A stretch of 64,000 nt of DNA from Centipeda felix (GTDB lineage Bacteria; Bacillota; Negativicutes; Selenomonadales; Selenomonadaceae). The stretch's first letter is position 1. The number at the start of each line of letters is the position of its first letter. This document shows positions 1 through 64,000 of this stretch, piece by piece. The position numbers and the translations under genes were made by a program. Location: NCBI RefSeq assembly GCF_900186465.1, contig NZ_LT891958.1:372001-436000 (forward strand). Reading direction: 5' to 3'. The notes below the pieces were generated by a model, which had not been told where the DNA came from, made no database searches, and was given only the letters and a program-made list of their open reading frames with translations.

Positions 1-1262
1 CCGCCGAGATCGTCGATCTTCTTGATGTACTCCCACGCCTCTTTCTCGATGCGGTTCGTCATCGCCTCGACGTAGTAGGAGCCTGCGAGCGGATCAACCA
101 CATCAGCAAGTCCGCTCTCGTACGCGACGATCTGCTGCGTACGGAGGGCAACCATGACCGACTCCTCCGTCGGAAGCGCGAGCGCCTCGTCACGGGAGTT
201 CGTATGGAGCGACTGCGTGCCGCCCATGACCGCCGCTGCGGTCTGGAGCGCGACGCGGACGATGTTGTTGTTCGGCTGCTGTGCGGTGAGCATCGAGCCT
301 GCCGTCTGCGTATGGACGCGGAGCATCATGGATTTCGGCTTCTCTGCATGGAAGCGCTCCTTCATGACCTTCGCCCAGATGCGGCGGGAGGCGCGGAACT
401 TCGCGACCTCCTCGAGAACGTTGTTGTGTGCGTTCCAGAAGAAGGAGAGGCGTCCGGCAAACGCATCGACGCTGAGGCCTGCCTTGATCGCAGCCTCAAC
501 GTAGGCAATGCCGTCCGCGATGGTGAATGCAATCTCCTGCGATGCCGTGGAACCGGCCTCGCGGATGTGGTAGCCCGAGATGGAGATGGTGTTCCAGTTC
601 GGGACGTTCTTGGAGCAATATTCAAAGATGTTCGTGATGAGGCGCATGGACGGGCGCGGCGGGAAGATGTACGTACCGCGTGCCGCATACTCCTTCAGAA
701 TGTCATTCTGGATGGTGCCCTTAAGCTTGTCCGCCGACACACCCTGCTTCTCTGCCACAGCAATATACATTGCGAGCAGGACGGATGCAGGAGCGTTGAT
801 CGTCATAGACGTGGAGACCTTGCCGAGATCGATCTGATCAAAGAGGATCTCCATATCGGCAAGGGAGTCGATCGCGACGCCAACCTTGCCGACCTCGCCC
901 TCGGAGATCGGATCCGTGGAGTCGTAGCCGATCTGCGTTGGGAGGTCAAATGCACAGGAAAGTCCCGTCGCACCGCTCTCGATGAGGTAACGATAGCGCT
1001 TGTTGGACTCCTCCGCCGTGGAGAATCCTGCGTACATGCGCATCGTCCAGAAGCGTCCGCGGTACATCGTCGGCTGCACGCCGCGCGTGTAAGGATAGAC
1101 GCCGGGGAAACTGATGTCCTCTGCATAGTCCGTCTCCTGGATATCGAGCGGGGTGTAGAGGCCCTGCTCGGGGATGTGCGGACGTGCCGGGAACTTTGCC
1201 GTGGCTTTTTCTACGGCAGCATTGTACTTGTCAAGCTCCGCCTGGATCTTTTCATTGCTCAT
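1..1262 (-). CDS. mutB: Methylmalonyl-CoA mutase large (catalytic) subunit, 3'-truncated by window edge
   Basis: Adenosylcobalamin-dependent isomerisation of succinyl-CoA and methylmalonyl-CoA in the succinate-propionate pathway. About 420 N-terminal residues are visible. They contain the substrate-barrel signatures of the family, including a [17 protein letters not shown] stretch near residue 95 and the [19 protein letters not shown] region near residue 340. The C-terminal B12-binding domain lies outside the window. The ATG start ([10 protein letters not shown]) is preceded by AGGAGA at suitable spacing. The CoA-transferase gene lies upstream on the same strand, about 107 bases away, which fits a propionate-production operon. 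A small-subunit gene is not visible here, so whether the enzyme is heterodimeric cannot be told. Confidence 0.95.
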
Positions 1263-1369
1263 GAAAGTCTTCTCCTTTACCTTTTACAGTTCTCATTGGG
1301 TTATATAATATATACTGTGGACGGGAGCGCAGATGCCGCGCTCCCGAAAGCACCGATGGATACGTCGGA

Positions 1370-2866
1370 TTACTTCTGCATCGAGCCCGTTGCGAGGAAG
1401 CGCTGATGGAAGGACAGCGCCTCGTCCAGCAGATGCGGTGTCTGTGCGCCCTTCGTTGCGGCAAGGGCGCGCTCGTAGTAGTCGAGCAAGAGCGGACGGA
1501 AGTCCGGGTGTGCGCAGTGGTTGATGATCTCGAGGGCACGCTCACGCGGGCATTTGCCGCGCAGGTCGGCAACGCCCTGCTCCGTAATGACGACGTCCAC
1601 ATCGTGTGCGCTGTGGTCGACGTGCGAACAGAACGGAACGATGGACGAGATCTTGCCGCCCTTTGCCTCGGACTGCGTGTAGAAGATCGTGAGGTAGGCG
1701 TTGCGTGCGAAGTCGCCGCTGCCGCCGATGCCGTTCATCATCTTTGAGCCCGTGACGTGCGTGGAGTTGACGTTGCCGTAGATGTCGACCTCGATCGCCG
1801 TGTTCATCGCAATGACGCCGAGACGGCGGACAACCTCGGGGTTGTTCGAGATTTCCTGCGGACGGAGCATCATGATCTTCTTGTACTTGTCGATGTCCTT
1901 GTAGAAGCGCTGGAGTCCCTCAGGCGACGGTGAGAACGCCGTGCCGGACGCAAATTTCAGCTTGCCCGCATCGGCGAGGTCGAACATGCCGTCCTGAATG
2001 ACCTCGGTATAGACCTCGAGATCCGTGAAATCGGAGTTCACAAACCCGGCGATAACGGCGTTTGCCACATTGCCGACGCCCGACTGCAGGGGAAGCAGTC
2101 CCTTGGGCATGCGTCCCTCGGCGATCTCCTTTTTGAGGAAATCCACCGTAAACGCGCCCATTTTGCGTGCAATATCATCGACCGGCGCAAGAGCGCGGGT
2201 CTTGTCCGTGATGTCGCAGGGAACGATGTATTTGATTTTCTCATGCGGACATGGAATGAACGTCGTACCGATGCGGTCGCCCGCCTTTGTGATGGGGATA
2301 GGCAGACGGTTCGGCGGATCGAGCGGGATATAGATGTCGTGCATTCCGACGAGTTCCATCGGCTGGCTCGTGTTCACCTCAACGATGACCACATCCGCAC
2401 TCTGAACGAACGACGGGGTATTGCCGACCGAGGTGGAAGGGATGATGCCCTCGTCTGTGATGGCGACCGCCTCCACGAGGGCAACATCGATCTTGCCGAG
2501 GAAGCCTTCGCGCGACTGCTGTGCCACCTCGGAGAGGTGCATGTCGATATAGTTGATCTTGCCGGAGTTGATTGCGCTGCGCAGTGCCGTGTTCGTCTGG
2601 TACGGGAGGCGCTGTTTGATCCCCTCTGCCTCTGCGAGTGCACCGTCGAGCTCAGGGCCCGTCGAAGCCCCCGTCCAGATATTTACTTTGAACGGATTCT
2701 TCTTCATGCGTTCAGCGATGGCAAGCGGCACTGCCTTCGGATAGCCGGACGGAGTGAAGCCGCTCGCGCCGATGGTCATACCGTTGGCAAAGTACTCCGC
2801 TGCCGTCTCCGCGCTCACAATACGATCCGTCAGGGACTTCGGTACGCGATCGGAAATATCGATCAT
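1370..2866 (-). CDS. scpC: Succinate/propionate CoA-transferase (acetyl-CoA hydrolase/transferase family)
   Basis: Transfers CoA between propionyl-CoA and succinate (or acetate) to close the propionate cycle. It is 498 aa, the usual length for the YgfH/ScpC subfamily. Visible family features are GASGFTPSGYPKAVP near the N terminus, a glycine-rich GNTPSFVQSADVVIVE segment, and ITEQGVADLRGKCP near residue 440, a conserved C-terminal signature. The start is set at MIDISDRVP because GGAGGTTATTCT sits directly before it. An open frame continues about 70 codons further upstream, but it reads through a dispersed repeat and is not coding. It lies just upstream of methylmalonyl-CoA mutase, consistent with a shared pathway. 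The exact acyl preference is inferred. Confidence 0.93.
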   Translation of the reverse strand: MIDISDRVPKSLTDRIVSAETAAEYFANGMTIGASGFTPSGYPKAVPLAIAERMKKNPFKVNIWTGASTGPELDGALAEAEGIKQRLPYQTNTALRSAINSGKINYIDMHLSEVAQQSREGFLGKIDVALVEAVAITDEGIIPSTSVGNTPSFVQSADVVIVEVNTSQPMELVGMHDIYIPLDPPNRLPIPITKAGDRIGTTFIPCPHEKIKYIVPCDITDKTRALAPVDDIARKMGAFTVDFLKKEIAEGRMPKGLLPLQSGVGNVANAVIAGFVNSDFTDLEVYTEVIQDGMFDLADAGKLKFASGTAFSPSPEGLQRFYKDIDKYKKIMMLRPQEISNNPEVVRRLGVIAMNTAIEVDIYGNVNSTHVTGSKMMNGIGGSGDFARNAYLTIFYTQSEAKGGKISSIVPFCSHVDHSAHDVDVVITEQGVADLRGKCPRERALEIINHCAHPDFRPLLLDYYERALAATKGAQTPHLLDEALSFHQRFLATGSMQK

Positions 2867-2915
2867 AGAATAACCTCCCTCAGATACAGCGGACAGTACG
2901 CGGAACACACGAACT

Positions 2916-2943
2916 ATCACAGCACATGTCTCATGACTGTGAT
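2916..2943. promoter_or_regulatory. Inverted repeat upstream of scpC (possible operator)
   Basis: ATCACAG and CTGTGAT form perfect 7-base arms separated by 14 bases, about 50 bases before the CoA-transferase start and just beside a dispersed repeat. The arrangement is that of an operator. I cannot assign a regulator, and no convincing -35/-10 pair was found next to it. Confidence 0.35.
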
Positions 2944-2947
2944 TTTT

Positions 2948-3110
2948 AGGAAACACTGATAAAATGAGGTCTGCCAGATTGGCGTAGATTTTTTCGTCCG
3001 AACGAGGTGGAAAACCGGACGCAGAGTGGTGCTCTGTGGAGGATTTTCCGCCGAAGTGCGGGCAAAAAAGATGCGTCAAGATGGTTGTACCGAATTTATC
3101 AGTGCTTCCT
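2948..3110 (+). repeat. Dispersed palindromic intergenic repeat, copy 1
   Basis: About 163 bp bounded by AGGAAACACTGATAAA and TTTATCAGTGCTTCCT, imperfect terminal inverted repeats. Internal landmarks are GGCGTAGATTTTTTCG, CCGGACGC and GATGCGTCAAGATGG. It is nearly identical, inverted, to the copy after holA. The inner hairpin is CAGAG/CTCTG. It separates the CoA-transferase from the rex terminator region. Confidence 0.85.
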
Positions 3111-3310
3111 TTATTTCATGATTCCCTTACCGCCGTCACCCATGAATACTCTCCTGACGCAGTCGGCATATAATTTTGACAGCAATCTTGAATCCCTCTG
3201 TTTTCTCGTAAATCCCCCGTAAATAGGGGCTGTATGGGGTATCCGAAATAACTGTAGATTATCGTACCTCTCTACGCCAATTATATCTTTCCTAAGAATA
3301 TCACGAAAAA

Positions 3311-3343
3311 AAAATGCCGTCAAGATTACATTGACGGCATTTT
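3311..3343 (-). terminator. Rho-independent terminator downstream of rex
   Basis: Perfect 13-bp arms (AAAATGCCGTCAA/TTGACGGCATTTT) around a 7-base loop. On the minus strand the stem runs into nine consecutive T residues, so it ends transcription of the valS-folC-ligase-rex operon. The remaining bases between the two flanking repeats (3111-3388) hold nothing else I can support. Confidence 0.85.
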
Positions 3344-3388
3344 CTGTGAATTTGTGAAAAAAGAGGAAAAGTATTTATTCGTCCTGTA

Positions 3389-3552
3389 AGGAAGCACTGA
3401 TAAACTCAGCACCGCCCTCTTAGCGCATCTTTTTTGCCCGCTCAATGCCTGCAAATCCTCCACATAGCTTTGGCTATGCGTCCGGTTTGCCTCCTCAATC
3501 GGACGAAAAAATCTACGCCAATCTGACGTACTTCATTTTATCGGCGATTCCT
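3389..3552 (-). repeat. Dispersed palindromic intergenic repeat, copy 2, overlapping the 3' end of rex
   Basis: Inverted relative to copy 1. Ends are AGGAAGCACTGATAAA and a diverged TTTATCGGCGATTCCT, flanked by TA/TA. The inner hairpin is CATAGC/GCTATG. Its right terminus supplies the last codons and the TGA stop of rex. Confidence 0.85.
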
Positions 3553-4216
3553 TATAATTTTTTTCAGACAACACGTCATTTTCCGTGCCGCGATGCGTCA
3601 GGTAGTAGGAGAGCGCGCTCAGTCCCACCGAGAGATCCTCGCTGACGAAGGGGACGGACGGCGGCACGTGCAGCTTCACGGGAGCAAAATTCCAGATGCC
3701 GCGGATGCCCGCCGCGATGAGCTGATCTGCAGCGCTCTGCGCTTGTGCAGCGGGAACAGCAATCACACCGATCTGAATATTCCGCTCGGCGATGATCTCT
3801 GAGAGATAGGCAATGTCCTCCACGCGCCGTTCCCCGACACGCGTGCCGATGACGACGGGGTTGCTGTCAAAGATCGCCGCAAGGCGGAAGCCGAGGCGAG
3901 CAATGCCCTGATAGTTCGCGAGCGCCGCGCCCAGATGCCCCATGCCGACAATGGCGAGGCTGAGGTGCTGGTCGAGGCCGAGGATGCCGCCGATACTCTC
4001 CTTGAGCTCTGCGACGTAGTAACCGACGCCCTTTTTTCCGAACTGTCCGAAGGTGGTGAGATCCTTGCGGATCTGCTCGGGATTGATCGAGAGACGGCGG
4101 CCGAGTTCCTCGGAGGAAGCGATGCTGACGCCTTCGTCACTGAGCTGCCGCAGGCAGCGGTAGTAGCGCGGCAGGCGATCGACGGTTGCCTTGGATATCG
4201 ATGGATGTTCCTGCAT
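3533..4216 (-). CDS. rex: Redox-sensing transcriptional repressor Rex
   Basis: DNA-binding repressor that senses the NADH/NAD+ ratio and controls fermentation and anaerobic genes. 227 aa: an N-terminal winged helix (ATVDRLPRYYRCLRQL, then GRRLSINPEQIRKDLTTFG) followed by a Rossmann NAD-binding domain with the glycine-rich LAIVGMGHLGAALANY near residue 87, and a C-terminal swap region ending GLSALSYYLTHRG. Starts two bases after the stop of the upstream ligase-like gene, with GAAGGA as ribosome site. The last residues (KESPIK) and the TGA stop come from the end of a dispersed repeat, so the native C terminus was probably altered by its insertion. Function should be unaffected because the tail lies beyond the core fold. 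Confidence 0.96.
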   Translation of the reverse strand: MQEHPSISKATVDRLPRYYRCLRQLSDEGVSIASSEELGRRLSINPEQIRKDLTTFGQFGKKGVGYYVAELKESIGGILGLDQHLSLAIVGMGHLGAALANYQGIARLGFRLAAIFDSNPVVIGTRVGERRVEDIAYLSEIIAERNIQIGVIAVPAAQAQSAADQLIAAGIRGIWNFAPVKLHVPPSVPFVSEDLSVGLSALSYYLTHRGTENDVLSEKNYKESPIK

Positions 4217-4218
4217 AG

Positions 4219-5562
4219 TTATCCTTCCTTCATCTCCCCCGCCATCGTATGCACGGCCGCAGCCATCGCGGCGAGCATCCAGAGCAGCATAGAGGACGGT
4301 ATATTAAAGAGAAGATGATCCGTGATCCCGTTCAGGGCAACGGAGAGCATGGCGAGCCCGATGCCGAGGGCAAGGCCCTCCACAAATTTTTTGCTGCGCC
4401 ATGCCATGAGTGCCTCACGCACATCGGCGACGGCGTGCCACTCGTGTTCGTGTGCCGCGAGCACGTCCGCCCACGGCGGGGTTTTGCGAGGCAGGCGGAA
4501 GGCGAGCAGCAGCGAGCCGAAGAAGAACCAGAAGAAGGCGAGCGCCCCCGGGATGCCGATCTCCGCCGCATAGTTCAGATACATATTGTGCGCGTGAACG
4601 ATCTGCACGGGTGCTCCCTGCAGATAGAAGTCATACTCTGGGTAGACCATGAAGTACATCCCCCAGCCGATGCCGAGGAAGGGATGATCCATAATCATCG
4701 CCACGGTGCTCTCCCAGAAGGCAAGCCGCATCTCCGAGGAGGTGTCGATCCGCGTAAAGACGGAGAGCAGGCGATCCGAGAGTACGGGGTCAAAGAAGAG
4801 GACCCCCGCGCCAATGGCGACGATGCCGAGGAGCACGCGCCAGTCACGCAGTACACCGTACCCCGCCAAGAGGATACCGATCACGAGGCACGCACCGCGC
4901 GCATAGGTCATGCCAAGGCACGCGAGCGCGAGGACGAGGATCGTGAGCGCCAGGCCGCGTCGCCAGCCCGAGAGGCCGACCGCCAGGCCGAGTGCCAGGC
5001 AGGCGACGATGTCGAGGTAGCCCGCGAGGATGTTTGGATTCTCCCACGTCGAAAAAACGCGCTTCGACAGTTCCGGAAATGCCGCGCCGTCCACCCATTT
5101 CATCGCCGAGATGTCGATGCCGAAGATGAACTGATAGAAGCCGTAGAGAATGACTAGCGCAGCAGACAGGGCCATCGCAATCACAACGCGCTGCACCTCA
5201 CGGGATGTGCGTACCGTTTGACCGACAAGCAAATAGGTTGAGACATAGATGGGAACGAGATGGGAGAAATTATAAAGACTGAACGAAACATCCGGCGCAA
5301 TAAACACTGACAGAAAGCTGATGACAAGAAAGAGCAGCGCCGGCGCATCGTACGGCATCCGGCACAGATGGAAATCTCGCTCAATACACAGGCGCAGAAG
5401 AATCGCAACACAACCAATCCCCAGTGCCACATGAGCCACAAGCGGCAGGAGCGGGATAAGGAACGCCTCGGCGATGACGGCATACATCATGCAGCGTCCC
5501 AGACGCGCCCCCCAACGCTGCCGGCGGTGCCTGCGGCGGCGTTCCTGGATATCCTCTGCCAT
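4219..5562 (-). CDS. O-antigen ligase/polymerase family membrane protein (Wzy_C-like)
   Basis: Polytopic inner-membrane protein of about 447 aa with roughly ten or more hydrophobic segments. A large periplasmic loop contains WESTVAMIMDHPFLGIGWG and HAHNMYLNYAAEIGIPGALA, the signature of the O-antigen ligase/WaaL domain; its histidine is typical of these ligases. It probably joins or polymerises surface glycans on an undecaprenyl or lipid A carrier. The ATG at MAEDIQERR has AAGGAGG eight bases upstream and is preferred to an in-frame GTG three codons earlier. It sits between folC and rex in a tight operon, not in an LPS cluster, so the substrate cannot be inferred from context. Confidence 0.85.
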   Translation of the reverse strand: MAEDIQERRRRHRRQRWGARLGRCMMYAVIAEAFLIPLLPLVAHVALGIGCVAILLRLCIERDFHLCRMPYDAPALLFLVISFLSVFIAPDVSFSLYNFSHLVPIYVSTYLLVGQTVRTSREVQRVVIAMALSAALVILYGFYQFIFGIDISAMKWVDGAAFPELSKRVFSTWENPNILAGYLDIVACLALGLAVGLSGWRRGLALTILVLALACLGMTYARGACLVIGILLAGYGVLRDWRVLLGIVAIGAGVLFFDPVLSDRLLSVFTRIDTSSEMRLAFWESTVAMIMDHPFLGIGWGMYFMVYPEYDFYLQGAPVQIVHAHNMYLNYAAEIGIPGALAFFWFFFGSLLLAFRLPRKTPPWADVLAAHEHEWHAVADVREALMAWRSKKFVEGLALGIGLAMLSVALNGITDHLLFNIPSSMLLWMLAAMAAAVHTMAGEMKEG

Positions 5563-5567
5563 ACGCC

Positions 5568-6869
5568 TCACCTCCTTGCCGTAAGCATGGCGCGAATGCC
5601 GCCCACGAGGTAGAGTGATCCTGCCGCGACGAGCAGCGCATCCGCTGCGTGTGCGCGCGCAATCGCCTCTGAGAGGCCCGCCGCAGGGTCACCTGCTGCA
5701 TGTGTGACTGCCCCCATGCCCGCCGCCACAGCGGCGACGAGATCCGCGCCCGCAGCGCGCTCCGAGTTGGGGCGTACGGTCACGACCTGATCGCCGGGGC
5801 GCAGAAGAATCGCCAGCATGCGGTCGATGTCCTTGTCCTTCAGGATGCCGAGCAGAAAGACGCGCGGCTGCGCAGGAAAATAGGCGTCAAGCCCCGCGCG
5901 CAGCGCCTGCATTCCGGCGGGATTATGCGCGCCGTCCACGACGACAGTCTGTCCCCCGCAGGAGAGGATCTCAAAACGTGCGGGATGATGCACTGTACGC
6001 AGAGCCGTACGGACAGCGTCCTCGGTGATACGCTCATCCTCAGGAGCCATAAGCTCCGCCGCCATGATGGCGAGCGCGGCGTTCTCCGCCTGATAGGGTC
6101 CCGCAAGAGCGATTTCAAAGGGTTCCGGTGCACGAGAGACAACGGAGCGGAACGAAATGCACTGACCGCCGTTCTCCATACGGAGCATCTGCGCAGAAAA
6201 GTCCTCCCCATAGACGAAGAGGTCGGCGCCCAGCTCCTCTGCGCGTGCCGCAATGATGGAAAGGGGCTCGCCCGCTGCCGCCGTAATGACGGGCACGCCC
6301 TCCTTGATGATGCCTGCCTTATGCTCCGCGATGCCCGCGAGCGTACCGCCGCAGCGGTCGGCATGATCCATTGCCACATTGGTGATGATCGTCAGTTCCG
6401 GCAGAACGACATTCGTCGAGTCAAGCAGCCCGCCGAGCCCCGTTTCGACCACGGCGACCTCCGCCTTTTCTTCCGCAAAATAGAGGAAGGCGAGTGCCGT
6501 CAGTGCCTCAAACTGCGTGGGATGTTCATGCCCCTCCGCCGTCATGGCATCGGCCGCCGCGCGCACGCGCGTAAGAAGCGCCGCAAACTGCTCCTCTCCG
6601 ATCTCCTCTCCGCCGACGCTCATGCGCTCCGTATAGGAGACGAGATGCGGCGAAAGGTACCGCCCGGAGCGGATGCCGGACGCGCGGCATACGGCGTCCA
6701 TCATCTGCGTGACGGAGCCCTTGCCGTTTGTTCCTGCGATATGAATGACGCGATAGCTGCGCTCAGGATGTCCGAGCCGTGCGCACAGCTCCTCCATGCG
6801 CGCGAGTCCGAGGCGGATGCCGAAGGTATTCAGTTCATCCAGATAATGCAGTGACTCCTCGTAGTTCAT
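5568..6869 (-). CDS. folC: Bifunctional folylpolyglutamate synthase/dihydrofolate synthase
   Basis: ATP-dependent addition of glutamate to dihydropteroate and folates. 433 aa, normal length. The Mur-ligase fold is shown by the P-loop VIHIAGTNGKGSVTQM near residue 40, the VETGLGGLLDSTN segment near residue 142, TNVAMDHADRCG, and a C-terminal HNPAGMQALRAGL motif. GAGGTGATTCG precedes the ATG. Lies nine bases after valS, the classic valS-folC gene pair of Firmicutes, so it is co-transcribed with it. Confidence 0.96.
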   Translation of the reverse strand: MNYEESLHYLDELNTFGIRLGLARMEELCARLGHPERSYRVIHIAGTNGKGSVTQMMDAVCRASGIRSGRYLSPHLVSYTERMSVGGEEIGEEQFAALLTRVRAAADAMTAEGHEHPTQFEALTALAFLYFAEEKAEVAVVETGLGGLLDSTNVVLPELTIITNVAMDHADRCGGTLAGIAEHKAGIIKEGVPVITAAAGEPLSIIAARAEELGADLFVYGEDFSAQMLRMENGGQCISFRSVVSRAPEPFEIALAGPYQAENAALAIMAAELMAPEDERITEDAVRTALRTVHHPARFEILSCGGQTVVVDGAHNPAGMQALRAGLDAYFPAQPRVFLLGILKDKDIDRMLAILLRPGDQVVTVRPNSERAAGADLVAAVAAGMGAVTHAAGDPAAGLSEAIARAHAADALLVAAGSLYLVGGIRAMLTARR

Positions 6870-6878
6870 CGAATCACC

Positions 6879-9542
6879 TCAAAGCTTCTCGAGATCCGTG
6901 AGGCGCGTCCGTATGAGGGCGATCTTCTCCTCATAGCCAGCCAGCTTCTCGCGCTCTGCGGCAACGACGGCGGCAGGAGCCTTCGACGTAAATCCCTCAT
7001 TCGAGAGTTTGCCCGTCAGGCGTGCGATCTCCTTTTCGAGATTCGCACGCTCCTTCGTCAGGCGCGCCGTCTCCTTCTCCACATCAATCAGCCCCGCGAG
7101 CGGCAGATAGACCGCCGCGCCCGCGAGTGCCCCCGTCACCACATTCTCCGGATCGGGGGCATCCGCCGCGAGGAAGGAGACCTCCGAAGCGGATGCGAGG
7201 GCAAAGAAGTAGTCCTCATGCGCGGCAAACACATCGGCGAGAGCCGCGTCGCGCACGCGCAGGATGAGCGTGCTCTTTTTGCTCGGCGGCGTGCCGAGCT
7301 CCGCACGCAGATTGCGCGTCGTCTTAATGACCTCCATGATCGCAGTCATCGACGCCTCTGCCTCCGCGTCGATTTCCGCCTCCGACACCTCGGGCCACGG
7401 CGCACGCATAATGCTCTCGCCCTCGTGCGGCAGTTTCTGCCAGATCTCCTCGGTCAGGAACGGCATGAAGGGATGCAAAAGGCGCATCGTACGCTCCAGC
7501 ACGGTACGCAGAACATAGAGCGCCGTATTCTTTGCGCGGACATTCTCCTTGTCATAGAGGCGTGCCTTCGTCAGCTCGATGTACCAGTCGCAGAACTCGC
7601 TCCACAGGAACTCGTAGATCGTGCGTCCCGCCTCACCGAGCTCATAGTGCTCGAGGTTTGCCGTCACGTCGCGCGTCGTCTCCTCCGCGCGCGAGAGGAT
7701 CCAGCGGTCGGCGAGCGTATAGTCCTCCGCCGTCGGCACAAACGATGCATCCGATCCTTCGAGATTCATCAGCATGTAGCGCGAGGCATTCCAGATCTTG
7801 TTCGCAAAATTGCGCGCCGCCTCGACGCGCTCCCAGTAGAAGCGCATGTCGTTGCCGGGCGTATTGCCCGTGATGAGCATGAAGCGGAGCGTATCCGCAC
7901 CGTACTTTTCAATGACCTCCACGGGGTCAATGCCGTTGCCGAGGGACTTTGACATCTTGCGCCCCTCGCTGTCGCGCACGAGCCCGTGGATAAAGACATC
8001 GCGGAACGGCACATCGCCGCCGAAGCGCAGCCCCATCATGACCATGCGCGCCACCCAGAAGAAGATGATGTCATAGCCCGTCACGAGCACTGACGTCGGA
8101 TAGAAGTGACGCAGATCGACCGTCTGCTCCGGCCAGCCGAGCGTCTCGAACGGCCAGAGGGCGGAGCTGAACCACGTGTCGAGCACGTCCTCGTCCTGGT
8201 GAAGGTCCGTACTGCCGCAGTGCGGGCACGCCGTGAGGTCATCGCGCGATACGGAGGTCTCGCCGCAGTGCGCACAGTGCCACGCGGGGATGCGGTGTCC
8301 CCACCAGAGCTGGCGCGAGATGCACCAGTCGCGAATATTTTCAAGCCAGTTTTCGTAGATTTTCGTGAAGCGCTCGGGGACAAAGCGGATCCTGCCGTCG
8401 CGCACCGCCTCAATCGCGGGCTTCGCGAGGCCCTCCATGCGGACGAACCACTGCTTCGATACGAGCGGCTCGATCGTTGTCTTGCAGCGTGAGCAGTGTC
8501 CGACGGCGTGCTCATGCTGTTCCGTGCGCACGAGGGCGCCCGTCTCCTCGAGCTCCTTCACGAGTGCCTTGCGGCACGCATAGCGGTCCATCCCCGCGTA
8601 GCGTCCCGCGTTCTCGTTCATCGTACCGTCGGCATGGATGACAACAACCTGCTCGAGATTGTGCCGCTGTCCCATTTCAAAGTCGTTCGGATCGTGTGCG
8701 GGCGTCACCTTGACCGCGCCCGTTCCGAAGGCAGGATCGACGTAAGCATCGGCAAAGAGCGGGATGCGGCGTCCCACCACGGGCAGGATCAGCGTCTTGC
8801 CGACAAGCGCCTTGTACCGCTCATCATCGGGGTGTACCGCGACGCCCGTATCGCCGAACATCGTCTCGGGGCGCGTCGTCGCGATCTCCACATAGTCATC
8901 CGTGCCCTCAATCGGATAGCGCAGATGCCAGAGGTGTCCCGCCTCCGTCTCATGCTCGACCTCGATGTCCGAGATCGCCGTCATGCAGGAGGGGCACCAG
9001 TTCGTGATGCGCGTCCCCTGATAGATCAGGCCCTGTTCATAGAGACTGACAAAGACCTCGCGCACAGCGCGGGAACAGCCCTCGTCCATCGTGAACCGCT
9101 CACGGTCCCAGTCACAGGACGCGCCGAGCATCCGCAGCTGATACATAATACGGTCGCCGTACTGCTGCTTCCAGTCCCAGACACGCGTAAGGAACTTCTC
9201 TCTGCCGAGGTCAAAGCGCGTCGTGCCCTCCTCGCGCAGTGCCGCCTCCACCTTTGCCTGCGTCGCGATCCCCGCATGGTCGCAGCCCGGAATCCAGACC
9301 ACATTCTTGCCGCGCATGCGCTGATAGCGCACGAGGATGTCCTGCAGCGTATTGTCGAGGGCATGCCCCATGTGGAGCTGGCCCGTCACATTCGGCGGCG
9401 GGATCACCACGCTGTACGGCGTACGGCTCTCGTCTGCCTCGTCGTGGAACAGCTTATGCTTCTCCCAGTAATCATACCACTTCCGCTCAAAGCTCTGCGG
9501 GTCGTATGTCTTTGGAATATTGGCACCGGATTCCTGACTCAT
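6879..9542 (-). CDS. valS: Valine-tRNA ligase
   Basis: Class I aminoacyl-tRNA synthetase charging tRNA-Val, 887 aa from the chosen start. HIGH motif variant [16 protein letters not shown] near residue 45, editing domain with [17 protein letters not shown] near residue 220, KMSKS at [15 protein letters not shown] near residue 525, two CXXC zinc-type pairs (CAHCGE, CPHCGS), and a C-terminal coiled coil rich in E/K/R (INVEKE-like region). ATG at [10 protein letters not shown] is preferred because GGGAGG lies ten bases upstream. First gene of the operon valS-folC-ligase-rex. Confidence 0.97.
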
Positions 9543-9565
9543 CGATCTATTCCTCCCGAAAGAAA

Positions 9566-9592
9566 CGCCCTCGTCCCGCGGGGACGAAGGCG
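9566..9592 (-). promoter_or_regulatory. Hairpin in the valS leader
   Basis: The short leader between the valS promoter and the ribosome site folds into a 12-bp stem (CGCCTTCGTCCC with GGGACGAGGGCG) with a three-base loop, ending about nine bases before the Shine-Dalgarno sequence. No T-box core sequence is visible and the leader is too short for one. It may affect translation or mRNA stability; its role is unknown. Confidence 0.5.
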
Positions 9593-9619
9593 TCCGCTCA
9601 TCTATGAATTGCACTCGTT

Positions 9620-9648
9620 AGAATAGCACAAAACCGCGTTTTTTGCAA
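9620..9648 (-). promoter_or_regulatory. Sigma-70 promoter of valS
   Basis: TTGCAA, a 17-base spacer and TATTCT on the minus strand, ending about 80 bases before the valS start. Good match to the housekeeping consensus. Confidence 0.7.
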
Positions 9649-9681
9649 GATGCAGACCTAGGTACGGCCTGTTCCGATGAT

Positions 9682-12246
9682 TTACCGACGAAAGCTCTTG
9701 GTATAGTTCCACACGATGTCAAGGAACTGCCGCGCCAGTGCATCGTCAAATATCTCACGATAGTCATCATTTCGCTCGTGAATATGGTAGGTATATGAAT
9801 CCAACGATACCGTCCCATCCTCACGCGTAAATTCCGTCGTCTCGAGATGAAATGCATGCTGCTCCGTGCGCACGCAGATCTTATACGTCTGTCCGGGATA
9901 GATGGAGTTGCTGACCGTATAGGCACGCCGCTGTCCGCCGAACACCGCAGGCAAATTCCCGTCAAGATACGGCGCATCAATCGGATAGCCCGCGAGTTTA
10001 CCGAGGATCTTGTAGATGTCCACCGTACTCGTCAGCTCGTCCACGCGCCCGCGCGCCGGTACCCCCGCACCCCGCGCCATCAGTGCTGCCCCCGTCTGTT
10101 CCTCACTGAGGAGATACGGACTGCGTGCATACACAGGCGCACCGTGATCGGAATAGAGCAGGACAATGTACTCATCGTCGTCATAATGTGTGGTAATGTA
10201 ATCAAAAAGATAGCCGAGCTGGCGGTCCATCGCCTGCACCTCATAGCGATTGACATATTGGCTGAGCGGGTTTGGCTTGAGAAATACCGAAGCACTTGGA
10301 TCCTGCTCCTGCAGTGCATCTTTGAGCGGCAGATGCGTCTGCGCTTTTGCCGGAGATGGAATATCGCAGTTATTGGGATGTGAATCCCCAACGTGGAGAA
10401 AAACAAAATTGTCACATTCATCAAACGCATCCAGATGGCGAATCGTTCGTTCTACACCGTCCACAGCGCGCATAATCCAAGGATTGATGATCAATCGGTC
10501 ATAACCGCGCGAAGCACCGTTATAAATAAAGGAACTTTCCCCCATCAGATTGACACAGTAATAGCCGAGCTGTTTCATCTGTTCCGACACAGTGACATAG
10601 GACGGAGAAAGCACAAACGGCCTGCCGGGCTCTGCAATCTGCGTGTAGTGTTGATACAGCCCCGTTTCGATGGAAGCAAGCGAGGGATAGGTATACTCAG
10701 ATGCAGAGAAGTTATTGTCAAAGATGACCCCGCGCTGAAAGAATCTCATCAGGTTGGGAACGAGGCGAAATTTTTCCCGCCTCATCTCCTGCCAAGCCAA
10801 TCCATCCACCAAAAGATTCAACACAATCTTTCTTCGGTGCGCGGCATGATGGAGCACAATGGGTGCCCCCACAGCAAACGGCGCATCGGATTGAATTTGC
10901 GTGGGCTGCTCAATACGATAGAACGAAAACTCCCCTCTGCTCAGGATCATGGAGTGCTCGCCCTCGGGGTCCATAAAGTCGACTCTCTGTTTTTCCTTTT
11001 TCGCAGCAATCGGAACGAGAAGTGGTTCCCTTCCCTGTGGTGCAATGACCGTCTTTGCTTTTTCCTCCGCTTTGATAAGATCAAAGGTCATGTCGCAAAA
11101 AAGACTTGTTCTATCCGCCTCCATCGCTGCATTCATAAGGGACAACAGTCTCGCCCTAACGTGCATCTGACCATAGGGATTATAGATCCCCGCCCAGTAA
11201 CGAGGAAGATCGTCCGAAAAGCGCAGCACCTCTTCGGCAAGGGGCACAATGAAGGCAGACTGTATCTTCCCGCCAACAAAAGAAGCACGATGCACAAACG
11301 GTGCATAGCGTGCATCCGAGTCAGCGACCGTAATGGCGTGTAAACAGGCAGACATTTTCGCAGGATCGCGTGGGAGTCTCAGTTCCGTCTTCTCTGCGGA
11401 GAGCACCTGATATTTTACTGCCTGCGCAAACTCCCCCACGGCATGATAGGCACGAGACAGAAAATCACATGCACGCGCACTCATCTTCCGCTTTTCGTAT
11501 GCCGCTTCTCCATAGGCAATGGCCGCATCCACATCCTGCCGCCATAGTGCTTCCTCCCCACGGAAGAGCTCATATTCCTCTCCCTCGGGACAGAGCTGAT
11601 GATACTCCTCGGCACAGCGCTGCATCGCCGCACCAAAGTCATTCCGCTGTACCGCATCCATCAGCTGTGCGGCGCATTCCTGCACACGTGCATCGCGGAC
11701 AGCACGTGAAAAGCGTTCTGCCGCCCGTGTCAGTTCGTCTGCATCACCACGAAAAAAGAGCTGCGCATGATGGAGCATCTGCCAGCCGTCTTCCCGTTCC
11801 CCCAGAAGAAAACGTCGGTGCTCCTTTGTAAAGAGCACCGCGTTTGTATTGGATATGGGAAAGCAAAGCACAGGGAGATGATCGTAGTCCGGCAAAGCTG
11901 CATCGGGGCGCAGCAGGGCAAATGCACGGCAATTTTCGGCGTAGTTCTCCCGCAGCGCCGCCTCATTAGGCTGATAGACAACGGAAGAGAGCAGCTCAAA
12001 GAGGCTCATATTGCCGCGCTCATTGTACGCCGTCATCAAAAGGCGCACGCCCTCCGCATAGCCTTCGGCATCGAAGGACTCTGCCGACAGAGCGAGCAAT
12101 GTCTCGCCGAGGCGCACGCGCGCCATATAGGCCGTATCCTCGTCCTGTCTCTCTGCATCGAGCGCAAGATATGCCCGTGCTTCCGCACAAAGTTCCCCGT
12201 ATGCGCCGCACTCTGCCAGTTCCTGCAGTCGCTTTGCGATGTCCAT
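9682..12246 (-). CDS. TPR-like / alkaline-phosphatase-superfamily (sulfatase or phosphoglycerol-transferase-like) protein
   Basis: 854 aa, cytosolic in appearance (no signal peptide or membrane helix). Residues 1-400 are helical and repeat-like, with TPR-type stretches such as FLSRAYHAVGEFAQAVKY. Residues 470-790 look like an alkaline phosphatase/sulfatase core: VLNLLVDGL (Asp481), SEYTYPSLASIETGLY with a candidate Thr519 nucleophile, FLHVGDSHPNN (Asp621, His623), and LLYSDHGAP (Asp700, His701). These residues would form the two-metal site. The reaction could be transfer of a phospho- or sulfo-group, perhaps onto surface sugars, but nothing nearby names the substrate. It is the last gene of the tat/men/one-carbon run, 23 bases after fhs. 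Confidence 0.6.
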   Translation of the reverse strand: MDIAKRLQELAECGAYGELCAEARAYLALDAERQDEDTAYMARVRLGETLLALSAESFDAEGYAEGVRLLMTAYNERGNMSLFELLSSVVYQPNEAALRENYAENCRAFALLRPDAALPDYDHLPVLCFPISNTNAVLFTKEHRRFLLGEREDGWQMLHHAQLFFRGDADELTRAAERFSRAVRDARVQECAAQLMDAVQRNDFGAAMQRCAEEYHQLCPEGEEYELFRGEEALWRQDVDAAIAYGEAAYEKRKMSARACDFLSRAYHAVGEFAQAVKYQVLSAEKTELRLPRDPAKMSACLHAITVADSDARYAPFVHRASFVGGKIQSAFIVPLAEEVLRFSDDLPRYWAGIYNPYGQMHVRARLLSLMNAAMEADRTSLFCDMTFDLIKAEEKAKTVIAPQGREPLLVPIAAKKEKQRVDFMDPEGEHSMILSRGEFSFYRIEQPTQIQSDAPFAVGAPIVLHHAAHRRKIVLNLLVDGLAWQEMRREKFRLVPNLMRFFQRGVIFDNNFSASEYTYPSLASIETGLYQHYTQIAEPGRPFVLSPSYVTVSEQMKQLGYYCVNLMGESSFIYNGASRGYDRLIINPWIMRAVDGVERTIRHLDAFDECDNFVFLHVGDSHPNNCDIPSPAKAQTHLPLKDALQEQDPSASVFLKPNPLSQYVNRYEVQAMDRQLGYLFDYITTHYDDDEYIVLLYSDHGAPVYARSPYLLSEEQTGAALMARGAGVPARGRVDELTSTVDIYKILGKLAGYPIDAPYLDGNLPAVFGGQRRAYTVSNSIYPGQTYKICVRTEQHAFHLETTEFTREDGTVSLDSYTYHIHERNDDYREIFDDALARQFLDIVWNYTKSFRR

Positions 12247-12269
12247 CTCTGCCGTGCCCCCTATCTCAC

Positions 12270-13934
12270 TTAGAACAGTCCCGTGATCACACCGTCCGCC
12301 GTGATGTCCATGCCCATCGCGGCGGGCACTTTCGGCAGTCCCGGCATGGTGAGGACATTGCCCGTGAGGGCGACGACGAAGCCCGCTCCGCAGGAGGCGC
12401 GCAGCTCGCGCACAGTGATGCGGAAGCCCGACGGACGTCCGAGGAGTTCGGGGTTGTCGGAGAAGGAGTACTGCGTCTTAGCCATGCAGACGGGTGTCTC
12501 CGTCATGCCGAGCGCATCCATCTCCACGAGCTGCTTCTTTGCTGCATCGGTAAAGTCCACGCCGTCCGCGCCGTAGATCTCCCGCGCGATGGTCTCGATC
12601 TTCTCCGCGATGGGCTTTTCCGCATCGTAGATGGGGTGAAAATGCGCCGGCTGCCGGAGTGCTGCGTCTACTGCATCCGCCATGGCAAGTCCGCCCTCGC
12701 CGCCCTTTGCCCAGACCTCGGAGCGCACGGCAGGTGCACCGAGGCGCGCGCAGAGCTCCTCGAGGAGAGCGAGCTCCGCCTCGGTGTCCGTCGGAAATAC
12801 GTTGACGGCGACGACGGCGGGCACGCCGAACTTTCCGATGTTCTCGATGTGCTTTTCGAGGTTCGCCGCGCCACGCTGCAGGGCGTCCAGATTCTCCGTG
12901 CCGAGGTCACTCTTTGCCGCGCCGCCGTTCATCTTGAGCGCACGCACGGTGGCGACAATGACGACGGCATCGGGGGCGAGCCCCGCAAGGCGGCATTTGA
13001 TGTCAAAGAATTTCTCCGCGCCGAGATCCGCACCGAAGCCTGCCTCCGTGACGACGTAGTCCGCACAGCGCAGTGCTGCCTTGGTCGCTGCGACGCTGCT
13101 GCACCCATGGGCGATGTTCGCGAAGGGGCCGCCGTGGATGAGGGCGGGTGTCCCCTCGATGGTCTGCACGAGGTTGGGCTTCACGGCATCCTTAAAGAGG
13201 AGGGTCAAGGCCCCCGTCGCACCGATCTCCTCCGCGTGCACGGGACGTCCGCCGCGCGTATAGCCGATGAGGATGCGCCCAAGGCGCCGCTTCATGTCGG
13301 CGAGATCCTCCGCCAGACAGAGGATTGCCATCATCTCCGAGGCGACGGTGATGTCAAAGCCGGACTCCCGCGGCACGCCATGGACGCGCCCGCCGAGCCC
13401 CGTGACGACGTGACGCAGGGCGCGGTCATTGATGTCGAGAACGCGCTTCCACACGATGCGGTTCACGTCGAGATCGAGTGCGTTGCCCTGAAAGATGTGG
13501 TTGTCGATGAGTGCGGCGAGAAGGTTGTGCGCCGTCGTGATGGCGTGAAAGTCTCCCGTAAAGTGGAGGTTGATGTCCTCCATGGGGACGACCTGCGCAT
13601 AGCCCCCGCCCGCCGCGCCGCCCTTCATGCCGAAGCATGGGCCGAGCGACGGCTCGCGCAGGGCAACGATGGTCTTTTTGCCCTGCCGATGGAGGGCATC
13701 GGCAAGCCCGACGCTCGTCGTCGTCTTGCCCTCACCTGCGGGGGTCGGGTTGATCGCCGTGACGAGGATGAGCTTTCCCTGTTTTCCATGGGCGCCCGCA
13801 AGGGATTCGCGCGTCAACTTTGCCTTGTACCTGCCGTACGGCTCGATCGTATCCGCATCAATGCCCAGCGTGGCCGCAATTTCTGTAATGGGGCGAAGTT
13901 TGGCTTCGCGCGCGATTTCGACATCGGATTTCAT
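12270..13934 (-). CDS. fhs: Formate-tetrahydrofolate ligase
   Basis: ATP-dependent formation of 10-formyl-THF from formate. 554 aa, standard length. N-terminal ATP loop [20 protein letters not shown] near residue 60; conserved [19 protein letters not shown] near residue 93; [18 protein letters not shown] near residue 290. AAGGAGGATACACC precedes the ATG. Immediately downstream of folD, giving the formate-to-methylene-THF branch in one transcript. Confidence 0.97.
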
Positions 13935-13946
13935 GGTGTATCCTCC

Positions 13947-14801
13947 TTAGGGGTTCTGCGCTTTGGCTGCCTGTACTACATTCTCCATCAGCATGGCGAC
14001 GGTGAGAAGTCCGACGCCGCCCGGCACGGGCGTGATCGCCCCCGCGACAGCCGCCGCGGCGTCAAAGTCCACGTCGCCGACGAGCTTCTTCGGCGCGATG
14101 CGGTTGATGCCGACGTCGATCACCGTCGCGCCCTCCTTCACCATATCCGCCGTGACAAAGCGCGGCCGCCCGACCGCAGCGACGAGGATGTCCGCCGTGC
14201 GCGCGATCGCGGCAAGGTTCTGCGTGCGCGAGTGACAGATCGTCACGGTTGCGTTGCGTTCGAGGAGGAGATGCGCCATGGGCTTGCCGACGATGTTGCT
14301 GCGCCCGATGATGACGGCGTGCGCCCCCTCGATGGGGATGCCCGCGTAGTCGAGCATGCGGATGCAGCCCGCCGGTGTGCAGGGGCGCGGCCCCGGTGCG
14401 CCGAGCACCAGATGTCCGACGTTGACAGGATGGAAGCCGTCCACGTCCTTGCGCGGATCGATATGGGAGAGGATCTCCTCCTCGTCCTCCGCGATCTGCG
14501 CGGGCAGCGGCAGCTGTACGAGGATGCCGTGCACCTCCGGATCGACGTTCAGCTCCTCAATGCACGCGAGGAGCTCCTCCTTCGTCGTCTCGGCGGGGAG
14601 GGAAATGTGATCCGAACGAATGCCGAGCTCATCACACGTCCGCTGTTTGTTGCGGACGTAGACCTCGGAGGCAGGGTCGCTGCCGACGATGATGACGGCA
14701 AGGCGCGGCAAGACGCCCGCCGCCTTCAGCTCTGCGACGCCGCGTGCGGCATCTTCCTTTATCCGTGCGGCAAATTCCTTGCCCGAAAGAATTCGTGCCA
14801 T
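13947..14801 (-). CDS. folD: Bifunctional methylene-THF dehydrogenase/methenyl-THF cyclohydrolase
   Basis: Interconverts methylene-, methenyl- and 10-formyl-THF. 284 aa. Family signatures: YVRNKQRTCDELGI with the catalytic lysine, VQLPLPAQI, KDVDGFHPVNVGHL near residue 125, and the NADP loop VIIGRSNIVGKPMAHLL. ATG ATG doublet; the second has six bases between GGAG and the codon and is chosen. Followed after 12 bases by fhs. Confidence 0.97.
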   Translation of the reverse strand: MARILSGKEFAARIKEDAARGVAELKAAGVLPRLAVIIVGSDPASEVYVRNKQRTCDELGIRSDHISLPAETTKEELLACIEELNVDPEVHGILVQLPLPAQIAEDEEEILSHIDPRKDVDGFHPVNVGHLVLGAPGPRPCTPAGCIRMLDYAGIPIEGAHAVIIGRSNIVGKPMAHLLLERNATVTICHSRTQNLAAIARTADILVAAVGRPRFVTADMVKEGATVIDVGINRIAPKKLVGDVDFDAAAAVAGAITPVPGGVGLLTVAMLMENVVQAAKAQNP

Positions 14802-14812
14802 CATGCTCTCCT

Positions 14813-15661
14813 TTATACCATATAGCTGATCCACGTAAAGACAAAAATCGCAATCGAGACGATGCCGTTGCGCATGAAGTACACCTGCGTCACGCGTGAG
14901 AAGTCCGTCGGACTCACGATGCGGTGCTGGTAGACGAGGGTCGCTGCTGCAATCGCGACGCCGATGAAGTACGGCCAGTGCAGATGCATCATCGCGCCGA
15001 GGGCGATAAAGAGCAGGATCGAGAGGACGTGCATTGCCCGCGCGATCTGGAATGCACCGCGTGCACCGAACGACACCGCGAGGGAGTGAAGTCCCTGACT
15101 GCGGTCAAACGCCTCGTCCTGCGCCCCGTACATTGCGTCAAACGCAGCGATCCAGAGGGCGACCGCGAGAAAGAGCACGAGCATCGGCAGCTCGATTTTC
15201 CCGCTGACCGCCACCCAGCCGCCCGCCGGCGCCATGCCGATGGCGATGCCGAGGAAGAGATGTACCCATCCCGTCACGCGCTTCATGTACGGGTAGATGA
15301 GGAAGGGCACAGCGGCGAACGGCAGGAGACGGATGCAGACCGGATGCACCTGCAGCACGGCGAATATAAGCACAAGGAGGCACACGCCGATAAAGACGAG
15401 CGCCTCCTTCTTCGTGACGCGCCCCTGCACCATCGCACGGTAGGCGAGGCGGGGCTGCTGCTTGTCATACTTTAGATCGGCGAGGTTGTCGAGGGCGAGT
15501 GCCGCCGACCGTGCCGCCGTGATGGCGAGCACGACCCAGCCGAGCGTCCCGAGCGGCGGATCACCGCCTGCGGCGAGGAGTGCCCCCATGAGGGCGAACG
15601 GCAGAGAGAACACGGTATGGTGAAACGCTGTGTTGTTCATATGCGCCCGCAGGCGCTCCAT
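14813..15661 (-). CDS. UbiA-family prenyltransferase, probably menaquinone pathway (MqnP-like)
   Basis: Integral membrane prenyltransferase with 8-9 helices, about 282 aa. Two aspartate-rich Mg-diphosphate motifs are visible: ALDNLADLKYDKQQPRLA near residue 55 and YGAQDEAFDRSQGLHSLAVS near residue 180. The second, ending in GLHS, is typical of the UbiA relatives found with UbiD-like decarboxylases in the futalosine menaquinone route. Start is uncertain: a GTG eleven codons earlier would overlap ubiD by 25 bases, whereas MERLRAHMNN gives the expected N terminus. Placed between the decarboxylase and folD; the upstream polyprenyl synthase would supply the side chain. Confidence 0.85.
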   Translation of the reverse strand: MERLRAHMNNTAFHHTVFSLPFALMGALLAAGGDPPLGTLGWVVLAITAARSAALALDNLADLKYDKQQPRLAYRAMVQGRVTKKEALVFIGVCLLVLIFAVLQVHPVCIRLLPFAAVPFLIYPYMKRVTGWVHLFLGIAIGMAPAGGWVAVSGKIELPMLVLFLAVALWIAAFDAMYGAQDEAFDRSQGLHSLAVSFGARGAFQIARAMHVLSILLFIALGAMMHLHWPYFIGVAIAAATLVYQHRIVSPTDFSRVTQVYFMRNGIVSIAIFVFTWISYMV

Positions 15662-15669
15662 CCACCAGC

Positions 15670-17130
15670 TCAATCCAGACCGAACTCCTTCCACCGCGCC
15701 GTCACGCGCTCCGTGATCTCCTTCGACATCGTGATCTCATCCGGCCACTCACGCGCATGGCCTTCCTCCGGCCACGTCTTCGTCGCGTCGATGCCGAGCT
15801 TCGACCCCCACTTTGCCATGGGCGAGGAGTGGTCGAGCACATCGAGCGGTCCCTGCACGATCTCGAGGTCATATTTCGCGTCGATGTTGTTGAAGACACG
15901 CCACCAGACTTCCTTCATGTTCTGCACATCGACGTGGGCATCCACGACGATAATCATCTTCACGTTCATCATCTGTCCCATGCCCCAGAGTGCGTGCATG
16001 ACCTTGCGCGCGTGCATCGGGAACTGTTTCTTGATGGAGACGACGACGCAGTCGTGGAACACACCCTCGAGCGGCATGTTGACATCGACGACCTCGGGCA
16101 GCATCTGCTTCAAGAGCGGCAGGAAGATGCGCTCCGTCGCCTTCGCGAGGAAGCAGTCCTCCATCGGCGGGCGTCCGACAACCGTCGCGGCGTAGATGGG
16201 ATCCTTACGGTGCGTGATCGCCGTGATGTGAAAGACGGGATAGTCGTCTGCGAGGGAGTAGTAGCCCGTGTGGTCGCCGAACGGTCCCTCGCGGCGCATC
16301 TCGTCCGTATCGACATAGCCTTCGAGGATGATCTCCGCCGTCGCGGGCACCTCAAGATCGACCGTAACGCACTTCACGAGCTCGACCGATTTATGCCGGA
16401 GGAAGCCCGCAAAGACCATCTCGTCGATGTCGCGCGGCAGCGGTGCCGTCGCCGCATAGGTCACGACGGGATCCGTGCCGATGGCGACTGCCGCCTCGAT
16501 GCGTTTGCCGCCCTGTGCCTTCATTGCGCGGAAGTTCTCCGCTCCGTTCTTGTGGATATGCCAGTGCATCCCTGTCGTACGGCTGTCGTACTTCTGCAGG
16601 CGGTACATGCCGACGTTGCGCTTGCCCGTCTCAGGATTCTTCGTAAAGACGAGCGGCAGCGTCACAAAGGGGCCGCCGTCATCCGGCCAGCACTTCAGAA
16701 TGGGGATCTCGTCAAGATTTGGGTTCTCCGTCTCGATGACTTCCTGACATGGTGCATTTTTCACGTACTTCGGGAAATTGATCGCCTTGCGCGCCATCGG
16801 GATGAGCGTCATGAGGTTCATCTTGTTCTGCAGGGAGATGTGCGGGATCTTGAGGAGCTCCGTCAGCTCATCGGCCACGTCGTCGAGCTTCTCCACGCCG
16901 AAGGCGAGTGCCATGCGCTCGTAGCTGCCGAACGCATTCATGAGGACGGGCATCTTCGAGCCCTTTACATTCTCAAAGAGCAGGGCAACGTTCTCCGCGC
17001 CCTCGCGCTTCGAGATGCGGTCCGTGATCTCCGTGATCTCGAGCTCGGGGTCAACCTCCGCCGTGATGCGGCGGAGCAGTCCACGCTCCTCAAGTGCCGC
17101 GATGTATTCGCGCAGATCCTTATATGCCAA
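15670..17130 (-). CDS. UbiD-family decarboxylase (menaquinone biosynthesis type)
   Basis: Prenyl-FMN-dependent decarboxylase of 486 aa. Conserved segments: LEERGLLRRI..EITEITDRIS at the N terminus, YRLQKYDSRTTGMHWHIHKNG near residue 185, the EGPFGDHTGYYS motif near residue 285 with the catalytic-type Glu/Asp/Glu network, and PPMEDCFLAKATERIFLPLL. Starts at TTG with AGGAGGGAATACC before it. Partner of the adjacent UbiA-like prenyltransferase, which fits removal of the ring carboxylate during quinone synthesis. Ubiquinone is not expected in this group, so menaquinone is the inferred product. Confidence 0.9.
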   Translation of the reverse strand: MAYKDLREYIAALEERGLLRRITAEVDPELEITEITDRISKREGAENVALLFENVKGSKMPVLMNAFGSYERMALAFGVEKLDDVADELTELLKIPHISLQNKMNLMTLIPMARKAINFPKYVKNAPCQEVIETENPNLDEIPILKCWPDDGGPFVTLPLVFTKNPETGKRNVGMYRLQKYDSRTTGMHWHIHKNGAENFRAMKAQGGKRIEAAVAIGTDPVVTYAATAPLPRDIDEMVFAGFLRHKSVELVKCVTVDLEVPATAEIILEGYVDTDEMRREGPFGDHTGYYSLADDYPVFHITAITHRKDPIYAATVVGRPPMEDCFLAKATERIFLPLLKQMLPEVVDVNMPLEGVFHDCVVVSIKKQFPMHARKVMHALWGMGQMMNVKMIIVVDAHVDVQNMKEVWWRVFNNIDAKYDLEIVQGPLDVLDHSSPMAKWGSKLGIDATKTWPEEGHAREWPDEITMSKEITERVTARWKEFGLD

Positions 17131-17184
17131 GGTATTCCCTCCTAATATATCGTGTTTCTTCTGCGTAACGTGTCCGTCAATCCC

Positions 17185-18003
17185 CTATTTTCGGAGGATA
17201 AAGCGGACGATCAAATACCCCACGCCGTAGAGCGCAATCATCGGCACAGCGATCATCGACTGCGTGAACACATCGGGTGTCGGTGAGATCACAGCCGCGA
17301 TGACGAACGAGAGAAAGATGACGATGCGCGCGTACTTGCTCAGGAATTTTGACGTGATAAAGCCCAGTTTCCCAAGAATCGTAATGACGAGCGGCAGCTC
17401 AAAGACAAAGCCGAACGGCAGGACGAACATGATGACGAACTCAAAATACCGATTGACGGAAAAGAGTGCCTCGAGTTCATCGTTGCCAAACCCCTTGAAG
17501 AACATGATTGCCGCAGGGAAGACGAGGAAGAACGAGAATGCCAGCCCGAGGAAGAAGAGCACCACCGAGACGGGAACAACGATGGCGAGCACCATGCGTT
17601 CTGACGGTGTGAGCGCGGGCAGAAAAAAGCGCCAGACGTGATAGAAGATCACGGGCAGCGCAAGAAGGAAGCCCACGACGACGGCGATCTTGATGTAGGT
17701 AAAAAACGCCTCGGCGGGCTGCATATAGTAGAGTTTTCCGACCGGCAGGGTCAGATAGTGCATGATGTCGCCGATGAAGTAGTAGCCGACCGCCGAGCCG
17801 ACAGCGACGGCGAGCAGGCACTTGATGAGCCGCGAACGCAGCTCGGTCAGATGCGCGATGAGCGACATGCTGCCGTCGTCATCCTGCGGCGTGTCCACGT
17901 CCTCCGGCGGCAGCGGCTTGACCCCTGTTTCCTGCACCGCAGGCACCGACGTCTCTTCGGCCGAGGCCTCCCCCGCGCCGTCCGCTTTCATTTCCTCTGC
18001 CAT
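17185..18003 (-). CDS. tatC: Sec-independent protein translocase TatC
   Basis: Receptor subunit of the twin-arginine translocase for folded proteins. 272 aa with six hydrophobic segments. The SLIAHLTELRSRLIKCL motif near residue 48 and FFLVFPAAIMFF..FGNDELEALFSVNRYFEF region are diagnostic. Carries an unusual Glu/Asp/Pro-rich N-terminal extension of about 45 residues before the conserved part. Directly downstream of tatA, with no gap for a separate promoter. Confidence 0.96.
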   Translation of the reverse strand: MAEEMKADGAGEASAEETSVPAVQETGVKPLPPEDVDTPQDDDGSMSLIAHLTELRSRLIKCLLAVAVGSAVGYYFIGDIMHYLTLPVGKLYYMQPAEAFFTYIKIAVVVGFLLALPVIFYHVWRFFLPALTPSERMVLAIVVPVSVVLFFLGLAFSFFLVFPAAIMFFKGFGNDELEALFSVNRYFEFVIMFVLPFGFVFELPLVITILGKLGFITSKFLSKYARIVIFLSFVIAAVISPTPDVFTQSMIAVPMIALYGVGYLIVRFILRK

Positions 18004-18006
18004 GGA

Positions 18007-18225
18007 TCAGATCTTTTCCTCTTTTTTTGCATTCTCGGGCAGCTGCTTCGTCTCATGCGTCACGTTGATCTCCGCCGGCGGCTCGTCCTTTGCACTATTT
18101 GCCGACTTAAACTCCTTGATGCTCTTGCCGAGCGCCTTCCCGATGTCGGGGAGACGGCCGGGGCCAAAGACAACGAGGCCGATGATCAAAATAAGTACGA
18201 GTTCGGGAACGCCCAATCCAAACAT
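18007..18225 (-). CDS. tatA: Twin-arginine translocase subunit TatA/E
   Basis: Small pore-forming subunit, 72 aa. N-terminal membrane anchor FGLGVPELVLILIIGLVVFG, then the FGPGRLPDIGKALGKSI hinge and amphipathic helix, then a charged tail. AGGAGGATATT precedes the ATG. First of two tatA-like genes; this is the intact one, adjoining tatC. Confidence 0.95.
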   Translation of the reverse strand: MFGLGVPELVLILIIGLVVFGPGRLPDIGKALGKSIKEFKSANSAKDEPPAEINVTHETKQLPENAKKEEKI

Positions 18226-18412
18226 AATATCCTCCTAAACCATGCCGTTCGGCACAATATCATCGTGATGTTCTGCGCAGCCGTGTTAGAAAAGCTCAGT
18301 GATTCCTTAGGACTGCTTCGTCTCTGCGGCCTTCTGCTCGGCGCGGTGTGCCTCGACCGCAGCAGCTGCGGTCTCCGTCGTCGGCGAGGTCGCCGCCGGC
18401 GCGGGAGCACTC

Positions 18413-18506
18413 TGCTGTGCCGCCGGTGCAGCCGGCTCTGCTGCCACTACTGGTGCAGCTGCTGTGCCGCCGGTGCAGCCGGCTCTGCTGCCACTACTGG
18501 TGCAGC
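18413..18506. repeat. 47-bp perfect tandem duplication in the tail of the second tatA
   Basis: Two head-to-tail identical 47-base units (18413-18459 and 18460-18506) encoding an Ala/Pro/Val-rich segment. Because 47 is not a multiple of three, the duplication shifts the reading frame and creates the TAG at 18447-18449. Confidence 0.95.
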
Positions 18507-18731
18507 CTGCTGCGCCGTCGGTGCTGCGGCAGGCTGCGTCTGTGCCGCTGCATTCTGTGCAGGCGGTGGATCAGGTGTGTTGATCGCCGTCGTCAGCGCG
18601 TTTGACGCCTTGCGGAACTCGCGCAGGCCCTTGCCCAGCGTCCGCCCCATCTCGGGCAGCTTCCCCGGGCCGAAGACAATCAGCCCCACGATCAAAATCA
18701 ATACCAGCTCCGGTGCACCGATGCCGAACAT
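18447..18731 (-). CDS. TatA/TatB paralogue with frameshifted, shortened C-terminal tail
   Basis: 94 aa as it stands: membrane anchor FGIGAPELVLILIVGLIVFG, FGPGKLPEMGRTLGKGLREF amphipathic helix, then an Ala/Pro/Gln-rich tail. The tail stops within a 47-bp duplication. Removing one unit restores a frame that runs on through PATSPTTETAAAAVEAHRAE-like sequence to a TAA near 18308, making a protein of about 125 aa. The functional anchor and helix are intact, so the short form may still work. AGGAGGATGTATT precedes the ATG. It heads the tatA-tatA-tatC group and could play the TatB role, though the sequence alone does not separate TatA from TatB. Confidence 0.85.
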   Translation of the reverse strand: MFGIGAPELVLILIVGLIVFGPGKLPEMGRTLGKGLREFRKASNALTTAINTPDPPPAQNAAAQTQPAAAPTAQQAAPVVAAEPAAPAAQQLHQ

Positions 18732-18798
18732 AATACATCCTCCTGTATGCGTACATCGAGGTACGCGTTATGGAACCCCTAACGCTGTCAGGACTTCC

Positions 18799-19776
18799 TC
18801 AAAACTCTCTCCGACCGATAAAATCCGCCGCCATGAGGCAGGTCTCACGAATCCGCGGGTCAAGGCTCGCAGGCAGCGCCGCCTTAGCACGCACCAGATA
18901 GGCATCCGCCTGTTCCTGCGCATAGTCCAGCCCATCCGAGGCACGCACGAGCGCAAGCGCACGCGCGACCTCCTCTACGGGTTTCTTCGGATTCGTAATG
19001 AGTGCCGCGAGCTCCTCCCGCTCCCCCGCGCCAAGCACGGAGAGTGCACGGATGACGGGCAGCGTCACATAGCCCTGTGCGAGGTCATGTCCCGCGGGTT
19101 TTCCGATGTCCTCGGAGCTGCGGCGGAAGTCGAGCAGATCGTCCGTGATCTGGAACGCCATGCCGATATCACGGCCGTACTCCGCCATCTGTGCCGTATC
19201 GGCAGGGCTCATCCCGCCGATGAAGCCGCCGAGCTCACAGCAGATCTCAAGGAAGTCCGCCGTTTTCTTGCGGATGCGCTCATAGTAGGCATCCTCCCCC
19301 GTGGGGATCTGATAGACCGTATGATCCTGCAGGATCTCTCCCTCGCTCAGCGTGCAGACCAGATGCGCCAGCTTGACATAGACGGATGAGTCATAGCCCT
19401 CCTCCGCGACGAGCTTGAACGCGCGCGCAAAGATATAGTCTCCGCTCAGGATGGCAATCTGGTTGCCCCACTTCGCATTCGTCGTCTCAGCACCGCGCCG
19501 CGTATCCGCCTCGTCGATCACATCGTCGTGTACGAGGGATGCCGTGTGGATGAGCTCGAGCGCCACGGCCACGGGCATCGCACGCGCACGGTCAAACGAC
19601 GCTCCGCCGCGCGCTGCCAGCAGGAAGAGGGCGGGACGCAGTCGCTTGCCGCCCGAGGAGACAAGGTGCATCCCAACATCCGTGATGAGCGGCGTCTCGG
19701 AGACAATCGCCTCCTCCAGCGCAGGCTCAAGTGCTGCGAGATCCTCCTGTATGACATCAAACATGTCGCTTTTCAA
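18799..19776 (-). CDS. Polyprenyl (heptaprenyl/octaprenyl-type) diphosphate synthase
   Basis: Trans-isoprenyl chain elongation for the quinone side chain, 325 aa. GGKRLRPALFLLAARGG near residue 48, first Asp-rich motif LVHDDVIDEADTRRG near residue 90, and second Asp-rich motif FQITDDLLDFRRSSEDIGKP near residue 205. The start is taken as TTG (LKSDMFDV) because AGGTGG lies seven bases upstream; the ATG four codons later is the alternative. Clustered with UbiA- and UbiD-like genes downstream, which supports menaquinone side-chain synthesis. Confidence 0.92.
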   Translation of the reverse strand: MKSDMFDVIQEDLAALEPALEEAIVSETPLITDVGMHLVSSGGKRLRPALFLLAARGGASFDRARAMPVAVALELIHTASLVHDDVIDEADTRRGAETTNAKWGNQIAILSGDYIFARAFKLVAEEGYDSSVYVKLAHLVCTLSEGEILQDHTVYQIPTGEDAYYERIRKKTADFLEICCELGGFIGGMSPADTAQMAEYGRDIGMAFQITDDLLDFRRSSEDIGKPAGHDLAQGYVTLPVIRALSVLGAGEREELAALITNPKKPVEEVARALALVRASDGLDYAQEQADAYLVRAKAALPASLDPRIRETCLMAADFIGRREF

Positions 19777-19918
19777 CGTTCTACCACCTACATTCGACGC
19801 CGCACAGAGCGTCGCTTTCCATCCATTGTGACACAGACAAATCTCCTCACATTTTAACATATTGCATCTATAGCGTCAAAATTATTTCTGTCATGAAAAA
19901 AGGCGCAGTTGCATATAT

Positions 19919-19983
19919 CCCCCCCATCGGCTCGCTGCGCTCGCCACTTCCCCCGTAAACGGGGGAAGCTATTATGCTGTTAT
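19919..19983 (-). repeat. Second intergenic repeat family (GGGGGAAGTGGCGAGC type), copy 1
   Basis: About 65 bp that match, in the opposite orientation, the element after the glutamate synthase operon with very few differences in the 51-bp core. Contains the perfect small hairpin CTTCCCCC-GTAAAC-GGGGGAAG and CTCGCTGCGCTCGCC. Both copies are next to a terminator hairpin followed by TTTGTGCTCC, so the repeated unit may include the terminator. Confidence 0.7.
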
Positions 19984-20004
19984 TGTAGGAAAGGAGCACA
20001 AAGA

Positions 20005-20049
20005 AAAGGACTTTGGTACGAAGTTTATAGCTTCGTGCAACAGTCCTTT
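20005..20049 (-). terminator. Terminator downstream of dapL
   Basis: Imperfect long hairpin (AAAGGACT...CGAAG with CTTCG...AGTCCTTT) starting about 28 bases after the dapL stop on the minus strand and followed there by CCTTTTCTTT. The rest of this intergenic stretch is the repeat described separately. Confidence 0.65.
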
Positions 20050-20077
20050 AGATAATGATAAAACAATCCGTTCTTTT

Positions 20078-21262
20078 TTACTTCCCCAGCAGGGCGACCA
20101 GACGCCGCGCTGCCTCCTCGGTGTCCTCGGGCGAGCCGAAGGTCGAGAATCGGAAATAACCCTCGCCTGCGCTGCCGAAGCCCTCACCCGGCGTGCCGAT
20201 GACCTGAATCTCATGCAGGAGATAGTCGAAGAATGCCCAGCTTCCCATGTTCTTCGGGCACTGCATCCATATGTAGGGTGCATTCTTGCCGCCGCAGTAC
20301 CATATCCCGAGCGTATCGAGCGCCGCCATCAGATGCGCTGCGTTCTTTTTGTAGACGCGGATATTCTCGTGGATCTCGCGCTGGCCTTCCTCCGTAAAGA
20401 CCGCCGCCGCGCCCTTCTGAAGGATGTAGGAGACACCGTTCGTCTTGGTCGTGCGGTTGCGCACCCACATTGCATTCAGTGCGAGCCCGCCTCGCATGAG
20501 TTCCTGCGGGATGACGGTGTAGCCGAAGCGCGTCCCCGTAAATCCTGCCGTCTTGGAGAGCGAGCAGATCTCAATGGCGCAGGTCTTTGCTCCCTCGATC
20601 TCAAAGATGCTGTGCGGGATCTCCGCATCCTCGATGAACGCCTCGTAGGCGGCATCAAAGAGGATGATCGCATCGGTTTTGTTCGCGTAATCCACCCATG
20701 CCCTCAGATGTGCGCGCGAGAAGACTGCACCCGTCGGATTGTTCGGCGAGCAGATGTAGATGATGTCGGCATGTACGGACGGATCGGGCAGTGCCAAAAA
20801 GCCGTCCTCGCGGCTCGATGCGGCATGGATGATCTCATTTCCTGCGATGATGTTCGCATCGACGTAGGCAGGATACGCGGGCTCCATGATGAGAACGCGC
20901 TGATCTCTGCCGAGGATGTCGAGGATGTCGCCCAGCTCATCGCTTGCACCGCTCGAAACGAACACATCCTCGGGAGCAAGCTGCACACCGCGCCGCGCAT
21001 AGTACGCCGCAATCGTCGTGCGCAGCTCCGGTGCGCCGCATTCGGGCATATAGCCGTGAAAGCTCTCCTGCACCGCCTGATCATTCACGGCGTGATGTAG
21101 CGCGTCGATAACCGTGCGGCAGAGCGGCAGGGACACATCGCCGATGCCCATGCGGTAGAGATGCGTGCCGGGATGTTCGGCAAGATACGTCTTGGTCTTC
21201 TGCGCGATGTTGTAGAACAGGTAGGAGTCCTTCAGCCTGCTGTAGTTCATATTCGGTGTCAT
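20078..21262 (-). CDS. dapL: LL-diaminopimelate aminotransferase
   Basis: PLP-dependent one-step conversion of tetrahydrodipicolinate to LL-diaminopimelate for lysine and peptidoglycan. 394 aa. Family-specific RMGIGDVSLPLC near residue 38, VFVSSGASDELGDI, ICSPNNPTGAVF near residue 170, and the PLP lysine in CSLSKTAGFTGTRFGY near residue 235. MTPNMNYSRL is chosen because AAGAGGGATAGC precedes it; an upstream in-frame ATG has no ribosome site. Divergent from the glutamate synthase operon, which supplies its amino donor. Confidence 0.96.
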   Translation of the reverse strand: MTPNMNYSRLKDSYLFYNIAQKTKTYLAEHPGTHLYRMGIGDVSLPLCRTVIDALHHAVNDQAVQESFHGYMPECGAPELRTTIAAYYARRGVQLAPEDVFVSSGASDELGDILDILGRDQRVLIMEPAYPAYVDANIIAGNEIIHAASSREDGFLALPDPSVHADIIYICSPNNPTGAVFSRAHLRAWVDYANKTDAIILFDAAYEAFIEDAEIPHSIFEIEGAKTCAIEICSLSKTAGFTGTRFGYTVIPQELMRGGLALNAMWVRNRTTKTNGVSYILQKGAAAVFTEEGQREIHENIRVYKKNAAHLMAALDTLGIWYCGGKNAPYIWMQCPKNMGSWAFFDYLLHEIQVIGTPGEGFGSAGEGYFRFSTFGSPEDTEEAARRLVALLGK

Positions 21263-21545
21263 GCTATCCCTCTTTCCATACGTTTCCATGCGTACCGATT
21301 CTACTCGCTTTTTCCCTGTTGCGCAAGTGTCATGCCTGATTCATGGAAGCGCTGTGAAATGACATCGTACACACAAGGACGAGGATTTGTCCATAACTTT
21401 TGTCACAGAATCGTCACCTCCGCATGTATACAGGTGTGCAAATCGACTTCTCACTTCATCTATGATAGTCTATGCCCCACGTCCATCACAGTGCAGGACA
21501 TTTCTCCTATACAATAGGAATCGTTTTCAGAAAGGGTTGTTGGAT

Positions 21546-22637
21546 ATGGAACGGGAAGGATCGGTCAGGATCCCCGCAGGCTGTGCGATTGCCGCACTCA
21601 TCTCCAAGGAGGGGTGCATGATCGCGGGCGATGTCATCATCCGCGGAATCGCGACGATGCATGACCGCTCCAACGGGCTCGGCGGCGGGTTCGCGGCATA
21701 CGGCATCTATCCGGAGCATCGGGATCAGTACGCCCTGCACATCTTCTTTGACAACAAGGATCGCCGCAGCGTCTGCGAGGGGATTTTGCGTGAACGCTTT
21801 GAGGTCGTACGTGCCGAGCGCATCCCCACGCGCAGGATTCCTGCCATTACGGACGAGCCGCTGATCTGGCGGTACTTCGTCTCCCCTCTGCGCTCGGTAC
21901 TCGCCGCCGCGCAGCAGGATGAGGAGGAATACATGGTGCGCACGGTCACGAAGCTCAATGCAGAGCTTTCGGGCTGCTACGTCTTTTCCTGCGGGAAGAA
22001 CATGGGCATCTTCAAGGCGGTCGGCTTCCCCGAGGATGTCGGCACGTTCTACCGCCTCGATACGTACGAGGCCTACTCCTGGACGGTGCACGGCAGATAT
22101 CCGACCAATACGCCGGGCTGGTGGGGCGGCGCGCATCCCTTTGGCCTTCTCGACCGCACGATCGTGCACAACGGCGAGATCTCGTCCTATGATGCCAACC
22201 GCCGCTTTATTGAGATGTACGGCTACAAATGCACCCTGCAGACGGACACGGAGGTCATCACCTACATCGCCGACTTCCTACTCCGCCGCCAGAAGCTCTC
22301 ACCCCATGAGCTCGCGGCTGTCATCGCCGCGCCGTTCTGGGATACAATCGCGCGCAAAGACCCGGCCGCGCAGAAGATCCACACGTATCTGCGCACAGTC
22401 TTTGCGGGGCTGCTCATCACGGGCCCCTTCTCCATCATCCTCGGCTACACGGGCGGCATGATGGCGCTGAACGACCGCCTGAAGCTGCGCTCGATGGTGA
22501 CCGGCAGCAAGGATGACTGCGTCTGCATCGCGAGTGAGGAGGCCGCCATTCGCGCCATGGAGCCGGATGCCGAGAATATCTACGCGCCCGCCGGCGGCGA
22601 GCCGTTTATCGTCAACGTAAAAGAGGGGTGTTTCTAA
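21546..22637 (+). CDS. Glutamine amidotransferase subunit of archaeal-type split glutamate synthase
   Basis: Class II (Ntn) glutaminase that releases ammonia for the next subunit. 363 aa. Candidate nucleophile Cys13 in AGCAIAALISKEG, suggesting removal of a short propeptide; HGRYPTNTPGWWGGAHPFGL near residue 183 and VHNGEISSYDANRRF near residue 205 are the GATase II arginine and NGE motifs; LQTDTEVITYIADFL follows. First of three genes corresponding to the three domains of bacterial GltB. GGTTGTTGGAT before the ATG is a weak ribosome site. Confidence 0.9.
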   Translation: MEREGSVRIPAGCAIAALISKEGCMIAGDVIIRGIATMHDRSNGLGGGFAAYGIYPEHRDQYALHIFFDNKDRRSVCEGILRERFEVVRAERIPTRRIPAITDEPLIWRYFVSPLRSVLAAAQQDEEEYMVRTVTKLNAELSGCYVFSCGKNMGIFKAVGFPEDVGTFYRLDTYEAYSWTVHGRYPTNTPGWWGGAHPFGLLDRTIVHNGEISSYDANRRFIEMYGYKCTLQTDTEVITYIADFLLRRQKLSPHELAAVIAAPFWDTIARKDPAAQKIHTYLRTVFAGLLITGPFSIILGYTGGMMALNDRLKLRSMVTGSKDDCVCIASEEAAIRAMEPDAENIYAPAGGEPFIVNVKEGCF

Positions 22638-24143
22638 ATAAGTCTGAACTATCTGTACCCCGAGTTTGAAGTGCTGCGTCACCCCCGCTGCACGAAGTGC
22701 CGCCTCTGCGAAAAGGAGTGCTCCAACAAGGTGCACCACTACGATGCGACACAAAAAATAATGGTCGCCGACGACGAGAAATGTGTGAACTGCCATCGCT
22801 GCGTCTCGATCTGCCCCGTCAAGGCACTCAAGATTGCGCGCACCAACTGCACCTACCGCGACGATGACAACTGGACGAATCAAACCATCAAGGAGATCTA
22901 CAAGCAGGCGGAGAGCGGCGGCATCCTGCTGTCCTCCATGGGCAGCCCGAAGCGCATGCCGATCTACTGGGATCGCCTTCTCATCAACGCCTCGCAAGTG
23001 ACGAATCCCCCCATCGATCCGCTGCGCGAGCCGATGGAGACACGTGTGTTCCTCGGGAAAAAGCCGAACGCCATCGTCCGCGACGCCGCGGGGCGCATCG
23101 ACACGTCGAACCTCGCCCCGCAGCTTGAGCTGTCCATGCCCGTTATGTTTGCGGCGATGAGCTACGGTGCCATCAGCTACAACGCGCACAAGAGCCTTGC
23201 GATGGCGGCGCAGCAGCTCGGCATCTACTACAACACGGGCGAGGGCGGTCTGCACGAGGATTTCTACGCCTACGGCGACAACACGATCGTACAGGTCGCG
23301 TCGGGACGCTTCGGCGTGCACGAGCGCTACCTCAACGCGGGTGCCGCCATCGAGGTCAAGATGGGACAGGGCGCAAAGCCCGGCATCGGCGGACATCTGC
23401 CCGGTACAAAGAGCATCGGCGACGTGTCACGTACGCGCATGATCCCCGAGGGCTCGGACGCGATCTCGCCCGCACCGCATCACGACATTTACTCGATCGA
23501 GGATCTGCGCCAGCTCGTTTACTCCCTGAAGGAGGCGACCAACTACACCGTGCCGATCATCGTCAAGGTCGCAGCGGTGCACAACATCGCTGCCATCACG
23601 AGCGGCATCGCGCGCAGCGGCGCGGACATCATTGCCATCGACGGGTTCCGCGGCGGCACGGGGGCTGCGCCGACACGCATCCGCGACAATGTCGGCATCC
23701 CCATCGAGCTTGCCCTCGCGGCGTGCGACAAGCGTCTGCGCGAGGAGGGCATCCGCAACGATGTCTCCCTCGTCGTCGGCGGAAGCATCCGCTCGGCGGC
23801 CGATGTCATCAAGGCGATTGCGCTCGGCGCTGACGCCTGCTATGTCGCCACGGCGGCACTCATGGCGCTCGGCTGCCACCTCTGCCGCAGCTGCCAGATC
23901 GGCCGCTGCAACTGGGGCATCGCTACACAGGATCCTGCGCTCGTCAAGCGACTCAATCCCGACGAAGGCAGTCAGCGTCTCGTCAATCTCATGACCGCAT
24001 GGCGGCACGAGATCAAGGAGATGCTCGGCGGCATGGGCATCAACTCTATCGAGGCGCTGCGCGGCAACCGCCTCATGCTGCGCGGCATCGGTCTCACGGA
24101 GAAGGAACTTGAGATTCTCGGCGTCGCGCACGCAGGCGAATGA
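22638..24143 (+). CDS. FMN-binding glutamate synthase subunit with ferredoxin domain; apparent ATA start
   Basis: Synthase core that aminates 2-oxoglutarate. Two CX2CX2CX3C clusters at residues 18-28 and 49-59 form a 2[4Fe-4S] ferredoxin domain; the FMN/TIM barrel includes FAAMSYGAISYNAHKSLA, NTGEGGLHEDF, KPGIGGHLPG and DGFRGGTGAAPT; CHLCRSCQIGRCNWG near residue 415 suits the 3Fe-4S site. The family-like N terminus (SLNYLYPEFEVLRHPRC) is in frame only from an ATA codon immediately after the previous TAA, with GAGGGG seven to eight bases upstream. The first canonical start would be GTG at 22671, which lacks such spacing. Confidence 0.9.
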   Translation: MSLNYLYPEFEVLRHPRCTKCRLCEKECSNKVHHYDATQKIMVADDEKCVNCHRCVSICPVKALKIARTNCTYRDDDNWTNQTIKEIYKQAESGGILLSSMGSPKRMPIYWDRLLINASQVTNPPIDPLREPMETRVFLGKKPNAIVRDAAGRIDTSNLAPQLELSMPVMFAAMSYGAISYNAHKSLAMAAQQLGIYYNTGEGGLHEDFYAYGDNTIVQVASGRFGVHERYLNAGAAIEVKMGQGAKPGIGGHLPGTKSIGDVSRTRMIPEGSDAISPAPHHDIYSIEDLRQLVYSLKEATNYTVPIIVKVAAVHNIAAITSGIARSGADIIAIDGFRGGTGAAPTRIRDNVGIPIELALAACDKRLREEGIRNDVSLVVGGSIRSAADVIKAIALGADACYVATAALMALGCHLCRSCQIGRCNWGIATQDPALVKRLNPDEGSQRLVNLMTAWRHEIKEMLGGMGINSIEALRGNRLMLRGIGLTEKELEILGVAHAGE

Positions 24144-24159
24144 GGGGAGGGAGAACGAT

Positions 24160-24882
24160 ATGATTTCTATTGATGCAGACCATCTGGATCACAAGGCACT
24201 CAACGACCGCCTGCGCGGCATCAAGGCGCCGGTGCAGCTGACGAACTGCTGCGGGCAGCGGTTCATCGCAGCGGGCATGGCGCCCGTCTCCCTCTCGATC
24301 ACGGGCGTGCCCGGCAACGCGCTGGGCGCGTATCTGAACGGCGGAAAGATCGTCGTGCACGGCAACGCACAGGACGCCGTCGGCGACACGATGAACGACG
24401 GCACGATCATCGTCCACGGCAGCATCGGCGACACGGCGGGCTACGCCATGCGCGGCGGAAAGATCTACGTCAAGGGGAACGCGGGCTACCGCGCGGGCAT
24501 CCACATCAAGGCGTATGAGGACAAGTCGCCGACCATGATCATCGGCGGTACGTGCGGCAGCTTCCTCGGCGAGTATCAGGCGGGCGGCACGATCATCGTT
24601 CTCGGTCTGACGGCACAGGAAAGGCCTATCGTCAGCAATTTCCCCTGCACGGGGATGCACGGCGGGACGATGTTCCTGCGCGGCAGCTGTGACGCGATCC
24701 GCTTCCCTCAGAGCGTTGAGGTGTCACGGGCGGACGCAGAGGACATCGCCGCAATCGACAAGCGGCTGACGGAGTTCTGCACGATCTTCAGCTACGACAA
24801 GAACGTGGTCATGGAGGAGGGTTTCACGAAGATCGTTCCGAGCAGCAGCAATCCATATAAGGCACTCTATGTGACGAACTAA
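24160..24882 (+). CDS. GXGXG-domain subunit of archaeal-type glutamate synthase
   Basis: 240 aa, equivalent to the C-terminal beta-helix domain of GltB. Shows the regularly repeated G-x-x-x-G-x-x-x-x-G pattern across most of its length (GNALGAYLNGGKIVVHGNA, GDTMNDGTIIVHGS, GDTAGYAMRGGKIYVKGNAG). GGGGAGGGAGAACGAT precedes the ATG, 16 bases after the synthase stop. Its TAA stop touches the end of a dispersed repeat. Confidence 0.93.
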   Translation: MISIDADHLDHKALNDRLRGIKAPVQLTNCCGQRFIAAGMAPVSLSITGVPGNALGAYLNGGKIVVHGNAQDAVGDTMNDGTIIVHGSIGDTAGYAMRGGKIYVKGNAGYRAGIHIKAYEDKSPTMIIGGTCGSFLGEYQAGGTIIVLGLTAQERPIVSNFPCTGMHGGTMFLRGSCDAIRFPQSVEVSRADAEDIAAIDKRLTEFCTIFSYDKNVVMEEGFTKIVPSSSNPYKALYVTN

Positions 24883-24997
24883 GGAAGCACTGATAAAATG
24901 AGCTATGCCGGATTGGCGTAGATTTTTGTTGATTGAGGCAGCAAACCAGACGCACGGCAGGGGTATATGGTTGTGCCGAATGTATCAGTGCTTTCCT
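24881..24997 (+). repeat. Dispersed palindromic intergenic repeat, copy 3 (internally deleted)
   Basis: Same termini as the other copies (AAGGAAGCACTGATAAAA and TGTATCAGTGCTTTCCT) and the same GGCGTAGATTTTT landmark, but about 50 bp shorter because the distal half of the inner hairpin is missing. Abuts the stop codon of the GXGXG subunit. Confidence 0.8.
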
Positions 24998-25004
24998 AAA
25001 ATAT

Positions 25005-25051
25005 AAAAAAGACGTTGTACGGAGCTAAAAACTTCGTACAACGTCTTTTTT
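25005..25051. terminator. Bidirectional terminator between glutamate synthase and phosphodiester glycosidase genes
   Basis: AAAAAAGACGTTGTACG pairs with CGTACAACGTCTTTTTT around a 13-base loop, giving A/T tracts on both sides. It serves the plus-strand glutamate synthase operon and can end the minus-strand flagellar operon. Confidence 0.85.
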
Positions 25052-25111
25052 GTGCTCCTTCCACCGCTTGCGCGGTCCCCCTTCCCCGTGATAACGGGGA
25101 AGGCTTACAAG

Positions 25112-25175
25112 ATAACGGCATAAAAGCTTCCCCCGTTTACGGGGGAAGTGGCGAGCACAGCGAGCCGATAGGGGG
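25112..25175 (+). repeat. Second intergenic repeat family (GGGGGAAGTGGCGAGC type), copy 2
   Basis: Inverted copy of the element at 19.9 kb. Core CTTCCCCCGTTTACGGGGGAAG followed by GTGGCGAGCACAGCGAGCCG. A shorter related hairpin (CTTCCCCGTGATAACGGGGAAG) lies 30 bases upstream of it. The rest of this gap up to 25219 shows nothing else. Confidence 0.7.
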
Positions 25176-25219
25176 ACGTGCAGCAGTCCCCTTTTTATTG
25201 CAATCTCCTCGTCTATAAT

Positions 25220-26698
25220 TTACTTCTTCTGCAATATCAGCGCACTCCCCACGGCGCGCTCCGACCCATCCGAGGGGGAGTTCAGCACATCCCCATCCAC
25301 ATAGATCTCCGAGGAGCCGCCGCCGTCCAGATTGATCGCGTCGCGCACGCCGAACTGCACGAGCAGATCGGCGAACTCGGTCAGTGTCAGCCCATGACTG
25401 TGCGACTGCCGCCCATCGACGACGGCGAAGAGGATGTTCCCCTTCTGCGTCACACCGACCGCTGTACGCGGTGCACGCCCGTAGCGAATGTCACCCGGGA
25501 ACTGCTCCTCGCCCGCCGTCACGTGGACACTGCCATTCTCGACAAGGCGCGGCCCCGCACCGAGCACCTGCACAGCGCGATTCCACGGCTCACCCAGATC
25601 CTCCGTCAGCACGGCGGGATCGCCCACGCGCACGCCCGCCGCGGCAAACGCATCCATCGACGTGCCGTGCACCGAGACGACATAGCCATCGGGCGGAATC
25701 AGCGAGTCATTCGTATTGATCTCCGCTACGCGCCCATTGCGGATGACGTATTCGAGCCCATACGGATTCGTCCCCGTCGATCGCCCATAGGCGCGGTTGT
25801 AGATGATGAGGTTGTCCGCGCCGCGCTCGGCGTTGACGCCCGAGACGGGCAGGCTCGTCCGGTCGAGCTTCACCGTGCCGTTATAGGACACTGTACCGAA
25901 CACAAAGGAGTTATCGGGCATCACGCCGAAGGCACTGCGGTCAAAATACGTACTGCTCACGACTGTCCCGTCGATCTTCGTGATGCCGATGAGCTCTCCG
26001 CTGAGTGCAAAGTAGGAGGCGTTGATCGCCGCCGCCGCATTCGTATCCTGTGCGATGCCGCTCACTGTCTGCCGCCCCGGAATAATGCCGCGGGCAAGCG
26101 CGGGGCGCACGCGATAACGTGCGGGATTCGCCTCGATAAAGTACGCCGTCACCTGCCCATCCTCGTCCTCATAGACGTACTCCCGCTGCGTCAGCCCCGC
26201 GGCGAGCTGTTTCTCCTCCATGCGGGGCAGCTCTGCCTTTGCGGGGGATGTGTCCGTATCCGTAGACGATACGGACGGACGCGGCATGCTCGCATGCCGC
26301 TGCGCAGTCAATGCGCCTTTCGGTGCAACATCGACGAAGATACGGAATGGATTCGTCAGATTCCCAATGGAATAATCCATCCCCTTCGCCAGCGCAACGG
26401 TCACATAGAAATGCCCGTGATGCCGCTCGTAGGAAATCGCCTCAATGCGAGATGTCCGCACAGCGATACGCTTGAAGAGTGCCGTATCCACATCGGCAAA
26501 ATCGAGGGTGAGGGAACGCCCGTCGTCGGAGGGACGCGCCTGATAGAGCGGCATCTCCGAGAGATCGAAGACGATGCGGTCACGCGCCGCCGTGCTCGAG
26601 GAACGCAGTCCCGTCAGGGATGCTGCTGCCGCCACATAGGAGGACAGCGCCACGAGGACGACGACGGCGAGGACAGAGACTTTCTTAAAAATTTTCAT
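25220..26698 (-). CDS. Phosphodiester glycosidase family (NAGPA/DUF2233) exported protein with AMIN-like N terminus
   Basis: 492 aa with a signal-like N terminus (KIFKKVSVLAVVVLVALSSY). Residues 35-130 resemble an AMIN domain (DRIVFDLSEMPLYQ, IFVDVAPKG), often seen in cell-wall-targeted proteins. Residues 190-490 are a phosphodiester alpha-GlcNAcase-type domain with AAINASYFALSGE, FAVVDGRQSHSHGLTLTEFA and the diagnostic INLDGGGSSEIYVDGD. Probably cleaves a sugar phosphodiester or acts on envelope polysaccharide in the periplasm. GTGGAG six bases before the ATG sets the start. It is the last gene of the flagellar operon but is not a known flagellar part. Confidence 0.85.
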   Translation of the reverse strand: MKIFKKVSVLAVVVLVALSSYVAAAASLTGLRSSSTAARDRIVFDLSEMPLYQARPSDDGRSLTLDFADVDTALFKRIAVRTSRIEAISYERHHGHFYVTVALAKGMDYSIGNLTNPFRIFVDVAPKGALTAQRHASMPRPSVSSTDTDTSPAKAELPRMEEKQLAAGLTQREYVYEDEDGQVTAYFIEANPARYRVRPALARGIIPGRQTVSGIAQDTNAAAAINASYFALSGELIGITKIDGTVVSSTYFDRSAFGVMPDNSFVFGTVSYNGTVKLDRTSLPVSGVNAERGADNLIIYNRAYGRSTGTNPYGLEYVIRNGRVAEINTNDSLIPPDGYVVSVHGTSMDAFAAAGVRVGDPAVLTEDLGEPWNRAVQVLGAGPRLVENGSVHVTAGEEQFPGDIRYGRAPRTAVGVTQKGNILFAVVDGRQSHSHGLTLTEFADLLVQFGVRDAINLDGGGSSEIYVDGDVLNSPSDGSERAVGSALILQKK

Positions 26699-26773
26699 TG
26701 ATCGCTCCACATTCATTCCAATGAATACAACAGAAAAGGGGATGCTGTTCCAGCTCCCCCTTTTTTTACTCTT

Positions 26774-27220
26774 TCATCTCTTGCGGATGGTCGGCGACAG
26801 CTGTTTCATCATCATGTCTGCAAGACCGATGCCGCCGCTCTTTGCGGCCTGATTCATCAGCTCCGTGTCGCGCATATCCTCGAAAATCTTGATCGCGTTT
26901 GACTTCTTCCCAAAGAGATCGCTCTCGGGTACAGTCGCGCGCATCTGCTTATACATCATACTGAGGAACATTGCCTCGAACCCTTCGCACGCCTCGCGCA
27001 GCTTCTTCTGCTGCAGCTCGTCCGCCGTCATGGGATTCTTTGGCACGTAGCCCGTCTGCGCGGTCTCGCTCGTGCGGCTCTGCACAGCATCTGCCTTGCG
27101 CTGCAGCTCATCGAGCGTCGCCTTGAACGACTTTCCCTCGGCACTCATGCGCGCCGCATCATAGGAGGTCTGTGCCGCGTTGCTGAGCAGTGAACCATCT
27201 CCGATTGGCTGTATGGTCAT
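26774..27220 (-). CDS. flgJ: Flagellar rod-binding protein FlgJ (N-terminal domain only)
   Basis: 148 aa. Contains the rod-binding signature ELQQKKLREACEGFEAMFLSMMYKQMR near residue 80 (quoted in part: EACEGFEAMFLSMMYKQM) and a C-terminal GIGLADMMMKQL. No muramidase domain, so the protein only scaffolds rod assembly and another lytic enzyme must open the wall. Good ribosome site (AAAGGGAG). Follows flgI by 14 bases. Confidence 0.93.
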   Translation of the reverse strand: MTIQPIGDGSLLSNAAQTSYDAARMSAEGKSFKATLDELQRKADAVQSRTSETAQTGYVPKNPMTADELQQKKLREACEGFEAMFLSMMYKQMRATVPESDLFGKKSNAIKIFEDMRDTELMNQAAKSGGIGLADMMMKQLSPTIRKR

Positions 27221-27234
27221 ATCACTGTCTCCCT

Positions 27235-28347
27235 TTATACAATATCCAGCTCAGCGTGCAGTGCGCCTGCCGCCTTCATCGCCTGTAAAATCGAAATCGT
27301 GTCGCGCGGTGTCGCACCGACCGTGTTGAGTGCGCCGACGATGTCGCTGACGTTTGTCGTCGCCGGCAGAACAATCGTATTCCCCTTTGTCTCCGACGCC
27401 TGAATGTCAGGACTGTCTGTCACGACGGTATTGCCGTAGCTGAACGGTCCCGGCTGCGAGACATCGGGGTTTCCCTGGATGCGGATGGTCAGCCCACCCT
27501 GCGTGATCGCACACGCATCAACGGAGACATCGCCTCCCATGATGATCGTTCCCGTACGCTCGTTGACCACAACGCGCGCAATGTTGTCGGGACGTACCGG
27601 CAGATCCTCGATCGAGGCAACAAAGCCGACCACGTTGCCGCGATAGTACGAGGGCACGGCAACATCCACACGTCCCGGGTTCGTCGCCTGGGCAATGTTC
27701 CCGTACTGCGCATTGATGGCACCTGCGACGCGTGCCGCCGTCGTGAAGTCCGACTTTGCGATGGAGAGCGCAATATGCCCATCCGTGCCGATGTCATCCT
27801 CCACTGTGCGCTCGACGATGCCCGCATTCACGGCGATACCGACTGTCGGGAATGCCTTCGTCGTGCTGCTGCCGCCGCTCGATGCAGAGAAGCCACCCGT
27901 AGAGACTGCGCCCTGTGCCACGACGTAGACCTCGCCATTGCCCGCACGCAGCGGTGTCTGGAGGAGCGTTCCGCCGCGCAGGCTCTTCGCGTCACCGATG
28001 GAGGAGACCGTCACATCGAGGCTGTCGCCCTCGCGTACGAACGGCGGAAGCGTCGCCGTCACCATGACGGCAGCCACGTTCTTCAGCTTGATGGACGACG
28101 CATTGACATTGATGCCGTAGCTGACAAGCATATTGGCGATGGACTGCACCGTCTCGCCCGAGCTCGAGCCGTCGCCCGTCCCCTCAAGTCCGACGACAAG
28201 ACCATAGCCCATGAGCTGGTTGCTGCGCACGCCCTGCACTTTCGTGATGTCCTTGATGCGCGTCACGGCGGAATCCGCCGCGGCAACGCCCGGCAGAGCC
28301 CCGATGAGGAGCGCAAGGAGGAGCAGAAGGACGGATATTTTCTTCAT
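27235..28347 (-). CDS. flgI: Flagellar P-ring protein FlgI
   Basis: Periplasmic ring around the flagellar rod, embedded in peptidoglycan. 370 aa with a signal peptide (KKISVLLLLLALLIGALPG). TRIKDITKVQGVRSNQLMGYGLVVGL near residue 30 and GGTLLQTPLRAGNGEVYVVAQGA near residue 124 are family hallmarks. GGGAGG precedes the ATG. Presence with flgH shows a diderm flagellum. Confidence 0.97.
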   Translation of the reverse strand: MKKISVLLLLLALLIGALPGVAAADSAVTRIKDITKVQGVRSNQLMGYGLVVGLEGTGDGSSSGETVQSIANMLVSYGINVNASSIKLKNVAAVMVTATLPPFVREGDSLDVTVSSIGDAKSLRGGTLLQTPLRAGNGEVYVVAQGAVSTGGFSASSGGSSTTKAFPTVGIAVNAGIVERTVEDDIGTDGHIALSIAKSDFTTAARVAGAINAQYGNIAQATNPGRVDVAVPSYYRGNVVGFVASIEDLPVRPDNIARVVVNERTGTIIMGGDVSVDACAITQGGLTIRIQGNPDVSQPGPFSYGNTVVTDSPDIQASETKGNTIVLPATTNVSDIVGALNTVGATPRDTISILQAMKAAGALHAELDIV

Positions 28348-28362
28348 AAAGAGCGCCTCCCG

Positions 28363-28962
28363 TCAGAAGAGAATATTGAAGATCTGCGTGAGGATGCCCT
28401 GCCGCTGCTTCGCGTTGAGCGGTCCCTTGCCGTCAAAGCGCACGGTGGCATCCGCGACACGCGTCGAGAGCACCGTATTCGATGCGGAGATGTCCTCGGG
28501 GCGGCAGATGCCGCGGAACGTGATCTTGTGCTCGTTGCGGTTCTGCCATATCGACTGCGTTCCCTCGAGGACGAAGTTGCCCGCCGGCGTGATCTCTGAG
28601 ATCGTGACGGTGACATTGCCCGCGACACGATTCGTCGCCGAGGCGGATCCCTTTGCGGTGAACTTATCCGAGCCGCTCGCCGATGCCGCCTGGAGGAAAT
28701 CAAAGATGCCGATACCGCCGCCGAGCTTCACCGAGCCGCTCTTCTCGTTCGAGCTGTTGCGCGTCGCCGAGGTCGTCGTCGACTCGCTGATGACGATGGT
28801 CACAATGTCGCCGACGTTCGATGCCCGGTGGTCGGTAAACACGGACTTCGTCGTATAGCCGTTGGCGTTTTTCCACAGGGATTCCGCCGCTGCGGTCGGT
28901 GCAAAACTTGCCACCGCAAGCGTGGCGGCGAGCACGCCCGCTAGCCATTTTTCTTTACGCAT
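28363..28962 (-). CDS. flgH: Flagellar L-ring protein FlgH
   Basis: Outer-membrane ring of the basal body, 199 aa. Signal-like N terminus without an obvious lipobox cysteine, unlike the lipoprotein form of proteobacteria. Conserved VGDIVTIVISESTTTSA near residue 51, AGNVTVTISEITPAGNFVLEG, and the FRGICRPEDISASNTVLS segment near residue 150. AAGGAG precedes the ATG. Sits between flgA and flgI. Confidence 0.95.
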   Translation of the reverse strand: MRKEKWLAGVLAATLAVASFAPTAAAESLWKNANGYTTKSVFTDHRASNVGDIVTIVISESTTTSATRNSSNEKSGSVKLGGGIGIFDFLQAASASGSDKFTAKGSASATNRVAGNVTVTISEITPAGNFVLEGTQSIWQNRNEHKITFRGICRPEDISASNTVLSTRVADATVRFDGKGPLNAKQRQGILTQIFNILF

Positions 28963-29001
28963 GATGAACTCCTTATGGAACTCTCTCTATCCTGCTGCAG
29001 A

Positions 29002-29766
29002 TCATGCAATAATCTGAACCGTCTTCTCGTCGACTACACGCCCGCGCATGATCTTCCCCGATCGTGCATTGCGCACGCGGATCACATAGCCGATGCGTCC
29101 CGCCTCCAGTGCTACGCCCTCTGCGCGGATCGTGATGCCGCCATTCTCCGCGACGAGCGTCACAGGACTGCCCGCAGTCAAGACGCGCGGCATCGCGAGG
29201 AGGGTTGGCGTGATAACCGTGCCCTTGCGGATGTAGCGTCCCGCGACGCGTCCCGCGAGACGGTCAAAGTCCGTGACCGTCGTCTCAGGCAGGGTATCCA
29301 CCGCGCTCTCCTCGACGTGCGCATTGGCAGGCGTGATCGCCTCGTCCATGCGAATGTCCGTCATCGCGACGAGCACATGGTCATAGACCGTGACCTGATA
29401 GTAGCACGCGGCGCGCCGCTGCAGTACACCGTCCACATAGACGGTAATGGCGGCGGGGAACTCCCGCCCGTAGGGAACGCCGCGCGGGAAGGCGACAACG
29501 GCTGTCACCTCGCCTGCCGGCAGACGCATCGTCCCCGCCCGGTGCTGGAGATGCACCTCGTGGCGGCGCGTCTCACCGACCGCGGCGAGCTGCTCCTCGA
29601 TCTTCTGCTGCGCGAGCTCCGCAAGCTGTGCGGCGGAAAGGACGTTCGGGAAGCGGACGGCCTGCCCGTACCCATAGGAGGCAGCAAGCCCCGTACCCGT
29701 CCACAAAAAAGCGAATAAGCCACTCCATAGGAATAGAATGGCTGTAAAAATTCTGTGCCGAATCAA
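29002..29766 (-). CDS. flgA: Flagellar P-ring assembly chaperone FlgA
   Basis: Periplasmic chaperone for FlgI, 254 aa. Signal anchor at residues 5-28, C-terminal SAF-type domain with LAGRVAGRYIRKGTVIT, LVAENGGITIRAEGVALE and GYVIRVRNARSGKIMRGRVV. TTG start overlaps the flgG stop, so translation is probably coupled. Sequence divergence is normal for FlgA; the SAF domain and context make the call. Confidence 0.92.
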   Translation of the reverse strand: MIRHRIFTAILFLWSGLFAFLWTGTGLAASYGYGQAVRFPNVLSAAQLAELAQQKIEEQLAAVGETRRHEVHLQHRAGTMRLPAGEVTAVVAFPRGVPYGREFPAAITVYVDGVLQRRAACYYQVTVYDHVLVAMTDIRMDEAITPANAHVEESAVDTLPETTVTDFDRLAGRVAGRYIRKGTVITPTLLAMPRVLTAGSPVTLVAENGGITIRAEGVALEAGRIGYVIRVRNARSGKIMRGRVVDEKTVQIIA

Positions 29767-30557
29767 CGCTTCAGCTGGTTCGCGATCTCCAACATCGAGT
29801 CGGAGGTCGTGATCGCCTTGGAGTTGGACTCGTACGCACGCTGGGAGACGATCATGTTGACCATTTCCTCCACGATCTGCACGTTGCTCATCTCGAGCGT
29901 GCCCTGCGTCAGCGTCCCTGCACCGTCCTCGCCCGGGTTCGACTCAATCGCCTCGCCCGATGCATCGGAGACGACGAAGAGATTCTTGCCGACGGACGTC
30001 AGCCCTGCGGGGTTGACAAAGCGGGCAAGCGTGATCTGTCCCGCCTCCTGCTGCTGGTTCTGCCCTGCCTCACGGTAGGAGACACGGCCATCGCCGGAGA
30101 TCGTGATGGAGTCCAGCGGTGCATTCTGCCCGATCGTAATGCCGTCGGCGAGCAGGTAGCCGTCCGTCGTGACCATGCGGCGGTCGCTGTCGAGCTTCCA
30201 TGTGCCGTCACGCGTGTATGCGGTCGTCCCGTCGGGCATCGTGACGCGGAAGAATCCCTCGCCTTGGATGCCGATGTCGGTCGGGTTATCCGTCGTCTGA
30301 AGTGCGCCCTGTGTAAAGACGCGCTGGGTCGCCGCCAGGCGTGTTCCAAGACCGATCTGCAGTGCCGTCGGGTACTGCGAATCCGCGCCGTTTCGTGCGC
30401 CCGCCTCACGGAGCGTCTGGTAGACAAGATCCTGGAACTCGGCACGTACCTTCTTGCCGCCGTAGGTGTTGACGTTGGCAATATTGTGCGCGACGACATC
30501 CATCTGGGACTGCTGCGCCTTCATGCCGGACGCCGCAGACCAAAGTGCTCGCATCAT
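29763..30557 (-). CDS. flgG: Flagellar distal rod protein FlgG (FlhP-like)
   Basis: 264 aa. N-terminal ALWSAASGMKAQQSQMDVVAHNIANVNT and C-terminal EEMVNMIVSQRAYESNSKAI are the rod/hook family signatures; LQTTDNPTDIGIQGEGFFRV near residue 80 is typical of FlgG. GGGGGACATCGACT before the ATG. Second of a flgF-flgG pair. Confidence 0.95.
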   Translation of the reverse strand: MMRALWSAASGMKAQQSQMDVVAHNIANVNTYGGKKVRAEFQDLVYQTLREAGARNGADSQYPTALQIGLGTRLAATQRVFTQGALQTTDNPTDIGIQGEGFFRVTMPDGTTAYTRDGTWKLDSDRRMVTTDGYLLADGITIGQNAPLDSITISGDGRVSYREAGQNQQQEAGQITLARFVNPAGLTSVGKNLFVVSDASGEAIESNPGEDGAGTLTQGTLEMSNVQIVEEMVNMIVSQRAYESNSKAITTSDSMLEIANQLKR

Positions 30558-30639
30558 AGTCGATGTCCCCCTCCAAGAATTTTGGATGACAGTTTACTCA
30601 CTTTTATATCGGAAGTTTTGATGAATTTCTTAAGTATTT

Positions 30640-31440
30640 TTAACTCGTACGTCCGACATCGTTGACTGCCTTGTCGAGCAGGGCATCCTGCGTCTGCACA
30701 GCCTTTGAGCCCGCCTCATAAACGCGGTAGTTGTTGATGAGCTCGACCATCTCCGTGACGACGCTCGTGTTCGACATCTCGAGCATCCCCTGCTCAATGA
30801 CGCCCGTCGCCTGCTGCGGCTGTGCCCCGGGCTGAGGTTTATAGAGGTTGTCGCCCTCCTTGATGACCGCCTTTTCCTCATCGAACTGGACGAAGCCGAG
30901 CTGCGCGATCTGTCTGCCGTTCGCATAGATGCGCCCGTCGCTCGACACCGTCACGTTTCGCGCATCGGCGGGAATCGTGATCGGCTGTCCCTGCGGCGAG
31001 AGCACGGCCTGTCCGCGCACATTCTGAAGCTGCCCCGTGGAGGAGCGGTAGAAGCTGCCGTCGCGCGTGTAGCGCTGTCCCTGCGGCGTATCAATGATGA
31101 AATACCCCTGCCCCGAGATGCCGAAGTCGTAGGTGTTCCCCGTCGTCTGGAGCGCACCCTGAATGTGGTCGGTCGCGATCTCATCCACGGCGGAGCCGAG
31201 GCCAAGCGTGCCGACGATCGGCGCACCCGAGCGGATGCGGAACCCCTTAAAGCTCGTCACATCCGTGTCTGCCGCGTGGTCATTGATGCGGCGCAGCAGC
31301 ATCGGCTCGAACTCACGCACCGCCATATCGTCGCGCTTGTAGCCCGTCGTCGCGGCGTTGGCGAGGTTATTCGCGATCATATCCGTGTGCTTCGTCTCTG
31401 TAATCATGCCGGAGGCGGCGATATAGAGTCCTCTCCACAT
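30640..31440 (-). CDS. flgF: Flagellar basal-body rod protein FlgF (FlhO-like)
   Basis: 266 aa. N-terminal YIAASGMITETKHTDMIANNLANAAT, central ALQTTGNTYDFGISGQGYF and C-terminal TEMVELINNYRVYEAGSKAV. Shares the rod/hook fold with the next gene. The order mbl-like, flgF, flgG corresponds to mbl-flhO-flhP of Bacillus, which supports both this call and that of the upstream gene. Confidence 0.93.
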   Translation of the reverse strand: MWRGLYIAASGMITETKHTDMIANNLANAATTGYKRDDMAVREFEPMLLRRINDHAADTDVTSFKGFRIRSGAPIVGTLGLGSAVDEIATDHIQGALQTTGNTYDFGISGQGYFIIDTPQGQRYTRDGSFYRSSTGQLQNVRGQAVLSPQGQPITIPADARNVTVSSDGRIYANGRQIAQLGFVQFDEEKAVIKEGDNLYKPQPGAQPQQATGVIEQGMLEMSNTSVVTEMVELINNYRVYEAGSKAVQTQDALLDKAVNDVGRTS

Positions 31441-31519
31441 AGCGTTTCCCTCTTTTCCCGAACGAAATATACTCTCCTAGTGTTAATTTCGCTGTAAATT
31501 TCGTTTTCCCTCTATTTAT

Positions 31520-32548
31520 TTATTTCTTACGTCCAAACGATGTGTTCGTCGCCTTGCCGTCGAATTTATCGAAAATATCGAGAGCCTTGCCGCAGCCGAG
31601 GGCAACGCAGGACATGGGGTCATCGGCGACAATCGTCGGCGTCCCCGTCTCGCGCAGGATGAGCTCTGCCATGCCATAGAGCAGAGCGCCGCCGCCCGTC
31701 AGAACGATGCCGCGATCCATGATGTCGGCAGCGAGCTCCGGCGGTGTCTCCTCGAGCACCTTTTTCACGCAGTCCACAATGCGCATGACCGAGTTCTCGA
31801 TGGCGGACGACGCCTGCGCCGTGGAGATGGTAATGTTCTTCGGCAGCCCCGAGAGGAGGTCGCGGCCGCGGATCTCCATCTGCTCGCGCCGCGCCGCCGT
31901 ATATGCCGCGCCGACGCGGATCTTGATCTCCTCCGCCGTGCGCTCGCCGATGAGCAGATTGAACTCGCGCTTGACATAGTCGATGATGTCCTCATCGAAG
32001 GTATCGCCCGCGACGCGGATACTCGCGCTCGTCACAACGCCGCCGAGACTGATGACGGCGATGTCTGAGGTGCCGCCGCCGATGTCGACGACCATCGAGC
32101 CCTGTGCCTCCACGATATCAAGGCCCGCGCCCATCGCCGCTGCGAGCGGCTCCTCGATGAGCTGGATGTGGCGCGCGCCCGCCTGCTCAGCGGCTTCCTG
32201 TACGGCACGCTGCTCCACCATCGTCACCCCCGAGGGGATGCAGATCATGATGCGCGGACGAAAGACTATGCTGCGTCCAACCACCTTGTCGATGAAGAAG
32301 CGCAGCATGCTCTCCGTGATGTCATAGTCCGCAATCACGCCGTCGCGCAGCGGGCGGATGGCGATGATATTGCCGGGCGTACGCCCGATCATCTGCCGTG
32401 CCTCCTCGCCGATGGCGAGCACCTGATTCGTATCACGGTTGACCGCCACGACCGACGGTTCCTTCAGGACAACCCCCTTCCGCTTCACATAGACGAGCAC
32501 ATTTGCCGTCCCCAGATCAATTCCTATGTCCATTGACATACCAAACAT
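31520..32548 (-). CDS. MreB/Mbl-type rod-shape actin homologue
   Basis: Bacterial actin guiding lateral wall growth. 342 aa. Phosphate-1 DIGIDLGTANVLVYVKRKGV near residue 7, FRPRIMICIPSGVTMVEQRA near residue 98, phosphate-2 GSMVVDIGGGTSDIAVISLGG near residue 152, and adenosine motif GIVLTGGGALLYGMAELI near residue 280. GGGGGATTTCCATAC precedes the ATG. Located directly upstream of flgF, so probably the Mbl paralogue. Confidence 0.95.
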   Translation of the reverse strand: MFGMSMDIGIDLGTANVLVYVKRKGVVLKEPSVVAVNRDTNQVLAIGEEARQMIGRTPGNIIAIRPLRDGVIADYDITESMLRFFIDKVVGRSIVFRPRIMICIPSGVTMVEQRAVQEAAEQAGARHIQLIEEPLAAAMGAGLDIVEAQGSMVVDIGGGTSDIAVISLGGVVTSASIRVAGDTFDEDIIDYVKREFNLLIGERTAEEIKIRVGAAYTAARREQMEIRGRDLLSGLPKNITISTAQASSAIENSVMRIVDCVKKVLEETPPELAADIMDRGIVLTGGGALLYGMAELILRETGTPTIVADDPMSCVALGCGKALDIFDKFDGKATNTSFGRKK

Positions 32549-32566
32549 GTATGGAAATCCCCCTAA

Positions 32567-33040
32567 TCAACGATCCTCCTTAGAATCGTCCTGCTTTTCT
32601 TCTTCCGGAACCAGCGACTGGCGGATCGCATTCAGCGACTGCTTGAGTGCATCCGTGTACGGGCCGCGCAGGTCCCTGTCGTCCCATGTACTCTGCGTGA
32701 CATAGGCGATGATCGTATCCAAAAAGGAGACGACCATCTCCGCGACATACGCCTGCGAGACCTCGTTGGTCTTGAGATAAACCTCCTTGCTGCGCAGTTC
32801 AAAGGCAATGCGGTCGATGTAGTGCTCGCCCTCAATGAGATAGCCGAGCGCGCGCAGCCGCAGCCCAAGTTCCCTCGCCTGCGCGGCGTCCTTCGCCGAC
32901 GATGTGCGGTCATTGGCGAGCTTCTCTACCACAGCCCACGCCTCTTCGCACAATTTCCCCACGGCATCGAGCACCTTGTCCCGCGCGTGTTTTTTGCGCC
33001 ACAGCACATCGCGTACCGACAGTTTTTTCTGCTCCTCCAT
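32567..33040 (-). CDS. Hypothetical helical protein upstream of mreB/mbl
   Basis: 157 aa, strongly charged and predicted helical, with no signal or membrane segment. I do not recognise a family. GGAGGGCAACC sits before the ATG and the gene ends 18 bases before the mreB start, so both are likely co-transcribed; a role in shape or flagellar assembly is only a guess from position. Confidence 0.75.
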   Translation of the reverse strand: MEEQKKLSVRDVLWRKKHARDKVLDAVGKLCEEAWAVVEKLANDRTSSAKDAAQARELGLRLRALGYLIEGEHYIDRIAFELRSKEVYLKTNEVSQAYVAEMVVSFLDTIIAYVTQSTWDDRDLRGPYTDALKQSLNAIRQSLVPEEEKQDDSKEDR

Positions 33041-33058
33041 GGTTGCCCTCCGCTTCTA

Positions 33059-33094
33059 TTTACATTCCCTAAGCTGTTTACATTCCCTAAGCTG
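33059..33094. repeat. 18-bp perfect tandem repeat upstream of the mbl-flagellar operon
   Basis: TTTACATTCCCTAAGCTG occurs twice head to tail, ending 19 bases before the first start codon of the minus-strand operon. It lies where a promoter or operator would be; duplication of a binding site or replication slippage are both possible. Confidence 0.7.
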
Positions 33095-33158
33095 TAATCT
33101 TCATTATATGTTTTTCATTCCGTATCGTCAACATCATTCCCTGCTCATGAGGAAAGAT

Positions 33159-33188
33159 TTGCATTTCCCCCTCCCTTCCATGTAAAAT
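33159..33188 (+). promoter_or_regulatory. Probable promoter of the GNAT-cdd-cheY-cheX-mscS run
   Basis: TTGCAT, 18-base spacer, TAAAAT, about 36 bases before the acetyltransferase start. Moderate match to the housekeeping consensus. Confidence 0.5.
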
Positions 33189-33224
33189 AGAGGAACATTA
33201 TTGTCACGAGTGGGAGGATATACT

Positions 33225-33788
33225 ATGGCTGAACTACTAAGAGAGGGGCCGCGCCTCATCCTGCGCCGCGCCGCCGAGGAGGACATCGACTATATATGTG
33301 CCCTGCAGGAGGACGCGGACAACAGGAACTACATCGTTCCGTTCACGCGCGAAGAGCACACGATCATTATCACGCAGGCAAAGGCCGCCCTCGACATCAT
33401 TGTCGAAGAGCGCGGCAGCGGGGAGCGCGTTGGCTATCTGCACGTCGGCGGGCTGCTGCTCCCGTCCAAGGAACAGGAGTGGACGCACGTCGTCATCGCA
33501 AAGAAGGGGCTCGGCTACGGGCACGAGACGATGAAGCTCCTCAAGGCATGGGCGTTTGAGGACATGGGCGCGCACCGCGCATGGCTCGACTGCAAGGACT
33601 ACAACGCGCGTGCCCTCCACCTCTATGAGAGCGAGGGCATGGTGCGCGAGGCACTCATCCGCGAGACCATTCTCTATCAGAATACCTACGAAAACCTCGT
33701 CATTCTCGGCATCCTCAACCGCGAGTATGCCGCGCGCAAGCGTGAGGGGCTTGAGCTAGAGGGAGGGCAGCCGCATGACGGACGATGA
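33225..33788 (+). CDS. GNAT-family N-acetyltransferase (RimJ/RimL-like)
   Basis: 187 aa. GNAT core: LRRAAEEDIDYICALQED at the N terminus, the acetyl-CoA loop around KKGLGYGHETMKLLKAWAFE near residue 100, and AWLDCKDYNARALHLYESEGM near residue 125. Substrate unknown; the RimJ/RimL type acts on protein N termini or small amines. GGGAGGATATACT precedes ATG MAELL. Overlaps the cytidine deaminase start by 14 bases. Confidence 0.88.
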   Translation: MAELLREGPRLILRRAAEEDIDYICALQEDADNRNYIVPFTREEHTIIITQAKAALDIIVEERGSGERVGYLHVGGLLLPSKEQEWTHVVIAKKGLGYGHETMKLLKAWAFEDMGAHRAWLDCKDYNARALHLYESEGMVREALIRETILYQNTYENLVILGILNREYAARKREGLELEGGQPHDGR

Positions 33789-34197
33789 ACTCATCGCGCG
33801 TGCCGCTGCCGCACGCGCACGCGCCTACGCTCCGTACTCCGGCTTTGCCGTCGGTGCGGCACTCCTCACCGAGAACGGCAGCGTCTACGAGGGCGTCAAC
33901 GTCGAGAACGCCTCCTACCCCGTCGGCATCTGTGCCGAGCGCGCCGCCCTCGCGGCAGCGGTCAGCCATGGCGAGCGGCGTTTTGCAGCACTCGCCGTCA
34001 TCGCGGACAGCCCCGACGTCTGTGCGCCCTGCGGCATGTGCCGGCAGATGCTTATGGAGTTCCCCATCCGCCGCATCCTGCTTGCAAACACGGCGGGTGC
34101 GGTGCGCGTCATGACCCCCACCGAGCTATTGCCCTGCGCCTTCGGGGCGGCGGCACTGCCTGCAAAGGAGGAACACGATGAAATTTCTCATCGTTGA
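33775..34197 (+). CDS. cdd: Cytidine deaminase
   Basis: Zn-dependent deamination of cytidine/deoxycytidine in pyrimidine salvage. 140 aa. YAPYSGFAVGAALL near residue 18, zinc and catalytic motif CAERAALAAAV near residue 53 (Cys, Ala, Glu), and PCGMCRQMLMEF near residue 82. AGAGGGAGG precedes the ATG. Its 3' end overlaps the next gene by 20 bases. Confidence 0.95.
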   Translation: MTDDELIARAAAARARAYAPYSGFAVGAALLTENGSVYEGVNVENASYPVGICAERAALAAAVSHGERRFAALAVIADSPDVCAPCGMCRQMLMEFPIRRILLANTAGAVRVMTPTELLPCAFGAAALPAKEEHDEISHR

Positions 34198-34546
34198 CGA
34201 CTCGCGCCTCGTGCGCATGAAGCTCAAAGCGGAGCTCTGTGACCGCGGCCACAGCGTCGTCGAGGCACGCGACGGAGAGGAGGCGCTCGCGCGCGTCGAC
34301 GCCGACGCACCCGATGCAGTATTCCTCGACCTCATCCTGCCGAAGCTCGACGGCATCAGCGTTCTGCGGCGCCTGCACGCTGCGCGGCCGCAGCTGCCCG
34401 TCACCATCCTCTCCACCGCCGCCACGGAGGAGAACATCGCCGCCGCAGAGGAGTGCGGCGCGCTCCTCTTTATCCGAAAGCCATACGCGGACAGCGAGAT
34501 CACCGCCGCCATCGGCAAGATGCGGCGGCGCCTGGAGGACGTATGA
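34178..34546 (+). CDS. Stand-alone CheY-like response regulator
   Basis: 122 aa, receiver domain only. Acidic pocket VDDSR at residues 7-8, phospho-acceptor Asp51 in FLDLILPKLDG, switch Thr/Ser in LSTAATEEN, and Lys101 in FIRKPY. Follows cdd with AAAGGAGGAACACG as ribosome site and overlaps the CheX-like gene by four bases (ATGA), so the two are translationally coupled and likely form a signal/phosphatase pair. Confidence 0.93.
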   Translation: MKFLIVDDSRLVRMKLKAELCDRGHSVVEARDGEEALARVDADAPDAVFLDLILPKLDGISVLRRLHAARPQLPVTILSTAATEENIAAAEECGALLFIRKPYADSEITAAIGKMRRRLEDV

Positions 34547-34986
34547 CCGAGCTGCATGCAACGTATATGGAGAGCTTTCTCGCGGGGCTGTCCGCCTATG
34601 CCCACATCACGGCGACGGCGGAACAGGCAGCGGAAGATCCGCCCTACATCACCATATCCCAGCATCTCACGATGAACGGCAGTCCGCTCATCGTCGCGCT
34701 CGCCGCCTCGCTCGACACATTTTACGCGCTCGCCTCGGGGTACAGCGGCATCTCCCTCAGCGGCATGGGTGACCTCGCCGTCGATGCTGCCTGCGAGCTG
34801 TTCAACGTCATCAACGGACATTTCTCCTCACAAATGCGCGCGCACGGCTCTGCCGTCTCCATCATCGACCCGCCACGCCATGCGCTCGGCAGCGCTGTGC
34901 CCGCCGCGCCTCTGTTCAGTCTCTCCATCGCGTGTCCGTCCGGCACGATGCAGCTCATGGCATCGTGCGAAGAGTTTCTTACATAA
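34543..34986 (+). CDS. CheX/CheC-type phosphatase domain protein
   Basis: 147 aa. The segment AACELFNVINGHFSSQ near residue 85 carries the E-x-x-N arrangement of the CheC/CheX/FliY CheY-phosphatase family, preceded by GISLSGMGDLAVD. Expected to dephosphorylate the CheY-like protein encoded just upstream. No other chemotaxis gene lies nearby. Low overall similarity makes CheX versus CheC uncertain. Confidence 0.75.
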   Translation: MTELHATYMESFLAGLSAYAHITATAEQAAEDPPYITISQHLTMNGSPLIVALAASLDTFYALASGYSGISLSGMGDLAVDAACELFNVINGHFSSQMRAHGSAVSIIDPPRHALGSAVPAAPLFSLSIACPSGTMQLMASCEEFLT

Positions 34987-35020
34987 CTATTGATTGCTTC
35001 TCTCATGAAAGGAGTCCCTC

Positions 35021-36118
35021 TTGTTTACATCTCTGCAGTCCCTTGACGTCAAGGCACTCGTCGCGCTCCTTCTCGTCCCGACCTGCATCGTCCTCGGCGC
35101 ACTCACGGTCGGCATCATCACCGACCGCCTCATCCGCCGCTACATCAACCATCACCTTGCGGTCGATGAGAGCACGTGGAAATACGTCTTTATCCGCTCC
35201 ATGCACGGCGTGCCGATCTTCTTCAGCTTCATCATCGGCCTCTACTGGGCGATCGATGCCGTCGAGATCTCGCCGACCCTGACGAAAATGCTGTCCTATC
35301 TGCTCTTCACGAGCAACGTCATCACCATTACGCGTGTCCTTGCGCGTACGGTGGACGGCGTCGTCACCATGTACTTTGAGCGGTCGAACAAGGATCTCCC
35401 GAAGACCACGCTGCTCAACAACATCCTCATCGGCGTCATCTACGTCATGGGTGTCCTCGTCATCCTCCAGTACTACGGCATCTCCATCGCGCCCATCCTC
35501 ACGGCCGCTGGCGTCGGCGGCATGGCGGTCGCCCTCGCCCTGCAGGAGACGCTCGCCAACATCTTCGCGGGGCTGCACCTCATTCTCTCGAAGCAGATCC
35601 GCATCGGCGACTACATCCGTCTCGGCACAGGCGAGGAGGGACGTGTCACTGACATCGCATGGCGTTTCACCACCATCGTCCCCGTCGGCGCAAGCAACAC
35701 CGTCGTCATTCCGAACAAGACCATTGCAGGCGCGAACATCACGAACTTCAGCCTGCCCACGCGCAGCCTCAACATCAGCGTCCCCGTCGGTGTCGCCTAT
35801 GACAGTGATCTCGCGCTGGTCGAGCGCGTCACCATCGAGACGGCAAAGGAAGTGCTCGCGCGCGTTGACAACAACCCCAACGCCGAGCCGCTCGTGCGCT
35901 ATACGAAATTTAACGACTCCTCCATCGACTTCGCCGTGATCCTGCCGTCGAGCCAGTTCGACCAGCAGGGACTCATCATCCACGATTTCATCAAGGCACT
36001 CACCGATCGCTACCGTATCGAGGGCATCGACATCCCCTACCCCATCCGCACAGTCATCCAGGAACAGGAGGATGCACCCGCAGAGACACCTGCCCCGACA
36101 AAGGCACAAAATGCATGA
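35021..36118 (+). CDS. MscS-family mechanosensitive ion channel
   Basis: 365 aa, inner membrane. Hydrophobic segments at about residues 10-30, 60-85, 90-110 and 140-175; pore helix and beta domain in GVGGMAVALALQETLANIFAGLHLI (core GMAVALALQETLANIFAGL) then KQIRIGDYIRLGTGEEGRV near residue 197. Opens on hypo-osmotic shock. TTG start with GAAAGGAG nine bases upstream. Short Glu/Pro/Ala-rich C-terminal tail. Confidence 0.93.
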   Translation: MFTSLQSLDVKALVALLLVPTCIVLGALTVGIITDRLIRRYINHHLAVDESTWKYVFIRSMHGVPIFFSFIIGLYWAIDAVEISPTLTKMLSYLLFTSNVITITRVLARTVDGVVTMYFERSNKDLPKTTLLNNILIGVIYVMGVLVILQYYGISIAPILTAAGVGGMAVALALQETLANIFAGLHLILSKQIRIGDYIRLGTGEEGRVTDIAWRFTTIVPVGASNTVVIPNKTIAGANITNFSLPTRSLNISVPVGVAYDSDLALVERVTIETAKEVLARVDNNPNAEPLVRYTKFNDSSIDFAVILPSSQFDQQGLIIHDFIKALTDRYRIEGIDIPYPIRTVIQEQEDAPAETPAPTKAQNA

Positions 36119-36181
36119 CGCGTTGTCCATGCGAAGCAGCTGCTCATAGTATCTAATGGAACATCACACATCCGTCCACTC

Positions 36182-36316
36182 TTATCCACAGGATGCACAG
36201 CTTTTCCCTAGGGAAACTGTGGATAACTACAACCTGTTGTCATGCCCCCTCAAGCCGCATGACAGCGGGTTTTTTTATGAAAGTCCCATGCTGTTCCTAA
36301 AAATCCTTGTGGATAA
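36182..36316. promoter_or_regulatory. Cluster of three perfect DnaA boxes
   Basis: TTATCCACA at 36182-36190 and its complement TGTGGATAA at 36218-36226 and 36308-36316. All three match the strongest consensus box exactly. They lie upstream of the nrd promoter; DnaA control of ribonucleotide reductase genes is known in E. coli. The rest of this gap (36119-36452) is A/T-rich leader with the elements listed next. Confidence 0.75.
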
Positions 36317-36332
36317 CTTTGTGTACAAACAA

Positions 36333-36374
36333 CTATATATAGATTTTCTATTGACGTTCATACACAAGATGTTG
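36333..36374 (+). promoter_or_regulatory. Tandem NrdR boxes overlapping the nrd promoter
   Basis: CTATATATAG at 36333-36342 matches the ten-base NrdR core perfectly. ACACAAGATGTTG (core 36365-36374) matches eight of ten. The boxes are 32 bases start to start, the three-turn spacing typical of NrdR operators. The first lies just before the -35 and the second abuts the -10. Confidence 0.7.
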
Positions 36375-36380
36375 TATAAT
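36351..36380 (+). promoter_or_regulatory. Strong sigma-70 promoter of the nrdD-like/nrdG pair
   Basis: TTGACG, 18-base spacer, TATAAT. About 72 bases before the start codon. Near-consensus and embedded between NrdR boxes and downstream of DnaA boxes. Confidence 0.8.
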
Positions 36381-36452
36381 TCTACTCGCAGCGGCACAGA
36401 GCCGCAAACGCTAACAAAGACCCGCCGCCGCGCGGGAAAAGGAGAATGAAGC

Positions 36453-36737
36453 ATGATCGTCAACGACATCAACGTCACCGTCAACGGACTTTCGGACATC
36501 ACCCCGCACGAGGTTGAGAACTACATCGCCTACATCGAGGGGCAGACCAACGAGAAGCTCGACCGTCTCTCCATTACGGGAGCGGACGACGGCCGCGTCA
36601 CCCTCGGCTACGAGATGCGTCAGCCGAAGTTCGAGCGCATCCGCCGCATCACGGGCTACCTCGTTGGCACGACGGATCGCTGGAACAACGCAAAGCAGGC
36701 AGAAGAGCATGAGCGTGTCAAGCACGGACTCCACTGA
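36453..36737 (+). CDS. Stand-alone NrdD C-terminal (glycyl-radical-like) domain protein
   Basis: 94 aa. The C-terminal third (RRITGYLVGTTDRWNNAKQ) resembles the extreme C terminus of class III ribonucleotide reductase NrdD, including an R-x-T-G-Y-L glycyl-radical motif with Gly68. The zinc-binding CXXC pairs that precede this motif in full-length NrdD are absent, and there is no room for the ten-stranded catalytic barrel. Overlaps nrdG by 29 bases and shares its NrdR/DnaA-equipped promoter, so a role in anaerobic dNTP synthesis is well supported by context. It could be a spare radical domain (compare GrcA for pyruvate formate-lyase), one piece of a split enzyme, or a regulatory relic. AAAGGAGAATGAAGC precedes ATG. 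Confidence 0.7.
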   Translation: MIVNDINVTVNGLSDITPHEVENYIAYIEGQTNEKLDRLSITGADDGRVTLGYEMRQPKFERIRRITGYLVGTTDRWNNAKQAEEHERVKHGLH

Positions 36738-37236
36738 GATCCGTATCGCAGGGATTGCGCGCGACTCCATCGTCGACGGTGAGGGGATACGGCTAACCGT
36801 CTTTACCCAAGGCTGCCCGCGCCGCTGTCCCGGCTGTCACAACCCTGATACACAGCCGACGGACGGCGGACGGGTCACCACCGTCGGCGCGGTGCTTCAA
36901 GACCTCGACGCCAATCCTCTTCTCACAGGGCTCACCCTCAGCGGCGGTGAGCCCTTTCTGCAGCCCGCAGCACTGCTTCCTCTCGCACGCGCGGCGCACG
37001 AACGGGGTCTCGATGTCTGGAGCTACACAGGCTACACCCTTGAGGAGCTGCGTGCACAGAAAAACCCCGCCGTGGATGCCCTCCTCGACGAGCTCGACGT
37101 CCTCGTCGACGGCGACTACCGCGAGGAGGAGCGCGACCTCACCCTCCATTTTCGCGGCTCGCGCAACCAGCGCGTCATCGATCTCGCTGCAACGCGCGCG
37201 ACGGGGCGGCTGACCCTGCGGTACACAGATGAATAA
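36709..37236 (+). CDS. nrdG: Anaerobic ribonucleotide reductase activating protein
   Basis: Radical SAM activase that generates the glycyl radical of class III reductase. 175 aa. GEGIRLTVFTQGCPRRCPGCHN contains the CX3CX2C cluster (Cys36, Cys40, Cys43); TLSGGEPFLQPAALLPL near residue 80 and VWSYTGYTLEEL near residue 105 follow the NrdG/PFL-activase pattern. Start overlaps the nrdD-like gene; GAAGAG lies just upstream. No full-length nrdD is in the window. Confidence 0.94.
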   Translation: MSVSSTDSTEIRIAGIARDSIVDGEGIRLTVFTQGCPRRCPGCHNPDTQPTDGGRVTTVGAVLQDLDANPLLTGLTLSGGEPFLQPAALLPLARAAHERGLDVWSYTGYTLEELRAQKNPAVDALLDELDVLVDGDYREEERDLTLHFRGSRNQRVIDLAATRATGRLTLRYTDE

Positions 37237-37245
37237 TGGCCATAC

Positions 37246-37291
37246 GGAATACCCCGCATAGGAACAGAACGCTTCCACGCGGGGTATTTCC
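37246..37291. other. Hairpin downstream of nrdG
   Basis: GGAATACCCCGC pairs with GCGGGGTATTTCC around a 20-base loop. No T tract follows on the plus strand, so it is a weak terminator or an mRNA 3'-end stabiliser. Confidence 0.45.
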
Positions 37292-37302
37292 TATAAAAAA
37301 CA

Positions 37303-37330
37303 TTGCAATTCCTCCAAAAATTGGTATGAT
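37303..37330 (+). promoter_or_regulatory. Possible promoter of the small hypothetical gene
   Basis: TTGCAA, 16-base spacer, TATGAT, ending 37 bases before the start codon. Confidence 0.45.
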
Positions 37331-37367
37331 GAACAGGAGAGAATGAATTTATCGGGAGGAAATAAGT

Positions 37368-37661
37368 ATGGCAACAAAGACAACACGAGCGCAAAACCTG
37401 AAAAAGGCACAGGATTTTGCGCTGAGCATCGACGCGACCACGGAGATCGGAATGCTCGAGATCTCAGCAACGCAGGCGATCCGCGTCTCGATCATCCGCT
37501 CGCGCGGGCGGCGCTATACTGCCATCACACCATTCTGGCGCAAGAAGAGCGATGATATGTGGAAACCGAAGGCTCCCGTTTGGGTGCCCGCAGAGCACAC
37601 GGGCGAAATCGCAGACTATTTGGCACGCGCTGCAAAAAAGATTCATGAAAAAGAGGAATAA
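37368..37661 (+). CDS. Small basic hypothetical protein
   Basis: 97 aa, Lys/Arg-rich at both ends, no signal or membrane segment. The middle (IRVSIIRSRGRRYTAITPFW) reads as a beta-hairpin pair with aromatic residues, loosely like small nucleic-acid-binding folds such as PC4, but I do not claim homology. GGGAGGAAATAAGT gives a strong ribosome site, and it has its own promoter-like sequence and terminator, so it is a real monocistronic gene. Confidence 0.8.
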   Translation: MATKTTRAQNLKKAQDFALSIDATTEIGMLEISATQAIRVSIIRSRGRRYTAITPFWRKKSDDMWKPKAPVWVPAEHTGEIADYLARAAKKIHEKEE

Positions 37662-37666
37662 AGTCG

Positions 37667-37706
37667 CCCCACATGCAAAAGATCGGCATGTGGGGTTCTT
37701 TTTTTG
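37667..37706 (+). terminator. Rho-independent terminator
   Basis: CCCCACATGC and GCATGTGGGG around a nine-base loop, followed by TTCTTTTTTT on the plus strand. Ends the small hypothetical gene. Confidence 0.9.
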
Positions 37707-37729
37707 TGTACAAATACAGATGATATTTC

Positions 37730-38161
37730 TCAGGGAAATATCGCCAAGATGAGTCCGCCTGCCGCGATCAGCGCAATGGCGACGCCGTGCAGGACGCTGA
37801 TCTTGTCGCCGAAGATCAGGATCGCAAGGAGGACGGCAAAGACGACACTGAGTTTGTCGATCGGCGCGACCTGTGAGACAGCTCCCTCCTTGAGTGCCAT
37901 GAAGTAGAAGAGCCACGAGAGCGCGCCCGCGATGCCGCTGAGCGCGACAAAGCCAAGTGCCTTCGTGTCGGCGAAGACCTGCGGCAGGCTGCCCGCATGT
38001 CCCTCGGCGATGACCACGCCGATGAGGAACAGTGCCATGATGACGGCGCGCACCGCCGTCGCGGCACTGCTGTCGAGCCCCGCAAGCCCAACCTTGCCGA
38101 AGATCGAGACAAACGCCGCGCACAGCGCCGAGAGCAGTGCATAGATGAGCCATAAGCGCAT
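37730..38161 (-). CDS. EamA-family transporter, single-domain (half-size)
   Basis: 143 aa with four to five hydrophobic helices and one EamA repeat (WLIYALLSALCAAFVSIFGKVG at the start, APIDKLSVVFAVLLAILIFG near residue 100). Full-length EamA/DMT exporters carry two repeats; such half-size members probably work as dimers. Substrate unknown. GGGAGGGGAAATCC precedes the ATG. A dispersed repeat lies directly upstream. Confidence 0.88.
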   Translation of the reverse strand: MRLWLIYALLSALCAAFVSIFGKVGLAGLDSSAATAVRAVIMALFLIGVVIAEGHAGSLPQVFADTKALGFVALSGIAGALSWLFYFMALKEGAVSQVAPIDKLSVVFAVLLAILIFGDKISVLHGVAIALIAAGGLILAIFP

Positions 38162-38187
38162 GGATTTCCCCTCCCTGCGAGGAATTT

Positions 38188-38344
38188 AAGGAATCTCTGA
38201 TAAAACAGTGTCTCAGATTGGCGTAGATTTTTTCCGATGGAGGCAGCAAACCGGACGCACAGCAGAGGCTATGCGGAGGATTTGCCGGCACAGGGCGAAA
38301 AAGATGGACGAAGACGGCGGTGCTGAATTGATCCCTGCTTCCTT
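38188..38344 (+). repeat. Dispersed palindromic intergenic repeat, copy 4
   Basis: Termini AAGGAATCTCTGATAAAA and GATCCCTGCTTCCTT, TTAA-type flanks. Inner hairpin GCACAGC/GCTATGC carries one mismatch, so this is the most diverged full-length copy. Same orientation as copy 1. Confidence 0.8.
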
Positions 38345-38380
38345 AACCTTGACAGTATAGCACACATCGACAAACATGGC

Positions 38381-38409
38381 TTTCAAAATCCCTCCCGATC
38401 GTGTAAAAT
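38381..38409 (+). promoter_or_regulatory. Possible promoter of the GNAT-MBL-holA run
   Basis: TTTCAA, 17-base spacer, TAAAAT, ending 26 bases before the acetyltransferase start. Confidence 0.45.
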
Positions 38410-38435
38410 AAGGGAAAAATATGGGGGGAAATTTC

Positions 38436-38933
38436 ATGATACGACAGGCAGCAGTACAGGACATCCCGGAGATGCTGCGCATCTACGACGCGGCACGCGC
38501 AGCGATGCGCGCGGTGGGCAACCCTACGCAGTGGAGCGGCGGCTATCCCGCAGAGGAGCTCCTCCGCGCGGACATCGCGCGCGGCGTGAGCTACGTTCTC
38601 CACGATGCGGGCGCCGCTCCCTACGCCGCCTTTGTCCTCATCGCGGGTGATGATCCGACATACGCGCACATCGAGAACGGAGCGTGGCGCGACGATACGC
38701 CGTACGCCACGCTCCACCGCGTGGGCAGCGACGGCTCGCACCGCGGCACATTCCGCGCCGTATTGGACTTTGCACGCACACAGCACAGCCATCTGCGTGC
38801 CGATACACACGAGGACAATCACCCCATGCAGCATCTATTGTGCGCGGGCGGCTTCGTCTTCTGCGGCACGATCTATGTCGCGGACGGCACACCGCGCCGT
38901 GCCTACGAATGGACAAAGGAGTCTCACCCATGA
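38436..38933 (+). CDS. GNAT-family N-acetyltransferase
   Basis: 165 aa. N-terminal IRQAAVQDIPEMLRIYDAARAAMRA and YAAFVLIAGDDPTYAHIENGAW pattern are those of a small clade of GNAT proteins in Firmicutes; THEDNHPMQHLLCAGGFVFCGTI near the C terminus is the typical motif B region. Substrate unknown. GGGGGGAAATTTC sets the start at MIRQAAV. Overlaps the next gene by four bases. Confidence 0.88.
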   Translation: MIRQAAVQDIPEMLRIYDAARAAMRAVGNPTQWSGGYPAEELLRADIARGVSYVLHDAGAAPYAAFVLIAGDDPTYAHIENGAWRDDTPYATLHRVGSDGSHRGTFRAVLDFARTQHSHLRADTHEDNHPMQHLLCAGGFVFCGTIYVADGTPRRAYEWTKESHP

Positions 38934-39556
38934 TCGAATGCGTCACCGTCGGCGATATGATCCCGACCAATTCCTATTTCTACATCGACGACGCGTCAAA
39001 GCACGGCTTTCTCATCGACGCGGGCGCGGAGGGCGGTCGACTCGCCGCACACGCCGCAGAGCGCGGCTGGACGATCGAGCAGCTGCTCCTCACGCACTGT
39101 CACTTCGACCATATCGGCGGCGTGGACGACTTCCGTGCACACATTCCCTGTCCCGTCTGTGCCGCTGCGGAGAGCCCGCGCTACTGCAGCGACCCGAACT
39201 GGAATCTCTCCACATGGGGCGGTGCGCCCGTGACGCTCGCCGATGTGGAGACGTTCGCCAACGGCGCGCACATCGCACTCGCAGCAAATCCTGCGCTGTC
39301 ACTTGAGGTGCGCTATACGCCGGGGCATACGACGGACTCCTGCATCTTTTACAGCGCACACGACGGTATCGCGTTCGTCGGCGACACGATCTTTTTCGCG
39401 AGCGTCGGGCGCACAGACTTCCCGGGCGGCGACACGTCGGCACTCTGGGAGAGCATTCGGACGCAGGTCTTTACCCTGCCGCCCGATACAGTGCTCTACT
39501 CGGGGCACACGGAGCCGACGACGGTCGGCGATGAGCTGGCACGCTATCGCCGATGA
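38930..39556 (+). CDS. MBL-fold metallohydrolase (glyoxalase II-like)
   Basis: 208 aa. Zinc ligands in LLTHCHFDHIGGVDDF near residue 58 (THxHxDH), then YTPGHTTDSCIFYS near residue 128, FVGDTIFFASVGRTDFPGGD near residue 150 and LYSGHTEPTTVGDE near residue 190. Thioester or related hydrolase; the YcbL/GloB-like small forms act on hydroxyacyl thiols, which is only inferred here. Coupled by overlap to genes on both sides. Confidence 0.92.
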   Translation: MIECVTVGDMIPTNSYFYIDDASKHGFLIDAGAEGGRLAAHAAERGWTIEQLLLTHCHFDHIGGVDDFRAHIPCPVCAAAESPRYCSDPNWNLSTWGGAPVTLADVETFANGAHIALAANPALSLEVRYTPGHTTDSCIFYSAHDGIAFVGDTIFFASVGRTDFPGGDTSALWESIRTQVFTLPPDTVLYSGHTEPTTVGDELARYRR

Positions 39557-40596
39557 ACGCTCATGAGTTTATGGCGTCGCTCGCACAGGGCACGCCGCCG
39601 CAGATCTACCTCCTCGCCGGGGAGGAACCGTACTACATCCGCCGCGCCGAGGAGGCGATCCTGCGCCGTCTCCTGCCCGATGCCGCCGAGCGTGCAGACG
39701 CGCTCATCCGCTATGAGGAGATGCCCGCCATCGACGCGCTGGCCGAGTCACTGGAGACCGCCCCCTTTTTCACGGACAAGATCGTCGTCCTCGTCCATGA
39801 CGCCGCCGTCTTTCGCGCGGGGAAAAAGGCGGCGGAGGGCGATACACCTGCGCCGAAGGACGCTGCGGCGGAGCGTCTTCTCGCCCTCCTGACGAACCTC
39901 CTGCCGACGACCTATGTCGTATTTACCCTCAATGCAAAGCCCGACAAGCGGCGCAAACTCTATCAGACAGTGCAGAAGACGGGGCGCATCCTCGAGAGCG
40001 AGGCCGTGCGTCCGTGGAATGTCGAGGGATGGCTGAACGAGCGTCTGCGCGAGATGGGGCGCTCCATGCAGCGCGAGGCGCGCACATTCTTTCTGAATGT
40101 CGTCGGCATGATGCAGACGATCTCACTGGAGTTTCTCGACCGGCAGCTGGAAAAGCTCACGCTCTACACCGACAACAAACAGTTCACGGAGGCGGATCTG
40201 CGCGCGGCGTTCTCGGAGATGCCCGAGGTCTCCGTCTTTGCGCTCATGAATGCCATCAGCGCGCGCGACGTGCGGCGCGCCATGGATCTCCTCGCTCGCT
40301 GCCGCGCAGACGGCGTGCACTTCACCGTACTGCTCGCCCTCCTGACGCGGCACGTCCGCCAGCTCTGGCAGGCGCGGCGCCTCCTCGCGAGCGGAACACC
40401 ACCCAAGGGGCTCGGCAAGATCATGGGGCTGCACCCCTTCATCGCCGAAAAACTCGGCGGGCACGCGCGCGGCTTTCGAGAATCCGCGCTGCGGGATGCC
40501 GTCCTCGCCCTCGCCGATGCCGACTACCTGCTGAAGACGGGACAGGCGGGCGACGAACTGCTCGAGGACATCATCATCCGCCTGTGCCGCAAATAA
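39553..40596 (+). CDS. holA: DNA polymerase III delta subunit (clamp-loader)
   Basis: 347 aa. Opens the sliding clamp. Typical LLAGEEPYYIRRAEEAILR at the N terminus, then a middle AAA+-like lid and C-terminal collar domain (FALMNAISARDVRRAMDLLARC near residue 230; AEKLGGHARGF near 297). A holA gene with no partner clamp-loader genes nearby, as usual. ATG overlaps the previous TGA. Confidence 0.94.
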   Translation: MNAHEFMASLAQGTPPQIYLLAGEEPYYIRRAEEAILRRLLPDAAERADALIRYEEMPAIDALAESLETAPFFTDKIVVLVHDAAVFRAGKKAAEGDTPAPKDAAAERLLALLTNLLPTTYVVFTLNAKPDKRRKLYQTVQKTGRILESEAVRPWNVEGWLNERLREMGRSMQREARTFFLNVVGMMQTISLEFLDRQLEKLTLYTDNKQFTEADLRAAFSEMPEVSVFALMNAISARDVRRAMDLLARCRADGVHFTVLLALLTRHVRQLWQARRLLASGTPPKGLGKIMGLHPFIAEKLGGHARGFRESALRDAVLALADADYLLKTGQAGDELLEDIIIRLCRK

Positions 40597-40607
40597 TTTC
40601 TCCATAT

Positions 40608-40773
40608 AAGGGAATCACTGATAAATTCGGTACAACCATCTTGACGCATCTTTTTTGCCCGTACTTCGGCGGAAAATCCTCCACAGAGCACCACTCTGCG
40701 TCCGGTTTTCCACCTCGTTCGGACGAAAAAATCTACGCCAATCTGGCAGACCTCATTTTATCAGTGTTTCCTT
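40608..40773 (-). repeat. Dispersed palindromic intergenic repeat, copy 5
   Basis: Inverted relative to copy 1 and almost identical to it over the central part, including the CAGAG/CTCTG inner hairpin. Termini AAGGGAATCACTGATAAA and TTTATCAGTGTTTCCTT. Lies between holA and bioY. Confidence 0.85.
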
Positions 40774-40793
40774 AGAAAGAAGGCATTATTGTT

Positions 40794-41348
40794 ATGATAT
40801 CGTACGATGATCGTTTTTTCTCCGTCCGGAATACCACGCGGATGGCGCTCTGCATCGCGCTGATCTGCGTGAGTGCCTATATCGCCATTCCCGTCCCCTT
40901 CATGGCACCGCTGACGATGCAGACCTTCGTCATGTGCCTCGCGGCACTCGTCCTGACCCCGCGCCAGACCGCCGTCGTGCTCATCGGCTACACACTGATC
41001 GGCGCGATTGGCCTGCCCGTCTTTGCGGGCGGTGTCGGCGGACTCGGCATCATCATGGGACCGCGCGGTGGCTTTTTCATCGGGTTTCTTGTCGCCTATA
41101 CACTGATGAGCCTCCTCAAGGGACATACGCCGTCCTTTCCACGCTACGCCCTCGTCGGCGCGCTCATCAGCGTCCCCATCACATATCTCTTTGCGACGCT
41201 GTGGCTGACCATTCTCTTCGGCGATAAATTCGTCGGCATTAGCGCCGCCTTCATGGCGCTCGTCCAGTTCATCCCGGGCGATCTCATCAAAGCCGTTGCT
41301 GCAGCAGCGCTCGGCGTGACACTTAATCGGCGGCTTCGCTATTTCTAA
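40794..41348 (+). CDS. bioY: Biotin transporter BioY (ECF S-component)
   Basis: 184 aa with six hydrophobic segments. PVPFMAPLTMQTFVMCLAALVL near residue 28, GLPVFAGGVGGLGIIMGPRGGFFIGF near residue 70 (core GGLGIIMGPRGGFFIGF) are BioY hallmarks. Binds biotin and needs the shared ECF ATPases, which are not encoded nearby, so it may be a group II or solitary BioY. Confidence 0.95.
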   Translation: MISYDDRFFSVRNTTRMALCIALICVSAYIAIPVPFMAPLTMQTFVMCLAALVLTPRQTAVVLIGYTLIGAIGLPVFAGGVGGLGIIMGPRGGFFIGFLVAYTLMSLLKGHTPSFPRYALVGALISVPITYLFATLWLTILFGDKFVGISAAFMALVQFIPGDLIKAVAAAALGVTLNRRLRYF

Positions 41349-41363
41349 AAAGATACAGGCAAA

Positions 41364-41403
41364 AAGAACCTGCCATAGGTCATAAAATCTATGGCAGGTT
41401 CTT
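41364..41403. terminator. Bidirectional terminator between bioY and sstT
   Basis: AAGAACCTGCCATAG and CTATGGCAGGTTCTT, 15-bp perfect arms with a ten-base loop, between two convergent genes. Confidence 0.8.
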
Positions 41404-41418
41404 GTCTTACCGGGAGGA

Positions 41419-42672
41419 TCAGGTCTCGTCTTTCGGTACCATGTCCTCATCCTTGAGTGTGCCCGCACGCGCACGGTCGGCAAACTCTGCCGTCGCGGTA
41501 AAGAGCACGTCGGTCGAGCTGTTGAGCGCCGTCTCACAGGAATCCTGCAGAACGCCGATGATAAAGCCGACGCCGACGACCTGCATCGCAATGTCGTTGC
41601 TGATGCCGAACGAGGAGCAGGCAACGGGGATGAGGAGCAGCGATCCGCCCGCAACGCCCGATGCGCCGCACGCGCCGACGGTGGCGACAAGGCAGAGCAG
41701 AAGTGCCGTCGGCAGATCGACCGCGATGTTCAGCGTATATGCTGCTGCGAGGGAAAGGACGGCGATCGTGATCGCCGCGCCGCTCATGTTGATGGTTGCG
41801 CCGAGCGGAATGGAGATGGAGTAGATATCAGGGTTCAGTCCGAGGCGCTTGCACAGCTGCATATTGACGGGGATATTTGCCGCCGAGCTGCGCGTAAAGA
41901 ATGCGTAGATGCCGCTCTCGCGCAGCGTCGTGATAACAAGCGGGAACGGGTTGCGGCGAATGTGCAGCCAGACGATGATCGGGTTCATGATAAGCGCAAC
42001 AGAGAAGAATGCCCCGAGGAGGACGGCGAGCAGATGCAGATAGCTGACAATCGCATCCGTGCCATTCGTGCCGACCGCGTCCGCCACGAGTCCCATGATG
42101 CCGAACGGGGCAAAGCGGATGACCCAGAGGACGATCTGCGTCATGACGACGGCAAAGTCGCGCACGGTATTCTTTGTCGTTGCATTTGCCTTCTGCAGGG
42201 CGACGCCTGCAAGAATACTCCACGCGAGGATGCCGATGTAGTTCGCGTTTGCAATGGCGTGGAGTGGATTGTCAACGACGTTGAGGATCAGATTGTGAAC
42301 AACCTCGACGATGCCGCTCGGCGGTGTAACCGACGCCTCTGCCACGACGAGGTGGAGAGACGAGGGAAAGGCAAACGAGAACGCTACGGCGACGATGGAC
42401 GCAAGGAACGTCGCGATAACGTAGAGGCGCACAATGGGCTTGAGCGCTGATCCCGCACCGACCGTGCGCTGCGCCATGGCATTCATAACGAGCACAAAGA
42501 CGAGGATCGGTGCGACGCCCTTCAGGGCACGCACGAACACGTCGCCGAGCACGGCGACGAGTGGGATTGCGGCGGGCGCATAGAGCGCGATGAGGATACC
42601 GATGATAAGTCCGACCGCGATGAGCTTGATGAGTGCCGTCTCACGGTATTTGCGGCTGATACTTCTGAACAA
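41419..42672 (-). CDS. sstT: Serine/threonine:Na+ symporter SstT
   Basis: 417 aa dicarboxylate/amino acid:cation symporter (DAACS) family. [20 protein letters not shown] near residue 50, the serine-rich hairpin [21 protein letters not shown] near residue 260 (core [12 protein letters not shown]), [16 protein letters not shown] near residue 290, and [19 protein letters not shown] near residue 340. The [15 protein letters not shown] loop separates SstT from glutamate carriers. Good ribosome site (AAGGAGGAG). Confidence 0.95.
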
Positions 42673-42722
42673 AAAATCTCCTCCTTAGGGAATCGATGAT
42701 GGGATATAAAAAAACATCCGTT

Positions 42723-42755
42723 ATTATAGCAGAATGGGCGTGTCTTGTCACGCCC
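42723..42755 (-). promoter_or_regulatory. Promoter of sstT with overlapping inverted repeat
   Basis: GTGACA, 17-base spacer, TATAAT on the minus strand, -10 at 42723-42728. GGGCGTG/CACGCCC arms (around 42736-42755) cover the spacer and -35, a position suited to a repressor site. Confidence 0.6.
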
Positions 42756-42784
42756 CCGTCAACATCAGACCTACTGTATTCTGA

Positions 42785-43675
42785 TTAGGCTTCTGCATTC
42801 TGCATCATGGACGGAGATCCTCCATCCTCCTCCTGCCGCAGCTCCTCGATGTACCGCGCCACGGCATTCTGCCACGGGGGCAGGCGGCGGAACCCCGCCG
42901 CATCGAGACTCTTCTTGCTGAGGCGCGAGTTCAGCGGGCGCACCGCCTTTGTCGGATAGCTGTGCGTGGGCACAGAGGTGACGCTCACCGCCTTCCCTGC
43001 CGCACGGAAGACCTCAGCAGCGAACTGCGCCCACGAGCAGAAGCCCTCGTTGGTCGCGTGGTAGATGCCGTACTTCTCCGATGCAATCATATCGGCGAGC
43101 AGCGAAGCGAGGTCATGTGTATAGGTCGGTGAGCCAACCTGATCGCCGACGACGGAGAGACTCTTGTGCTCCTGCGCGAGGGTCAGCATGGTCTTGACAA
43201 AATTCTTGCCGTGGATGCCGAACACCCACGAAATGCGGACGATGAAGTACTGGGAGAGATGCGCCATGACCGCCTCCTCGCCCATGAGCTTCGACGCACC
43301 GTAGACGTTGCGCGGTCCCGTCATATCATCCGTCTCATACGGCGTCGTGCCCGTCCCGGGGAAAACGTAGTCCGTACTGATGTAGAGGAGCCTGATCCCG
43401 CGCTCCGCGGCAAGACGTGCGAGGATCTCCGTCCCCGCCGCATTGATGAGACGGCAGCGAGCAGGCTCGTCCTCTGCCTTGTCCACGGCGGTGTATGCGG
43501 CTGCATGGAGGATGGCGTCCGGCTCGGTCGCCTCGATGACGGCACGCATGACATTCTCGTCCGACAGCGGAAAGAGCTCCGAGGAGACGCCGTGTACCTC
43601 GTGCCCGCGCGCACGGAACTCCTTCACGCAGTCATAGCCGAGCTGTCCCGTCGCTCCCGTGATGAGGATTTTCAT
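42785..43675 (-). CDS. rfbD: dTDP-4-dehydrorhamnose reductase
   Basis: Last step of dTDP-L-rhamnose synthesis for surface polysaccharide. 296 aa short-chain-type enzyme. MKILITGATGQLGYD nucleotide loop, HAAAYTAVDKAEDEPARC near residue 63, active-site YISTDYVFPGTGTTPYETDD with YGASKLMGEE near residue 125. The rfbA-C partners are not in the window. AAAGGA nine bases before the ATG decides the start over an upstream MEKKGRIA. Confidence 0.94.
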   Translation of the reverse strand: MKILITGATGQLGYDCVKEFRARGHEVHGVSSELFPLSDENVMRAVIEATEPDAILHAAAYTAVDKAEDEPARCRLINAAGTEILARLAAERGIRLLYISTDYVFPGTGTTPYETDDMTGPRNVYGASKLMGEEAVMAHLSQYFIVRISWVFGIHGKNFVKTMLTLAQEHKSLSVVGDQVGSPTYTHDLASLLADMIASEKYGIYHATNEGFCSWAQFAAEVFRAAGKAVSVTSVPTHSYPTKAVRPLNSRLSKKSLDAAGFRRLPPWQNAVARYIEELRQEEDGGSPSMMQNAEA

Positions 43676-43736
43676 CGCAATCCGTCCTTTCTTTTCCATG
43701 CGTATTATCCGTGATTTCTTGCTCTTATTGTATCAC

Positions 43737-43764
43737 AAAGGCGCCGCCCATGGGCGACGCCTTT
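43737..43764 (-). terminator. Terminator downstream of the sensor kinase
   Basis: AAAGGCGCCGCCC and GGGCGACGCCTTT pair with one mismatch and a two-base loop, 10 bases after the kinase stop. The T tract on the minus strand is short (TTTGTGAT). Confidence 0.5.
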
Positions 43765-43774
43765 TCAGTATACA

Positions 43775-45205
43775 CTATGATTTAAGTGTCGGCATCACAA
43801 GGGAGATGGCAGTCCCCTGCCCCTCTGCGCTCTTCACCGCGATGCGGATGCCATGCTGCTCGGCGATCCATCGGGCGATCGAGAGACCCAGCCCAGAGCC
43901 GCCCGTCTCCTTCGTACGCGAGGAGTCCACGCGGTAGAACCGCTCGAAGATATGCGCCTGATGTTCCGGCGCGATACCGATGCCGTCGTCCGAGAGCGTC
44001 ACCGTGACGGATTTGCCGTCCGCGGCCATGATGGACGACGCACGGATGTGGCCTCCGGCAGGCGTGTACTTTCGGCTGTTTTCGAGGAAGATGCGGAAGA
44101 GCTGACGCAGGAGAACGGGATCGGCGCTGACCACCGCTTCGTCGTTCCTATCCAGAACCACCTCGTGCGAGCTCGTCACCATCTGCATCTTTTCCATCGT
44201 ATCCGAGAGAATCTCCGCAAGAAGCACCGTCTCCTTGTGCACTGCCTGACGCTTCTGGTCGGCACGCGCGAGGAAGAGCAGTTTCTCGATGAGCTGCTGC
44301 ATATTCTCCGCCTCAGAGCGGATCGCCGTGATGCCCTCCTCGAGGATCTCCTTATCCTCACGCCCCCAGCGCGAGAGCATGTCGGAGTATCCGAGGATGA
44401 CCGTCAGCGGCGTGCGCAGCTCATGGGAGGCATCCGAGACAAACCTCTGCTGCTGGACAAAGCCCTCCTGCAGACGCTCAAGCATTCGGTTGAACGTACG
44501 CGCCAGCTCCGAGAGCTCATCGCGCGCGCGCGGGATCGTGAGACGCTGTCCGAGGCGCTCCACCTCGATGCTGCCCGCCGTCCGCGTGATCGCGCGAATC
44601 GGTGTCAGAATGCGCCGACTGATGAAATGCCCTGCGATGAGCGCGAGCACAAAGCAGATCGCAACGGTATAGAAGAGCAGCCGCTGCAGCGAGTAGAAAA
44701 AATCCTTTTCCGTCGTAATCGTGCGTAAAAAATGAATCCGATAGGTGGTGCCGCCGTACTCGATCGTACGCTGAGCATGATAGACCGAGCCGTTGCGGAA
44801 CTCGGAGACCTCCATCTCGGGGTTTGCCCAGAACGGCGTCTGCACTCGGCCCTGCTCGATCGCCGCATTCGACGGAAAGTGCGGATCCGTATCGAGAACA
44901 ACGCGCCCCGCATCATCCGTTATCCGCACGATCACGCCGGGGATCACGGGTCCCTCAAACCAGAACTTCGCTTCGGCCGCATTTCCGCTCTCGATGTTGT
45001 TCATCACATGACGGATACTGCGGTCGAGATCGACCTCTGCCTGCCGATAAAAAAAGATGTATGCGCCCATCCCCAGAATCGTCGTAGAAAGAATAAGCAC
45101 GAAAAAGAGGATGGCGGCATACATCAACGTGATCTTGGTTGAGATGCGGATATAGAGACAGCGGTCAGCCCAGTCCGACAGGCGTCTCCTAATCGCGCAC
45201 CACAT
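43775..45205 (-). CDS. HAMP-domain sensor histidine kinase
   Basis: About 476 aa. Transmembrane helices near residues 25-50 and 165-185 flank a periplasmic sensor region of roughly 115 residues; HAMP (RRILTPIRAITRTAGSIE) follows; dimerisation box FVSDASHELRTPLTVILGYSD with the phospho-histidine; N box FRIFLENSRKYTPAG; G box DDGIGIAPEHQAHIFERFYR and ETGGSGLGLSIARWI. Start is not certain: ATG of MWCAIRRRL overlaps the regulator gene by 17 bases, as expected for coupling. Stimulus unknown. Confidence 0.92.
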   Translation of the reverse strand: MWCAIRRRLSDWADRCLYIRISTKITLMYAAILFFVLILSTTILGMGAYIFFYRQAEVDLDRSIRHVMNNIESGNAAEAKFWFEGPVIPGVIVRITDDAGRVVLDTDPHFPSNAAIEQGRVQTPFWANPEMEVSEFRNGSVYHAQRTIEYGGTTYRIHFLRTITTEKDFFYSLQRLLFYTVAICFVLALIAGHFISRRILTPIRAITRTAGSIEVERLGQRLTIPRARDELSELARTFNRMLERLQEGFVQQQRFVSDASHELRTPLTVILGYSDMLSRWGREDKEILEEGITAIRSEAENMQQLIEKLLFLARADQKRQAVHKETVLLAEILSDTMEKMQMVTSSHEVVLDRNDEAVVSADPVLLRQLFRIFLENSRKYTPAGGHIRASSIMAADGKSVTVTLSDDGIGIAPEHQAHIFERFYRVDSSRTKETGGSGLGLSIARWIAEQHGIRIAVKSAEGQGTAISLVMPTLKS

Positions 45206-45875
45206 AGCCGACGCCCCGCACCGTATAAATGTACTTCTTATGGAAGCGGTCATCCAGCTTGGCGCGCAGATAGCGAATGTAGACATCGACGACATTGGTC
45301 TCGCCCGTGTAGTCGAAGCCCCATACCTCCTGCAGAATTTGATCGCGGGTCAGCACTGTACGCTTGTTGCGCAGGAGATACTCCAGGAGGTCATACTCGC
45401 GCTTTGTAAGCGCGACCGTCTCCCCATCCACCTGCACCTCATAGCGCGAGAGGAACATGATGAGATTTTTCACCGTCAGGCGGTCGGATGCATCGTCCGT
45501 CGAGATATCGCGGCGGCGGAGCGCGTTGCGGATGCGTGCGATCAGCTCAGGCACGGCAAACGGCTTCGTGATGTAGTCGTCCGCACCGATGTCGAGTCCC
45601 TCGACCCTGTCCTCCACCGCATCGCGCGCCGTCAGCATGATGATGGGCACGTTTGACACCGTGCGCACACGGCGGCAAATCTCGATCCCGTCCATGCCGG
45701 GCAACATCACATCGAGCAGGATAATGTCGAAATTCTCCTGAATGATGCGCTCATAGGCACGCGTACCGTTCCCCTCGATCTCGGCCGTAAAGCCCTCGTG
45801 CTCTAATTCCATCTGCAAAAAACGGGCAATTCGCGTCTCATCCTCCACGATGAGGATATGTGTCTTCTCTTCCAT
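45189..45875 (-). CDS. OmpR-family response regulator
   Basis: 228 aa. Receiver with VEDETRI and phospho-acceptor Asp55 in LLDVMLPGMDG, MLTARDAVEDRVEGLDIGADDYITKPF; winged-helix DNA-binding domain with LTKREYDLLEYLLRNK and TNVVDVYIRYLRAKLD, ending KYIYTVRGVGYVVRD. GAGGTG six bases before ATG MEEKTH sets the start. Cognate of the overlapping kinase. Confidence 0.95.
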   Translation of the reverse strand: MEEKTHILIVEDETRIARFLQMELEHEGFTAEIEGNGTRAYERIIQENFDIILLDVMLPGMDGIEICRRVRTVSNVPIIMLTARDAVEDRVEGLDIGADDYITKPFAVPELIARIRNALRRRDISTDDASDRLTVKNLIMFLSRYEVQVDGETVALTKREYDLLEYLLRNKRTVLTRDQILQEVWGFDYTGETNVVDVYIRYLRAKLDDRFHKKYIYTVRGVGYVVRD

Positions 45876-46020
45876 CTGAAACACCTCACATCATTTCCCT
45901 ATTGATGTATTTAATGCCTATACTATATATGAATGCAGGAAGAATTAAAAGCGAAAACAGCAAAATATAATCGAAATTTTAAGGACATGACGATTTCCCC
46001 CGGTTTTCTTTTGGTTTCCC

Positions 46021-46049
46021 TTGACAATAGTGCATCCGTCCCGTATAAA
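46021..46049 (+). promoter_or_regulatory. Sigma-70 promoter of rsmI
   Basis: Perfect TTGACA, 17-base spacer, TATAAA, ending 33 bases before the GTG start. Confidence 0.85.
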
Positions 46050-46082
46050 ACAGGGTAGGAATGACAAAATGGAGGAACAGCA

Positions 46083-46946
46083 GTGAACGAAAACGGACGG
46101 CTCTATCTCTGTGCAACGCCCATCGGCAACCTCGGCGACATCACCTACCGCGCCGTTGAGATGCTGCGCACGGCGGATCTCATCGCCGCCGAGGACACGC
46201 GCCATACGCGCGGACTCCTCGCGCACTACGACATCCATACGCCCATGACCAGCTACCATGAGCACAACAAGGATGCCAAGGGCCCCGAACTCATCGCACG
46301 GATGCAGGCAGGGGAGACCATCGTCTGCGTCAGCGATGCGGGGCTCCCGGGCATCGCCGATCCCGGCGGGGATCTTGTGCGCCGCGCCGTCACCGCCGGC
46401 ATCTCCGTCACCCCGCTGCCGGGCGCGAACGCCGCACTATCCGCACTCATCTGTGCGGGACTCCCACTCGAAGGATTCACCTTCGTCGGCTTTCTCCCGC
46501 GCAAGGAAAAGAAACGGCGCGAGGTGCTGGCACGCGTCGCCGCCTCCCCCGAGACGCTCATCTTCTACGAGGCGCCGCATCGTCTGCGTGAAACGCTTGA
46601 CGCTCTCACAGAGTGCCTTGGAAGGGAGCGGCAGGCGTGCGCCGCACGCGAACTGACGAAGAAGTTCGAAGAGTTCCGCCGTGCGCCGCTCGGCGAGCTC
46701 TCAGACTACTACCGGGAGAACGAGCCGCGCGGCGAGTTCGTGATCGTCGTCGCGGGCGCAGATGAGAATGTCGCTGCGGATGATGGGGAGGAGATGTCCC
46801 TCATAGAGCACTATGCAGCACATATCGCCGCAGGCCTCGACAAGAAGGAAGCCATGCGCCGCACCGCGCAGGAACTCGGCATCTCGCGGCGGGATGTGTA
46901 TCAGGCCGTGCTGGCGGAGGAGGATAAAAGATCCACACCCATCTGA
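46083..46946 (+). CDS. rsmI: 16S rRNA (cytidine(1402)-2'-O)-methyltransferase
   Basis: SAM-dependent methylation in the decoding centre. 287 aa. LYLCATPIGNLGDITYRAVEML at the start, AEDTRHTRGLLAHYDI near residue 36, VSDAGLPGIADPGGDLVRRAV near residue 80, and FYEAPHRLRETLDAL near residue 160 are diagnostic for the tetrapyrrole-methylase-fold RsmI. GTG start with GGAGG seven bases upstream. Confidence 0.96.
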   Translation: MNENGRLYLCATPIGNLGDITYRAVEMLRTADLIAAEDTRHTRGLLAHYDIHTPMTSYHEHNKDAKGPELIARMQAGETIVCVSDAGLPGIADPGGDLVRRAVTAGISVTPLPGANAALSALICAGLPLEGFTFVGFLPRKEKKRREVLARVAASPETLIFYEAPHRLRETLDALTECLGRERQACAARELTKKFEEFRRAPLGELSDYYRENEPRGEFVIVVAGADENVAADDGEEMSLIEHYAAHIAAGLDKKEAMRRTAQELGISRRDVYQAVLAEEDKRSTPI

Positions 46947-46970
46947 AGGACTATTTTATCCGCGTTTCCC

Positions 46971-46999
46971 TTGCTGTTTTCTCAGTGCCGTTGTATAAT
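46971..46999 (+). promoter_or_regulatory. Sigma-70 promoter of the ATPase/nuclease-like gene
   Basis: TTGCTG, 17-base spacer, TATAAT. The -10 runs straight into the 41-bp palindrome. Confidence 0.7.
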
Positions 47000-47038
47000 C
47001 TTTCTAATCACGATTATAATAATCGTGATTAGAAAGAT
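46998..47038. promoter_or_regulatory. 41-bp perfect palindrome at the transcription start
   Basis: Twenty-base arms (ATCTTTCTAATCACGATTAT and its exact complement) with a single central base. It starts in the -10 box and ends nine bases before the GTG start of the ATPase gene, so it could be a repressor site or, in the mRNA, a 20-bp hairpin next to the ribosome site. Confidence 0.9.
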
Positions 47039-47047
47039 GGTGATATT

Positions 47048-48472
47048 GTGTTTATCGGTCGTGAACGTGAGCTAGATTTTTTACAGGAGCGCTATGACTC
47101 GGAACGCGCCGAGCTCATCGTGCTCTATGGACGGCGGCGCATTGGAAAAACAGAGCTGCTGCAGCAGTTCGCACGGGATAAGTCTGCCGTATTCTACGCC
47201 TGTACGGAGTGTACCGATCAGGAGCAACTTGCCCGCTTTTCAAAGCGCATCCTGCAGGCGGGCATCCCTGCGGCGCATTTTCTGACCTCGTTTTCGGATT
47301 GGGAGACAGCGCTCAGGAGCATACAGGATGTCCCATCTGAGGGGAAGAAACTGCTCATCATCGACGAGTTCCCCTATATGTGCGCGAGCCATCCAGAGCT
47401 GCCGTCCATCCTGCAAAATCTCTGGGATCATGAGCTCTCGCATGCAAACGTCATGCTCATCCTCTGCGGCAGTGCGATGAGCTTTATCGAGAACGAGCTG
47501 CTCGCCGAGCGCAATCCGCTGTATGGCAGGGCGACGGGCATCTACAAGCTGCCGCCGCTGCCCTTTGTAAACGTGCGGGAGTTTTTCCCACAGTACAGCG
47601 TGGAGGATCAGGTCGCAGTCTATGCGATTCTCGGTGGTATTCCCTACTATTTAATTCAGTTTCAACCCCAGAAATCCCTCGAAGAAAATATCTGCACGAA
47701 CATCCTGCAAAGGGGCTGTGTCCTCTACAGCGAAGTGGAGTTCTTGCTGCGGCAGGAGCTGCGCGAGACGAGCGTCTACAACGCCATCATCGAGGCGGTG
47801 GCACTCGGCAACAATACGCTCGCCCTCATCCACAGCAAGACGCAGATCGAAAAGACGAAAATCAGCGTCTACCTAAAGAACCTTATGGAGATCGGCATCG
47901 TCACGCGGGAGTTTTCTGTGCTCTCCACGGTAAAGGAGCGGGCGGGCAGCGGACGTGGACTGTATCAGCTGACGGACGCATACTTCCGTTTCTGGTACGC
48001 ATTTCTCTACGGCAGCCACTCGGAGCTTGAGGCGGGCGACGCGGCAGGCGTATGGGAGCATCTCATTTCACCCCAGCTGCACGAGTTCACCTCTCGCGCC
48101 TACGAACAAATCTGCATCGAATATCTACGCCGCCGCAATCGTGCAAATGACCTGCCGTTTCACTTTGTTAAGATTGGCCGCTGGTGGGAGAAGGTCACGC
48201 ATACCGCCGAGGGGAAAAGGCGCACGGTATCGGAGGAGATCGACATTGTCGCCGCAGATCGCGCGGAGCGGAACTTTCTGCTCGCAGAATGTAAATTTCG
48301 CCATACGCCCGCCGATCTTGACGTACTCCGGCAGCTGAAGAACAAAATGCCGCAAGAGAAACACCCGGGAAACTATCACTATATGATCTTTTCCTTCTAT
48401 GGTTTCACCGAGCGACTGCGTGATGCCGCCGCACAGGAGAATGTGTGCCTCGTGTCCGGAGAGAACTTGTAG
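47048..48472 (+). CDS. AAA/STAND-like ATPase with C-terminal PD-(D/E)XK nuclease-like domain (DUF234 type)
   Basis: 474 aa. N-terminal RERELDFL and Walker A YGRRRIGKTELLQQ (Lys34), Walker B KLLIIDEFPYM near residue 105, sensor LILCGSAMSF near 138, a winged-helix middle (LIHSKTQIEKTKISVYLKNL near 261), and a C-terminal EEIDIVAAD..LLAECKFR with Asp399, Glu414 and Lys416 in nuclease-like order. Families of this type are common in archaea and anaerobes, often solitary and of unknown role; DNA-related or defence functions are suspected only. GTG start, weak ribosome site. Solitary gene with its own palindromic promoter. Confidence 0.85.
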   Translation: MFIGRERELDFLQERYDSERAELIVLYGRRRIGKTELLQQFARDKSAVFYACTECTDQEQLARFSKRILQAGIPAAHFLTSFSDWETALRSIQDVPSEGKKLLIIDEFPYMCASHPELPSILQNLWDHELSHANVMLILCGSAMSFIENELLAERNPLYGRATGIYKLPPLPFVNVREFFPQYSVEDQVAVYAILGGIPYYLIQFQPQKSLEENICTNILQRGCVLYSEVEFLLRQELRETSVYNAIIEAVALGNNTLALIHSKTQIEKTKISVYLKNLMEIGIVTREFSVLSTVKERAGSGRGLYQLTDAYFRFWYAFLYGSHSELEAGDAAGVWEHLISPQLHEFTSRAYEQICIEYLRRRNRANDLPFHFVKIGRWWEKVTHTAEGKRRTVSEEIDIVAADRAERNFLLAECKFRHTPADLDVLRQLKNKMPQEKHPGNYHYMIFSFYGFTERLRDAAAQENVCLVSGENL

Positions 48473-48490
48473 ATTAGAACGGCGCCGCAG

Positions 48491-48519
48491 TTGTCACCCC
48501 GCACACTCTGTGCTACTAT
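48491..48519 (+). promoter_or_regulatory. Sigma-70 promoter of metG
   Basis: TTGTCA, 17-base spacer, TACTAT, ending 34 bases before the metG start. Confidence 0.65.
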
Positions 48520-48553
48520 ATACAGGAAATTATATCGAAACGAGGCATGATTT

Positions 48554-50104
48554 ATGAGTGAAAAGACTCCATTTTACATCACCACCCCCATCTACTACCC
48601 GAGCGCGAAGCTGCACATCGGTCACGCCTACTGCACGACGGTTGCGGATACCATTGCGCGCTACAAGCGGCTCGCGGGCTTCGACGTGTTCTTCCTGACC
48701 GGCTCGGATGAGCACGGGCAGAAGATCCAGCAGGCGGCGGAGAAGGAGGGCATCACGCCCATCCAGTACGTTGACCGCATCGTTGCGAGCTTTCAGGAGC
48801 TGTGGCGGCTGCTCGGCATCTCCTACGACGACTTCATCCGTACGACGCAGCCGCGCCACCATGAGCTCGTGCAGGACATCTTCCAGCGCATCTACGATCA
48901 GAGCGACATCTACAAGGGCGCGTACACAGGGCTCTACTGCACACCGTGCGAGAGCTACTGGACGAAGCTGCAGCTCGACGAGAACGGCTGCTGCCCCGAC
49001 TGCCACCGCCCCGTGCAGGAGGTCTCCGAGGAGGCGTACTTCTTCCGCATGAGCAAGTATGCGGATCGTCTGCTCGCCTACATCAACGAGCATCCCGACT
49101 TCATCCAGCCCGTCTCACGCCGCAACGAGATGATCGCCTTCATCGAGCAGGGACTGGAGGATCTGTGCGTCTCGCGCACCTCGTTCGACTGGGGCATCCC
49201 CGTTCCGTTTGACCCGAAGCACGTCGTCTACGTCTGGTTCGACGCACTGACGAACTATCTCACGCCGATCGGCTACCTCCATGACAAGAAAATGTTCCAT
49301 AAATACTGGCCGGCGGACGTGCATCTCGTCGGCAAGGAAATCGTGCGCTTTCACACGATCATCTGGGGCTGTATGCTCATGGCGCTCGGACTTGACCTGC
49401 CGAAGAAAGTCTACGGGCACGGCTGGCTCATCGTCAACGGCGCCAAGATGTCGAAGTCGGTCGGCAACGTCGTCGACCCCGTCGCCCTCATCGAGGAGTT
49501 CGGCGCGGACGCCATCCGCTACTTTCTCCTGCGTGAGATCGCACTCGGACAGGACGGCAATATCTCGCGCGATGCACTCATCGGACGCATCAACTCCGAT
49601 CTGGCGAACGATCTCGGCAACCTGCTTCACCGTACGCTCTCCATGGCAAAAAAATATCGGAAGGGCGTTATCCCAAAGGGGGAAGGGCGCACGGACTTCG
49701 ACGCGGCACTCGAAACGATGACGGCGGCGACGGTGCGCGACTATACGGAGCAGATGGACGCGCTGGAACTCTCCGCCGCAGTAAAGACCGTCTGGGCACT
49801 GATCTCGCGCACGAACAAGTACATCGACGAGACCGCGCCGTGGACGCTCGCCAAGAACGAGGCGAAGACGGCAGAGCTTGACGCTGTACTCTATCACCTC
49901 GTCGAGACGCTGCACATCGTCAGCGTCCTCATCGCGCCGTTTATGCCGACGACGGCACGCCGCATCCACGAACAGCTCGGTTTTACGTCAGACTTTGACG
50001 CCGTACAGCTGGCGGACATCGCCGCATGGGGCACGACACCTGACGGACATACGGTCGGCACGGCAGAGCAGCTCTTCCCGCGCATCGAGGTCGAGAAGGC
50101 ATGA
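48554..50104 (+). CDS. metG: Methionine-tRNA ligase
   Basis: 516 aa, lacking the C-terminal dimerisation/tRNA-binding extension found in many MetRS. HIGH motif as YYPSAKLHIGHAYCTTVADT near residue 12, GTDEHG equivalent FFLTGSDEHGQKIQ near residue 52, the knuckle with CTPCESYW and CCPDCHRP cysteine pairs near residue 130, and KMSKS in NGAKMSKSVGNVVDP near residue 296. Ends overlapping tatD by four bases. Confidence 0.96.
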   Translation: MSEKTPFYITTPIYYPSAKLHIGHAYCTTVADTIARYKRLAGFDVFFLTGSDEHGQKIQQAAEKEGITPIQYVDRIVASFQELWRLLGISYDDFIRTTQPRHHELVQDIFQRIYDQSDIYKGAYTGLYCTPCESYWTKLQLDENGCCPDCHRPVQEVSEEAYFFRMSKYADRLLAYINEHPDFIQPVSRRNEMIAFIEQGLEDLCVSRTSFDWGIPVPFDPKHVVYVWFDALTNYLTPIGYLHDKKMFHKYWPADVHLVGKEIVRFHTIIWGCMLMALGLDLPKKVYGHGWLIVNGAKMSKSVGNVVDPVALIEEFGADAIRYFLLREIALGQDGNISRDALIGRINSDLANDLGNLLHRTLSMAKKYRKGVIPKGEGRTDFDAALETMTAATVRDYTEQMDALELSAAVKTVWALISRTNKYIDETAPWTLAKNEAKTAELDAVLYHLVETLHIVSVLIAPFMPTTARRIHEQLGFTSDFDAVQLADIAAWGTTPDGHTVGTAEQLFPRIEVEKA

Positions 50105-50886
50105 CGCTCATCGACACGCACGCCCACCTCTGCGATGAAAAATTCGACGATGACCGCAGCGACGTGATCGCACGCGCGCGTGAGGCAGGCGTAACGAAGA
50201 TCATCAGCATGGGCGACACGATGGCAGCATCTGCGCAGGCGGTGCAGGATGCGGAGGAATATCCCGCACTCTATGCCGCCGTCGGCATCCATCCCGAGAG
50301 CGCGTGTGTGCTGACGGACGAAATGCGCCGTCAGCTCCTCACGTGGGCCCAGCATCCGAAGGTCGTCGCCATCGGCGAGATCGGACTCGACTACTACTGG
50401 GAAAAGGACGCATCACGCCGCGCCTTGCAGCGCGACCTCCTTGCAGCGCAGCTTGACCTCGCACGCGAGGCGGGGCTTCCCGTCTGCATCCATGACCGCG
50501 AGGCGCACGGCGACACGCTCGCCATGCTGCGCGCCGAGGGGGCGGGGCTCACGGGCGTCCTCCACTGCTACTCGGGCAGTCTTGAGATGGCTCGTGAGCT
50601 GTGGAAGATGGGCTGGTACATTGGCATTGACGGGCCGCTCACGTACAAGAATGCGGCGAAACTGCCCGACATCGTCCGCGAAGCCCCTGCGGATAAACTC
50701 CTCGTCGAGACGGACTGCCCCTACCTCGCTCCCGTACCCCTGCGCGGCAAGCGCAACGAGCCCGCCTACGTCACGTATATCGCCGCCAAGATCGCCGAGA
50801 TTCGCGGCGAGACCATCGAGGACGTCGCACGCTATACGACGGAGAACGCAGAGCGGCTCTATCCAAAGCTGCAGAATGGTACATAA
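50101..50886 (+). CDS. TatD-family metal-dependent hydrolase/DNase
   Basis: 261 aa TIM-barrel. Metal ligands in LIDTHAHLCDEKF near residue 3, AIGEIGLDYYWEKD near residue 91, PVCIHDREAHGDTL near residue 125, GVLHCYSGSLEMAREL near residue 152, and LLVETDCPYLAPVPLRGKRNEPAYV near residue 200 (core VETDCPYLAPVPLRGK). Adjacent to metG as in many Firmicutes. Confidence 0.94.
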   Translation: MTLIDTHAHLCDEKFDDDRSDVIARAREAGVTKIISMGDTMAASAQAVQDAEEYPALYAAVGIHPESACVLTDEMRRQLLTWAQHPKVVAIGEIGLDYYWEKDASRRALQRDLLAAQLDLAREAGLPVCIHDREAHGDTLAMLRAEGAGLTGVLHCYSGSLEMARELWKMGWYIGIDGPLTYKNAAKLPDIVREAPADKLLVETDCPYLAPVPLRGKRNEPAYVTYIAAKIAEIRGETIEDVARYTTENAERLYPKLQNGT

Positions 50887-50896
50887 TTATCGCTCA

Positions 50897-50937
50897 AAAA
50901 AACGAGGAAACGTATCGTATACGCTTCCTCGTTTTTT
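50897..50937. terminator. Bidirectional terminator between tatD and metallophosphoesterase 1
   Basis: AAAAAACGAGGAAACGTAT pairs with ATACGCTTCCTCGTTTTTT, one mismatch, three-base loop. A and T tracts on both sides serve both convergent genes. Confidence 0.9.
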
Positions 50938-53840
50938 CAGCCATGAATGATGTCCGTATAGGCAGGATAGTCACGCAGACGATCCACCGGAGCAAAGCCT
51001 ACGGCTCCGCTAAAGGTTCCACGCTCCCAGTCAGGACGCGTTGCCCACAGCATATCTGCAGAATCGACTTCATTCTCTGCTGTAATCTGATACTCATAGA
51101 GTACGGGCACGAATGTCCCCCGCTCTCCGACGGACGCCGAAAAATCTGTGACAATGCGCAGATACTGGGCCTCCGGGAGTTGGGAAAGTTCGATATAGTT
51201 TGTCCCGTCCTTCAGGACAATTTTCATATATGCCTTGACAGAGAGCTTATCATCCGACACCTCCACATTCGCCCGAAGCGCTGCCTGTGGAGGCAACTTC
51301 GTCTTTGCTCGAAGCTGACAGAACCGCCAATATTTTTTTTGTGTCTTGAAGGCGGGATCATATATCGCCGGGTGGCGCCACTCCGTCGTATGTGTACCGA
51401 CGGTCAAAATGTGACGAAAATCAAGCCATACGGCAAGATGCCCATGATCCGGCCCCTTCTCCTCCGGTGCATCGAGCACGGCACGCAGTGACTCTCCCGT
51501 CAACCCTTTGCGGTAGAAGCGCACATGTGCCACGCGTCCCGGCAGATGCGTAAAATACTTTGGTTTCCCGAGCTCCGGAATCACATGACCGATGTGAGAA
51601 TACCCGATAAAGATCGGCTGATCCTCCCACTGGCGAATCTCTGCTTTTGCGGGAATGCCCGGCACATGCGCTGCAACCGTCCCATCACAGTAGGAGGTGC
51701 CGCCACGCCTCTTGTCGAACGAGATGGCATAGTCTGCCCATGTTCCGACGTTGGCTGCCCCGCCCTGCCACTGATACTCGGTCACATCATAGCACGTCCC
51801 CCACTTGAGACTGCCGCTGCGGTCCACGACCATGCGCAGCATATAGGCCGCCCCCCATCCGACAGAGATCCCCCGCATCATGAGAGGGTTATGCCCCATC
51901 TCATCCTCATGGGCAAGACGGTCGACACAGGCCCTGACAATGCCGGTGAACCCCTGTGGAGCAACAAGCCCCGGGAAGGGCGGGATCTCGATATAGTCCC
52001 CATAGGATTCCAAACGTACTTCACGCTGCCCGTTCACCTCTACAAGCTTAGGGGATCCCTGCAGCAGCGCATAATGCCCATTCCCGGATTTATCCAGTAC
52101 GCGGGGAATGATGCGGATACTGCCCTCAATGCAGATCTCCTCAGGCAGCTGATCGGCGATGCTGATCTGATAGCTGCCCCCCCGGCGAAAGCTGTGACAA
52201 AAACGCAGTAACCGCCGCTCGTGTGCACGGAAGAAACAACTCTGCGTGGCTGCAATACGCTGATCGATGTAGAGAGGTACCGTCGTATAGATCTCTCGAT
52301 CGAGATTGTTGACGGCCTCAATCGCTGCATAGATACAGTCCGCCTTGTCCCCCTGCAGCGGAACAATTCGCATATGAGAAAAAGAAAGTTCTTTCGGTTC
52401 AAAGACGAAAATCTCTTCCTCAGCATCACCGCACTCGATGCGATGCGCCCCTGGTGTACGTGCCTGATACACAGCGGACACATTTCGTTGCTCTCCGGGG
52501 GCCAGCAGGACGATCCGACTCTGCCGCGGCTCGCCGAAAAGATTCAGCTTTTTTTTGCATCCATTGTCCGAGAGTTCCATGACAACGGCTGCAAGCACCG
52601 TCCCAGTATTTGATGCGTCTGCCCGAATCTCAACATGACCATCGTTATCGAGGCGACGCAGATGAATATTTTCAAAGACGAACTGTAACTCGCCATGCTC
52701 GAGATGAACTGTATCGACGAGCGTACGCGAGCCATCGGGGCGAAAGCCGAAGAATCGACAGTCCAGTGCATCCGCCGAAATATCCAAAATGCCGTAGTTG
52801 TTCCTGCCCATGGCAACGACCTCGGGGAACTCCTCCAGCAGGCGGCACTCCGGCACCCCCTCATCGTATCCCTCTGCGGGATCCTGTAGACTGCCCTGCA
52901 TAACGTAGACGGTCCGCGCACCGATATCCGGATTGACCGATACCGCCTTGACATAACGATGGAGATGTCCGCCAAGAACAAGATCTACACCGCATCGTTC
53001 AGCAATGGGGACAATATGACGGTTGTTGAACACATCCGTATAGGGATGGTGCATCATGAGAATCCGCCACCGCGCTTGCTGAGACGAGGCACTCATCAGA
53101 TCTGCCTCCACCCAAGCAAGCGTCTCCCGTATCCGCTGCCGATTTTCTGCATCCAGCGTGCCACCGGCATTTTCCGCATTCATTTCGAAGAGGCCCCACG
53201 GCGTGCTGTCCACCATGACAATATGCGCAATGCCGTAGTCCATGGAAAAACTGTGCCCGTCCGGTGCTGCATTCAGATACTTCGCCTGTGGCCGTAAAAA
53301 CAACGTCTCAAAGAACGGACCATCATCGTGGTTGCCTCGTGCATAGAACACAGGTGCCGCGGCGAGCACCTCCGGAATCCTCTGGAACCAATTCGCTTCA
53401 TACTGCTCGTGCTGATAGCCTGTGCCAAAGGAAATATCTCCGCCGTGCAGAATGAAGTCCGGCTGCTCCTGTGCAACCATTTCAGCAAAACGATCACTCA
53501 GGTGAAAGAGCTGTGTATCCGATACCGTCACCAGGTGAAGCCGCTCCGGTGCTGCTGCGAGTGTCCGAAACGAGCCCTCATAGAGCCTCTCCTCTCCGAC
53601 ACAGACAGCATAACGATACACAGTACCCTCCGTCAGCGCTGTCAGACGCACGGTATAGAGCCATCGCTGTATCTCGCGGCTCACGCACTGCCGCTTCGCC
53701 GCAGCCGTGCAACATAAGGTCTCCGTTCCGCAGCGCACAATGGCATCCAGCTCTTCTGACATCTCCCATGCAATAGTGATTGCATCCGCTGCCGGACTGA
53801 GCAAATAGGGCCCATTGCTGAGCGGCCTTTTTCTTGTCAT
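50937..53840 (-). CDS. Large cytosolic metallophosphoesterase with LamG-like domain (paralogue 1)
   Basis: 967 aa, no signal peptide. Residues 1-95: fibronectin-III-like domain as in purple acid phosphatases (NGPYLLSPAADAITIAWEM). Residues 100-335: calcineurin-type fold with VSDTQLFH (Asp108), LHGGDISFGTGYQH (Asp135), YARGNHDDGPFF (Asn170, His171), MHHPYTDVFNNRH and GGHLHRYVKA. Middle beta-rich region follows, then a concanavalin/LamG-like segment around residues 600-810 (HLPGRVAHVRFYRKGL). The first metal motif is DTQ where the paralogue at 60.6 kb has DSH. Starts five bases after the PI-PLC-like gene, GGAAGGATAGAACG before ATG. Substrate probably an imported phosphodi- or monoester. Confidence 0.85.
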   Translation of the reverse strand: MTRKRPLSNGPYLLSPAADAITIAWEMSEELDAIVRCGTETLCCTAAAKRQCVSREIQRWLYTVRLTALTEGTVYRYAVCVGEERLYEGSFRTLAAAPERLHLVTVSDTQLFHLSDRFAEMVAQEQPDFILHGGDISFGTGYQHEQYEANWFQRIPEVLAAAPVFYARGNHDDGPFFETLFLRPQAKYLNAAPDGHSFSMDYGIAHIVMVDSTPWGLFEMNAENAGGTLDAENRQRIRETLAWVEADLMSASSQQARWRILMMHHPYTDVFNNRHIVPIAERCGVDLVLGGHLHRYVKAVSVNPDIGARTVYVMQGSLQDPAEGYDEGVPECRLLEEFPEVVAMGRNNYGILDISADALDCRFFGFRPDGSRTLVDTVHLEHGELQFVFENIHLRRLDNDGHVEIRADASNTGTVLAAVVMELSDNGCKKKLNLFGEPRQSRIVLLAPGEQRNVSAVYQARTPGAHRIECGDAEEEIFVFEPKELSFSHMRIVPLQGDKADCIYAAIEAVNNLDREIYTTVPLYIDQRIAATQSCFFRAHERRLLRFCHSFRRGGSYQISIADQLPEEICIEGSIRIIPRVLDKSGNGHYALLQGSPKLVEVNGQREVRLESYGDYIEIPPFPGLVAPQGFTGIVRACVDRLAHEDEMGHNPLMMRGISVGWGAAYMLRMVVDRSGSLKWGTCYDVTEYQWQGGAANVGTWADYAISFDKRRGGTSYCDGTVAAHVPGIPAKAEIRQWEDQPIFIGYSHIGHVIPELGKPKYFTHLPGRVAHVRFYRKGLTGESLRAVLDAPEEKGPDHGHLAVWLDFRHILTVGTHTTEWRHPAIYDPAFKTQKKYWRFCQLRAKTKLPPQAALRANVEVSDDKLSVKAYMKIVLKDGTNYIELSQLPEAQYLRIVTDFSASVGERGTFVPVLYEYQITAENEVDSADMLWATRPDWERGTFSGAVGFAPVDRLRDYPAYTDIIHG

Positions 53841-53844
53841 CGTT

Positions 53845-54669
53845 CTATCCTTCCATGTGGTTCTTGGCGAAAACCTCCCTGCAAATCTCAGGTGTGATAA
53901 AATCATAGATCAGCACACCGCGCGTCTTCGAGTATTCGTCAAGGAGCGCAAGGCTGTATGGGTTTAATGCATCGGCAAATGCATCTGGAAACCCCGGCTC
54001 CCCATTGGTTGCACTGATATGGCTCAACGAGAGAACGCTCTCCGGCAGACGGCATGCGGTATCCATCTGCGCGCGGATGGCCGCCTGCTTCTCCGCAATC
54101 GTCGGTCCGTCCCAGAGATCCTGAAGAGAGACCGCTTCATTCTCATGCCAGTTCTCTGCCCATTTGCGTCCATGGTGTCGACCAAACGCCATCACAGGAG
54201 GAGAGCACTCGATGGCCACGATCTTACCGGCACATGCCCCCAAGGACATCCATGCAGGTGCTCCATCCTCCCAATGGTAAAACAGCTCCTCCCATGATTC
54301 AATTTTTTCTTTCAGTGCGGCACCATACGCCTCGTAATCATCCTTTTTCTCATTGGCATTCTGGATGCGCACAAGCAGCATCTCTCTCGGGTAACGGGAG
54401 AGGAACTCCGCACAGGCCGAAAAGATCTGATCTGCATCAATATCACTGATCCACTCCCGATGTGCCGCCTTCATCTCCCGCCGCAGCCGCAAATCGAGAA
54501 ACCGAACCCCAGCCATCAGCTGTTCCTCCAGACTCATGATCTGCGTATGATAGTACCGCTCAGGACAGGACGCCGTCATCGTATCATGAGTTCCCGGCAG
54601 GAGGAGTTGGGTGATCATCGTCTCGGGGGCGCAATACGACATCCACGACGTGCCTTGAACCGCATTCAT
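53845..54669 (-). CDS. PI-PLC X-domain protein (phosphatidylinositol-specific phospholipase C-like)
   Basis: 274 aa. QLLLPGTHDTMTAS carries the first catalytic His (His28) and RFLDLRLRREMKAAHREW the second (His70), with Asp59 in place for substrate contact; FLSRYPREMLLVRIQNAN and LPESVLSLSHISATNGEPG complete the barrel. No signal peptide is visible, so it appears cytosolic, unlike known secreted bacterial PI-PLCs. Acts by intramolecular attack of the inositol 2-OH on the phosphodiester. Of three tandem ATGs the third fits GGAGG spacing. Sandwiched between a transporter and a phosphoesterase with gaps of a few bases. Confidence 0.85.
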   Translation of the reverse strand: MNAVQGTSWMSYCAPETMITQLLLPGTHDTMTASCPERYYHTQIMSLEEQLMAGVRFLDLRLRREMKAAHREWISDIDADQIFSACAEFLSRYPREMLLVRIQNANEKKDDYEAYGAALKEKIESWEELFYHWEDGAPAWMSLGACAGKIVAIECSPPVMAFGRHHGRKWAENWHENEAVSLQDLWDGPTIAEKQAAIRAQMDTACRLPESVLSLSHISATNGEPGFPDAFADALNPYSLALLDEYSKTRGVLIYDFITPEICREVFAKNHMEG

Positions 54670-54671
54670 CA

Positions 54672-56060
54672 TCATTCCTCCGCAGCTGCATGGTCTGGCT
54701 GATTCTCCCGCAGGCGAATCAAGCAGTGCGACATAACGACCGCAACAAGCGCGAGCGCGGCCAGTCCCCAGAACGCCATGGCCAGGACATGGGTATCGGT
54801 CAGATAGGAACGCACAATCTGCCCCGCCGCATCCTTTTCCGGTGACCGCACCAAGCCGCCCAGGACAATCGGCGCAATCAGTGCCGGCAGGTATCCAATG
54901 GTAATCGCAAAGGACATCGCCGCAGAGGAATGTTTTTTGGGAACATTTGCCTCACCGATGGGCGCATAGTAGACGCCGCGTACCATAAAGACACAGGCCG
55001 ATGCAGCAAGAAGAAGAATGAGAAGGAGATAGAATGTGGAAGAAGAGATCAGCCCCTCCGGGGTCTCACCGGGCGCATAGCCCGCTGCATACAGAGTGAC
55101 ATCGGGATGATTGAAGAAGAAAATACCGCCGATTACCGTCAGCAGAACAACGAGCACACACTCCATCGTACGCATGAAATGCGCCGTCGACGGAAACACT
55201 TTTTCCACAAGGACCGTCGATACAAGAGGCAGCATACGAAGCCCGATGACCACCGTCGCAAAAACTGCTGCTGCCACGGCACTCGTACCATAGCCGCCCT
55301 GCAGAAAGCGCGCAAAATAGGTTCCGGCAGCAACAAAGGCACCGTAAATACAGAACACATTGATCCCTGCAATCCAGACGACAGGCAGACGTGCAACCTT
55401 ACCGATGCCCTTGATCGCCTCTGCATTCGTCTTGGTCTGCGTATCGCCATCGCCCACCTTCGCCCCTTTGGGGACAGCGAAGAATACCGCAATTCCCGCG
55501 ATGATGATAATGGCGCAGGCCGTCGCCATCATTGTGCGCGGACCTGCCTCAAAGTAGAGCATCGCCGTCCAGAGCATCGAGACGAGGAAGGCAAGGACGC
55601 CGCGCCCAAACTCGAAGAGACCAAAGGCAGCCCCCTGATGATCCTTTGTTGTTGAAAGCCGAAGCGCCTTGAAGTTCGCTGGTTTGAACAAGACCTCACT
55701 GAAGAACAGCATAGAGAAAAAGCAGGTGAGCAGAACCGGCATGCTCAGTCCTGGCGAATTTAATGTCAGGAACAGTGAAATACCACCCACACCAATGGTG
55801 GACAGCATCATGATGGCACGAATGGAAAAGCGATCACCGACCCAGCCCAGAGCGATCGTCCCCAAGAGAATGACCAGCCCCTGCATCGAATACAAATAAC
55901 CGGCCTCCTGATCGGTCACCCCGAGCGCCGCCGGAAATCCGCCCGGCACACTGTTGCGAATATCCCAGAACGCATAGATCAACTGCGCATTGATCGTAAT
56001 GAGGATCAGCTGAAAAAATGCTGCCTCCGAAAATCCATACTTCGCTAAGAAACCTTTCAT
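54672..56060 (-). CDS. MFS transporter of the phosphoesterase operon
   Basis: 462 aa, about twelve membrane helices. ILLGTIALGWVGDRFSIRAIM near residue 75 is the MFS A-loop motif. FFSEVLFKPANFKALRLS near residue 120 and VRGVYYAPIGEANVPKKHSSAAMSF near residue 355 are distinctive; the latter recalls conserved sites in carriers for phosphate esters and related anions. First gene of the MFS, PI-PLC, phosphoesterase operon and divergent from an AraC regulator, so the likely cargo is the substrate of those enzymes. AAAGGAGAGCAAATATT precedes ATG. Confidence 0.9.
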   Translation of the reverse strand: MKGFLAKYGFSEAAFFQLILITINAQLIYAFWDIRNSVPGGFPAALGVTDQEAGYLYSMQGLVILLGTIALGWVGDRFSIRAIMMLSTIGVGGISLFLTLNSPGLSMPVLLTCFFSMLFFSEVLFKPANFKALRLSTTKDHQGAAFGLFEFGRGVLAFLVSMLWTAMLYFEAGPRTMMATACAIIIIAGIAVFFAVPKGAKVGDGDTQTKTNAEAIKGIGKVARLPVVWIAGINVFCIYGAFVAAGTYFARFLQGGYGTSAVAAAVFATVVIGLRMLPLVSTVLVEKVFPSTAHFMRTMECVLVVLLTVIGGIFFFNHPDVTLYAAGYAPGETPEGLISSSTFYLLLILLLAASACVFMVRGVYYAPIGEANVPKKHSSAAMSFAITIGYLPALIAPIVLGGLVRSPEKDAAGQIVRSYLTDTHVLAMAFWGLAALALVAVVMSHCLIRLRENQPDHAAAEE

Positions 56061-56167
56061 AATATTTGCTCTCCTTTCACGGTCGAAACACTGGATTTTA
56101 TCTCCTTTTGCCTGTATAATGGTGATATGACGTATTTTTTCGGCAAGAGGAATTTATTGAGCCAGTA

Positions 56168-56196
56168 TTGAACCATCTTTCTGAATATTATTATAT
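56168..56196 (+). promoter_or_regulatory. Probable promoter of the AraC-type regulator
   Basis: TTGAAC, 17-base spacer, TTATAT, in the divergent 244-base gap between the MFS gene and the regulator. I found no equally good minus-strand promoter, which would suit an activator-dependent operon. Confidence 0.45.
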
Positions 56197-56304
56197 AAGA
56201 ATGTGTTCGGAGCATTCTCCATTTTCTTGTTCCGTCACAAGGAAAAACTATATTATTTTGTTTTTCCATTCTTTTACAAGTAATCTTCGGAAGGAGGTTT
56301 TCTT

Positions 56305-57165
56305 GTGTCCTCGTTTCCATTCGGTGCCCCCGACCAATCTGCCTTAGAGCCCGGCAGTTCTCCTTATCTGGAATCCGTAGAACACCTGACAGATACGAGT
56401 CATCCTGACATACAAAATATACATTACGGGGTTGTCGAGGTGATCCTCATTGAGAAGGGAACCTGTCGACTGATCACAAAAGATGAGGCTGTGCACCCTC
56501 TGCGAAAGGACAGCCTTGTTCTGATTGGAAGCGGCATGCTTCACCGATGGAAGGACAGAAAAGACCTAAATGCGCTCATCATCCGCATGGGCAACGTACA
56601 TCTGCGGGGGCTGTTGCCGGCACAGCTTTCCCCCGCAGAGGATCCTGTCCTGTTCGTGCCGGAATCTGCCGCAGTCAGAGGAATGCTCTTCACACTTTTA
56701 CAGAGCATTAAGCTGCTCGCACTCGACCAGGAGCGCAGATACCGCTCTGAGATCGGTTCAGGTCTGGCTCATTCACTGATCCTTATGCTTGCTTCTGCCC
56801 TAGAGGAGCACCGATGCCGACCTGCCCAAAACACCACGGAAGCCATGAGCACTCGCATTAAGGACTACATTGACGCCCACTACCTTGAGGATTTGAAGCT
56901 CCCTGATATTGCCGCAGCGCTTCACATCAATCCATATTATCTCTCCCACACATTCAAGGCACTGACCGGGGTTTCCCCCATGTCCTATATCATCCAGCGT
57001 CGCATCGATGAGGCTCAGAGTCTCCTGCTGACAACGAATCTGACCATCACCGCCATCGCCATCGAGTGCGGCTACAACAATTCCAACTACTTTCAGTCTG
57101 TCTTCAAGAACATTGTCGGTATGACGCCGGGAAAATATCGGAAGATGTGGAAACAGGATCCCTAG
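56305..57165 (+). CDS. AraC-family transcriptional regulator
   Basis: 286 aa. N-terminal cupin-like sensor (VVEVILIEKGTCRLIT, SLVLIGSGMLHRWKDR) and C-terminal double helix-turn-helix: DLKLPDIAAALHINPYYLSHTFKALTG (core LPDIAAALHINPYYLSHTFK) and LTITAIAIECGYNNSNYFQSVFK. GTG start with AAGGAGG seven bases upstream. Divergent from the MFS-PI-PLC-phosphoesterase operon and next to the phytases, so it probably senses an inositol phosphate or product and activates one or both sides. Confidence 0.93.
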   Translation: MSSFPFGAPDQSALEPGSSPYLESVEHLTDTSHPDIQNIHYGVVEVILIEKGTCRLITKDEAVHPLRKDSLVLIGSGMLHRWKDRKDLNALIIRMGNVHLRGLLPAQLSPAEDPVLFVPESAAVRGMLFTLLQSIKLLALDQERRYRSEIGSGLAHSLILMLASALEEHRCRPAQNTTEAMSTRIKDYIDAHYLEDLKLPDIAAALHINPYYLSHTFKALTGVSPMSYIIQRRIDEAQSLLLTTNLTITAIAIECGYNNSNYFQSVFKNIVGMTPGKYRKMWKQDP

Positions 57166-57186
57166 AACCTCATGAATCCGAAAATA

Positions 57187-57269
57187 GAAAACGCCTCCAA
57201 AGCCGCAGACTTCACGGTTCTTCTCGTAACACAGAGGAGAACCGTGAATGCGTCTTCAGAGGCGTTTTC
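57187..57269. terminator. Branched terminator between araC-type gene and phytase
   Basis: Outer stem GAAAACGCCTC/GAGGCGTTTTC encloses a second, 15-bp stem TTCACGGTTCTTCTC/GAGGAGAACCGTGAA with one mismatch. Lies between convergent genes. Confidence 0.75.
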
Positions 57270-59150
57270 TTACTTGTGGTTCTTCAGCCACACACTCCAC
57301 GGCGTAACATAGTTGTTGGCATGGTTCTGTTGAACGTATTCGTAGAACTTCGCCACCATGCGCGCTTTGACGTGATCGTAGTCATCCTTCCAGTTCTTGG
57401 TCGGATAGGGCATAGACGGGTCGTAGGCAATGTACGAGCCGCCCAAGAGGTACTGACGATGGAGAATATCCTTCAGCGAGACAGAGGGGTTCTTCATCAT
57501 GTCGTACATTACCATGAAGCTTGTCGTACGCCCCTTGCCCGCCTGGCAGTGGAAGTGCATCCAGCTGTTGGAAGGAACCTTCTTCACGAAATCAATGAAT
57601 GCATCGATCGTCTCCGGCTTTGCCCACGTGTGATCGGTAACGGCAAAGCGCACATAATGGAGACCCGCACCCTCGACCAGTTCACGCTCGGTCATCGCGC
57701 TGTCGATGCGAACAGTCTTCGGATCAATCGGCATTTTATCCTTGTCCAGTTCCGCAAGGATGAGGCTCTGACCTTTTGCCGCGTGAATGCGCGCATTCTC
57801 ATCGCGGATGACTTCATTCTGTGTCTTATTGAGGTTACCCCAGTTGCGGTCACCGTACCAGCTGACCGCCATATCGTTCATAAAGCCATGCGACTCCTGA
57901 CGCAGATCGACGATGTAGATATCGCCCGTGGCCTTGGCACGCAGAGCCGGCAGCATCGCACGGAAGGAGTGCACTGAGAACGCTGCACTCGCGGAGATCG
58001 GGAGGTTGTTGAGTCCTGCACGCGAGGGAACATAGTTCGGGTCGACACCGACCTTCTTCATATCGTCCATCTGTTTGAATGCAGAATCTGCCATGCGGAA
58101 GTTGCGCGGGAGAGCCTTCGAATCCCCAGCAGGGGCATCAATTCTCCAAATATGACCGCTATAGTCGGGCTCCCACGTCTCGACCTTGTTCTTCTTCGCC
58201 CACTCGCTGTACGGGACATCGAGGTTCGGATTTTCCTTTACATAGTCATAGAAGTGGCGTACAAACTGATAGCGCTCGATATACGCCTTGCGCCCGTAAT
58301 TCTTCTTCTTATCGGGGATATCGCTCAGATCGACAATGCCGATGAGCTTCTGACGCTGAATGATATCATTAAAACTGACCTTCGATGCGTTCTTCAGGAT
58401 GTCGTGCATAACCATGAAGATCGTCGTACGCCCCATGCCGGCATAGCAGTGATAATGGAGCCAAGCATCTTTCGGCAGCTGCTTGTAGAACGCGACAAAG
58501 CGATCCACATCCGGATCATCGGGACGGAAATGATCCATCAGCGCGAGACGGAAATACTTCGCACCATGTGCACGAACGACCTCTTCCTCCGAGCGCACCT
58601 GCTTATAGGGGAGCGTGATCGGCGTCAAGATGATATTCTTCGAATCATCATAGCGGAAGATACTGATCTCTGGTTCATTGCGAAGACTGGCGAGCTGCTC
58701 CTGCTCGAGCGGCAGGATGATCTCCTCCGGGCGTCCGTCGTTGCCCCAGTCATGGTTCGCAAACCATGAAATTGCCGTACCATCAAGATAACCATGGGAC
58801 TCACCGCGCAGATCGATGTCATAGAACTGCTCTGGTTTCACAGGAACAGTTTTCAAGATTTCCTCGAGTTCCTTCTCTGAGAAACAGCTCGAAGCCGACG
58901 AATTCATCGTCGCCATCCCTTCGCGACTGGGAATAATACCTGTCTTAGTCACCCCCTTGTAGTCGTCTTTGCCCATACGGAAGTTGCGTGGTAACTGTGC
59001 CACGTCGGCACGGTCTATCTTGAGTGACAGTATGGGCGGGTCGGCGACCGGCTCGGCAGGTTTGACCTCGTCCGCAGCGACATTCACGCTCTGCACAATG
59101 AGGAACGTGAACAAGATTGCGGACAGAATCCACTGTCTGTACTCTCGCAT
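57270..59150 (-). CDS. Secreted tandem-domain PTP-like phytase (inositol polyphosphate phosphatase)
   Basis: 626 aa, signal peptide in residues 1-26. Two full PTP-like phytase repeats of about 290 residues. Repeat 1: general acid Asp206 in LMDHFRP, P-loop HCYAGMGRTT with Cys235 and Arg241. Repeat 2: Asp506 in VTDHTWA, P-loop HCQAGKGRTT with Cys535 and Arg541. Repeat 2 ends VTPWSVWLKNHK and closely follows Selenomonas ruminantium PhyA as known from the literature; tandem forms are known in Mitsuokella. P-loops differ from the usual HCEAGVGRT: Tyr/Met in repeat 1, Gln/Lys in repeat 2. AAGGAGG precedes ATG. Confidence 0.93.
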   Translation of the reverse strand: MREYRQWILSAILFTFLIVQSVNVAADEVKPAEPVADPPILSLKIDRADVAQLPRNFRMGKDDYKGVTKTGIIPSREGMATMNSSASSCFSEKELEEILKTVPVKPEQFYDIDLRGESHGYLDGTAISWFANHDWGNDGRPEEIILPLEQEQLASLRNEPEISIFRYDDSKNIILTPITLPYKQVRSEEEVVRAHGAKYFRLALMDHFRPDDPDVDRFVAFYKQLPKDAWLHYHCYAGMGRTTIFMVMHDILKNASKVSFNDIIQRQKLIGIVDLSDIPDKKKNYGRKAYIERYQFVRHFYDYVKENPNLDVPYSEWAKKNKVETWEPDYSGHIWRIDAPAGDSKALPRNFRMADSAFKQMDDMKKVGVDPNYVPSRAGLNNLPISASAAFSVHSFRAMLPALRAKATGDIYIVDLRQESHGFMNDMAVSWYGDRNWGNLNKTQNEVIRDENARIHAAKGQSLILAELDKDKMPIDPKTVRIDSAMTERELVEGAGLHYVRFAVTDHTWAKPETIDAFIDFVKKVPSNSWMHFHCQAGKGRTTSFMVMYDMMKNPSVSLKDILHRQYLLGGSYIAYDPSMPYPTKNWKDDYDHVKARMVAKFYEYVQQNHANNYVTPWSVWLKNHK

Positions 59151-59233
59151 TGGAATACCTCCTTATGTTAATTGATAAAAGCTCTCCTCCCTGTCAAACA
59201 GCCCCTCGTTAAAGAACTGTTCGACAGGGTATT

Positions 59234-59398
59234 AAGGAAGCACTGATAAAATCGGCACAACCATCTTGACGCATCTTTTTCGCCCGCTTTTCGTTAGCAA
59301 ATCCTCCACATAGCCCTCGCTATGCGTCCGGTTTGCTGCCTCAATCGGACAAAAAATCTACGCCAATCTGGCAGACCTCATTTTATCAGCGATTTCTT
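59234..59398 (-). repeat. Dispersed palindromic intergenic repeat, copy 6
   Basis: Between the two phytase genes, inverted relative to copy 1. Ends AAGGAAGCACTGATAAAA and TTTTATCAGCGATTTCTT, flanked TTAA/TTAA-like. Inner hairpin CATAGC/GCTATG with a CCTC loop. Confidence 0.85.
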
Positions 59399-59402
59399 AA
59401 TT

Positions 59403-60362
59403 TTAGAATTCGTAGCCTTTTTCTTTGACCCACTGGGTATAACTCTTTGACAGTGTCGGATTTTCCTTTGCATACTCGTAGATATGCTGCGTGAAAAGGG
59501 CTCTCTTTGGGTAATTCATCTTCTTATACTCATCCTTACCCGTCTGCGCCTTCTCTGCCGACTTACGCATATCCTGTCCGCCAAGAAGGACTTCACGTGT
59601 CATGATGTCGTCATAACTGAGTTTATTGGCATTCTTGATCATGTCCATAAATGTGAGGAACATGGTCGTACGGCCAATGCCCGCCTCACAGTGTACATGG
59701 ATCCATGCCGTTTTTGGCAGTTTCTTGTAAATCGCCAAGAAGTCATCCACATTTTGCGGGGTCGGCGCGGAGTAGTCCATGATCGGGACGCGGTAGTACT
59801 TCACGCCTTGCGATTTCAGAAATTCGCCTTCCGTCTGGACGGAATTCACCTTTTCCTGAACCTGATTTTCGATATCCTTATCTGACTTGAGTGTTGCAAT
59901 GTCCATTGTACCATTCATCAGTGCGGTCTGTAGCATTGCTTTTTCGCGGCGATCAACCTCCTGCGCAGACTGCCCCTTGTTGAAGGTTTTGTAACGCGAA
60001 TACCAGCTCACACCGTTATCATTGATATAGCCATGCGATTCCGCACGCAGGTCAATCACAACGAGATCTTTCTTCGGCACGTGCTTCAACATCTCCAAGA
60101 ACTCATTCTTAGAGAAGAAGCTGCTGCCGGACATACGCAGTTCGTTCAGACCCTCGCGGCTCGGATACACACCGCTCTCGACTGTTTTGTAGTCGCTCTG
60201 TGCCGTGCGGAAATTTGCCGGAAGCTGCACTGCGTCATGCCGATCATATTTCAGAATCTGAACGCCTGGAACCGGCTCGGCTGCAAACAGATGAGATGAT
60301 ACAAACAGCGATGAGACAAGGAGCATACCTGTCGCTTTTTTTAGAATTTTTTGTGTTTTCAT
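59403..60362 (-). CDS. Secreted single-domain PTP-like phytase
   Basis: 319 aa with signal peptide at residues 1-28 (KKATGMLLVSSLFVSSHLFA). Domain order matches PhyA: QLPANFRTAQ, YPSREGLNELRMSGSS, VVIDLRAESHGYINDNGVSWY, general acid Asp196 in PIMDYSAP, and P-loop HCEAGIGRTT with Cys225 and Arg231, the canonical phytase signature. Expected to remove phosphates stepwise from phytate in the periplasm or outside the cell. Separated from the tandem phytase by a dispersed repeat. Confidence 0.94.
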   Translation of the reverse strand: MKTQKILKKATGMLLVSSLFVSSHLFAAEPVPGVQILKYDRHDAVQLPANFRTAQSDYKTVESGVYPSREGLNELRMSGSSFFSKNEFLEMLKHVPKKDLVVIDLRAESHGYINDNGVSWYSRYKTFNKGQSAQEVDRREKAMLQTALMNGTMDIATLKSDKDIENQVQEKVNSVQTEGEFLKSQGVKYYRVPIMDYSAPTPQNVDDFLAIYKKLPKTAWIHVHCEAGIGRTTMFLTFMDMIKNANKLSYDDIMTREVLLGGQDMRKSAEKAQTGKDEYKKMNYPKRALFTQHIYEYAKENPTLSKSYTQWVKEKGYEF

Positions 60363-60393
60363 GGTGCTGGCACCTTTCTCCTCATAAAGTGAT

Positions 60394-60427
60394 AATACAT
60401 CGACGAGTCATAACTCATCGATGTATT
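60394..60427. other. Hairpin upstream of the single-domain phytase
   Basis: AATACATCGACGAGT pairs with ACTCATCGATGTATT, one mismatch, four-base loop, about 35 bases before the phytase start. On the plus strand it is followed by TTTTT but no plus-strand gene precedes it; on the minus strand it lies in the phytase leader and may be regulatory. The remaining gap to 60623 shows only a run of C residues near 60485-60493. Confidence 0.55.
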
Positions 60428-60623
60428 TTTTGAATTACGGATCTAATAGAATCCGCCTAGTTGGTACATTTTTCTTGTCACGGAGCCCCCCCCTTCCTCA
60501 ACAACAAACACTGTGGGGGAGATTTTCAGCAAAAAAAGGATTGAAACATCACGATGCATGATTGGACTCTACCCGCACTTCTTTTACACTGCCGATCATA
60601 CAGAGACAAGATAAGCAAGAACG

Positions 60624-63539
60624 TCATCCATGAATGATATCCGTATACTCGGGATAGTCACGCAGACGATCCACGGGCGGGAAATCCGCAGCACCGGTGA
60701 ATGTGCCGCACTCCCACTGGGCACGCGTCGACCAGACGAGGTTTGCACGCAGCGTACCATACGCAGCAGAGACTTCGTAAGAACAAAGTTCGGGGACAAA
60801 GGTACCCGCTGCACCGACCGTCCCCTGCAGTTCCGTCTCGATGCGCAGATACTGTGCGGGAGCAAGCTCCGTAAGGTCAATGATATTTCTTCCGTCCTGC
60901 AGAGCAATTTCTTTCCGATCCTTGATGGAAACCCCATCGTCCGAGACTTCGATCACGCTGCGAATTGCCGTGTGCGCGGGGATGTGTACCTCCGCCTCGA
61001 ATGTCTGGAACGTCCAGCGAATCTTTTCTGCGAGGTATGCAGGTGCATAGACGGCAGGATGACGCCATTCCGTCGTATGCGTGCCCGTGCTCTCGATTCG
61101 GCGGAAGTCAAGCCAGACACCAAGCGCGTCACTTCGTGGTCCCAGTGCATCGGGATTCTCATAGACGGCGCGCATCTCCTCCTCCGTCAGCCCCTCGGTG
61201 TAAAAGCGCACCTCAGAGACATTTGCGGGCAGATGGGTAAAATACTTGGGCTTGCCCAGCTCCGGAATGACGTGACCGATGTAGGAGTAGCCGACGAAGA
61301 TCGGCTGATCCGCCCACTGCCGCAGCTCGCTCGCCGGGCTGATTCCCCCGACGCGCCCGCGCCGGACGCCGTCGATGAAGGATGCGCCGCCGCGCTCCTT
61401 GTCAAAGGTCATGGCGTACTGGTGGCGGACATCGACTTCGGCAGATCCGCCCTGCCAGAAGTATTCCTCAACACCGTGGCAGATGCCCCATTTGATCGTA
61501 CCGTTGCGCTCGACTGCCATGCGCAGTGCGTAGCCTGCGCCCCAGCCGATGGACTTGCCGCGGATCATGAGGGGGCTGTGCCCCATCTCGTCCGCACGCG
61601 CGAAGCGGTACATATCTGCAGTCACCACGCCCGTGAGTCCGTTGGGCGTCGCAAGATCCGCGCGCGGCAGGATCTCGATATAGTCGCCGTATTCCGCAAG
61701 CGCAACCTCCATGCGGCCGTTCTTTTCCAGAACCTTTGGCGTTCCATGGAGGAGTGCCGTGTGCCCCTTGCCCGACTTGTCATGGATGCGCGGAACGATG
61801 CGAATGGCGCCTTCGATGGTCACTTCCTTCGGTGGGAGATCGGCGACGCCGACCCAGTAGGTGCCGGCGCGCTCGAAGCGATGACAGAACGTCACGGAGC
61901 GCCGCTCATGCGCGGCAAAGCGGAAGCGCTGAACCGCGACGGTCGTGCCGTCCATCACAAGAGGGATTTCGACATCGGCGGCACGATCCAGATGATTCGT
62001 CACCTCTGCGCGTGCAAAGAGGCAGTCGATATCCGCGCCTGCGCCAATCTGAAGGAAGAGATGCGCGTATGAGAAGGCCTGCGGTTCACGCGTGTCAAGC
62101 GTGAGCTGGGCACCTGCCGTGCGGAGGCTGTGTGCCCCCACGGCATCCGCACAGTAGTATGCGGTAAACGATCTCTTCTCACCGGGATTCAGAACGATGA
62201 GCTGTGTGTCCGCGCCCGTACCAAACATATTGATGAGATGCTCCGCGCCATTGTCCGCGATGGGCAGGACGGCGGCGGCAATCCCTGTGCCGACATTTTC
62301 GGCAGTACCCGTGATCTCGACGTTCCCGTTTTCATCGAGCGCACGCAGACGGACGTCGGCAAAGACGATGTCCGGTTCATCCTTGGTGATATGGATGGCA
62401 TCGATTTCCTGCTCCGTGCCATCCGGCAAAAAGCCGTAGAGTTTGTAGTCGATGGCGTCCTTTGTGATATCGAGGATACCGTAGTTGTTGTTGCCCACCG
62501 CCACGGATTCAGGGAACTCGGTGAGGAGTCGCTTCGATCCGTCCAGTTCCTCGTAGCCCGCCGCAGGATCCTGCGTGCTTCCCTGACAGATATAGACAGT
62601 GCGCGCCCCGACGGTCGGCTGTGCCGAGACGGATTTGATGTAGTAGTGGAGATGCCCGCTGAGGACGAGATCCACGCCGCACCGCTCCGCAATCGGTACA
62701 ACATACCGGTTGTTGAACGCATCCGTATAGGGATGATGTGTGACGAGGATGCGCCACACAGCCTGCTTCGCGTTCTCGCTTACGAGATCCGCCTCCATCC
62801 ATGAGAGGATGGACTCGATCCGTGCGCGCAGAGGCGCATCTGCCGCGATGCCCGCGTTGATGCCGTTCATCTCGAGAAGTCCCCACGGATTGCTGTCCAC
62901 GATGGTGAAATGCGCCATGCCGTAGTCAAAAGAGAAGGCTTCCCCGCTCTCCATCCCGTGCAGTCCCTTCATCTGAGGGACGCCGATAAAGGCATCGAAG
63001 AAGGGACCGTCGTCGTGGTTGCCGTGTGCATAGAAGACAGGCATACGTGCAAGCAGTTCCGGAATCTTCTCGAACCAGTTGTCCGGATACTGGTCGTGCT
63101 GATAGCCCGTCCCAAACGAGATGTCCCCCGCATGCAGCAGGAACTCGGGCTGCTCACGCTCTGCCGCGCGCCGAAACGCCTCCGATGCGTGAAAGAGATG
63201 CGAATCCGAAATGGTCATGAGATGGAGCGCCTGCGGCGCCTCCTTCAGTGTGCGGAACGACGCCTGTGCACAGCACTCCTCTCCGGAGCAGACCGCGTAG
63301 GCATACTCCGTATCCGGTGACAGCGCCGTCAAAACTGCGGTGTAAATCAGCGCTCCGTCGAGATGTTCGGGACAAGCAGGCTCACGCGCTGCCTCCGCCT
63401 CCCGGCGCAGTTCCGTGCCATCCGAGGCTCTGCAAGTGACGTAGAAGCTTGCAGGCTCTTCCGTCTCCCACGCGACAGTCATCTGCCGCGGGCCGGGAGA
63501 CAGCAGGTATGGGCCATTGCAAATTCTTCCGCTCGTCAT
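60624..63539 (-). CDS. Large cytosolic metallophosphoesterase with LamG-like domain (paralogue 2)
   Basis: 971 aa, no signal peptide. Same domain order as paralogue 1: fibronectin-III-like start (NGPYLLSPGPRQMTVAWET), calcineurin fold with ISDSHLFH (Asp112, His114), LHAGDISFGTGYQH (Asp139), YAHGNHDDGPFF (Asn174, His175), THHPYTDAFNNRY and SGHLHYYIKS; then beta-rich region and LamG-like domain with GKPKYFTHLPANVSEVRF. Both paralogues end in a shared VDRLRDYP.YTDIIHG tail. Retains the canonical DxH metal motif. Begins three bases after the stop of an organophosphate-type MFS transporter, so the two are one operon. Confidence 0.87.
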   Translation of the reverse strand: MTSGRICNGPYLLSPGPRQMTVAWETEEPASFYVTCRASDGTELRREAEAAREPACPEHLDGALIYTAVLTALSPDTEYAYAVCSGEECCAQASFRTLKEAPQALHLMTISDSHLFHASEAFRRAAEREQPEFLLHAGDISFGTGYQHDQYPDNWFEKIPELLARMPVFYAHGNHDDGPFFDAFIGVPQMKGLHGMESGEAFSFDYGMAHFTIVDSNPWGLLEMNGINAGIAADAPLRARIESILSWMEADLVSENAKQAVWRILVTHHPYTDAFNNRYVVPIAERCGVDLVLSGHLHYYIKSVSAQPTVGARTVYICQGSTQDPAAGYEELDGSKRLLTEFPESVAVGNNNYGILDITKDAIDYKLYGFLPDGTEQEIDAIHITKDEPDIVFADVRLRALDENGNVEITGTAENVGTGIAAAVLPIADNGAEHLINMFGTGADTQLIVLNPGEKRSFTAYYCADAVGAHSLRTAGAQLTLDTREPQAFSYAHLFLQIGAGADIDCLFARAEVTNHLDRAADVEIPLVMDGTTVAVQRFRFAAHERRSVTFCHRFERAGTYWVGVADLPPKEVTIEGAIRIVPRIHDKSGKGHTALLHGTPKVLEKNGRMEVALAEYGDYIEILPRADLATPNGLTGVVTADMYRFARADEMGHSPLMIRGKSIGWGAGYALRMAVERNGTIKWGICHGVEEYFWQGGSAEVDVRHQYAMTFDKERGGASFIDGVRRGRVGGISPASELRQWADQPIFVGYSYIGHVIPELGKPKYFTHLPANVSEVRFYTEGLTEEEMRAVYENPDALGPRSDALGVWLDFRRIESTGTHTTEWRHPAVYAPAYLAEKIRWTFQTFEAEVHIPAHTAIRSVIEVSDDGVSIKDRKEIALQDGRNIIDLTELAPAQYLRIETELQGTVGAAGTFVPELCSYEVSAAYGTLRANLVWSTRAQWECGTFTGAADFPPVDRLRDYPEYTDIIHG

Positions 63540-63542
63540 GGC

Positions 63543-64000
63543 TTACCCTTCCTCTTCTTCCTTGACCTTCTTCGCCCACAGGGTCGGGACGATGAGGAGC
63601 GTCATGAGTGCAACGCTGCCGATCCAAAACGCCATGATGGTTTCAAAATGATAGGTGGTCACACCGTCCACAACGACCTTCGCATGATCCATGAGAAACC
63701 CGTTGACGATATCCTGCGCCGCCGCACCGCCGTATGCCAGCAGACCGATGACACCCATCGCCGCGCCCGTCGCCTTGCGCGGGCAGAGGTCAACCGCGAG
63801 CAGACCTCCGACGAAGCAGAGGATAACGCCCAGACCGAAACCGAAGATGGAAATAAATGCCGTTGTGAGCGCGAGCGATCCCGCAGGAACGAAGCAAATG
63901 CCAACGATGCCGACAAGCATAACAATACCAAAGAAAATCGTGGTGACGGAGTGACGTGATTTGAACACCTTGTCGGAGATCATGCCTGAGAAGAACGAGC
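63543..64000 (-). CDS. MFS transporter, organophosphate:phosphate antiporter-like, 5'-truncated by window edge
   Basis: The last ~150 residues of a membrane transporter. GMISDKVFKSRHSVTTIFFG corresponds to the second MFS loop motif of GlpT/UhpT-type carriers, and LAVDLCPRKATGAAMGVIGL followed by a GYGGAAAQD-like helix matches their C-terminal half. Likely exchanges a phosphate ester for phosphate. Coupled to metallophosphoesterase 2. The gene start lies beyond the window. Confidence 0.88.
   Translation of the reverse strand, partial: SFFSGMISDKVFKSRHSVTTIFFGIVMLVGIVGICFVPAGSLALTTAFISIFGFGLGVILCFVGGLLAVDLCPRKATGAAMGVIGLLAYGGAAAQDIVNGFLMDHAKVVVDGVTTYHFETIMAFWIGSVALMTLLIVPTLWAKKVKEEEEG

What the first reader, a model, noticed from the sequence alone, without database searches (positions are those of the whole stretch)
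36453..37236. Autonomous NrdD glycyl-radical-like domain encoded with NrdG
A 94-aa protein ends in RRITGYLVGTTDRW, matching the radical-bearing C terminus of class III ribonucleotide reductase, but has neither the catalytic barrel nor the zinc site. It overlaps nrdG and shares its promoter. Pyruvate formate-lyase has a stand-alone spare radical domain (GrcA/YfiD); an equivalent for NrdD would be a new kind of repair or split enzyme. The homology is read by eye from the motif, and the functional idea is inference.
Basis: partly seen in the sequence, partly recalled or inferred. Interest (0 to 1): 0.8.

Follow-up and report, generated by a model that had tools for sequence, protein, structure and literature searches.

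The report
Ribonucleotide reductase with detached glycyl-radical subunit
In oral Selenomonas and most of their family, the anaerobic enzyme that makes DNA building blocks appears to be split in two: the large subunit lacks its essential radical-bearing tail, and a separate 94-residue protein encoded beside the activating enzyme carries that tail instead.

Summary
Observation confirmed. The 94-aa ORF (36453-36737) matches NrdD only at its radical-bearing C terminus (Pfam NRDD 532-562) and overlaps nrdG. It is not a spare part here. The genome's only NrdD stops after the zinc site (profile 1-532), and no class I/II RNR was found. Together the two proteins make one class III RNR with the glycine supplied in trans.

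The arrangement is family-wide. In 151 family genomes, all 137 in which I found a tail-less NrdD also have the stand-alone gene (9 interrupted); 0 of 3 with only full-length NrdD do. Median dN/dS is 0.012. NrdR-box-like pairs precede both nrdD and small-nrdG. On an NrdD tree split/fused changes 10 times. Three genomes hold two tail-less NrdDs, one small protein and one NrdG.

Elsewhere, 16 of 22 genomes checked pair full-length NrdD with a separate radical protein, and 25 of 31 viral records checked carry only the small domain: candidate NrdD spare parts. No biochemistry was done. Nine searches of an open-access paper library found no such class III split.

The parts
36330..36345 (+). NrdR-box-like site 1 (CAACTATATATAGATT)
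   Evidence: best box pair in the window, 7 mismatches in total against a recalled consensus, starts 32 bp apart (16-bp spacer); 0 of 20 shuffled windows had a pair with 9 or fewer
36362..36377 (+). NrdR-box-like site 2 (ACACAAGATGTTGTAT), overlapping the -10 region
   Evidence: a pair at this place is found upstream of the small gene in 6 of 6 named-record Selenomonas genomes
36351..36380 (+). sigma-70-like promoter TTGACG-18-TATAAT of the small gene and nrdG
   Evidence: 11 of 12 consensus positions
36453..36737 (+). 94-aa stand-alone glycyl-radical subunit of split class III RNR
   Evidence: family-wide; dN/dS
36453..36626 (+). N-terminal beta-alpha-beta-beta domain (residues 1-58), putative docking domain
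   Evidence: AlphaFold2 pLDDT 84-92 by blocks of ten; E20 and Y24 invariant in 60 of 60 aligned long forms; no Pfam or NCBIfam match over cut-off
36627..36725 (+). glycyl-radical domain (residues 59-91) homologous to the NrdD C terminus
   Evidence: Pfam NRDD 532-562; aligned to 8P23 chain 706-738
36654..36656 (+). codon of Gly68, the predicted radical glycine in RRITGYL
   Evidence: invariant in 60 of 60 sequences; aligned with the RITGYL glycine of P. copri NrdD
36709..37236 (+). nrdG, radical SAM activase; overlaps the small gene by 29 nt
   Evidence: TIGR02491 138 bits over cut-off; the only NrdG over cut-off in the genome

Best explanation
The 94-aa protein is the radical-bearing subunit of a split class III ribonucleotide reductase. 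Shown by sequence: the genome's only NrdD (contig C14, L001) has the ATP-cone, the catalytic barrel and the zinc ribbon, but ends where the glycyl-radical loop should begin; the missing piece is the C-terminal third of the small protein, made with NrdG. Inferred: NrdG abstracts H from Gly68 of the small subunit, alone or docked on NrdD. The loop inserts into the barrel of the tail-less NrdD and passes the radical to the finger-loop cysteine. The beta-alpha-beta-beta N-terminal domain replaces the lost covalent link by anchoring the small subunit to NrdD. If O2 cuts the chain at the glycyl radical, as it does in pyruvate formate-lyase (PMC8683613), only a 94-residue cartridge, not a ~750-residue enzyme, would need replacing.
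For: Complementary profile coverage, 1-532 and 532-562, with no third match in the genome. NrdD ends ..CGYTGLIENECPHCHRKETAFGTMTVPRMKD, with no tail beyond its stop. On P. copri NrdD the large half aligns to chain residue 702 and the small half from 706. No class I/II RNR (PF02867, TIGR02505) in the genome; PF02867 is absent from 14 of 14 genus genomes. Genus: 14 of 14 have a tail-less NrdD plus one small protein. Family (151 genomes): 137 of 137 with a tail-less NrdD found also have the stand-alone gene, 128 whole and 9 interrupted, against 0 of 3 with only full-length NrdD; 116 of the 137 have no listed full-length NrdD and no PF02867. nrdD-small-nrdG gene order in other genera. NrdR-box-like pairs upstream of both halves. 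dN/dS 0.012. Invariant radical motif and invariant E20/Y24.
Against: No physical interaction, radical formation or activity was tested, and no complex could be modelled (single chains only). The radical loop is low-confidence in the model of the small chain alone (pLDDT 46-60 by blocks). Ten of 151 family genomes could not be classed, among them G023 (100% complete), which has an NrdD matching 1-478 only, no radical tail, a weak N-domain-like match (E 2.4e-5) and a class I/II RNR. In one genus several copies of the small gene are interrupted right after the glycine codon; whether these are made functional is unknown. In the window's genus the two genes are far apart, so they are not one operon.
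Confidence: 0.88

Rival explanations
1. Spare part, as first suggested: a GrcA/YfiD-like domain that repairs an O2-cleaved but otherwise complete NrdD in this genome.
For: Stand-alone long forms exist beside full-length NrdD in 16 of 22 genomes checked and in G185 and G197 of the same class; 6 of 26 such loci have NrdR-box-like pairs.
Against: In the window's genome no NrdD with its own glycine was found, so there is nothing to repair; across the family the stand-alone gene goes with tail-less NrdD, 137 of 137, and is absent in 3 of 3 genomes with only full-length NrdD. Seven family genomes have both kinds of NrdD, where it could serve either.
Confidence: 0.04
2. The gene is a decayed fragment of a broken nrdD, and the tail-less NrdD is itself degenerate.
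For: Only the last ~33 residues are NrdD-like.
Against: dN/dS 0.012; own promoter and start; conserved N-terminal domain; no other RNR in a free-living cell; family-wide conservation.
Confidence: 0.02
3. The two halves are rejoined after translation (intein-like trans-splicing or ligation) into an ordinary NrdD.
For: The halves are complementary with almost no overlap.
Against: The N-terminal domain matches no Pfam family over cut-off (among 60 relatives only stray matches of single members to unrelated families), and tail-less NrdDs end in lineage-specific conserved extensions rather than a common junction. Intein families were not searched separately.
Confidence: 0.02
4. The small protein is a regulator or decoy for NrdG or NrdD, and the tail-less NrdD uses another radical source.
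For: It is co-transcribed with the activase by position.
Against: It keeps the whole RRITGYL radical motif; no alternative tail was found in the genome; class III chemistry needs the glycine (established knowledge).
Confidence: 0.03

Closest known systems
Single-chain class III RNR NrdD with NrdG (P. copri NrdD, PDB 8P23)
   Same: Cone, barrel, zinc ribbon and RITGYL loop are all present by homology; same activase family.
   Different: The radical loop is on a separate polypeptide with a new N-terminal domain; the large chain has a new short C-terminal extension.
GrcA/YfiD (and phage T4 vs.6; that vs.6 is the Y06I of the papers is recalled) spare part of pyruvate formate-lyase
   Same: A small stand-alone glycyl-radical protein used in trans (PMC8683613, abstract and passages; PMC1524935, passages). 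Its N-terminal half aids binding, as proposed here.
   Different: It belongs to PFL, not RNR, and replaces a damaged domain of a complete enzyme. Here the domain is normally absent from the enzyme. PMC8683613 says spare parts for other GREs are possible but only PFL's are validated.
Split class II RNR NrdJa/NrdJb
   Same: An RNR whose chain is divided into two genes, with the C-terminal part separate (PMC9669993, passages; PMC4520616, search listing only).
   Different: AdoCbl enzyme; what is separated there is a C-terminal IscU-like/zinc-finger part, not a radical site.
Class I RNR (NrdA/NrdB)
   Same: Radical-storing protein separate from the catalytic subunit (established knowledge).
   Different: Ferritin-like metallo-subunit and long-range electron transfer; no match of the small protein to it.
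Phage nrdD genes reported as split
   Same: Divided nrdD reading frames (6 cases in PMC3653736, passages).
   Different: Most are put down to introns, inteins or homing endonucleases (one, phiAS4, unexplained); no autonomous radical subunit is described in the passages seen.

Membership tests
Class III RNR (NrdD) | NRDD catalytic domain with barrel | tested here: met
   large subunit L001, PF13597 1-532, 572 bits; E 7.9e-170 to 8P23
Class III RNR (NrdD) | C-terminal zinc site | tested here: met
   CGY..CPHCH at the end of L001 NrdD; same pattern as full-length relative L003
Class III RNR (NrdD) | radical glycine in RxTGYL | tested here: met
   met only in trans: Gly68 of the 94-aa protein; absent from the large subunit
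Class III RNR (NrdD) | catalytic and radical domains on one chain | tested here: not met
   two genes on different contigs; about 248-579 kb apart in 7 genus genomes where both are on one contig
Class III RNR (NrdD) | NrdG activase | tested here: met
   TIGR02491 over cut-off, overlapping the small gene
Class III RNR (NrdD) | NTP reductase activity and glycyl EPR signal | not testable with these tools
   needs purified proteins
GrcA/YfiD autonomous glycyl radical cofactor | radical domain homologous to PFL | tested here: not met
   60 of 60 aligned members match Pfam NRDD; no PFL-type glycyl-radical family among the matches at E 0.01
GrcA/YfiD autonomous glycyl radical cofactor | coexists with a complete glycyl-radical enzyme that it repairs | tested here: not met
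   not met in this genome; met as an arrangement in 16 of 22 other genomes checked; repair itself untested
Split class II RNR (NrdJa/b) | class I/II catalytic domain PF02867 or TIGR02505 | tested here: not met
   0 matches in the genome
NrdR regulon | pair of NrdR boxes with a 15-16 bp spacer at the promoter | tested here: met
   sequence only: window pair, spacer 16; spacing rule from PMC12051234 passages; box consensus recalled; binding not tested

The most novel reading that the evidence does not exclude
Class III RNR is a modular enzyme in much of the Firmicutes. The glycyl radical sits on a separately made, replaceable cartridge that has been detached from NrdD many times. One cartridge and one NrdG can drive two different catalytic subunits (genomes G073, G063, G081). 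Related cartridges act as O2-damage spare parts for full-length NrdD, and phages carry their own to sustain or take over host dNTP synthesis.
Probability: 0.45. Interest if true: 0.92.

Novelty: new variant of a known kind. Interest (0 to 1): 0.86.

Why it matters
A glycyl-radical enzyme whose radical subunit is a separate protein, and which appears to be the only RNR of most of a bacterial family, would let chemists install, isolate and swap a glycyl radical apart from its enzyme. It makes two questions directly testable: how an exposed glycyl radical is handed over and protected, and whether glycyl-radical enzymes other than PFL have spare parts (posed as open in PMC8683613, passages). It also shows that a genome annotated with 'NrdD' may hold an incomplete enzyme; no NCBIfam model of the small half was found.

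Tried and rejected
Frameshift or read-through of a full-length nrdD: no tail follows the NrdD stop. Another RNR in the genome: none found. Fold of the N-terminal domain: Foldseek gave no match with E below 0.1 in PDB or below 0.15 in viral models. VIA-align best Z 5.6 (ToxR periplasmic domain; rmsd 3.3, 59 aligned) and HPF-like chains near Z 4 are within what a common alpha/beta arrangement gives, so no family is claimed.

A tree of the small proteins (96 columns) is too weak to root; it only separates 25 Selenomonadaceae split proteins plus four phage or prophage orphans from the rest. NrdR-box pairs were not found upstream of seven MAG split genes (L167-L169, L171-L174), 20 of 26 spare/orphan genes and 6 of 7 testable phage orphans (L065 there is void because its upstream stretch is too short). 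In one search L001 itself scored p 0.08 because my start point lay in the box region; one search finds the pair. Among the nine other type-B nrdD genes, 4 have a pair.

CORRECTED ON CHECKING: an earlier tally gave 120 of 126 and '0 of 6'. Searches showed that the listings behind it were cut. The six tail-less genomes without a listed stand-alone gene have one that is interrupted; G103, G133 and G150, first counted as full-length only, also have a tail-less NrdD and an interrupted stand-alone gene. The numbers now given (137, 9, 3) are. Two of the 137 (G026, G101) were counted tail-less although the profile match runs past in-frame stops to 552 and 548. The intervening sequence found in those genes matched no Rfam family (one chance snoRNA match, E 0.16).

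Rows dropped: the NrdD tree used 70 of 73 chosen loci (L266 gave no hit; L075 and L088 too short). A2 is a selection of 60 long forms; near-copies and further relatives were left out. One search was given 31 of the 62 viral loci (those that one search showed without NrdD nearby, plus five with it); one search was given 22 of the 29 orphan loci plus 7 split ones. Papers: 9 of 10 searches used; most subscription papers are not held, so 'not reported' means not found there.

Full report
WHAT IS THERE. The ORF at 36453-36737 encodes 94 residues and overlaps nrdG (36709-37236) by 29 nt. Residues 58-91 match Pfam NRDD at 532-562 of 562 (E 2.7e-8, over the curated cut-off); no other family reaches its cut-off. 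NCBIfam NrdD models match the same stretch at their C-terminal ends. Among solved structures the match is the C terminus of P. copri NrdD, 8P23 chain residues 706-738, with RITGYLVGTTDRWN shared exactly. Gly68 aligns with the RITGYL glycine there; the paper gives the radical glycine as Gly711 (PMC11226230, passages), and the offset of four from the chain index is my inference (construct residues). nrdG is ordinary (TIGR02491 138 bits).

THE OTHER HALF. A search of the window's own genome (17 contigs, 100% completeness estimate) with PF13597 gives two matches only: this ORF (532-562) and G000:C14:9374-11242 (1-532). The latter (L001) is an NrdD of about 754 residues from its likely start, ending ..DRDPVCGYTGLIENECPHCHRKETAFGTMTVPRMKD and stop. 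It aligns with P. copri NrdD over the cone and the barrel up to the zinc CxxC at chain residue 702. The split falls between the zinc ribbon and the radical loop. No class I/II large subunit (PF02867) and no monomeric class II enzyme (TIGR02505) was found. A free-living cell needs an RNR, so the tail-less NrdD must work, and the only glycine tail found in the genome is the 94-aa protein.

NOT A LOCAL ACCIDENT. The nearest named relative is Selenomonas flueggei ATCC 43531 (small protein 100% identical). In the genus, 14 of 14 genomes have an NrdD ending at profile 532 or 533 and one small protein. The 91 pairs of the 14 genus copies have median dN 0.009 and dS 0.590 (dN/dS 0.012, maximum 0.094). 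Of 151 family genomes, 137 have a tail-less NrdD in the rows I could see, and all 137 have the stand-alone gene: 128 whole, 9 interrupted. None of the 3 genomes with only full-length NrdD (G011, G030, G052) has it. One genome (G142) has the stand-alone gene with an NrdD cut by a contig end, and ten could not be classed: G023, G029, G031, G051, G077, G090, G108, G111, G139, G143. PF02867 is found in 20 of the 151, and in none of the 14 of the genus. 116 of the 137 have no listed full-length NrdD and no PF02867. This tally replaces a less complete one; see Tried and rejected.

TWO CATALYTIC LINEAGES, ONE RADICAL SUBUNIT. Other genera of the family, including Pectinatus cerevisiiphilus (L166), have nrdD-small-nrdG as neighbours; in six genomes the small gene starts 56-117 nt past the end of the NrdD profile match. 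Their NrdD (type A) is 50-53% identical to the window's type B (five loci). On a tree of 70 NrdD cores with the tail cut off, type B is one clade (support 98) whose sister is a full-length NrdD of the same family (L020, L031). Type A sits beside full-length NrdDs of other members of the class (L148, L149), and two full-length ones (L003, L004) nest inside it. The label split/fused needs 10 changes on that tree (quick method, no bootstrap, some branches weak). So detachment (or re-fusion) seems to have happened repeatedly. By profile ends, genomes G073, G063 and G081 have both types, both tail-less, with one small protein and one NrdG over cut-off; for G073 the C termini were read. The simplest reading, an inference, is that one radical subunit and one activase serve both, and that the window's small-nrdG pair is what remains of a type-A operon whose nrdD was replaced by type B elsewhere.

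REGULATION. Two NrdR-box-like sites 32 bp apart (16-bp spacer) overlap the small-nrdG promoter. A pair 31 bp apart (15-bp spacer) lies upstream of nrdD in L001. No shuffled window of 20 had a pair as good as 9 mismatches in all. Published spacers are 15-16 bp in most bacteria (PMC12051234, passages); the box consensus itself is recalled. Against shuffles of the local sequence, pairs precede the small gene in 6 of 6 Selenomonas genomes and 9 of 16 other Selenomonadaceae, not in seven MAGs. They precede 9 of 9 type-A nrdD genes tested and 4 of 9 type-B nrdD genes other than L001.

ANATOMY OF THE SMALL PROTEIN. AlphaFold2 with 60 relatives gives residues 1-58 as strand-helix-strand-strand with pLDDT 84-92 by blocks of ten. 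The radical loop and tail are at 46-60, as one would expect of a loop that needs its partner. Across 60 long forms (split, orphan, phage) E20 and Y24 of the helix are invariant, as are F60, R64, R65, I66, T67, G68, Y69, L70, G72, K81, E84, R88, V89 and H91. No known family or convincing fold was found for the N-terminal domain. Docking on NrdD is the proposed role; it is inferred.

OTHER FORMS. The scan of named genomes confirmed 572 relatives and kept the best 80. Of these, 14 are fused (13 ordinary NrdD tails and L210, an odd chimera), 29 are split loci with NrdD beside (28 also with NrdG), 8 are small+NrdG pairs without NrdD nearby, and 29 have neither nearby. A short split form (roughly 50-65 aa, no N-terminal domain) occurs in Coprococcus catus, Scatolibacter and many Clostridia and Bacilli MAGs, and on a Subdoligranulum plasmid. 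Whole-genome checks of 22 of the 29 orphans: 16 have a full-length NrdD plus the separate protein, 2 (Selenomonadaceae) a tail-less NrdD, 1 an NrdD matching 1-545 with an adjacent domain plus another, and 3 the small protein only; most are MAGs. G185 and G197 of the window's class have both on one contig, which excludes contamination there. Neighbours in G185, G197, G223 and G182 are cellular genes; second copies in G128, G066 and G094 lie near terminase/portal, primase/helicase and endolysin genes. Of 31 viral records searched (of 62 loci found), 5 also carry a tail-less NrdD, 25 carry only the small domain, and one gave no match; many are fragments, so absence of NrdD is not proven. These are the candidates for true NrdD spare parts and for phage use of the same device.

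A FURTHER ODDITY. In the genus coded g12, nine genomes have a small gene whose match breaks at residue 67/68 and resumes a few hundred bases on. In the six where I read both sides, the first part ends ..FERIRRITG and the second begins YLVGTTDRW: the interruption follows the radical glycine codon. No Rfam family matches it. Several NrdDs of the same genus carry a long in-frame insert.

MECHANISM. Shown by sequence: complementary halves, conserved residues, sole RNR found, purifying selection, shared regulatory sites. Inferred: NrdG activates Gly68 in trans; the loop enters the NrdD barrel; the N-terminal domain holds it there; damage by O2 is confined to a cheap subunit. In ordinary NrdD the domain is held to flip out for activation and back in (PMC12662201, passages); a detachable domain would take that to its limit.

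LITERATURE. PMC8683613 (abstract and passages) states that only the two PFL spare parts are validated and that others are possible. PMC9669993 (passages) describes split class II. PMC3653736 (passages) describes split phage nrdD genes. The RNR evolution papers (PMC9531940, PMC4390871, PMC4493059; passages) and RNRdb (PMC2795772, passages) did not mention a detached class III radical domain in the passages seen. Nine searches found none; the library lacks most subscription papers.

Noticed in passing
L274-L276, L278-L280 (genomes G133, G103, G121, G150, G148, G146); also L272, L273, L277: In one genus of the family the small gene is interrupted by a few hundred bases right after the radical glycine codon (..RRITG / YLVGT..); nine genomes by profile, six read on both sides. 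No Rfam intron match. Possibly an unrecognised self-splicing element.
   Followed up: partly
NrdD of G070, G124, G127, G133 (open frames 1095-1127 aa): Type-B NrdDs whose profile match breaks near position 265 and resumes about 1 kb on in the same open frame, suggesting inteins; intein families were not searched.
   Followed up: no
IMG/VR records of L063-L069, L071, L074, L076-L087, L089, L118, L123, L124: 25 of 31 viral records searched carry a stand-alone NrdD radical domain but no NrdD in the record; candidate phage-borne spare parts for host RNR.
   Followed up: partly
L175-L180, L182, L183, L185, L187, L190, L191, L194, L195, L199, L202: 16 genomes with full-length NrdD also encode a separate long-form radical protein: an RNR counterpart of GrcA/YfiD to be tested.
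   Followed up: partly
L127:1032-4111: Subdoligranulum plasmid with split NrdD (tail-less, 783 codons), a ~55-aa radical domain and NrdG.
   Followed up: partly
L125:3870-4084 (Eggerthella phage EL753P1, OP172808.1): Tail-less annotated nrdD followed by a small CDS that ends inside the radical motif; the rest of the domain lies in another frame. The gene is interrupted as deposited.
   Followed up: partly
L210:1663-2388: MAG ORF in which an NrdD barrel fragment runs directly into the long-form N-terminal domain and radical tail; assembly artefact or a real chimera.
   Followed up: no
window 37368-37661: 97-aa ORF just downstream of nrdG with no Pfam or NCBIfam match over cut-off.
   Followed up: no
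tail-less NrdDs of L006-L032, L150-L156, L261, L262, L200-L236 that were read: They end in lineage-specific conserved extensions after the zinc site (..VPRMK..HHVVIPR..REGEGV..LRKKYPDVP), possible docking sites for the small subunit.
   Followed up: no
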